Part shown: in pieces, positions 1 to 24,060 of the stretch
Numbering within the stretch: the first letter of the stretch is position 1
Layout: each line of letters opens with the position of its first letter
Source: a virus
DNA length: 24,060 nucleotides
Strand: one strand, 5' to 3'
IMG/VR virus record: IMGVR_UViG_3300020442_000596
Coordinates: 1-24,060 of that record
Position numbers and translations under genes: made by a program
Notes under the pieces: model-generated
Told to the model about the DNA's origin: nothing
The model's input: the letters and a program-made list of their open reading frames with translations, nothing else
Databases searched by the model: none

Positions 1-68
1 CCGTTCAGGAAATACACCTTACACGGACCAACACCATCTACGTCTCTGTAATCCCAGTATACTTTCAT
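1..68 (-). CDS. Partial hypothetical protein (N-terminus only)
   Basis: Reading the minus strand from 68, an ATG opens a frame that runs off the left edge of the window without a stop. The visible residues begin MKVYWDYRDVDGVGPCKVYF. The start codon overlaps the TGA of the preceding gene as ATGA (65-68), the commonest gene junction in this genome, which supports it as a real start. Only 22 residues are visible, so no function can be assigned. Confidence 0.6.
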   Translation of the reverse strand, partial: MKVYWDYRDVDGVGPCKVYFLN

Positions 69-799
69 TTCTTCCACATCCACTTAAAGGGGCATTGTGA
101 TTCTTCTTCTTTTTTTAGTCGGGACTTGATAAGATCCCAAGAATAGTTGTTATGCCAGTCTTTCAACCAGAGGTCCTGTAGCTGTCGCTTAGCCACTTTC
201 TCAGGGACTGGTCTTTTTTCAAGTTTGAATTTGACATCTCTAGTTCTTGCTGAACTAAAGCGTACATAGCAGACAGGTGCTCCTTTTTCGAGCCAGATGT
301 TTTGGTCATAGCTTGTGATCTTGAAACCAAGATTAATAGGACGTTGCCATACGGAAATAGGGAATGATCCTGCTACTACATCTAACCCCAGTCGGGTCAT
401 TGTTGGGTGTTGAAACTGTTCGATCCAAACATCCTTTTCATCAGTCCAGAAGCAATAACCTTGCTTGAATTGAATCTCAGGATGCTCACCATCTAACCAA
501 CCATCACCTAACATAAAGTATTGCTCAAAAATGTCCTGGGACAAATTTGTGCTCAGAAAATTTTCTTCAGATTTATATATCATCCCAAGAGGGAATGACT
601 GATGGAGAGACCAGACATTTTTGTGATACTCTTTCCATGCTGGGCATTTAGCATGACGATAGTTCATGTCATACCCTTTCAAGGCAGGCTGAGGTTCCTC
701 AAAGTAATCTTCGGGGAAGAAATCAGTCTCTTTAGGATCGAGGAAAGATTCCTCAGACCCTGCCATGACATAGTTATAGTATACTGTCTTGATCTTCAT
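65..799 (-). CDS. Conserved cyanophage hypothetical protein, 244 aa
   Basis: Soluble 244-residue protein rich in aromatic residues, with no signal peptide or membrane segment. It has an acidic N-terminal third (EES..DPKETDFFPEDYFEE), a central DGEHPEIQFKQGYCFW segment and a basic C-terminus ending FKWMWKK. The style recalls the DUF6065 proteins of cyanophages, but I recognise this only weakly and claim no function. The start at 799 overlaps the upstream small gene by 26 nt; an alternative ATG at 766 (MAGSEESF) would leave a 7-nt gap instead. It is probably the last-but-one visible gene of the accessory operon that begins near 1873. Confidence 0.75.
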   Translation of the reverse strand: MKIKTVYYNYVMAGSEESFLDPKETDFFPEDYFEEPQPALKGYDMNYRHAKCPAWKEYHKNVWSLHQSFPLGMIYKSEENFLSTNLSQDIFEQYFMLGDGWLDGEHPEIQFKQGYCFWTDEKDVWIEQFQHPTMTRLGLDVVAGSFPISVWQRPINLGFKITSYDQNIWLEKGAPVCYVRFSSARTRDVKFKLEKRPVPEKVAKRQLQDLWLKDWHNNYSWDLIKSRLKKEEESQCPFKWMWKK

Positions 800-974
800 C
801 CTGATACTTCAGAAACTCACGGAATGTCATCTTCATCTCACGTTCTGTCATGCCACAATGCTTTGCCGCATTGGGTAGGTTCATTGTAGCATGGAACAGA
901 GCAAGATTCGCTTCATCAACCAGCGTCGGAGTCGTTTTCACTTTCTTCTCTATCAGATTCGGCAATGGCTTCAT
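774..974 (-). CDS. Small hypothetical protein, HTH-like, about 66 aa
   Basis: Small helical protein. The middle ([20 protein letters not shown]) reads like a helix-turn-helix: a short helix, a CGM turn and an amphipathic second helix. That suggests a DNA-binding or regulatory role, but this is a pattern impression only. The reading frame opens with TTG at 977 followed by ATG at 974; ATG is preferred. Either start overlaps the end of the acyl carrier protein gene by about 60 nt. A later ATG at 884 (MNLPNAAK) would avoid the overlap but would cut the protein to 35 residues. The stop lies inside the start of the next gene. Confidence 0.6.
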
Positions 975-1407
975 CAATACGTTTATCTAAATCCTCAGGA
1001 ACAGATGATCCAAGTTTGATTGCCTTGGCACCAATAGGTCCTTTGGGGTTGGGTTTCTTTTTAAGCAGTGCTGCTTTGTCCACCTTCTTACGTGGTTTGC
1101 CTGCTTCTTTCTTACACTTCTTGATAGTCTCAATGGCATCACCAACGGTGACAATATCCATTGAATACTCATCAGGGATCTCAATACCGAAGCATTCTTC
1201 CAGGAACATCACGAGTTCTACCAGGTCCAGTGAGTCAGCATCCAGATCTTTTACGAACTCAGATTCCCATTTAACTTCGGTAGTCAGTCGTTCACCGAGT
1301 GTTTCTTTCAGGGCAATAATCGCAACTTCAAGAAGAACTTCATCGTTGACCTTCTTAGCTGCCTTCAAGATCGATTTGATCTCGGAATATGCTACAACAT
1401 GAGACAT
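916..1407 (-). CDS. Acyl carrier protein-like protein with basic C-terminal extension
   Basis: Residues about 25-97 match the acyl carrier protein fold, with the 4'-phosphopantetheine attachment motif [16 protein letters not shown]; the modified serine would be Ser59. The following helix FGIEIPDE and the closing TVGDAIETI helix are also typical. ACPs are normally about 80 residues. This one is 163 because of a lysine-rich, probably disordered tail (98-163: [20 protein letters not shown] onward), ending in a run of Asp, Glu and Ser. The family carries acyl chains for fatty-acid or lipid synthesis after modification by a phosphopantetheinyl transferase. No transferase is visible here, so a host enzyme would be needed. 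The start at 1407 lies 2 nt after the stop of the upstream small gene. Confidence 0.85.
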
Positions 1408-1409
1408 AA

Positions 1410-1583
1410 TTAATAAATGTACTGTACTTCGTCTTCAGAACAGGTAGCACGTACTACATCGAGTACACGCTGGAATTGATCAGCATCTTCACAGACAAGA
1501 TCACGTGCTTCCATGTGGTCCGACAGCAGTGAGAACTTGCGGGCGGGGATGTTTACGATCACTTTGTCAAGGCAGCTGTTCAT
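1410..1583 (-). CDS. Small hypothetical protein, 57 aa
   Basis: Short open frame filling the gap between two genes. It begins [20 protein letters not shown], ends SEDEVQYIY, and has no internal stop. The ATG at 1583 overlaps the preceding gene's TGA as ATGA (1580-1583), and the stop is 2 nt before the ACP start, so it fits the operon exactly. It is mixed alpha/beta in character, with no membrane segment and no recognisable domain. Function unknown. Confidence 0.7.
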
Positions 1584-1873
1584 GAGTTTCCTTTGAGGTC
1601 CTCACTATCATAGGGGATCACAAAGAAGTCTGCGCTACTCATTGTGCCACCTTCGACACTGGCATGTTTGATGACCTTCTCAGCATCGGTCTTAAAACAC
1701 GCGAGACCTTTCCTTAGAGTCTCATAATACTGATATGCCTTGGTTTGGTCAGCAGTAGGACTGCTGAATTTTTCTTTTACCTTTCGCTCGACATAGTTAT
1801 CTAGCTCTTCATCGATGAAGTCTTTGATAGCATGTGCCTGAGCAAGAGTTACTTTCATTGCGTAAATGCTCAT
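1580..1873 (-). CDS. Small hypothetical protein, 97 aa, first gene after an early-type promoter
   Basis: Mostly helical protein (MSIYAMKVTLAQAHAIKDFI, then EELDNYVERKVKEKF) with no recognised domain. The frame stays open back to a TTG at 1894, but that codon lies in the spacer and -10 region of the promoter at 1883-1911, so ATG 1873 or ATG 1858 (MKVTLAQ) is the likely start. With transcription starting around 1876, ATG 1873 would be nearly leaderless, while 1858 would leave a leader of about 18 nt. No Shine-Dalgarno sequence is obvious for either. It begins the small-gene operon leading into the 57-aa gene and the ACP. Confidence 0.7.
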   Translation of the reverse strand: MSIYAMKVTLAQAHAIKDFIDEELDNYVERKVKEKFSSPTADQTKAYQYYETLRKGLACFKTDAEKVIKHASVEGGTMSSADFFVIPYDSEDLKGNS

Positions 1874-1882
1874 GTGATTAAC

Positions 1883-1911
1883 ATTATAGGACAATCACTA
1901 GGAGTTGTCAA
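1883..1911 (-). promoter_or_regulatory. Sigma70-type (host-like, early) promoter
   Basis: On the minus strand, TTGACA (1911-1906), a 17-nt spacer and TATAAT (1888-1883) form a perfect consensus sigma70 promoter. The TGA stop of the upstream beta-helix gene (1910-1908) lies inside the -35 box. The spacer carries an inverted repeat GACAA/TTGTC spanning the -35 edge, a conceivable operator. It would allow the small accessory genes and ACP to be transcribed by host RNA polymerase, independently of the late structural operon upstream. Confidence 0.8.
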
Positions 1912-2852
1912 TTCAGGTAGATTCCGTTGTCACATTCAATCTTAAACTCATCTCCACCAGCAGTCATCTTTGCCGCTCCGTTTGCTGCCATGTAGAAGTC
2001 CTCAGTCTTAATGGTAACTGAGGTTGAGCCTGTGTCTAATTCCCATCCTGTAGGAGTCCCGTAAGGCGAGTCCCCAGGTTTTGATACATTCATGCCGTCG
2101 GGAGCACCACCTTGTAGACAGTCAATGTCATCCCCTACAGCTTTGATTTTAATTTTTCCTTGAACTTCAGTGAAATAGTTTCTACCGATGTTGTCGTAAC
2201 GACAACCTTTGACGTTGAAGCGAAGATCTCCCTCGCTTTCGATGGCAAAAGTACCACCCTCCTTAGACATTCTAATCACACGGTTGCCATGGATTTCCTC
2301 CACGACCTGACCGCCTTTCTTAATGTTAGTGTTAGTAAAGGTCGCTGTCGTATTGACAGAGTTAGCAATCATACGAAGTTCAGAGTCGGATTGGACACCG
2401 ATGTCATCTGAACCCTTGATCATCAGGGCACCCTTAGCAGTTTGCTGCCAGAGACCATGGACCATATCATAACGATCACCAAACACCTCAGTGTGTAGGT
2501 CTCCCTCTACACCCAGGTGACAATCACCAACAACTTCAATAAGAAGTTTATCTTTCTTTGGATCCTTACCAACCTTTAGGGTAGTAGTCTCCTCAGAATT
2601 GAGGTTGAGGTTCTTCTTACACTGAATCAGTGTATCACCTTCCTCGTTCATCTCGACAACATTACCAGTCTTACCGTGAATCACACGAATGCGTTCACCG
2701 TCTTCTGAGTTGTCAAGTTCTATAGTATGTCCGCATGATGTAGTAGTAACGTAGTTCTTTGGATAGATCGTTACTGTTTGTGGGCTTTCGTTCGGAGTTA
2801 CCGAACCACCACCCATGGATAGGTTTGTATTTGAAGTATCAGGTCTTGTCAT
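1908..2852 (-). CDS. Baseplate hub needle, gp5 C-terminal beta-helix-like
   Basis: Protein of 314 residues resembling the C-terminal triple-stranded beta-helix of T4 gp5, the membrane-piercing needle. The evidence is runs of the octapeptide pattern VxGxxxxx: four consecutive octads start at residues 107, 115, 123 and 131 (VVGDCHLG, VEGDLHTE, VFGDRYDM, VHGLWQQT). A second series at about 206, 214, 222, 230 and 238 contains VKGCRYDN and VQGKIKIK. The N-terminal 30 residues look flexible. In T4 this region is part of one gp5 polypeptide; here it is a separate gene 2 nt after the OB-fold protein. It is probably a homotrimer at the hub tip. It is the last gene of the structural operon. Confidence 0.8.
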   Translation of the reverse strand: MTRPDTSNTNLSMGGGSVTPNESPQTVTIYPKNYVTTTSCGHTIELDNSEDGERIRVIHGKTGNVVEMNEEGDTLIQCKKNLNLNSEETTTLKVGKDPKKDKLLIEVVGDCHLGVEGDLHTEVFGDRYDMVHGLWQQTAKGALMIKGSDDIGVQSDSELRMIANSVNTTATFTNTNIKKGGQVVEEIHGNRVIRMSKEGGTFAIESEGDLRFNVKGCRYDNIGRNYFTEVQGKIKIKAVGDDIDCLQGGAPDGMNVSKPGDSPYGTPTGWELDTGSTSVTIKTEDFYMAANGAAKMTAGGDEFKIECDNGIYLN

Positions 2853-2854
2853 AA

Positions 2855-5719
2855 TTAGTAACCGTATCCTCCGCCACCACTGCTACCACCTGATCCACCA
2901 CTGTTAGGTGGATTGTATGTTGGGCTAGGACTCGGACTCGGGGTAGGAGTAGGAGTTGGACTAGACCCACCAGGATCAACCACGTTAGTGGTTGTAGGGG
3001 TAGTATTTTCAGTAGACGTGCTTGTATTTATTACGTTGGTGGGAGTGGATGATGAGTAGTAATCAGACTCTACAGTGACAGTTACACCTTGACCAAGACT
3101 CTCTGCCTTGCTGTCATAGATGTACTCATGTGGTTCATCAGTGTGAACAGCACCAACCATCTTTCTACCCATGTGAGTATGGAAGGGACCATAGTAAGGT
3201 TGACCATTGACCCACCCAACCAGTTGCTGTGGATGTGATACACAGTCGATGTAAGTGTTGACAGCATACAGACTCTTGAGCTTCTCAGGTCCTACGAATT
3301 CATAGGTAGGTATCAGTTCAGCACCGAATCCTGTGTCATCAACAACTCTCGGTCTGATGTAACCAATAGTTTTCTTGGTGACATTGATGCGAGTAATTCT
3401 ACCATCCTTGTCAGTCTCTGCGTCACCAATCTCTTCATCACCCACCTTAATTACAGGTTTGGTGTATCCTTTACCTACATTATCAGGGATAAGTTCAGCA
3501 AGTGTGGGGATCAGATCAGCACAACCAGCATAGATTGCTGTAGTATTCTCTGGGATAGCAAGGTCAAAGAAACTATCAACAGGGTTGAGAGTAAACTTAT
3601 AGTCACCATTGGCATTCTGTAGTTTCAGACCCTCAGGAATAGCTTCTGTCTTGTCTAGTGTAGCAAGACCAATGTATCCAGTGTTGTTGTAGTTAAACTC
3701 CAGGACTTGGAGGATAGGGTTGTTAGGATCATCCTGTGGGAACAGATATCCACCCTCATCAACATAGTCTGCCAGTTCTACATTAGGAACAAGGAAGATC
3801 CTCTGCTCAGTAGGACACGTGCTAGTGTCAGGATCAAGACCATATCCTACACCAGTCTTCTTGATAGCAATACTCTCGATCTTACCATTCTTGACAATAG
3901 GTTTGCCGATGAATCCTCTACCTTCGGGTTCATTACATGAGAACATAGCACGAACTCTAGCAGTTGTGCTGATGTTACTACCCTTCTTACGCATGAAGGC
4001 ACCAACAATGGCACCCATGTCATCAATGATAGGCAGTGCTTTGATGAACGTTGTAGACTGAGCGTTGTCAAAGATCAGCTCAGGGAAACATGGTTTCTTA
4101 TTGAGGTTAGATGGACTACAGTTGAGAGTTGACATCTGAATGTTACCATCCGAGTCACGGATAGGATAGACAGAATCAAACTTCTCGATCAGAGACTTAC
4201 CCTTCTCGAAAGACTGGTCACTAATACCTGTACCAGCAGCACCAACCTCAGCATACTCACCTGTCTTGGTGTTGAATCCCATCTTCTTCTCTACACCATC
4301 CACAATCTTGGTGACAGGAACATATCCACGAGAGTTGGGCTTACCGTCACCAACAACTCTAGTCTTACCACCAGCAAGTTCTTTCTTAGCAGCATCACCA
4401 TATTGCGACTGCTGTTTCTTGCTCTTATCTCCTTCACTCTCCTTAGGACCATGGCATGTCTCGAAGGTGGACAGACCCAGGGCACAAGACAAATCACCAC
4501 CGCAGATCATATCAATCAGGTCAAGGACGTTTGCCATCAGACCTTGGATCATAGCAGCAGCACCCTTGATAGCACCAAGAACACCCTGAAGAATACCCAG
4601 AGCACTCTCGATAGCACCGAGCAAGCTGTCGATGACACCACCGAACAGATCCATGAAGACGTCTTGAGCAAGGCAGAGGGCAGAGTCCAGTGCTTGCTCC
4701 ACCAGGTCCATGAGCATCCCAGAGATAGTGCCGAGAATATCTCCAGCAATCTGCTTGAAGAGACACTTGATCAGGTCAGATACACTCTTGAGTTGTTCTT
4801 TCAGAGGATCAAGAATGTCAGGATCAGGGATGTTGATCTTGTCCATCTGCTCTTGGATGAACTTCTCAGTCTCTTTGAGAACAACACCCTTGACATTGCC
4901 CATGATCCCATCCATGAACTTGCCAATTCTGGATGTATACTTCTCAACCTCAGCGGCGAAGTCTTCTACCTCTCCTGTGGCACTGTTGATAAACTCACCG
5001 ATCTCATTCTTCTCGATGCCACGAGCATACTTCAGGAACTCTGCCATAGCTCCCTTGATCTTTACATCGGAAGCTTGACCACACTTACCATTAGATACAC
5101 TGACAGTATAGCAGCGCTTAGCATCTGCTGCTTTCATTATATCAGTCTGCTTTGCTGCCTCACCACGTGGGTTGACTGTGGATGTGGTAGTTTCACCTTC
5201 CTCAGATGGCGGTAAAGCACCAACATTAGGAGGAGCTTTTGTACCTGTAGATGATTCTGAGACTGTAGATGCTGTACCACCAACTGTGGATCCACCAGTT
5301 TCACCATGCTTTTGTGGTTTATAGTCAGGTGGGAGCAAAGTCTGGAATGCTTTACCTTTCTCACCAGTCTTCTTGTAGACTCCCTTGGGATTCTCATCAG
5401 AGATGGTACCCATGATGACAGGGATCTGTGCCGAAGCACCATCCATAAAGAAACCAACAACCCAGGAACTGATCTGGAGCTGGTGAATGCTACCAATACC
5501 ACCACGCTGTGCTTGCGTGACAGGCATCAGACAACTTGCCCAGGGCAGATCCTTTGTGGGGAGAATGGTTGTGTCAGGATTGTGATAACCTACAATCCTT
5601 ACTTTTACCTTACCAGTAAAGTCGTAATCATCTGGTGTAGATCCATCGTTCTCGATCTGACCCAACCACCAGTTGAATCCATCCTTACCAATAAAATGTG
5701 CGGCAGATTCTAGATTCAT
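2855..5719 (-). CDS. 5: Baseplate hub subunit, gp5-like (N-terminal OB fold), 954 aa
   Basis: The N-terminal 110 residues match the gp5/VgrG OB-fold domain (GQIENDGS, GKVKVRIVGYHNP, WASCLMPVTQAQ, QIPVIMGTI), which sits on the gp27 ring of the hub. The rest is unlike T4 gp5. There is a Ser/Thr/Gly-rich linker, a long helical region (about 215-410), and two segments of the cyanophage structural type (GKGYTKPVIKVG, KKTGVGYGL). A QPYYGPFHTHMGRKM segment follows, then a Pro/Thr/Ser and Gly-rich tail (PTPTPTPSPSPSP, GGSGGSSGGGGYGY). No lysozyme domain was recognised, in contrast to T4 gp5. It starts with an ATGA overlap at 5716-5719 with the gp27-like gene. Confidence 0.8.
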   Translation of the reverse strand: MNLESAAHFIGKDGFNWWLGQIENDGSTPDDYDFTGKVKVRIVGYHNPDTTILPTKDLPWASCLMPVTQAQRGGIGSIHQLQISSWVVGFFMDGASAQIPVIMGTISDENPKGVYKKTGEKGKAFQTLLPPDYKPQKHGETGGSTVGGTASTVSESSTGTKAPPNVGALPPSEEGETTTSTVNPRGEAAKQTDIMKAADAKRCYTVSVSNGKCGQASDVKIKGAMAEFLKYARGIEKNEIGEFINSATGEVEDFAAEVEKYTSRIGKFMDGIMGNVKGVVLKETEKFIQEQMDKINIPDPDILDPLKEQLKSVSDLIKCLFKQIAGDILGTISGMLMDLVEQALDSALCLAQDVFMDLFGGVIDSLLGAIESALGILQGVLGAIKGAAAMIQGLMANVLDLIDMICGGDLSCALGLSTFETCHGPKESEGDKSKKQQSQYGDAAKKELAGGKTRVVGDGKPNSRGYVPVTKIVDGVEKKMGFNTKTGEYAEVGAAGTGISDQSFEKGKSLIEKFDSVYPIRDSDGNIQMSTLNCSPSNLNKKPCFPELIFDNAQSTTFIKALPIIDDMGAIVGAFMRKKGSNISTTARVRAMFSCNEPEGRGFIGKPIVKNGKIESIAIKKTGVGYGLDPDTSTCPTEQRIFLVPNVELADYVDEGGYLFPQDDPNNPILQVLEFNYNNTGYIGLATLDKTEAIPEGLKLQNANGDYKFTLNPVDSFFDLAIPENTTAIYAGCADLIPTLAELIPDNVGKGYTKPVIKVGDEEIGDAETDKDGRITRINVTKKTIGYIRPRVVDDTGFGAELIPTYEFVGPEKLKSLYAVNTYIDCVSHPQQLVGWVNGQPYYGPFHTHMGRKMVGAVHTDEPHEYIYDSKAESLGQGVTVTVESDYYSSSTPTNVINTSTSTENTTPTTTNVVDPGGSSPTPTPTPSPSPSPTYNPPNSGGSGGSSGGGGYGY

Positions 5720-6966
5720 CCTAAACTATCTCTGTAAATGGTGACACGAGTAGACATCATGTCTCGTTCCGTCGCAAATTGACGGTATATTTTACCTACT
5801 ATGTATTTACCACTCTGAGAAGAATCTTTCTCTAGTGCCTTACCTTTATAGGATTGTACTTCCACGACCTGCCCAATCTCTAGATTGAGTGTGCCTTCAT
5901 ACTCAAAAGTAGCAGACTGGTTGAAGAAGAATTGATTCCTAATCATAGCCTGTGACAACTGTTTTGTCAAGTCCTGAGTGTAAGTACCCTCAGTGTACAT
6001 AGCAGTATCAAGAACCTTTGCCATGATACGTGTGGGATTTGACTTCTCACTCGTAGGACCAAACAGTTTATACATGGCAGGAAGAGAAGAGTCATTCAGT
6101 TTGCTCATCTCTTTATAGTATTCATTGACATTGAATGGGATCTCTTTATAGCTAAAGTCCTTCATGTCCAGAGTATATGTGACACTGGTATAACTACCCA
6201 GGTTCATACCTCGGAACACATCGCTGGTTCCAGTGATAGAAAGAGTATCAATGTCGATAAACTTATCATTCTCATCGTCATCATCATCCGAATAGTTGAC
6301 ACGAATAGTCTTTTGAACTTTTCCTTTGACCAACTTATCCATCGACTTGAAGTTATACTGAGATCCTGTCTCATAGAACAGATAACCAGCACTAACATCT
6401 TTAGATGATCCTTGCTCTGGTATAGATCTCCATGCCAACCAAGAAATGATAGTAAACGGATCCCAGTATGGAGAGATGAATGAGATCTTTGTCGAGGTTT
6501 TGTCAACAATAACTCTCTTCGCAGACTTGAGGAATCTACCAGTAGAGCTTATAAGATCTTTTACAATCTCAGATGTTGTCTCTCCACCACCTTTACCAAA
6601 TCTTTCTGAAATTTTTGTAGCAGAATTATTTACAGCATCAGGACTAATCATATACAGAGTAGCCTTCATCTTCTTTCCACTAACAATCATACGATCTTTG
6701 ATATCGTAGATTACCATGTTCGCAGAGACGGTATTCTCCTTGTGATCCTTAAACTCAATCGATACAGCTTCCAATCCAAAGAGTTTAGAGACGAGAGCAG
6801 TCTCAGTATCATTGATGGTGGCAGCCATGATGATATTGGACTTTGTAATGTCCTCAATATAATGTAACTCCAGCAAATGGTTGCTACCAAGATTTACCAC
6901 ACCAGATGCTGTCTGGATCTGGAATCTTACTAGAAGAAAATTATTTTGGGCTTCTACTTTACTCAT
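5716..6966 (-). CDS. Baseplate hub protein, gp27-like
   Basis: Protein of 416 residues, close in size to T4 gp27 (391 aa). gp27 is the trimeric hub ring that joins the tail tube to gp5. The supporting segment is the central SAGYLFYETGSQYNFKSMDK, the 'FLFYE...FNFRSID' pattern typical of gp27/gpD hub proteins. The N-terminal beta-rich domain and the C-terminal half with GTLNLEIGQVVEVQS (an OB/barrel-like strand set) also fit. Its position directly before the gp5-like gene matches the expected partner. It starts with an ATGA overlap (6963-6966) with the preceding gene. Assignment rests on motif and synteny. Confidence 0.75.
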   Translation of the reverse strand: MSKVEAQNNFLLVRFQIQTASGVVNLGSNHLLELHYIEDITKSNIIMAATINDTETALVSKLFGLEAVSIEFKDHKENTVSANMVIYDIKDRMIVSGKKMKATLYMISPDAVNNSATKISERFGKGGGETTSEIVKDLISSTGRFLKSAKRVIVDKTSTKISFISPYWDPFTIISWLAWRSIPEQGSSKDVSAGYLFYETGSQYNFKSMDKLVKGKVQKTIRVNYSDDDDDENDKFIDIDTLSITGTSDVFRGMNLGSYTSVTYTLDMKDFSYKEIPFNVNEYYKEMSKLNDSSLPAMYKLFGPTSEKSNPTRIMAKVLDTAMYTEGTYTQDLTKQLSQAMIRNQFFFNQSATFEYEGTLNLEIGQVVEVQSYKGKALEKDSSQSGKYIVGKIYRQFATERDMMSTRVTIYRDSLG

Positions 6967-8519
6967 ACGATATCCAGATGTGTCTCACCACCTTTGGTGA
7001 TAGAAATAGATGCGAGAAGAAAATCGCTTACCTTGAGAGGTGCTGATGGAACAGGATTATCAGTACCAATCATAGGACCTTTCTGACTAGATTTAGCACC
7101 TGCGGATACTGCCTGACTCATGGCACTAATGCCCTGCTGTATAATATTACTTGTAGATGACACAGCACTAGCAGTGTTGCTAATCAACACGGACTCATTC
7201 TGACTATTTACACTGTTAGTCAGGAAGTTAATGTCTTGCTTTAGGTTAGTAGATCCTTCCTGGGCAGGTGTTACGCCGCTCAGATTATTAGACACCGAAG
7301 TATCACTTACCATTGATGACAGACTTGTCGATTGCTTCAGCATCTGACCAGTCTGGTTCAGCGTGGAGCTCATATTATTGAGAGTGGTAGATCCTGTAGC
7401 AAGGTTTGCTGTGGCACCTGACATTGAAGGAGCAGATATGCCAGACATGGCACTCTTGAACCCATGAACAGGTCCACCACGACCAGTGCTAGCACGTGCT
7501 CCACCTTTGTGACCAGTTTTAGACTTCGGTGCTTCTTCTCCACTAGCACCACCAACGTTACTCTTACTGTCAGCAGAAGTTACTGGTGACTTCTTATTAC
7601 CAAACATTCCCCCGAAGAAGTTACCAACGTTGTTAACAAGACTCCTAGCGCCCCCAAAGACCTGGGCAATACCAGGAATTTTTTTCATGGTTGCCTGTGG
7701 AATACCGAACGCTTTCGCTACGTTGGCAGCATTTTTTACAATGTCATCAAAGGCAGGAACTCCAGGGATACCAATCTTACCTAGCAAGCTAGACAGACCT
7801 GCTGCCATTGCTTTGAGTGGCAGTGCCATAGCGCCTGCCATTGCTTTCTTATACTGATCAAGACCCAGCATTTCCTGCATCTTAGCAGCAGGATGCTTCT
7901 TACCTACAAGTCCAGCAGACTCAAGAGATTCAGATGAAGACTTCTTACCTTCAGATACACCCTCAGCAGCAGTCACTGGCGACTTGCCAGGCATCATCAT
8001 CTTCTGAGCTGCTGGAGATATCACACCACCCTGAGAGAATCCAGGAGTCTGTTGTGTCTTACCAGGTTCTGTGATTGGGTTTCTAGGTGAACCCGCTGGT
8101 GGAGTTATGTTAGCATTACCAGTGTCCTTAGGTGGTTGAACACCAGTCTGAGAACCTTCATCCTTTACTACATCTTCTGGTTCAACGTCTCTATCATCAC
8201 CACCCTCCATGAACTCCAGAGGATTCTCCAGGTCCAGGGCAGGAAGTGATTGGGGATTGATAAAGTTAGAGAACTTCTGCATCTTGGTAGATGCTTTCAG
8301 TACCTCAAATCCACCAGCGAGATCAGTCTTTATCCTACCATTCTTACTGTCATCCCTAGCGTCAGCTTCAGCAAGCGACTGGACACTTTCTGACAGCAGG
8401 AAATCCTTATACTTATCCTCACGGAACATGAGGTTAAGTAGGTGGTTCCTGTCTTCAAACAGTTTATTGAGACTCTCTAGAATCTCAGATACGTCTTTTA
8501 GGGATGGAAATTCTTTCAT
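6963..8519 (-). CDS. Low-complexity virion structural protein, 518 aa
   Basis: Only the first 60 residues look folded and helical (LKDVSEILESLNKLFEDRNH). The rest is Ser/Gly/Pro/Ala-rich, with a Pro-rich stretch (about 120-160), a glycine-zipper-like segment (about 230-310: PLKAMAAGLSSLLGKIGIPG) and a long Ser/Thr/Asn/Gln-rich region (about 330-490). Composition and location between the tape-measure candidate and gp27 suggest a tail-interior or hub-associated protein. It is not recognisable as T4 gp28 or gp29. The start at 8519 overlaps the upstream stop as ATGA. Confidence 0.7.
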   Translation of the reverse strand: MKEFPSLKDVSEILESLNKLFEDRNHLLNLMFREDKYKDFLLSESVQSLAEADARDDSKNGRIKTDLAGGFEVLKASTKMQKFSNFINPQSLPALDLENPLEFMEGGDDRDVEPEDVVKDEGSQTGVQPPKDTGNANITPPAGSPRNPITEPGKTQQTPGFSQGGVISPAAQKMMMPGKSPVTAAEGVSEGKKSSSESLESAGLVGKKHPAAKMQEMLGLDQYKKAMAGAMALPLKAMAAGLSSLLGKIGIPGVPAFDDIVKNAANVAKAFGIPQATMKKIPGIAQVFGGARSLVNNVGNFFGGMFGNKKSPVTSADSKSNVGGASGEEAPKSKTGHKGGARASTGRGGPVHGFKSAMSGISAPSMSGATANLATGSTTLNNMSSTLNQTGQMLKQSTSLSSMVSDTSVSNNLSGVTPAQEGSTNLKQDINFLTNSVNSQNESVLISNTASAVSSTSNIIQQGISAMSQAVSAGAKSSQKGPMIGTDNPVPSAPLKVSDFLLASISITKGGETHLDIV

Positions 8520-11209
8520 AATACCTCGTACCTACCTGAGAATGGGTTGATACCATATGATTTATGCTTGGTCTTTGGTTGTTCAACAGATGGCGTAGCC
8601 ACGCGAACAGGCATAGGTTGTGCTTGAGGCACAGGCATAACAATAGGAATCATTGATGGAGTCTTGCCGCCACCACCAGTCGGTGTCAGATTCTTGCTCT
8701 TGTCAACAGGAGTCACACCTCCACCACCTTTGTCATCGGTTGGTGTTGACGATGATCCTGAACCCAGGGCAATCAACTTGGCATAGGCAGCAGGGTTACC
8801 TGATCCACCATAAGCACCAGAGTTCTTTCTAGTGTCTGCCTCAAAGTGTAGGTGAGGTCCACTAGATGAACCAGCACCAGGAGATCCTGCCGCACCTCCA
8901 GTCTTAGAGATAACCTCACCAGCAGCAAACTCACCAGATCTCTTGACAAACTCACTAAGGTGAGCAAGTCTGATCTGAATGTTGTGGGATGGAATCCATA
9001 CATCTTGCATGAAACCATATCCACCATAGTTACCAGCAGCAAGAATCTCACCAGGAGCATTCAATGCCAGAGGTGTACCTGTAGGTGTACCAACGTCAAT
9101 ACCACCATGTAACTTTCCAGGTTGTCCAGTTACGGGGTGAGTTCTAGGACCATATGGACTGGTGATGGGGAATCCAGATACCATTCCACCGTTCGTCTCA
9201 CCTGCTCCAGTGATGCTAGCAGGAGTAGGTGTGAGATCACCAGAGCTAACACCAGCAGATCCAGGTGTCATTGTGCTGCTACTGCTGCTAGTGTCTGTCT
9301 TGGGTGCGTTCTTGACACGACGCAGAGCATCCATGACCTGACCAGGAGTCATTGCGCTAGATTGTCCAGGGTAGTGGAATTTACCCTGAGCATTTGGCAT
9401 TGAAGCAAACTCTTGAGACAGTCCCTGCATGAACTGTTCATCAGTAATCTTACCTGCTAACCACTCATCACCCTGACGGTTGCCTCTGATATTTACATCC
9501 AAAATAATTTTATCCTGATTAGCAGGACTGAAGAGATCTTTGTCAGGATCTAATCCTGCTCTACGAGCTCTCTCTGCCAGGAATCTAGGCAACTGTTGAT
9601 ACTTACCAACAGCACCTGATGCTTTGTTGATGACCTGAGTGATGGTCATCTGTGTCATCCCAGGCATAGTTGTACTGGGATACATTGCTTCGTAGTTACC
9701 ACCTGACTCTTTGCCAGCAATCAAATCAAGTAGAGGTCCCCATTGACCGCTAGTTCCAGCAGTCGCCATGGAAGCAATAGCAGGTGGACCACTAATAGGT
9801 GGGGGTGGCATCATTGTCGCAGCAGATGCTGGACCCATCACCATGTTCATTGCTCCACCGATTATACCAGTTAATGTTGAACCAATCTTACTCATCATAT
9901 CAGGCACCTTACTTCCGCTAAAGATCTTAGCAGCACCGATGTTGGCAAATCCTCCAAATACTCCCTTGAGTCTAGAAACCTCACCCTTGAGGGCACCAAT
10001 GGCGGAACCACCAACAGGGATCGTGTTGAGGAAGTTTGAAGCAAAACCAACCAGCATACCGCCAGTTGATTTTAGCATGTTTTGGTAACCTTCGCCAAGC
10101 TTAGATTGTGGAAGCACAACCTCAGGTTCACCACCCTCACCAATCAGAGCACGGGTGGGAGACTTGACAACACCACCCTCCGCCATTTTTTGTACTGGAT
10201 TTCCATAAGCAGTAATCTTCTCTTCACTGCTCATGTTCGCGAAGGCTTCGTATTCCTCCAGCGGAACAGGGTTGCCATTAATATATCCCTGACCAGTCGC
10301 CATGTCAAAGCGACCAGTTACCTTTGATCTAGTCTCTGTCTTCTCTTCAGATTTTTGTGGTTTATTGGCACCAGTGACCATATCAGCAGCGCCACCTGCG
10401 AGATTGGCACCGATCAACCCTCCGAGAAGTCCACCAATACCAGCACCGATAGCGGTGCCAATACCAGGACCGAAGAATGTACCAATTACAGCACCTGCCT
10501 TTGTACCAGCAGCAAATCCAGCAGAACCACCAGCAGCAGTGGCACCAGCACCTACACCTGCCTGTAAGTTAGTCTGACCCTGTAATTTTCTACTTCCAAA
10601 CTCTAGACCAGCAAACAAGACAGAAAGAGGACCAGGACCACCTTTCATGCTAGGCAACTTAACCTTAGGTAGACTTACCTTAGGCATTTTGACCTTAGGT
10701 AGGTTGACTTTAGGTAGTTTAACCTTAGATACGGTGTCTTTTATTCCTGTTAATGCTCTACCAGGAGCTCTACGCAATGCTTGACCAGCACGTTGCCCTC
10801 TACCTTCGAGGCTATTGAAAAACCTACCAGGTTTAGTTCTCCCAAGTTTTCTACCAGCACGCAGACCCTGAGCCTTACGGTTTCGCATGAAGCGACCGAC
10901 TCTATTACCCTTCTGCTTTGCTCTTAATTGCTTTTTTGTCGGTTTCTTACGTCGGGGGCGACGCATGTAGGGGAGACCACCACCACCTCCACCAAACTTA
11001 GATTTATCTTCGTGACCCTTTCCTTTCTTTCCAAGGACTACCCTTGTCTGTTGTACCTGAGTCATGAAGAAGAACTTCTTCCTGTTTCTCAGGTAAGTTA
11101 GATACTCATGTTCAGTATCTAACATCTGATTGGCACTCTTAGCTACCGAGCTAACTGGTTTGACCAGTTTGCCCCCTAGTAGTCTGTTAAGTGCCGTACG
11201 TTTGATCAT
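8516..11209 (-). CDS. Tape-measure-like tail protein with muramidase-like and M23 peptidase domains
   Basis: An 897-residue protein. It has a basic N-terminus (1-150), pentapeptide repeats LPKVx (165-186) and a glycine-zipper hydrophobic segment (about 215-280). The segment at 342-370 (MAEGGVVKSPTRALIGEGGE) is a signature common in phage tape-measure proteins. A lysozyme/transglycosylase-like domain follows (about 488-610; Glu in LLDLIAGKESGGNYE at about 501). The C-terminal M23 domain (about 680-800) has HxxxD (His701, Asp705), a His in RLAHLSEF (750) and HLH (786-788). The peptidoglycan-cutting domains presumably act during genome entry. It lies directly after the gp26/frameshift gene (ATGA overlap), the usual chaperone-tape measure order. 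At 0.15 nm per residue it would span about 135 nm, plausible for a cyanomyovirus tail. Confidence 0.8.
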   Translation of the reverse strand: MIKRTALNRLLGGKLVKPVSSVAKSANQMLDTEHEYLTYLRNRKKFFFMTQVQQTRVVLGKKGKGHEDKSKFGGGGGGLPYMRRPRRKKPTKKQLRAKQKGNRVGRFMRNRKAQGLRAGRKLGRTKPGRFFNSLEGRGQRAGQALRRAPGRALTGIKDTVSKVKLPKVNLPKVKMPKVSLPKVKLPSMKGGPGPLSVLFAGLEFGSRKLQGQTNLQAGVGAGATAAGGSAGFAAGTKAGAVIGTFFGPGIGTAIGAGIGGLLGGLIGANLAGGAADMVTGANKPQKSEEKTETRSKVTGRFDMATGQGYINGNPVPLEEYEAFANMSSEEKITAYGNPVQKMAEGGVVKSPTRALIGEGGEPEVVLPQSKLGEGYQNMLKSTGGMLVGFASNFLNTIPVGGSAIGALKGEVSRLKGVFGGFANIGAAKIFSGSKVPDMMSKIGSTLTGIIGGAMNMVMGPASAATMMPPPPISGPPAIASMATAGTSGQWGPLLDLIAGKESGGNYEAMYPSTTMPGMTQMTITQVINKASGAVGKYQQLPRFLAERARRAGLDPDKDLFSPANQDKIILDVNIRGNRQGDEWLAGKITDEQFMQGLSQEFASMPNAQGKFHYPGQSSAMTPGQVMDALRRVKNAPKTDTSSSSSTMTPGSAGVSSGDLTPTPASITGAGETNGGMVSGFPITSPYGPRTHPVTGQPGKLHGGIDVGTPTGTPLALNAPGEILAAGNYGGYGFMQDVWIPSHNIQIRLAHLSEFVKRSGEFAAGEVISKTGGAAGSPGAGSSSGPHLHFEADTRKNSGAYGGSGNPAAYAKLIALGSGSSSTPTDDKGGGGVTPVDKSKNLTPTGGGGKTPSMIPIVMPVPQAQPMPVRVATPSVEQPKTKHKSYGINPFSGRYEVL
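10652..10717 (-). repeat. In-gene tandem 15-nt repeat encoding LPKVx pentapeptides
   Basis: Within the tape-measure candidate, residues 165-186 read LPKVN, LPKVK, MPKVS, LPKVK, LP. The plus strand shows the matching recurring ACCTTAGGTA-type units about every 15 nt. The units are not identical at DNA level. The Pro/Lys/Val pattern predicts an extended, positively charged strand rather than a helix. Confidence 0.8.
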
Positions 11210-12092
11210 TTACGTTTGCGTTTTTCTTCTTCGATGCGGTCTCTTTCATCTTGTAGATGCTTAGCAAGCAAGTTCACGTAAATGTCCCTCTCCCAAGGGA
11301 TCATATTCTCAATATCCGTCAATGTATATTTATGATGCTGTACGAGGGCGAAGTTAGTCGTATAAAACCTTTCCAACCCCTCTTGGAAGAGGCTTATCCG
11401 AAAAAATTAATCAGTCCTTCGATAACAGTTGTAGTCTCTACCTTAGTCTTAGGATTCTTAACAGTAATCGTATGACTCAGTTTAGGCATGGTGTCAAAGA
11501 AGTTCTGAACCTTCTCAAACTGTTCGTTGGTAAGAGTCTCCAACCATTCCTTTGCCTCTTGTGGAGTAAAGTCACCACAATCTTCACCATTAGCAAAGAC
11601 ACGATCAATACATGCTGCTACCAGCTCATATGGATCAGGTTCTTCTTCCATGATGTTGACCTTGGCAAAGTAATCAAGGTTTGGATACTTCATGACAGCA
11701 ACAATGTCGTCTGTCAGTTTAATCTCACTCTCATGACCGTCAGGGAAGACAACCTTTACATCATCCACAGGGAATGTGACAGGCACCTTTACTTCTGGAT
11801 CGTCATCACAAGGTACTTCAATTTCAATCGTTTCTTGTACAGAACGACCACGAAGTTGTAAGAAGATATACTCTACATCAAACAGAGCGAGGTCTTCCAT
11901 TTTGAACCGTGAATGAATACAGTTCTTGAAGATCTTGGTGATAGCATCAATGATCTGTGTTTCATTCTCACTCTCCATTGCCAGGATGAGAATCTTTTGC
12001 TCTCTCACCAGGAATGGACGATACTTAAGTTTCTTCTTTGATGAAGGGACAACCAACTCATAGGTTGGAGTGCTAATTTCAGGAAGTGGCAT
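11206..12092 (-). CDS. Predicted gp26 -1 frameshift fusion (long tail-chaperone form)
   Basis: If ribosomes slip -1 on the T TTT TTC heptamer (11406-11400), the 231 residues of gp26 up to FF are joined to 64 residues in the -1 frame, giving about 295 aa. The extension begins RISLFQEGLERFYTTNFALV, contains DIENMIPWERDIYVNLL and ends in a charged helix ERDRIEEEKRKRK, with its stop at 11208-11206. The -1 frame has a TAA just upstream of the heptamer, and no ATG until the Met inside ENMIPWERD, where the motif would be cut. Independent initiation is therefore unlikely unless a TTG is used. The stop overlaps the next ATG as ATGA. The organisation mirrors gpG/gpGT tail chaperones next to tape-measure genes. 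Unproven but well supported by pattern. Confidence 0.75.
11371..11419 (-). promoter_or_regulatory. Programmed -1 ribosomal frameshift signal
   Basis: In minus-strand order: an SD-like AAGGA (11419-11415), 8 nt, then the slippery heptamer T_TTT_TTC (11406-11400) in the correct register with gp26 codons TTT TTC. A 7-nt spacer containing the gp26 TAA follows (11396-11394). Then comes a 5-bp stem CCTCT (11392-11388) / AGAGG (11383-11379) with loop TCCA. The loop is complementary to TGGA at 11375-11372, so a compact pseudoknot is possible. An upstream SD-like element, an X_XXY_YYZ site and a downstream structure at 5-9 nt are the three parts known from bacterial -1 sites such as dnaX. Confidence 0.75.
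11394..12092 (-). CDS. 26: Baseplate hub assembly protein gp26-like (zero-frame product)
   Basis: Protein of 232 residues matching the T4 gp26-type baseplate protein family. It opens MPLPEISTPTYELVVPSSKK, then KYRPFLVREQKILILAMESE and DLALFDVEYIFLQLRGRSVQ, followed by a beta-rich middle and a C-terminal helix ending GLINFFG. The KYRPFLVREEK and DVEYLFLQLR patterns are the family hallmarks as I know them. In T4 gp26 is needed for hub assembly, with a chaperone-like rather than a major structural role. It starts 2 nt after the stop of the tail-tube-like gene. The last codons form a slippery sequence that can produce the extended form. Confidence 0.85.
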   Translation of the reverse strand: MPLPEISTPTYELVVPSSKKKLKYRPFLVREQKILILAMESENETQIIDAITKIFKNCIHSRFKMEDLALFDVEYIFLQLRGRSVQETIEIEVPCDDDPEVKVPVTFPVDDVKVVFPDGHESEIKLTDDIVAVMKYPNLDYFAKVNIMEEEPDPYELVAACIDRVFANGEDCGDFTPQEAKEWLETLTNEQFEKVQNFFDTMPKLSHTITVKNPKTKVETTTVIEGLINFFG

Positions 12093-12094
12093 AA

Positions 12095-12793
12095 TTAATC
12101 AGATTTTTTCCGTTGCTTCGGAGGGGTGAGGCGGGTGCTGTACTCATAGTACATGCCCACGGACAATTTGACCACCTGACTAGAGGCAGCACTATATGGT
12201 ATTGATGATACCATGTATGGGTATGCTTTGACAAGCTGTATGTGGAAGTTATCATAGTTAGTACCGTCAAACTTCTCATACTTTCTAATCTTCACATCGC
12301 ACGTATAGTCATTGTAGAAAGATGTAGCGAATGCTTGCTTCTCTTTCTTAGCAAAGACAGGACCATAAGGATCACCAGTAAAGCTAGCACCTTCAAAGTT
12401 ACCTGCGATGTAATCCTGCCATGCGGTGAAGAATCTCATCGGTGTAGAGTTGACGTCCAGGATGAACGACAGATCCATCTCATTATATACCTTCGCCATG
12501 GCGGGTTTCATGTTGATACCCTTTTTGACACTACGAACATCCTGAGATGTCATGTTGACACCAGGAATCTGTACCTCATTGGCGAGCATACTAATCAACT
12601 CACCATCGAGTCTAGAAGTTTTCCTACCAGAATCGGGAGGAGTAGTTGCCCGTGCCAACCAGTCACCAAGACTCGGCTTCCCACCTTTGAAGGCAGGTTG
12701 GGGAGGGAAAGAAAACTCAATGTCATACAGGTTACCGCTGCTGATCGAGTTGTTAATCTTTGATAAGAATCTGGTAACTGAGGGGATACCCAT
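12095..12793 (-). CDS. Tail-tube-like / baseplate tube initiator protein (gp54-like candidate)
   Basis: Protein of 232 residues with the tail-tube type of fold (T4 gp19/gp54/gp48 relatives). Segments YDIEFSFPPQP, LANEVQIPGVNM, EMDLSFILDVNSTPMRFFTA, YTCDVKIRKYEKFDGTN and FHIQLVKAYPYMVSSIPYSA follow the strand order of these proteins. The 'pG..m' loop and the 'aYP..i....y' strand are typical. gp19 is shorter (163 aa), so a tube initiator (gp54 role) is more likely than the main tube, with gp48 encoded divergently at 13660. It is the first gene of the minus-strand hub operon, under the late promoter box at 12821-12828. The exact T4 counterpart is an inference. Confidence 0.65.
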   Translation of the reverse strand: MGIPSVTRFLSKINNSISSGNLYDIEFSFPPQPAFKGGKPSLGDWLARATTPPDSGRKTSRLDGELISMLANEVQIPGVNMTSQDVRSVKKGINMKPAMAKVYNEMDLSFILDVNSTPMRFFTAWQDYIAGNFEGASFTGDPYGPVFAKKEKQAFATSFYNDYTCDVKIRKYEKFDGTNYDNFHIQLVKAYPYMVSSIPYSAASSQVVKLSVGMYYEYSTRLTPPKQRKKSD

Positions 12794-12798
12794 AAATA
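12791..12798 (+). promoter_or_regulatory. T4-type late promoter box (rightward, gp4-gp53 operon)
   Basis: CATAAATA followed by CC closely resembles the T4 late -10 element TATAAATA. It is 27 nt upstream of the gp4 ATG (12826), giving a short leader. Its first three bases (CAT) are also the reverse complement of the start codon of the leftward tail-tube-like gene. Confidence 0.75.
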
Positions 12799-12820
12799 CC
12801 CGTATAGGGGTGATCTTATT

Positions 12821-12828
12821 TATTTATG
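12821..12828 (-). promoter_or_regulatory. T4-type late promoter box (leftward, tail/hub operon)
   Basis: On the minus strand CATAAATA (12828-12821) lies 27 nt upstream of the ATG at 12793. It mirrors the rightward box exactly, and its CAT is the complement of the gp4 start codon. The following bases AATAAG extend the AT-rich opening region. This box should drive the gp26-gp5 operon late in infection. Confidence 0.75.
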
Positions 12829-13263
12829 CCGTCCTACAAAGGGAAATATAAGCCAAGTAACTACAGCAAGTACAAAGGAGATCCAACAGCGATCATTTAC
12901 CGCTCTCTATGGGAGCGTAAGTTCATGTACTACTGTGATCACACAGAGAAAGTAGTTGAGTGGTCATCCGAAGAGATCGCGATACCATATAGATCGCCCA
13001 AAGATAATCGGTATCATCTCTATTTCCCTGACTTCTACATGAAGGTAAGAAACACGAATGGTTCAATCCAATCATATCTAGTTGAGGTGAAACCTAAGGC
13101 ACAAGTCGAAGGTCCTAAGCCTCAAGCAAAGAAGACCAAACGATACCTAACGGAGGTCGCGACTTATGCCATCAACCAAGCAAAATGGGAAGCAGCGAGG
13201 GAATACTGCAGGGACAGGCTTTGGCAGTTCAAAATCATCACCGAACGCGAACTCAAAGTTTGA
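12826..13263 (+). CDS. 4: Head completion protein gp4
   Basis: Protein of 145 residues with the T4 gp4 (gp50/65) signature: GDPTAIIYRSLWERKFMYYC, then EWSSEEIAIPY, YFPDFYMKV and YLVEVKPK. The family has a TnsA/PD-(D/E)XK endonuclease-like core, with D in FPDFY and ExK in VEVKPK as the likely metal-site residues. In T4 it is needed to complete DNA-filled heads so that tails can attach. It is the first gene of the plus-strand late operon, 27 nt after a CATAAATA late box. In T4, gene 4 also sits next to gene 53, so the neighbourhood is conserved. Its 3' end overlaps the next gene by 98 nt. Confidence 0.9.
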   Translation: MPSYKGKYKPSNYSKYKGDPTAIIYRSLWERKFMYYCDHTEKVVEWSSEEIAIPYRSPKDNRYHLYFPDFYMKVRNTNGSIQSYLVEVKPKAQVEGPKPQAKKTKRYLTEVATYAINQAKWEAAREYCRDRLWQFKIITERELKV

Positions 13264-13660
13264 ACATCTCATAACAGATCTAAAAGGAAAGAAGATCTCA
13301 AAACAAAAGTTACGAGAAGAAGTATTCAATATCCTCTATGATAACGCAGTCGAGAATGTTGAGGAAGGCAATTACTACTTCTTCGAGTATGACCCAAAAT
13401 TCAAATCAGTGCTGAGAGAGTGGGATCAGTACCCACTGATCCAGGTGCTAGAGATAAAAGGCAATCAGATTCTAGGTGCGAACTTACATTATATAAGTCC
13501 AAACCAGCGCCTGAAGAGTCTAAATAATAAACAAATGCCTGCGGCTACATTTCATTATTACATTCCTCAGAAGGCAGACAATCTGTTCTTTGAAGTTGAC
13601 GAGACTGATGTTCCGCTGCTAAGTCAACTCCCACTAGATAAATTTCATCGGAATCGATAA
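13166..13660 (+). CDS. Conserved baseplate-region protein of unknown function, 164 aa
   Basis: The start at 13166 lies inside gp4 and is supported by a strong Shine-Dalgarno GGAGG at 13152-13156 (9-nt spacing) and by the absence of a later ATG before residue 120. The first 31 residues, encoded in the gp4 overlap, are polar and probably disordered. The folded part has segments NYYFFEYDPKFKSVLREWDQ, PLIQVLEIKGNQILGANLHY and FHYYIPQKADN. This 'FEYDPK...YPL...LG.NLHY' pattern recurs in T4-like cyanophages as an unnamed, probably virion-related protein. Its stop overlaps the gp48 start as TAATG. Confidence 0.75.
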   Translation: MPSTKQNGKQRGNTAGTGFGSSKSSPNANSKFEHLITDLKGKKISKQKLREEVFNILYDNAVENVEEGNYYFFEYDPKFKSVLREWDQYPLIQVLEIKGNQILGANLHYISPNQRLKSLNNKQMPAATFHYYIPQKADNLFFEVDETDVPLLSQLPLDKFHRNR

Positions 13661-14955
13661 TGTTACCAGCAGGACAAAACAGTGAATATGGAGCTCCTGA
13701 GTACAAGAAGCTCCAAGGAACCACTAGAACTTATCCTATAGGAATCGATAGTATTCCTTACGCTTCGTACTTTAAGATTACGAAGTATAAGTACCAGGCA
13801 GGGTTAGAAGCTGCTGGCAATGATAAGAGACAGAATGGAGTTCTAGGTGCCATTGGTAGAAACCAAGCTGCTATGGGACTCTCCAAGAGTCTGAATGGCA
13901 TTGCTACAGGACTCTTCAATGGTGGAAACTCACTGAATCGTGCTGGTGGTGATATCCTCCTAGATCAAGCAATTCAACAATCTTTAGCAGATACCCCAGA
14001 CCCTAGGTTTGATGGTCAAGTAGGAACAATGGGCGATGCTCTGGGTTCTTACATTCCTCCTCTCGCTAACGACTATAGTAACATCAAGTTCCCCATAACA
14101 ACCGCAGATGGTAGAACTTTTGAGAATCAATCACAACTAACAGAATATAAGAAGAAAGCGAAACTAGCAGCAGATACTCAATCTTCTATTTGTAAACTGC
14201 CTCTGCCTAATGAGTTTCAATACTCATATGATGCTTCATGGAGCAATGAGTTCAAGCTTGGTACCATGGCACGTCTCCTTGAGGATAGTGCTGGTGCTTT
14301 TGGACAAGCATTGGCAACTGGTACTTTGGGAGCAGTTGGCAACGCTCTAGCTCAAGGTGCTGGTGGTGCTCTAGATAAACTTGGAGCAGGTTTGACCGCA
14401 GGTTCTGGTATCAATGTAGACCTGAAAGGATTCCTCTCTGCTGCTGGTAACGCTGCTGTCAACCCATTTGGTGTCAATAGTTCTTTGACTCCTACCAATC
14501 TAATTGGTCTTGGTGGTCTAGCACCTAACGAGAACGCAATCATGATGTTCTCCAAGATGCAGATGCGTTCCTTTGATGTAACTTTTGAATTGTTCGCTAG
14601 GGATGACACTGAAGCAAAAGAGATCAACGCAATCATTCAATGGTTCAAAGTAGGGATGCATCCTTACTCAACGCCACAAGGTGTTGGTGGAGTTCTCGGA
14701 TTCCCTGATGTCTTTGTATTGGAACCAGAGTTCATACCTGCGGATGAAACTACAGGAAAAGCAAAGAGAGCAATCACACATCCAATGATGCCAAAGACTA
14801 AACTTTGTGCTCTTAGCAGGATGACTGTGAATACCACACCTGCTAACAGTTTCCTGACCACTTACACTGGTGACATTCCCTTACAGCAGATCACACTTAC
14901 GTTCAACGAACTCACCGCACTCACACAATCCGATATGGAGGTTGGAAACTTCTAA
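13660..14955 (+). CDS. 48: Baseplate tail tube cap gp48-like
   Basis: Protein of 431 residues, somewhat longer than T4 gp48 (364 aa). The N-terminus (YPIGIDSIPYASYFKITKYKY) and C-terminal part (FELFARDDTEAKEINAIIQW, then PKTKLCALSRMTVNTTPANS and QQITLTFNELTALTQSDMEV) match the tail-tube-related folds of gp48/gp54. The Ala/Gly-rich middle (about 210-285) is low complexity. gp48 caps the baseplate dome where tube polymerisation starts. It is translationally coupled to both neighbours by TAATG overlaps. The assignment rests on length, fold pattern and its position before gp53. Confidence 0.75.
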   Translation: MLPAGQNSEYGAPEYKKLQGTTRTYPIGIDSIPYASYFKITKYKYQAGLEAAGNDKRQNGVLGAIGRNQAAMGLSKSLNGIATGLFNGGNSLNRAGGDILLDQAIQQSLADTPDPRFDGQVGTMGDALGSYIPPLANDYSNIKFPITTADGRTFENQSQLTEYKKKAKLAADTQSSICKLPLPNEFQYSYDASWSNEFKLGTMARLLEDSAGAFGQALATGTLGAVGNALAQGAGGALDKLGAGLTAGSGINVDLKGFLSAAGNAAVNPFGVNSSLTPTNLIGLGGLAPNENAIMMFSKMQMRSFDVTFELFARDDTEAKEINAIIQWFKVGMHPYSTPQGVGGVLGFPDVFVLEPEFIPADETTGKAKRAITHPMMPKTKLCALSRMTVNTTPANSFLTTYTGDIPLQQITLTFNELTALTQSDMEVGNF

Positions 14956-15581
14956 TGTTATTCAAAAGAATGCCAGATGTAGCTTACAACTACTCTAACT
15001 CAATCACCGACCCCCAGTTCTTGATCGTCAAGAATCTTTGGCGTAGAAATGAAATCTTAGACCAGTATCTGACTTCGTTGACTCTGTTCGATACACATGT
15101 CATCCAGGATGGAGAGACCCCAGAGTCTATAAGTTTCAAATACTACGACAATGTATTTTTTGGTTGGACTATCTTCTTTGTCAATGAGAAGAGTAACTAC
15201 CACAGAGACTGGCCAATGGATTCTGGTACTCTAAAAGAGTATGTTTACAATAAGTATCCAAACCCAGATGCTACCTCACACTATGAAACCACAAAGGTAG
15301 TGGACGCTCTGGATAGAACGATTATTGAAGCAGGAAAGCAGGTACCTAGTAACTTCTCCATTACTTACTTCGACGGTACAGCATCTGCTGGTGTAACTGT
15401 AAACCCTGTACAGACAGTCAGCTACTACGAAAAAGAAACTCGTGAGAATGATGCTCGTAGAGAGATCAAACTAATAAGACCCGCCCACATCAGGGACTTT
15501 GTTGACGTATACGCCAGGACCTTGAGGAGAGCGGGTGCTATGGAAATCGCGTTGTCAGAACACGACGTTAAAATTGAGTGA
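14955..15581 (+). CDS. 53: Baseplate wedge subunit gp53
   Basis: Protein of 208 residues (T4 gp53 is 196). The LysM-like core is visible at about 48-78 (THVIQDGETPESISFKYYDN, then VFFGWTIFFVNE), and the N-terminal YNYSNSITDPQFLIVKNLWR region fits the wedge-protein pattern. gp53 clamps the gp6-gp7-gp25 wedge in the T4 baseplate. It starts with a TAATG overlap with gp48. It is the last gene of the plus-strand operon; its 3' end overlaps the 3' end of talC by 14 nt on the opposite strand, and I see no terminator hairpin in the junction. Confidence 0.85.
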   Translation: MLFKRMPDVAYNYSNSITDPQFLIVKNLWRRNEILDQYLTSLTLFDTHVIQDGETPESISFKYYDNVFFGWTIFFVNEKSNYHRDWPMDSGTLKEYVYNKYPNPDATSHYETTKVVDALDRTIIEAGKQVPSNFSITYFDGTASAGVTVNPVQTVSYYEKETRENDARREIKLIRPAHIRDFVDVYARTLRRAGAMEIALSEHDVKIE

Positions 15582-16224
15582 CCTTAGGGATACCTGCCCA
15601 GTCCTTCTCAAAGATTTCAATACCCTTATCAGTGAGGATGTGATTATACATGTCCTCAAAGACTTTGGGTGGCATCGTACAAATCTCAGCACCGTTGTAC
15701 CATGACCGCACAGCACGTTGTACGTTGCGGATGGATGCTGCCAGGACTTGAGTCTCGCGACGGTGGATGCGATAAACCTCAGAGATAGAACGAACAACCT
15801 CCAGACCTGCGACTGACTGATCATCCAGGCGTCCCACAAAGGGAGACACATAGGTAGCACCTGCCTTGGAAGCGAGAATCGCTTGAGCAGCGCTAAAGAT
15901 CAGAGTCACGTTGGTTCGGATGTGACGCTTGGACAGTTCCTTACACACCATCAGACCATCCACATTACATGGAAGCTTGATGGTAGCGTTGGTCTTGTAC
16001 TTGTCAGCAAGGCGGAAACCTTCGTTCAGCATCTCATCATAGTCACCAACAACCTCCATGGAGATGTCAGGGACCCCAAGTTCCACGAGTTCGTCATAGA
16101 CAGACTCGGGATGGTTACCTGCCTTATAAACCAGGGTAGGGTTGGTAGTGACGCCATCAATCAAACCTGTATCCCACAGGCGACGGATCGTTGGAAGATC
16201 CGCCGTATCAAGAAATATCTTCAT
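15568..16224 (-). CDS. talC: Transaldolase, TalC/fructose-6-phosphate aldolase type
   Basis: Protein of 218 residues, the length of the short TalC/FSA transaldolase class. The visible signature is MKIFLDTADL, then GVTTNPTLVYKAG (Asp6 and Asn28 conserved) and ATIKLPCNVDGL, where Lys83 would be the Schiff-base lysine. TYVSPFVGRLDD and AASIRN follow. Cyanophage TalC moves three-carbon units in the pentose phosphate pathway and is thought to shift host carbon flow toward NADPH and ribose for phage DNA. It starts with an ATGA overlap with the gp32 stop (16221-16224), so it is translated with the replication genes. It converges on gp53. Confidence 0.95.
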   Translation of the reverse strand: MKIFLDTADLPTIRRLWDTGLIDGVTTNPTLVYKAGNHPESVYDELVELGVPDISMEVVGDYDEMLNEGFRLADKYKTNATIKLPCNVDGLMVCKELSKRHIRTNVTLIFSAAQAILASKAGATYVSPFVGRLDDQSVAGLEVVRSISEVYRIHRRETQVLAASIRNVQRAVRSWYNGAEICTMPPKVFEDMYNHILTDKGIEIFEKDWAGIPKVTQF

Positions 16225-17120
16225 TCACCTTCAGCAAGTTTAGCAAAGTAGGAGAGAGCATCGTCTTCTTCTGCTGCTGGAGCAGGAGCACGAGCAGGGG
16301 CAGAAGGAGTGATGTCAGGACTGTTGAAGTTCGGTGTGAAACGACCTTCGCTCTCATCCTCCAGGTCCTCTTGTACCTCGTTAACAGGCTTGTTACGAAG
16401 CACGGTGTCCAGGCGAGTCTTCAGTTCAGCATAAGTCTTGAACTGGTCATCAGCAGTGAACGATGCGAGACTATACTCTTTCTTCCACACTGCTTCGAGA
16501 TCGTTGTCATCCATGTCACCAAGGGTGCTAGGAGAGTCGAACTCAGACTTGTCGTAGTTCCAGTAACCTTCGACCTTGCGGATCTTGACCTTGAAGTCAG
16601 CACCCTTCCAGAGATCGAAAGGATTGATCGGCGTCTCATCAGCGAAAGCAGGTTGCATCGCTTCAGTGATCTTGTCAAAGATCTTCTTACCGAACTTGTA
16701 GAGGAAGACGCGACCCTCGTTCTGAGGATTAGCAGGGTCCTTAACAACATAGATGTTGCTGTAGTAGGACAGCTTACGCTTCTGCTTACGTGCGATCTCT
16801 TTGTCAGAGTCAGCACCACTGTTCCACAGTTCGCGATTCAGTTCGGACACTGGATCTTTCTTGCCCAAAGTGGTCAAGGAGTTCTCGATATACCATCCAC
16901 CAGGACCTTGGAAGGCATGACTCCACACTTGTGCCCAGGGCAGGTCTTCGCCCTCGGGGGCAGGCAGGAAGCGGATCACCGCATAACCATTACCTGCTTT
17001 ATCAACCTCAGGTTTCCAAAGGCGCTCATCAGGACCGCGATTGGACTCAGTTTTGTTCAAAGACTCTGCCTTAGAAAGCAGGTCAGCAAAATTGGACTTC
17101 TTGAGGGATGAAAAAGACAT
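16221..17120 (-). CDS. 32: Single-stranded DNA-binding protein gp32
   Basis: Protein of 299 residues (T4 gp32 is 301) with the expected parts. The N-terminal LAST-like cooperativity region is MSFSSLKKSNFADLLSKAES. The OB-fold core (about 45-220) contains GYAVIRFLPAPEGEDLPWAQ, RKLSYYSNIYVVKDPANPQN and VFLYKFGKKIFDK. The acidic C-terminal tail ends EEDDALSYFAKLAEGE and contacts other replication proteins. The protein contains no cysteine, so the T4 zinc site is absent. The start is supported by GGAG 8 nt upstream. The 55-nt leader holds a hairpin. Confidence 0.95.
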   Translation of the reverse strand: MSFSSLKKSNFADLLSKAESLNKTESNRGPDERLWKPEVDKAGNGYAVIRFLPAPEGEDLPWAQVWSHAFQGPGGWYIENSLTTLGKKDPVSELNRELWNSGADSDKEIARKQKRKLSYYSNIYVVKDPANPQNEGRVFLYKFGKKIFDKITEAMQPAFADETPINPFDLWKGADFKVKIRKVEGYWNYDKSEFDSPSTLGDMDDNDLEAVWKKEYSLASFTADDQFKTYAELKTRLDTVLRNKPVNEVQEDLEDESEGRFTPNFNSPDITPSAPARAPAPAAEEDDALSYFAKLAEGE

Positions 17121-17154
17121 TTGTATTCTCCGTATGTTTGTATTGTGGCTTGTG

Positions 17155-17172
17155 TGCTATCAAAGGATAGCA
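17155..17172 (-). promoter_or_regulatory. Leader hairpin upstream of gp32
   Basis: A perfect 7-bp inverted repeat TGCTATC / GATAGCA with a 4-nt loop lies between the DUF1825 stop and the gp32 ATG. There is no T-run after it, so it does not look like a terminator. T4 gp32 represses its own translation by binding a structured leader, so a similar role is possible here, but this is inference only. Confidence 0.5.
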
Positions 17173-17175
17173 TGG

Positions 17176-17183
17176 TTATTTAG
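17176..17183 (-). promoter_or_regulatory. Possible late promoter box before gp32
   Basis: Minus-strand CTAAATAA resembles the T4-type late box. It includes the TAA stop of the DUF1825 gene and sits 55 nt upstream of the gp32 start. A short AT-rich match of this kind can arise by chance. Confidence 0.3.
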
Positions 17184-17502
17184 ATTTTTCAAGGTCAGCG
17201 ATCATTGTGCGAACCTGATCCTTGAGTCCATTGTAAAACTGAGGATTGACGTCCTCAGGGTTCATGCCCAATAGAGACGCAGCGTCTCGAACTTGTTCCA
17301 GAAGCATTTTAGCATCTGGAGCATCAGAAAGGGTGACCCGCATGAACATGGTCTGCTGAACCTCAATCAGAGCGAACAGTTGCTCAAGTTGCTTGATCTT
17401 TTCATCGACCGTCAGGATGATACCCATACGGTTGATGTCAACGTACAACTCTTGCATCTTCTTCAGCTCTTCTTGAATGATGTCTGACTCAAAGAACTTC
17501 AT
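17176..17502 (-). CDS. DUF1825-like protein, 108 aa
   Basis: Helical protein that resembles the cyanobacterial DUF1825 family. The start MKFFESDIIQEELKKMQELY matches the 'FFdSeIvQqE.k' opening, and FMRVTLSDAPDAKMLLEQV with GMNPEDV matches the later part of the family. Its function is not known. It sits between gp59 and gp32, where T4 has no gene, with an ATGA overlap to gp59, so it is made together with the replication loader and SSB. A cyanobacterial origin is likely but not shown. Confidence 0.75.
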   Translation of the reverse strand: MKFFESDIIQEELKKMQELYVDINRMGIILTVDEKIKQLEQLFALIEVQQTMFMRVTLSDAPDAKMLLEQVRDAASLLGMNPEDVNPQFYNGLKDQVRTMIADLEKSK

Positions 17503-18068
17503 AAGAATAACTGCTGTAGGACTTTCTTGTGCTTGGTAGTGTCCACTTCAAGGAGTGGCACGTATTTGCTGATCTTCTGTCGGCAGGTCTCCCAGACGGG
17601 ATCCGTTGCCTTCACATCTTTTACGAAGTCGAAGATCTTCTCCATGATGACGACTGACTCCAAGTTGATCTTCTTACCCAACCAGAGCTTAATCAGAGTT
17701 GGATGAGGTGATCCTCGGAAGAGACAATCAAAATCATCACATACCTCACGCATGACTTCAGCGTCAGTGCGAAACATGTATGATAGTGATTGTATCCTTT
17801 TTTGGTACTCGATGTAGTTCCGTTCACCGTTAGCAGACATAGCACCGATCCACTCACAATTATCCGCTAGGAAATTGGAGAGATAGAACTGTGCTAGTTG
17901 CTTCTCATCATATTTACGAGACAACTTGACAAAGAAATACTTATCCTTGCGCTTATCGTATGTCTCGGGTTTCGCTTTGCTGTACGGACTCTTGAGGAAG
18001 TTGTAGGTTTTGGAACGGAAGTGATTCCTCATCGCAAGATACATTCTATATGCTTCCAGACCCTTCAC
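17499..18068 (-). CDS. 59: Helicase loader gp59
   Basis: Protein of 189 residues (T4 gp59 is 217). The opening GLEAYRMYLAMRNHF is typical of gp59, followed by YDKRKDKYFFVKLSRKY, FYLSNFLADNCEWIGAM and a C-terminal KISKYVPLLEVDTTKHKKVL helix pair. gp59 loads the gp41 helicase onto gp32-coated forks. The position between gp33 and gp32 follows the T4 order 33-59-32. It has ATGA overlaps at both ends. Confidence 0.9.
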   Translation of the reverse strand: MKGLEAYRMYLAMRNHFRSKTYNFLKSPYSKAKPETYDKRKDKYFFVKLSRKYDEKQLAQFYLSNFLADNCEWIGAMSANGERNYIEYQKRIQSLSYMFRTDAEVMREVCDDFDCLFRGSPHPTLIKLWLGKKINLESVVIMEKIFDFVKDVKATDPVWETCRQKISKYVPLLEVDTTKHKKVLQQLFL

Positions 18069-18343
18069 AGCGACAAGAAACCTCGTGAACCTTTCTTGAT
18101 AAAGTTGAGGCGTTGTGCCTCGTATTTCAGTTTCTCCTTGAGGGGCTTGTTGATAAGTTTACCAACGTTCTCAATCTCGATGTTTTTTTCTTCGCAGAAC
18201 ATCACGATTGCCTCAATGTAGTTCAACTCGGAGTCTTTCACAATTTTCTCTACTTCTAGAGAAAATTTTGCCGCAGTCATAAAGTTTTCCTCAAGTACAT
18301 CATTAATCTTACCAGTCCCCATGTACGCTCCTGTAATAATCAA
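18065..18343 (-). CDS. 33: Late transcription accessory protein gp33
   Basis: Protein of 92 residues (T4 gp33 is 112), recognised by LNYIEAIVMFCEEKNIEIEN, then VGKLINKPLKEKLKYEAQRL and the C-terminal GFLSL, a sliding-clamp-binding type tail. gp33 is the coactivator linking RNA polymerase to the gp45 clamp at late promoters such as those at 12791-12828. The frame opens at ATG 18343, overlapping the nuclease gene by 35 nt; ATG 18322 (MGTGKIND) and 18280 are alternatives. It has an ATGA overlap with gp59. Confidence 0.85.
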   Translation of the reverse strand: MIITGAYMGTGKINDVLEENFMTAAKFSLEVEKIVKDSELNYIEAIVMFCEEKNIEIENVGKLINKPLKEKLKYEAQRLNFIKKGSRGFLSL

Positions 18344-18977
18344 TGTACTCTTTCAGTTTGTGGACGTACTTGAGCTTATCTCTGATTACAAAAACCTGTG
18401 GTTCACCAGTTTCAACAGCTATAATAGTAACTAACTTTTTGACTTTGAGTCCAGTTAGTTCCTGAAACATTATAGCATAGGCAACCTCTTGTGAAAAGTA
18501 GTCTTGAATCCACTCTTCACGTTTTGTCTTCGAGGAGGTCTTGAAGTCAATGATAGCAAGCTCTCCCTCATATTCACCAATACAGTCAACCCGTCCAGCG
18601 AGTTTGAGTGTCTTAGAATATAGGGGTGCTTCAAGTGCGTGTATATTATTTATCTTGTCCAGATAAGGTCTTATCTGACAAAACATCCCCATGGAGAGCA
18701 CATCGTCTTTGTATTGTGAGATGGGGAGATTGCTAAGGTATTCCTCAGCAAGTTTGTGAGTCTTATTGCCACGAGTAGACGCACGCTTAGATACACGGTT
18801 TGCCTCTTCGGCACCGACTCTAGCTCGCCACTGAGCAATACTCTTCTTTTTCATCTCCCCAATAACAGTAGTAACGGAAGGCAACCTGATACCGTCTACC
18901 AGGTAAGTCCTTCCGCTCTTTGTTGTTTCTGCTGTCAGATCAACGAAATTGTGTATGTCTAGGTGATTAAAGACCAA
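18309..18977 (-). CDS. PD-(D/E)XK exonuclease (MGME1/Cas4-like fold)
   Basis: Protein of 222 residues with a PD-(D/E)XK nuclease core: GNKTHKLAEEYL (His74), the acidic EAPLYS (Glu117), GRVDCIG (Asp131), IIDFKTS (Asp144, Lys146) and the QEVAYAIMF helix (Gln163, Tyr167). This set of motifs is found in the MGME1-like and RecB-type single-strand exonucleases common in cyanophages. A role in recombination or DNA processing is likely. The frame opens with TTG at 18977 (11-nt overlap with phoH), with no clear Shine-Dalgarno and no ATG near the start, so the N-terminus is uncertain. Confidence 0.85.
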   Translation of the reverse strand: MVFNHLDIHNFVDLTAETTKSGRTYLVDGIRLPSVTTVIGEMKKKSIAQWRARVGAEEANRVSKRASTRGNKTHKLAEEYLSNLPISQYKDDVLSMGMFCQIRPYLDKINNIHALEAPLYSKTLKLAGRVDCIGEYEGELAIIDFKTSSKTKREEWIQDYFSQEVAYAIMFQELTGLKVKKLVTIIAVETGEPQVFVIRDKLKYVHKLKEYIDYYRSVHGDW

Positions 18978-19710
18978 GGTTAATTTTACTAATCAGGTAG
19001 GATTTCACGAGTCCAGATCGAACGATGTCTTCGACACCAAATTCGACAGAAGTGAACTCATTCATGTTGTCAATGATTTTCATGAAATCCAGGATTCCAT
19101 TCTTTTCATATGTCTTCACCAGGTCAGTCTGTACAACGTCACCAGCAAAGATAACCTTGGTATTCACACCAAGACGGGTGATAATAGAATCGAGTTCGTG
19201 GAAGTTGAGGTTTTGTGACTCATCAACCAGAACGATTGCGTTATCGATGGTAGTACCACGAATGAACGAGGTAGACCAGAATGAGATGCTTTCCTGACCT
19301 TTCAGGTTCTGATACAGCATCTCAAAGGATGCGTCATCAGGCATCTCGAACATGTACCTTACCATATTCTTGTATGGAATCTGGTACAGGTTGCTCTTGT
19401 CCTCATGGTCTCCAGGGAGGAAACCAATCTCTCTAGTAGGAACCAGAGAGCGGACTACGTATAGTTTATCATACTGTGACTTCGGGTCAAGTACCTCTTT
19501 CAAGGCGAGATACATTGCCACAAATGTCTTACCAGTACCAGCAGCTCCATACAGGAAAAGGTTCTGATTCTTGTCATACGCATCCCAGACCTTTTCTTGT
19601 GCTGGTGTTAGCGCTTTAATGTTGAGCATGTGCTCAACGCCGATAGGTTTCCTTTTCATTTGTCTTTTTGTCAGTCCGACCATGGATGGTTGCTTTTTGG
19701 TTACTGGCAT
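18967..19710 (-). CDS. phoH: PhoH-family ATPase
   Basis: Protein of 247 residues with a clear P-loop: LFLYGAAGTGKTF (Walker A, 55-62), IVLVDESQNLN (Walker B, Asp163-Glu164) and a sensor-like VIFAGDVVQTD. The sequence LTPAQEKVWDAYDKNQNLFL precedes the P-loop, as usual in PhoH. PhoH proteins are widespread in marine phages. They are related to the RNA/DNA helicase-type ATPases, and their role in infection is unsettled. The ATG at 19710 (MPVTKKQP) is 3 nt after the previous stop. Confidence 0.95.
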   Translation of the reverse strand: MPVTKKQPSMVGLTKRQMKRKPIGVEHMLNIKALTPAQEKVWDAYDKNQNLFLYGAAGTGKTFVAMYLALKEVLDPKSQYDKLYVVRSLVPTREIGFLPGDHEDKSNLYQIPYKNMVRYMFEMPDDASFEMLYQNLKGQESISFWSTSFIRGTTIDNAIVLVDESQNLNFHELDSIITRLGVNTKVIFAGDVVQTDLVKTYEKNGILDFMKIIDNMNEFTSVEFGVEDIVRSGLVKSYLISKINLGL

Positions 19711-19713
19711 AGG

Positions 19714-19953
19714 CTAGGGTGCCTCAAAACGGGCATAGGGGTGGTGTTTTTTGACATTACGTAGACGGTCTTTGAAACCGTCTGGAAGCTTGTCCTGATA
19801 GTCTCCGACTCCAGATACAGACGCTGCTGCGCCTGCCTGCCAGTCTCTATCCCAGTCAGGATTGTCTTCCTTCCACTGACCATACTCTGTCATTGTCATG
19901 GAGAGTTCTTTAGTCTCCCCAGTCTTCAAATTCTTAACTGGATAAGTTGGCAT
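19714..19953 (-). CDS. Small conserved phage protein, FmdB-like N-terminus, 79 aa
   Basis: It begins MPTYPVKNLKTGETKELSMT, like the FmdB/zinc-ribbon-related small proteins of T4-like phages, but the cysteines of a zinc ribbon are absent. The rest (GVGDYQDKLPDGFKDRLRNV, then KKHHPYARF) matches the 'GVGD..K.PDGFK..L..I' ending common in that phage group. Function unknown. Its start overlaps the preceding stop as TGATG. Confidence 0.75.
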   Translation of the reverse strand: MPTYPVKNLKTGETKELSMTMTEYGQWKEDNPDWDRDWQAGAAASVSGVGDYQDKLPDGFKDRLRNVKKHHPYARFEAP

Positions 19954-20168
19954 CAGTCTTTCTCCTTTGCTTTCTTGTTAAAACCAAAAGGTCCGACCTT
20001 ATCCTTCACTCGTTCCTTCATTACGGCAGTACCGAGTGCTTCCATAACCTTGAGTACATCTTCTGCCTTGTGTGGACCTGTGCCCATACGCTCGGCAGCG
20101 AAGTTGTACTTCTGAAAAAACTCATCAGAGACGAGTTTGTAATCATCAACTGTAATCGGTTCAATCAT
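19953..20168 (-). CDS. Small hypothetical protein, 71 aa
   Basis: Helical small protein (MIEPITVDDYKLVSDEFFQK, then EDVLKVMEALGTAVMKERVK), with a lysine-rich end (FGFNKKAKEKD) and no recognised domain. ATG 20168 forms an ATGA overlap with the thyX stop and is preferred; an ATG two codons upstream (20174) is equally possible. It resembles small genes commonly found beside thyX and phoH in cyanophages, but I cannot name a family. Confidence 0.65.
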   Translation of the reverse strand: MIEPITVDDYKLVSDEFFQKYNFAAERMGTGPHKAEDVLKVMEALGTAVMKERVKDKVGPFGFNKKAKEKD

Positions 20169-20800
20169 GACCATTCAAGTGCTTCAGCACAAATAGGGAA
20201 CTGTTCAACAAATATAGCACGGCACGCTTCCGCGATGTCCATGTGTTCTTTTTGGGTGCCATTGGCACTCCGTAAATTTATATAGTGGATCCAGGATCTA
20301 CACGAGCCTGTCATGTAGATACGAGTAGGCACAGCAAGAGGAAGCACAAAACGGGCACACTCTTTAGCAATATTCTGACGAAGCAGCTCATTATAAAGAT
20401 CCATGCCCTCTTCAAAGTGCCTGGCAATTTTCCGTTGTAATAGAGTCCTAGTCTCGGGACTGATATCATCGATTGAGTTTTGCCTGTTCTTGTCATCTTG
20501 CCTCCGCAGATCTGGAACAGGGATTTCGTTGGATAGTAGATTAGTGTCAGCATACCTTTGCGAAAATTCTTGATATGTGAAACTACGGTGACGCAAAATT
20601 TGAGCCGCCAGTCCTCTGGTGGTCTCAATCTCTAGTGTCATGAACGATTGTTCAAAAACGCTCCAATGATCGTGCTTAATACAATACTTAAGGAGACCAG
20701 CAACCTTAGGATTTTCCTGGTTGTTGGGGTTGCTAACTCTCGCCACATACCCCATAACTTTCTCGGCGTCAGGGGTAACACTAATAAGACGTACTGTCAT
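20165..20800 (-). CDS. thyX: Flavin-dependent thymidylate synthase ThyX
   Basis: Protein of 211 residues with the ThyX motif RHR-x7-S: RHRSFTYQEFSQRY (Arg70, His71, Arg72, Ser80). It also has the upstream HDHWSVFEQSFMTLEIE and the C-terminal GSCRSWIHYINLRSANGTQK active-site region. It makes dTMP from dUMP using FAD, NADPH and methylene-tetrahydrofolate, supplying DNA precursors during infection. It is complete by comparison with the family (about 210-250 aa). It starts with an ATGA overlap (20797-20800). Confidence 0.95.
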   Translation of the reverse strand: MTVRLISVTPDAEKVMGYVARVSNPNNQENPKVAGLLKYCIKHDHWSVFEQSFMTLEIETTRGLAAQILRHRSFTYQEFSQRYADTNLLSNEIPVPDLRRQDDKNRQNSIDDISPETRTLLQRKIARHFEEGMDLYNELLRQNIAKECARFVLPLAVPTRIYMTGSCRSWIHYINLRSANGTQKEHMDIAEACRAIFVEQFPICAEALEWS

Positions 20801-21027
20801 TCGGTTTCTTCAGTTTGATTTTTGGTGTGTTGGTAGAGTGCCTCAAAGATCTCATCTGCTAGATCTTCAAGGTCTTCTGTCTCAGATTCAAAGTTGAACA
20901 TGTCATCCTTACGCTTGAGGAGCTCGTCAACTTGACTTGAGATATTCTTTTTTGTTGAAAAGTTTTGCGACGACTTTTCCATTGGTCCATTCAATGTTTT
21001 GGATTGATCCTTTCCCCAGTTTATCAT
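20797..21027 (-). CDS. Small acidic hypothetical protein, start uncertain
   Basis: Acidic helical protein; the convincing part is SSQVDELLKRKDDMFNFESE, then TEDLEDLADEIFEALYQH. The frame opens at ATG 21027, but that start overlaps the previous gene (ending 20927) by 101 nt in another frame and lacks a Shine-Dalgarno. A later ATG at 20901 (MFNFESET) has AAGGA just upstream but removes the SSQVDELL segment. Its end is coupled to thyX by ATGA. Function unknown. Confidence 0.55.
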   Translation of the reverse strand: MINWGKDQSKTLNGPMEKSSQNFSTKKNISSQVDELLKRKDDMFNFESETEDLEDLADEIFEALYQHTKNQTEETE

Positions 21028-21226
21028 AGTAACAGTTGAAAATGTCTACCTTGAGACCTGATACTATGTCATACTTTTGAACGCCATTGACCATATAAGA
21101 CACCATATAGGCATTCCTGGGGAGTCTGGTATCTCTTGCTTTGTCAGGTTGGCAATCTACGTGGAGGACAGAGATTTGGTACTTGTCCTCCCTAATCGGG
21201 ATTTCGTCGTTAGAGTCCCACATCAT
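20927..21226 (-). CDS. Hypothetical protein, about 99 aa
   Basis: Small, probably beta-rich protein (KYQISVLHVDCQPDKARDTR, then NAYMVSYMVNGVQKYDIVSG and KVDIFNCYYDKLGKGSIQNI). The frame opens with GTG at 21241, but ATG 21226 (MMWDSNDEIPI) overlaps the DUF6433 stop as ATGA and is the better start. It resembles a short conserved protein seen in T4-like cyanophages; no function is known. Confidence 0.7.
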   Translation of the reverse strand: MMWDSNDEIPIREDKYQISVLHVDCQPDKARDTRLPRNAYMVSYMVNGVQKYDIVSGLKVDIFNCYYDKLGKGSIQNIEWTNGKVVAKLFNKKEYLKSS

Positions 21227-21675
21227 CCACGGTTCCCCCACTCAATGGCGGGGAATGCTTCTGCTACAACTTGTTTGGTAATTCTGTAATTCTCTTGGAG
21301 ACTCTTATTACAACACTGAACCAAGAGATCTGCCTCTTGCTTCGTAAGACCCTCTAAGAGTTGAATGAAGAGTTGTTCGCGTCGCATACTTGTCAGGGAG
21401 CTGTCTCCACCTTTGAAGTAGCGATAAAGTCCACGATATTCGTGATCCAAGCGAGTATGTTCTGTACCTGCGGGTGCTTCGTTTGCTTTGAACGGAACCT
21501 CACCAGGTGGCATCAGGTATTCGAGGGATTCATCAAAGTTGATGATCAGCAGTGCTCTAACACCTGGGTTGTTGTACTTTTGAAGGAGCTCTACCTTCTC
21601 CTTCTTGGTTTTCGCTGAGGAGACCTTCTGGAAGATCTCCGTAAGCAGCGCATCATTAGGTAATTCTTTAGCCAT
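21223..21675 (-). CDS. DUF6433-like conserved phage protein, 150 aa
   Basis: Protein of 150 residues similar to the DUF6433 proteins of T4-like phages: SSAKTKKEKVELLQKYNNPG, then FDESLEYLMPPGEVPFKANE, EHTRLDHEYRGLYRYFKGGD and MRREQLFIQLLEGLTKQEAD. The 'lLPeG.PPyk.neap.g.eht.L' and 'kREqLFiqLLE.l...Ea' patterns are the family core. Function unknown; genes of this family usually lie among early or middle genes. A consensus-like sigma70 promoter lies 22 nt upstream, so it probably begins a new transcript that continues through thyX and phoH. Confidence 0.8.
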   Translation of the reverse strand: MAKELPNDALLTEIFQKVSSAKTKKEKVELLQKYNNPGVRALLIINFDESLEYLMPPGEVPFKANEAPAGTEHTRLDHEYRGLYRYFKGGDSSLTSMRREQLFIQLLEGLTKQEADLLVQCCNKSLQENYRITKQVVAEAFPAIEWGNRG

Positions 21676-21697
21676 GGATAAGAATAGTCATTTCAGG

Positions 21698-21726
21698 ATT
21701 ATACTATTAATCGTCGTCCTCGTCAA
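21698..21726 (-). promoter_or_regulatory. Sigma70-type promoter upstream of DUF6433 gene
   Basis: Minus-strand TTGACG (21726-21721), a 17-nt spacer and TATAAT (21703-21698) differ from consensus at one base. The -35 box lies in the last codons of the membrane-protein gene and the spacer includes its TAA stop. Predicted transcription would start about 16 nt before the ATG at 21675. It resembles the promoter at 1883-1911 in form and in its short leader. Confidence 0.75.
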
Positions 21727-21943
21727 CATAGTACGAGTCGTCGAGTTCAATGAAGCGAACTGCCACCAGTTCTTCATTGATATACTGCCCTTCTTCGTCA
21801 TAAAACTCAGGGTGAGTATAGGTTTCATATAGGTTAGATTTTCTATCTACAGTTTCTTTGTAGATCCAACCAATGATGCCACCGATAGCGAACGTCAAGA
21901 TGATCGCGACGGCGGAGAAAAATAGGACTGCGTTACTGGTCAT
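21707..21943 (-). CDS. Small membrane protein, one transmembrane segment, 78 aa
   Basis: The N-terminus carries a single hydrophobic segment (about 6-27: VLFFSAVAIILTFAIGGIIG). It is followed by a basic turn and a tyrosine- and acid-rich soluble tail ending in DEDDD. By the positive-inside rule the tail after KETVDRK would be cytoplasmic. The start at ATG 21943 is supported by AAGGAG at 21953-21948; a GTG one codon earlier is possible. Similar single-pass proteins are common in cyanophages, function unknown. Confidence 0.75.
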   Translation of the reverse strand: MTSNAVLFFSAVAIILTFAIGGIIGWIYKETVDRKSNLYETYTHPEFYDEEGQYINEELVAVRFIELDDSYYVDEDDD

Positions 21944-22065
21944 CACTCTCCTTTTCGAGTTATGTCTAACTTGATCCTCAGACGGATCCGCCTCCAGAAG
22001 ATGGGAAGGGAACAGTCTAAGTCTATTTGACTTGGTTTCTCCCTCCTTGCCGCCTTCGGCAACAT
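21943..22065 (-). CDS. Possible 40-aa ORF in the leader of the membrane-protein gene
   Basis: An ATG at 22065 opens a basic 40-codon frame (MLPKAARREKPSQIDLDCSL to LDITRKGE) that ends in a TGATG overlap with the next start. It could be a small coupled gene, or simply an open leader carrying the hairpin at 22047-22062. No family is recognised and the ribosome site is weak. Confidence 0.3.
   Translation of the reverse strand: MLPKAARREKPSQIDLDCSLPIFWRRIRLRIKLDITRKGE
22047..22062 (-). promoter_or_regulatory. Leader hairpin
   Basis: A perfect 6-bp stem TTGCCG / CGGCAA with tetraloop AAGG (minus strand) lies between the 114-aa gene and the membrane-protein gene. There is no following T-run, so a terminator role is doubtful; it could protect or regulate the transcript. 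Confidence 0.45.
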
Positions 22066-22078
22066 TAACTCTATGCCT

Positions 22079-22423
22079 TTATTTATTGAGAGACTTCGAT
22101 CGTCTCCCTGGTCTCCTATCATGCTCATACCTCCTAGCATCGTCAATGAGTCCATCAAGGTATTTTACCACCTTGCGTGCCTCAGGTTTAGTGAGGAAAG
22201 CATATGCCTCTCTCAGTGTCTTGTCACCGCCTTTGATGAACGCTTTGAGCTCATCAGCGGTTTGTGTGATGTTCTTGGCGGTAGGAGAGTCTAGGAACTC
22301 TCTAGCATCACATCTCCTAGCTTTGTTGTACTTCAGATGTTGATACATGTTGAACAAATACTTTCGTTCAAATACAGCAACGTCTATAGACCGCTCAACT
22401 AGGAAATAAAATTCATCCATCAA
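22079..22423 (-). CDS. Hypothetical protein, 114 aa
   Basis: Helical, basic protein (FYFLVERSIDVAVFERKYLF, then GGDKTLREAYAFLTKPEARK, VVKYLDGLIDDARRYEHD) with an Arg/Lys-rich tail RRPGRRSKSLNK that may bind nucleic acid. No domain is recognised. The start ATG 22423 overlaps the glutaredoxin stop as ATGA. After it comes a 135-nt region with only a hairpin and a doubtful small frame. Confidence 0.65.
   Translation of the reverse strand: MMDEFYFLVERSIDVAVFERKYLFNMYQHLKYNKARRCDAREFLDSPTAKNITQTADELKAFIKGGDKTLREAYAFLTKPEARKVVKYLDGLIDDARRYEHDRRPGRRSKSLNK
22080..22087 (-). promoter_or_regulatory. Possible late promoter box
   Basis: Minus-strand AATAAATA, one base from TATAAATA, overlaps the end of the 114-aa gene and precedes the 135-nt leader of the membrane-protein gene. 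It could be a late promoter for that gene, or chance in AT-rich sequence. Confidence 0.3.
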
Positions 22424-22659
22424 ATGATTCCAGATTCTTTCAAATGCCTGACGGTTTCAGTACAACCTCCGAGTTTCGTCTCTCCCTTGACTACTTGTGG
22501 GAAAGTCGAACCGTCTCCAAACTCGGCGTAAAATTGGGATCGGTCAAAATCCTTATTCAGTTCATATACAACGTGTTTCAGTTCTGCTAGACGCATAACC
22601 TGTTTAACGCGAACACAAAAAGGGCAACCATCCTTAGAGTAAATTGTGTATGTATCCAT
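22420..22659 (-). CDS. Glutaredoxin
   Basis: Protein of 79 residues with the dithiol glutaredoxin motif CPFC (Cys12, Cys15) after a beta strand (YTIYSKDG). It also has the cis-proline loop TFPQVV and the GGCTET glutathione-binding turn. It reduces protein disulfides with glutathione; in T4-like phages glutaredoxins supply electrons to ribonucleotide reductase. No reductase gene is inside this window. It is coupled to both neighbours by overlaps. Confidence 0.93.
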   Translation of the reverse strand: MDTYTIYSKDGCPFCVRVKQVMRLAELKHVVYELNKDFDRSQFYAEFGDGSTFPQVVKGETKLGGCTETVRHLKESGII

Positions 22660-23237
22660 TAAACATTCGGGGTCTCGTAGTTAAACCAACCAGTAGCGAT
22701 AAACTTTTCATGTGTCTCGCTAATCTGTCCTTTATGTATATGGGTCCAGGACGCTGGCCAGATGCTTAGTTTACCACGCTTCGCTTCCATTGTAAAATCT
22801 TGTTCTAGGAACTCAGTACCTCCACCTGGGCAATCGTTGAGATTGATCATCCATGCCAATGCCCGCGTGGTTTGGGGATTGGGGTAATTTACAAAATTGG
22901 TGGTTTCATGATGCCAGAGCTTGAAACCTCCTTTAGGGGCATAATGTTGAATATTGAAGGAATTGTACAAACTGAATCTATCAGTATGTTGTAACCCAGG
23001 GTGCTCTTCTTCGTATTTTCTGAATCCTCGCTCAATCGCCCCATATAGCAACTGATGAATTATTGAAGAATCAGAGAACTGGCAATAGAAGTCTGTAGAG
23101 TCTTTCAGTTCTGGATCAACAAATCCATAACCGATCATACCAGGTTCATGCTTTTCCTTATTCTTGTAAAAGTAGTCAGTGACTAATTTACATTCGTCGG
23201 CGGACAAACAATCATCATATATGCCGATAAAGTTCAT
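22659..23237 (-). CDS. 2OG-Fe(II) oxygenase (prolyl 4-hydroxylase-like)
   Basis: Protein of 192 residues with the double-stranded beta-helix oxygenase pattern. The N-terminal FIGIYDDCLSADECKLVTDY is typical of the family. The iron site would be His109-His110-Glu111 (LWHHET, an HxE form of the usual HxD), with distal His166 or His168 in SWTHIHKG. A basic residue near 178 (HEKFIATGWF) would bind 2-oxoglutarate. QHYAPKGGF and GGGTEFLEQD are further hallmarks. Such enzymes are frequent in cyanophages; the substrate is unknown, and 2-oxoglutarate is also the cyanobacterial nitrogen signal. It overlaps glutaredoxin by one base. Confidence 0.9.
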   Translation of the reverse strand: MNFIGIYDDCLSADECKLVTDYFYKNKEKHEPGMIGYGFVDPELKDSTDFYCQFSDSSIIHQLLYGAIERGFRKYEEEHPGLQHTDRFSLYNSFNIQHYAPKGGFKLWHHETTNFVNYPNPQTTRALAWMINLNDCPGGGTEFLEQDFTMEAKRGKLSIWPASWTHIHKGQISETHEKFIATGWFNYETPNV

Positions 23238-23245
23238 TTATGCTT

Positions 23246-23473
23246 TCAGTTATCGTGAATCTTACATTCAGGTGCGCCAGGTTCTTGATCACAGTAGAGC
23301 TCGAGTGGCGAAGGATCGTGATGATCTCCTGCTTCGATTTCTTCCTTGTGATGTTCAACATACTCCTCTAGATCGTGGAGTTCCTCTGCTACGTGGCGGC
23401 GTTGTTGAGGAGATGTGTTGGGATTCGCGAGAATCTCCTTATCTACCTCAATGTGCTTTTCAATAGATTCCAT
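23246..23473 (-). CDS. Conserved cyanophage protein, about 75 aa
   Basis: Acidic, His/Glu-rich helical protein: SIEKHIEVDKEILANPNTSP, then QQRRHVAEELHDLEEYVEHH, and an ending DHHDPSPLELYCDQEPGAPE with CKIHDN. This ending ('HDPt.LElyCd..P.aPEC.iyd') recurs in small proteins of T4-like cyanophages, function unknown. ATG 23473 is chosen; the frame stays open upstream to a TTG at 23560, but that stretch is very AT-rich and overlaps inverted repeats. A possible late box CTAAATAA lies 22 nt or so upstream. Confidence 0.7.
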   Translation of the reverse strand: MESIEKHIEVDKEILANPNTSPQQRRHVAEELHDLEEYVEHHKEEIEAGDHHDPSPLELYCDQEPGAPECKIHDN

Positions 23474-23493
23474 GGATTTGATACCTACATCGA

Positions 23494-23503
23494 TTTTATT
23501 TAG
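23494..23503 (-). promoter_or_regulatory. Possible late promoter box
   Basis: Minus-strand CTAAATAAAA lies 20 nt before the ATG at 23473 and after the terminator at 23593-23618, so a promoter is needed in this interval. The match to the T4-type late box is moderate. Confidence 0.4.
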
Positions 23504-23511
23504 GAAAAGGT

Positions 23512-23573
23512 TTTCGGCAAAAAATTGTCCGAATTTTTTTTTCGACTTTTTTTGAACCAAAAAGTCGATTTCC
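23512..23573. repeat. AT-rich intergenic inverted repeats
   Basis: Two hairpins lie back to back. One is TTCGGCAA / TTG-T-CCGAA (about 23514-23533) followed on the plus strand by a run of nine T, like a terminator reading rightward. The other is TCGACTTTTT / AAAAAGTCGA (about 23542-23568), a perfect 10-bp stem with a 7-nt loop. No rightward gene is nearby, so their role is unclear. Confidence 0.55.
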
Positions 23574-23592
23574 CCCTAGGTATCGTACTCAC

Positions 23593-23618
23593 AAAAAAGG
23601 AGGGCGTCAACCCTCCTT
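23593..23618 (-). terminator. Rho-independent terminator
   Basis: On the minus strand an 8-bp GC-rich stem AAGGAGGG / CCCTCCTT with loop TTGACG is followed directly by a T-run (23598-23593 are all A on the plus strand). The last codons of the small membrane-protein gene form the 5' arm and its TGA is in the loop. It should end the psbD transcript. Confidence 0.85.
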
Positions 23619-23801
23619 AGTATAGCATGTGTTGGGATGCGGATTCCAATGCCTCACAGCGTTAGCCACGATAGCCACATTAGTGACCATGTAAGCAAGC
23701 AAAATAAGGGTGCGTATGCCAGCAACAATATCTGCTTCTCGATCATGACCTTCCTTGGAACCTAATGCCTTTGCCCATAGTCTCCATGCTTTATAGAGCA
23801 T
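23607..23801 (-). CDS. Small conserved membrane protein after psbD, 64 aa
   Basis: It begins [20 protein letters not shown], with one hydrophobic segment (about 28-50: [20 protein letters not shown]) and a short tail ending CYTKEG. ATG 23801 overlaps the psbD 3' end by 11 nt; the longer upstream frame would run inside psbD and is unlikely. Proteins of this look follow psbD or psbA in some cyanophages, function unknown. Its final codons and stop lie within the terminator. Confidence 0.7.
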
Positions 23802-24060
23802 TACCACGTGGTAGAACCTCCTCTGGGAACACGAAGCTCTCATGAGGTTGGTCAACTGGTGCTAACCAAGTGCGAAGACCTTCGTTCAATAGAATGTTCT
23901 TGGTGTAGAACGTCTCAAACTCAGGATCCTCTGCCGCTCTGATCTCTTGACTCACAAAATCATAAGCGCGAAGATTAAGAGCGAGGCCAATAATCCCGAT
24001 ACTACTGGTCCAAAGACCCATAACAGGAACAAATAACATAAAGAAATGAAGCCACCTCTT
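23791..24060 (-). CDS. psbD: Photosystem II D2 protein, C-terminal part (partial)
   Basis: The frame is open at the right edge and encodes the last 89 residues of D2: [16 protein letters not shown], then [20 protein letters not shown] and [14 protein letters not shown], ending [11 protein letters not shown]. That ending is diagnostic for D2 and differs from D1. Cyanophages carry psbD to keep photosystem II working while host protein synthesis stops. The segment [13 protein letters not shown] departs from the more usual AWMAAQDQPHEN. The 5' two thirds lie outside the window. Confidence 0.95.

Follow-up and report, generated by a model that had tools for sequence, protein, structure and literature searches.

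A putative -1 frameshift at the end of gp26 in T4-like phages and the short and long tail chaperone forms it would produce

The last codons of gp26 in a T4-like phage raise the question of whether this gene encodes one protein or two. The window analysed here is a virus record of 24,060 nt, and an earlier note on it had proposed that a programmed -1 frameshift at the end of gp26 yields a pair of tail assembly chaperones of the lambda gpG/gpGT kind. Judging from the sequence evidence set out below, we consider it very likely (a probability of roughly 0.9) that gp26 gives two products by programmed -1 frameshifting at the heptamer T_TTT_TTC. The window also carries transaldolase, PhoH-like and thymidylate synthase genes (15568-16224, 18967-19710 and 20165-20800, respectively), which are typical of cyanophages.

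The end of gp26 and conservation of the slippery site

The gp26 gene occupies 11394..12092 on the minus strand and encodes 232 amino acids, the short form (G / TAC-N) of a putative tail assembly chaperone. The protein matches PF12322 (T4_baseplate, 6e-62) and phrog_150 (3.5e-70), and a profile alignment relates it to T4 gp26 (E 5e-25). Directly upstream lies the gene for a tail tube-type protein (12095..12793, minus strand), which matches PF23849 Phage_TTP_2 (3e-16) and phrog_45 tail tube (8e-31). The 3' end of gp26 reads GAA GGA CTG ATT AAT TTT TTC GGA TAA, and places the heptamer T_TTT_TTC (11406-11400, minus strand) in zero-frame register one codon before the stop. A Shine-Dalgarno-like element, AAGGA (11415..11419, minus strand), is found 8 nt upstream of the heptamer. 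The -1 frame has a TAA at 11409-11407, directly 5' of the heptamer, and from there an open reading frame (11206..11406, minus strand) runs through FF and 64 further codons to a closing TGA at 11208-11206, with no ATG in its first 20 codons. The earlier note had listed the heptamer, the AAGGA element and the open -1 frame with its preceding stop and missing start codon, and all of these can be read directly from the window. The length it gave for the long form also agrees, since gp26 fused to the -1 extension (T / TAC-C) comes to 295 amino acids, as does the fusion of a near-identical locus (L001). Two PHROG families match the -1 product: phrog_634, 'baseplate hub assembly catalyst' (5.6e-27), and, in its C-terminal part, phrog_150, the gp26 family.

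Loci carrying gp26 were gathered from IMG/VR, from GTDB genomes and from annotated phages, and in 182 of them the position of the gp26 stop codon was established. An in-register T_TTT_TT(C/T/A) lies 0-2 codons before that stop in 176 of the 182 loci, and the register is kept even where the stop has shifted, as in TTT TTC TAA (L072) and TTT TTC TAG (L087). The heptamer-bearing loci include phages of Synechococcus, Prochlorococcus, Pelagibacter, Vibrio and Aeromonas, together with phages of Sinorhizobium, Ochrobactrum, Stenotrophomonas and a sulfate reducer. Three relatives (L172, L173 and L174) come from contigs that had been assigned to Gammaproteobacteria, Flavobacteriales and Euryarchaeota genomes; these are probably phage contigs misbinned into metagenome-assembled genomes.

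Codon choice at the site was compared in 90 non-redundant loci. These were drawn from heptamer-bearing loci only, so the unbiased figure for the presence of the motif is 176/182, and because the sequences are related the counts do not represent independent events. All 90 loci use TTT for the first Phe of the site, a codon that makes up 66% of Phe codons across gp26; for the second Phe, 82 of the 90 use TTC, which makes up 34%. The codon 5' of the site has T in its third position irrespective of the amino acid encoded (Ser, Asp, Asn, Ala or Arg). The slippery motif is held, in other words, at synonymous positions. Bare TTTTTTY is common in the window, with 14 occurrences against 10.7 expected, whereas the in-register heptamer appears just 10 times in 60,882 codon pairs from other ORFs of at least 100 amino acids in the same loci; its occurrence at the end of gp26 is more than chance. 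U_UUU_UUC is among the efficient -1 heptamers in E. coli (PMC4066793). Across the loci tested the -1 ORF is open and protein-conserved, the heptamer keeps its register, and no start codon of the ORF is conserved, which is the outcome that the earlier note had expected of such a comparison. Conservation of the junction residues was also considered as a test for coding in the -1 frame and was set aside as weak, since the zero-frame stop would force the second -1 codon to be hydrophobic.

Six of the 182 loci lack the heptamer. Four of these carry a slippery tetramer, T_TT(C/T), in register (as ATT TTC or CTT TT(C/T)) and retain a -1 ORF with an MPWHL motif; they belong to the Ackermannviridae (Vi01, Bue1) and to two related vibriophages. 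Three further Ackermannviridae have the same combination of -1 ORF and tetramer. The earlier note had regarded an ORF retained without the heptamer as damaging to its proposal; that state is confined to these Ackermannviridae and the two vibriophages, and there the in-register tetramer stays in place. The tetramer U_UU.C is among the most efficient in E. coli (PMC4066793). In the Ackermannviridae loci L182, L183, L189, L190 and L191, the -1 ORF after gp26 is annotated as hypothetical or not at all, and only the tetramer T_TTC is present. In Vi01 and T751 the stop codon of the -1 ORF sits within an apparent intrinsic terminator hairpin. The other two exceptions, X20 and F48, are T4-type gp26 genes accompanied by a separate, full-length gp51.

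A gp26 fusion or a separate gp51 gene

An alignment of the gp26+T fusion to Straboviridae gp51 extends over 240 columns (E 9e-22). The T extension alone aligns with the last 46 residues of gp51, its C-terminus (E 6e-10), and gave no alignment with T4-type gp26. Outside the T segment, T4 gp26 and gp51 are paralogous (E 5e-17), T4-type gp51 is about 249 amino acids long, and PF12322 spans residues 1-201 of T4 gp51 and the whole of T4 gp26. The two forms at the present locus follow the T4 gp26/gp51 family pattern, with PF12322 in both and an extra C-terminal segment in the long form only. Since the fusion matches T4 gp51 along its whole length, T4 gp26 and gp51 are the same short and long pair, split between two genes. 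By this comparison, T4 gp51 is the natural single-ORF counterpart of the fusion, and T4 gp26 has lost the slippery codons. The gp51 alignment thereby bears out the earlier assignment of T4-type gp26 as the counterpart, with gp26 as the short form and the fusion as the long one.

The T4-type genes also provide a natural control for the motif. The C-terminal FF is retained in three of five T4-type gp26 proteins (L090:2303-2929, L185:1489-2118 and L188:1501-2127), where it is coded by the non-slippery TTC TTT. The slippery codons are lost once the long form has a gene of its own, which amounts to a natural experiment.

In public records the ORF downstream of gp26 appears as gp51, as a hypothetical protein, in truncated form or without annotation, and the annotated gp51 start of P-HM2 falls well within the conserved region. 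According to Sullivan et al., the gp51 of cyanophages reaches only about 20% of the normal length (PMC3037559). If the ORF is the tail of a frameshift fusion and not a gene, a widespread misannotation would be corrected.

The alternative closest to these annotations is an independent small gene, gp51, with a start codon of its own at which ribosomes would re-initiate after terminating gp26; the T run would then be a mere coding coincidence. We regard this as very improbable. An ATG does occur at the fourth -1-frame codon in 49 of 90 loci, a few nucleotides past the gp26 stop, but this commonest candidate is buried in a hairpin stem. The start codon is conserved in neither position nor presence, and in nine of 91 non-redundant loci, the present one included, an ATG is missing from the first 20 codons. 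In 7 of 91 loci, all P-HM2-like, GAGGG precedes an ATG that lies some ten codons inside the -1 frame and downstream of conserved residues. A proper start codon with a ribosome site, which the earlier note had named as evidence against its proposal, is therefore not general to the family. The P-HM2-like loci concerned (L036, L037, L044, L048, L081, L093 and L094) may possess an extra start site. Separate annotation of gp51 in public records also speaks for an independent gene, yet such a gene would explain neither the synonymous conservation of T_TTT_TTY nor the fact that T4 joins this T segment to a gp26-like domain. Frameshifting at the end of gp26 accounts for the ORF better.

RNA structure around the slippery site

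We assessed RNA structure by synonymous randomisation of the -1 frame, which leaves its protein unchanged, over a 42-nt segment that begins 5 nt after the heptamer. This segment folds more stably than its randomised counterparts, with a mean z of -2.92 and 74% of 90 loci below p 0.05; segments farther downstream gave mean z values of -0.1 to -0.5 under the same randomisation. RNAalifold and mutual information applied to all 83 gapless sequences found no common helix because different clades use different stems. Splitting the sequences by clade brought out an 11-bp stem with a 9-nt loop in a sister clade of 54 sequences, where it is backed by paired changes. Double-changed cells number 19 against 5.3 in shuffled alignments (none of 500 shuffles was as high), and the covariation score is 0.165 against at most 0.091 when the stem is slid.

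At the present locus, a stimulatory hairpin of 12 bp (AAGCCT/AGGTTT plus TTCCAA/TTGGAA) is predicted at 11365..11395 on the minus strand, with an MFE of -11.8 kcal/mol. Its z is only -1.17 against dinucleotide shuffles and -2.6 to -2.8 (p about 0.01-0.02) against synonymous randomisation. Covariation within the locus's own clade singles out no one fold, and the pairing partners vary between members.

The earlier note had envisaged a more specific arrangement, in which CCTCT (11392-11388) pairs with AGAGG (11383-11379) 7 nt after the heptamer and the TCCA loop pairs in turn with TGGA (11375-11372) as a pseudoknot. The synonymous z scores uphold a predicted stimulatory structure downstream of the heptamer; the exact 5-bp hairpin and the pseudoknot are not supported. 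This combination has no covariation behind it, and a neighbouring register pairs almost equally well. The pseudoknot is also sterically doubtful, since it would leave zero nucleotides between its two stems, and the pairing between loop and TGGA belongs to the predicted 12-bp stem and shows no conservation as a pseudoknot. The CCTCT/AGAGG stem and the 12-bp hairpin are alternative folds of one stretch.

Upstream of the heptamer, AAGGA is a candidate stimulator with no more than moderate support. The Glu-Gly codons homologous to the AAGGA site use GAG in 53 of 73 cases, against about 30% across gp26, and the energy of the Shine-Dalgarno-like duplex is -7.1 against -5.4 for random sequence, a difference that is significant in just 10% of loci. 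A search of the 24-kb window for tRNA or Rfam elements returned none.

Slippage of the polymerase at the T run, which could be slippery at 6-7 T and by adding or dropping a U would yield mixed mRNAs and a similar fusion without ribosomal frameshifting, is still less probable than a separate gp51 gene, since most loci have six T followed by C, which is short for such a mechanism, the motif keeps codon register and a conserved hairpin stands at ribosomal spacing.

The tape-measure neighbour and comparison with known tail chaperones

The ORF that follows T (8516..11209, minus strand) encodes 897 amino acids with a glycine zipper and an M23 peptidase domain, and is probably the tape-measure gene by its domains and position. 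The M23 domain covers residues 700-794; annotations of the corresponding ORF in relatives read peptidase M15, lysozyme or chitinase. Its ATG (11209-11207) overlaps the T stop TGA (11208-11206) as ATGA. In most loci the next long ORF likewise overlaps or abuts the T stop, at offsets of -5 (57 loci), +2 (43), -1 (36) and -8 (9), and is 426-897 amino acids long where closed. The earlier placement of the site directly upstream of the tape-measure gene is consistent with this arrangement.

The proposed mechanism can be set out as follows. Ribosomes translating gp26 would reach T_TTT_TTC, and most would terminate at the nearby stop to give the 232-residue short form. A minority would slip one base back, with the Phe tRNAs in the P and A sites re-pairing on TTT TTT, helped by the hairpin about 5 nt downstream and perhaps also by the AAGGA element upstream. 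We infer from the features described above both that slippage occurs and that its efficiency leaves the fusion as the minor product. The slipped ribosomes would read 64 more codons to complete the 295-residue fusion, whose predicted helical tail is the T extension, and would stop at ATGA, upon the probable tape-measure start codon. The T ORF ends on or beside that start in most loci, and frameshifted ribosomes may therefore feed tape-measure translation, although we hold this only tentatively and think it rather unlikely. If it were true, a single slippage event would fix the ratio of long chaperone to tape measure, and the hairpin would be a control point of tail assembly stoichiometry in T4-like marine phages. 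Together, the short and long forms would bring tape measure and tube subunits together, as lambda gpG and gpGT do.

An AlphaFold2 model of gp26 is confident (pLDDT 87.5), and a fold search matches it to many phage gp26 models and to no solved chaperone significantly; among the 50 hits listed, the HK97 chaperone 2OB9 has the top Foldseek probability (0.21) at an E of 3. The T segment is predicted to be helical with modest confidence (pLDDT 75), and a fold search with it found no match. Searches of PDB sequences with gp26 and with T4 gp51 found no match either, and it is by sequence that the short and long forms share their N-terminus. The chaperone role therefore draws on homology and position, not fold, and on that basis gp26 and the fusion would form a tail assembly chaperone pair of the lambda gpG/gpGT type.

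Frameshifted tail chaperones, gpE/E+E' of phage P2 among them, have already been described for many phages, T4-like phages included. The slippery heptamer of the lambda and P2 chaperones differs from T_TTT_TTC, and gp26 showed no significant resemblance to any solved chaperone, in sequence or in fold. The present locus resembles lambda, from sequence alone, in placing a putative frameshifted short and long pair directly upstream of the probable tape measure. Lambda-type tail chaperones have as their hallmark a gene directly 5' of the tape measure whose common product is short and whose rare, frameshifted product is long (PMC5009743).

Vladimirov, Gautam and Davidson 2022 (Virology 566:9-15) is reported to have identified the tail chaperone genes of T4-like phages; according to the PRFect paper (PMC10885494), which summarises that work, some of these phages have one short gene and one fused long gene. 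Poly-T -1 signals in short-form genes of T4-like phages are mentioned as known in PMC12846349. The general identification was thus published in 2022, and what is added here is breadth, structure evidence, the Ackermannviridae variant and a possible coupling to the tape-measure start. An incomplete literature search turned up no account, for the T4-like gp26 family, of the hairpin, of the tetramer in Ackermannviridae or of a coupling between T stop and tape-measure start. Pseudomonas phage Adele (Vandenendeviridae/Andersonviridae) offers a close parallel, with a conserved T-rich -1 site ending the short-form gene and a -1 ORF that is open towards the tape measure gene and routinely misannotated as a separate gene (PMC12846349); the families differ, however, and the motif there is GTTTTT, not TTTTTTC. 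T4 itself has the same two products, which are listed as hub assembly chaperones (PMC3004832), but its two genes lie on opposite strands and no frameshift is involved. Atkins et al. 2016 described the frameshift as widely conserved among long-tailed phages 'except T4' (PMC5009743), and a frameshifted gp26 would place T4-like phages under the general tail-chaperone rule to which T4 had stood as the exception.

Follow-up and report, generated by a model that had tools for sequence, protein, structure and literature searches.

How is the reading frame that directly follows gp26 translated in this cyanophage, when no ATG stands at its start? The window analysed here, the whole 24,060-nucleotide stretch of the IMG/VR record IMGVR_UViG_3300020442_000596, encodes a homologue of T4 gp26 on its minus strand. 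A first-pass annotation had proposed that a programmed frameshift at the end of this gene makes a pair of tail chaperones of the kind known as gpG and gpGT from phage lambda. We find that the slippery heptamer and the frame that it opens into are present in every relative compared, and we consider it very probable that a programmed -1 frameshift makes two tail assembly chaperones, of 232 and 295 aa.

The end of gp26 and the -1 frame

The 3' end of gp26 reads GAA GGA CTG ATT AAT TTT TTC GGA TAA, and the features of the locus are collected in Table 1. The heptamer T_TTT_TTC lies in the register originally assigned to it, with TTT (11405-11403) as the P-site codon and TTC (11402-11400) as the A-site codon, an arrangement that fits a simultaneous -1 slip; a single codon, GGA, separates it from the TAA of gp26. 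In about 7,700 codons of the genes of the window this is the sole in-frame instance of U_UUU_UUY. Read in the -1 frame, the site becomes TAA TTT TTT CGG ATA..., and the product, RISLFQEG...KRKRK, extends for 64 codons to a TGA (11208-11206), which forms an ATGA (11209-11206) with the start codon of the following gene. The length of this frame and the lack of an ATG at its start are thus as first described; its first ATG is residue 33, preceded only by TTG codons at residues 9 and 27. Joined at the slip site, 231 residues of gp26 and 64 of the -1 frame give a predicted fusion of 295 aa, the length proposed for the long form. The annotation had also pointed to a -1 stop just before the heptamer. 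This stop is present in the window, directly 5' of the heptamer, but it is found at varying distances upstream in relatives, and we reject its position as a feature of the site.

Table 1. Features of the gp26 locus, in positions of the window.
Feature	Position	Strand	Evidence or remark
Tail tube protein, upstream of gp26 (gpV-like position)	12095..12793	-	PF23849 E 3e-16, phrog_45 E 8e-31
gp26 homologue, predicted short form (TAC-N, gpG-like), 232 aa	11394..12092	-	PF12322 T4_baseplate, phrog_150, T4 gp26 profile match
SD-like AAGGA, probable stimulator	11415..11419	-	8 nt upstream of heptamer
Slippery heptamer U_UUU_UUC	11400..11406	-	conserved as U_UUU_UU[C/U/A] in 166/166 loci
Zero-frame stop TAA of gp26	11394..11396	-	
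-1 frame ORF, 64 aa + stop, gp51 homologue	11206..11400	-	phrog_634; conserved from heptamer onward
Possible downstream stem-loop (AAGCCU C UUCCAA / UUGGAA AGGUUU), weak	11365..11395	-	MFE -11.5 kcal/mol, z -1.5
897-aa tape-measure-like protein, glycine zipper + M23 peptidase domain	8516..11209	-	ATG overlaps -1 ORF stop

We propose that most ribosomes translating gp26 would stop at its TAA (11396-11394) and release the short chaperone. In a minority of ribosomes, tRNA-Phe in the P and A sites on UUU_UUC would re-pair one base back on UUU_UUU (11406-11400), a slip probably helped by the SD-like element upstream and, in some lineages, by a downstream stem. The slipped ribosomes would then read the 64 codons of the -1 frame and produce the gp26-gp51 fusion. 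Measurements in E. coli rank U_UU.C as the Phe tetramer most prone to slip and place heptamers of the form H_HH.U_UU.Y among the most efficient -1 motifs (PMC4066793). We found no direct protein or reporter evidence of the slip, and the literature searched gave no cyanophage proteome data for a junction peptide.

Conservation of the site and the question of a separate start

The comparison covers 166 loci from IMG/VR and GenBank, of which 77 count as non-redundant when shared 12-mers are used as the criterion. Cyanophages are represented, as are T4-like phages of Pelagibacter, Vibrio and Sinorhizobium, and identity of gp26 to that of the window goes down to about 30%. The heptamer is kept and gp51 lies in the -1 frame in all 166 loci, and so in all 77 of the non-redundant set. 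An in-frame U_UUU_UUN adjoins the gp26 stop, its A-site codon being UUC in 66, UUU in eight and UUA in three of the 77. P values computed on such a set treat related lineages as independent and overstate significance. The fairer yardstick is the contrast with control pairs from the same genes, where T_TTT_TTY occurs at three of 74 other Phe-Phe pairs, against T_TTT_TTN at 77 of 77 sites (Fisher 5e-40). Tested against codon usage, TTT in the P site at 77/77 gives p 3e-14, and TTC in the A site at 66 of the 74 loci that have Phe there gives p 3e-23, the rest of gp26 favouring TTT by 2:1. In two viral contigs (L036 and L049) and in Pelagibacter phage Mosig (L167) the gp26 stop lies 24 nt past the heptamer instead of 3, and both heptamer and -1 ORF are kept.

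The extension is conserved with the site. Its length is 57-67 aa in all 76 complete cases, every one of the 74 loci in which an HHK motif was found has it starting 21 residues past the slip, and in most records tblastn similarity begins at the first post-slip residue. A relative that retains the -1 ORF and has lost the heptamer, which would speak against frameshifting, was looked for among the 166 loci and not seen; the exception is T4 with its close kin, where an in-frame gp51 is found instead. The comparison also bears out the absence of a consistently placed start codon.

It is on this last point that the strongest competing explanation turns, namely that ribosomes re-initiate at an internal start once past the stop of gp26 and translate gp51 separately. 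GenBank does annotate gp51 as a gene of its own, with products that range from those starting at an internal ATG (30 aa in P-HM2, 29 aa in RN05-S) to near-full length; 31 of the 76 relatives have an ATG within the first 12 residues; and in the window the TTG at residue 9 stands directly after GAGGGG. Yet this SD-like run leaves no spacing to the TTG, and no start position is conserved among the 76 relatives: counted from zero, the first ATG falls at index 1, 2, 3, 4, 8, 9, 12, 18, 19 or 32, ten different positions. Within the first 12 residues 45 of the 76 extensions have no ATG, and 36 have no ATG, GTG or TTG, yet conservation of the protein reaches as far as the heptamer. Since a separately initiated gp51 would keep a start codon whereas the first ATG varies, the extension belongs to the slip; separate initiation also leaves the invariant heptamer unexplained, and we regard it as very unlikely.

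Signals around the slip site

The AAGGA reported upstream of the heptamer is found at 11419-11415, and elements of this kind are common to the family. A match of at least 4 nt to an SD-like sequence occurs in 72 of the 77 relatives, 66 of these at 8-10 nt upstream of the heptamer, and at the codons that make it up, SD-like synonyms are favoured for both Gly (p 3e-4) and Glu (p 5e-4).

Slightly less probable even than a separate start is slippage of RNA polymerase on the T6 run, by which mRNAs with an extra U, and not a slipping ribosome, would connect the two frames. All loci have six or more T in a row, and in a few the run is longer. In most lineages, however, six T are followed by C (TTC 66 against TTT eight at the A site), and three lineages have TTA. 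A change of this C to T would be synonymous, would give the codon preferred 2:1 and, by lengthening the run, would favour such slippage, yet the C is kept. An SD-like element at 8-10 nt, moreover, makes sense only for a ribosome. Because C is kept at the seventh position and an SD-like element stands upstream, we attribute the frameshift to the ribosome rather than to RNA polymerase.

The RNA downstream of the site gives a less uniform picture. In the window, downstream folds have z scores of +0.3 to -1.5, which are not significant alone. In the 35- and 60-nt stretches the favoured stem is formed by UUCCAA (11388-11383) and UUGGAA (11376-11371), and the MFE fold of the 100-nt stretch contains a CCUCUU/AAGAGG-type hairpin (z +0.3). 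A 5-bp hairpin, CCTCT/AGAGG (11392-11388 / 11383-11379), with a pseudoknot between its loop and TGGA, had been suggested from the letters of the window. The letters allow this pairing, but neither the 35- nor the 60-nt stretch has it as its MFE fold. By inspection, one base change breaks its stem in L083 and L084, the two closest relatives (gp26 97-98% identical), while both keep the inner stem UUCCAA/UUGGAA, which L085 does not. Because the hairpin stem is broken in these relatives while the other pairing is kept, the pseudoknot is not supported, and we discard the hairpin and its pseudoknot as a conserved stimulator.

Taken over all lineages, the 45 nt after the site fold more stably than shuffled sequences, with a mean z of -1.9, against -0.2 in control stretches (p 3e-8). 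Since about a third of the lineages show nothing and the stems of the others lie in different registers, a downstream structure common to all is likewise rejected, and a downstream stimulator is likely in some lineages only.

Identity of the gene pair and comparison with known systems

The gp26 ORF matches PF12322 T4_baseplate (E 6e-62, Pfam) and phrog_150 (E 3.5e-70, PHROGs), and its profile comparison with T4 gp26 gives 99.7% (hhalign). The -1 ORF matches phrog_634, the baseplate hub assembly catalyst or gp51 family (E 3e-26, PHROGs), and is almost certainly the C-terminal extension (TAC-C, T-like) of the 295-aa long form. Searches of Pfam and PHROGs returned no tail-chaperone family by name, and gp26 had no genuine match among PDB sequences. 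The 897-aa protein that follows matches PF01551 (E 8e-10) and PF13488 (E 4e-5, just below its cut-off) and has weak matches to several tape-measure PHROGs in separate regions; we infer that it is the tape measure. The order of genes is thus tail tube, gp26, -1 ORF and tape-measure-like gene, with the pair in the position of a chaperone between tube and tape measure. In lambda the order is tail tube, chaperone, extension and tape measure. If the pair works as gpG and gpGT do in lambda, the short form may coat the tape-measure protein, the C-terminal segment of the long form may recruit the tail tube subunit, and both forms would be expected to leave the finished tail.

Other genes of the window were noted in passing. 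The gene for a head-closure protein, gp4, whose fold is that of a TnsA-like endonuclease, shares 98 nt with the ORF downstream of it, which is read in a different frame (12826-13263 and 13166-13660, plus strand), and a similar gp4/gp2 overlap is annotated in P-HM2. On the minus strand, 916-1407 encodes a 163-aa protein in which an acyl-carrier-protein-like phosphopantetheine attachment domain (PF00550, E 9e-7) is followed by a charged tail. A gene for transaldolase, one of the auxiliary metabolic genes known from cyanophages, adjoins structural genes (15568-16224, minus strand; PF00923, E 8e-50). ThyX thymidylate synthase, a glutaredoxin and a 2OG-Fe(II) oxygenase (20165-20800, 22420-22659 and 22659-23237, minus strand) are usual cyanomyovirus cargo.

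The predicted fold of gp26 may point in the same direction as its gene neighbourhood. For residues 1-90 of the AF2 model (pLDDT 87.6) the top three solved structures are 3fgx, YqbN (3klu) and HK97 2ob9, with Z of 7.2-7.3 over 84-85 residues and the next row at 4.4; a Z below 8 can arise by chance, and Foldseek alone gives a best E of 0.33 and ranks 2ob9 without significance. We take 3fgx and YqbN to be phage or prophage tail chaperone relatives. That a named tail assembly chaperone and two relatives form the top three matches of the modelled N-terminal domain is suggestive. The original proposal that cyanophage gp26 is the counterpart of gpG/GT, with a short and a fused long form, is supported by conservation and gene order, and the predicted fold fits it.

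T4 itself offers a counterpart without a slip. T4 and its Aeromonas relatives carry gene 26 on the opposite strand, and their gene 51 encodes a product of about 249 aa. By hhalign, T4-type gp26 is related to the first 200 residues of T4-type gp51 (99.4%), and so is cyanophage gp26 to this N-terminal part (98.1%). The family phrog_634 matches both the -1 ORF of the window and T4-type gp51, and the extension aligns with the C-terminal 38 residues of Aeromonas gp51 (tblastn E 1e-3). The AF2 model of gp51 shows an order of elements similar to gp26 plus a helical C-terminal segment; no tail chaperone is among the PDB structure matches of the T4-type gp51 model, which is not evidence against the relationship. 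Judged by these profile matches, gp26 of T4 is the short form and its gp51 the long form, read in frame, each from a gene of its own. T4 gp51 is required for baseplate assembly and is absent from the particle (PMC3004832). The idea that the -1 ORF, being short and lacking an ATG start, is a nonfunctional and untranslated remnant has next to no chance of being right, since it is stop-free over 57-67 aa in 76/76 diverged loci, a conservation that already contradicts it, and its homologue is the C-terminal part of a protein that T4 needs for its baseplate (PMC3004832). T4 and its close kin form the one exception group, in which a full-length in-frame gp51 replaces the frameshift. It is conceivable, though we hold it only tentatively, that the slip site has been frozen across T4-like phages while the downstream stem was repeatedly replaced in other registers, each lineage tuning its ratio of short to long product, and that the T4 group escaped via duplicated genes.

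Frameshifting is said to have been found conserved in several T4-like groups by Vladimirov et al. in 2022, with T4 using genes 26 and 51. A review describes G-T frameshifting as widely conserved in long-tailed phages 'except T4' (PMC5009743). According to two later papers (PMC10885494, PMC12846349), Vladimirov, Gautam and Davidson (Virology 2022, 566:9-15) identified the tail chaperone genes of T4-like phages. In their accounts of that study, some T4-like phages have a short gene and a longer fused gene in place of frameshifting (PMC10885494), and the TAC-N genes of T4-like phages contain poly-T frameshift signals (PMC12846349). As cited there, the frameshift mechanism and the gene assignment in T4-like phages are not new but were proposed in 2022, and the gp26 (TAC-N) and gp51 (TAC-NC) so described belong to the same gene family and have the same predicted poly-T slip as the window. 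What the present work adds is one environmental cyanophage member and a quantitative account of conservation; the large conserved set is strong comparative support for the published T4-like proposal and extends to phages that infect abundant marine bacteria. None of the GenBank records inspected joins the two ORFs; gp51 is entered as a separate short gene, often with a doubtful internal start, or is unannotated. This points to a persistent annotation error in the inspected public cyanophage records, where gp51 almost certainly forms the end of a frameshift product. The 'hub chaperone' puzzle of T4 gp26/gp51 becomes testable as a gpG/gpGT-like pair.

The slip site of lambda is G_GGA_AAG, whereas that of the window is U_UUU_UUC; gp26 is moreover larger (232 aa), with an extra C-terminal part. 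The plan of a short form with a -1 extension is shared with lambda gpG/gpGT, where the extension is rare and the proteins act on the tape-measure and major tail protein (PMC5009743). With T4 the contrast is one of gene organization, an environmental cyanophage with a predicted frameshift against two genes on opposite strands. The HK97 gp13 chaperone (2ob9) and YqbN (3klu) resemble gp26 in the predicted fold of residues 1-90, although only the N-terminal third of gp26 aligns with them, at 6-13% identity. The TAC locus of Pseudomonas phage Adele and the Vandenendeviridae resembles that of the window in its conserved poly-T slip, in a -1 ORF annotated separately and in being argued from T4-like precedent, but it belongs to a different phage family and its motif is GTTTTT (PMC12846349).
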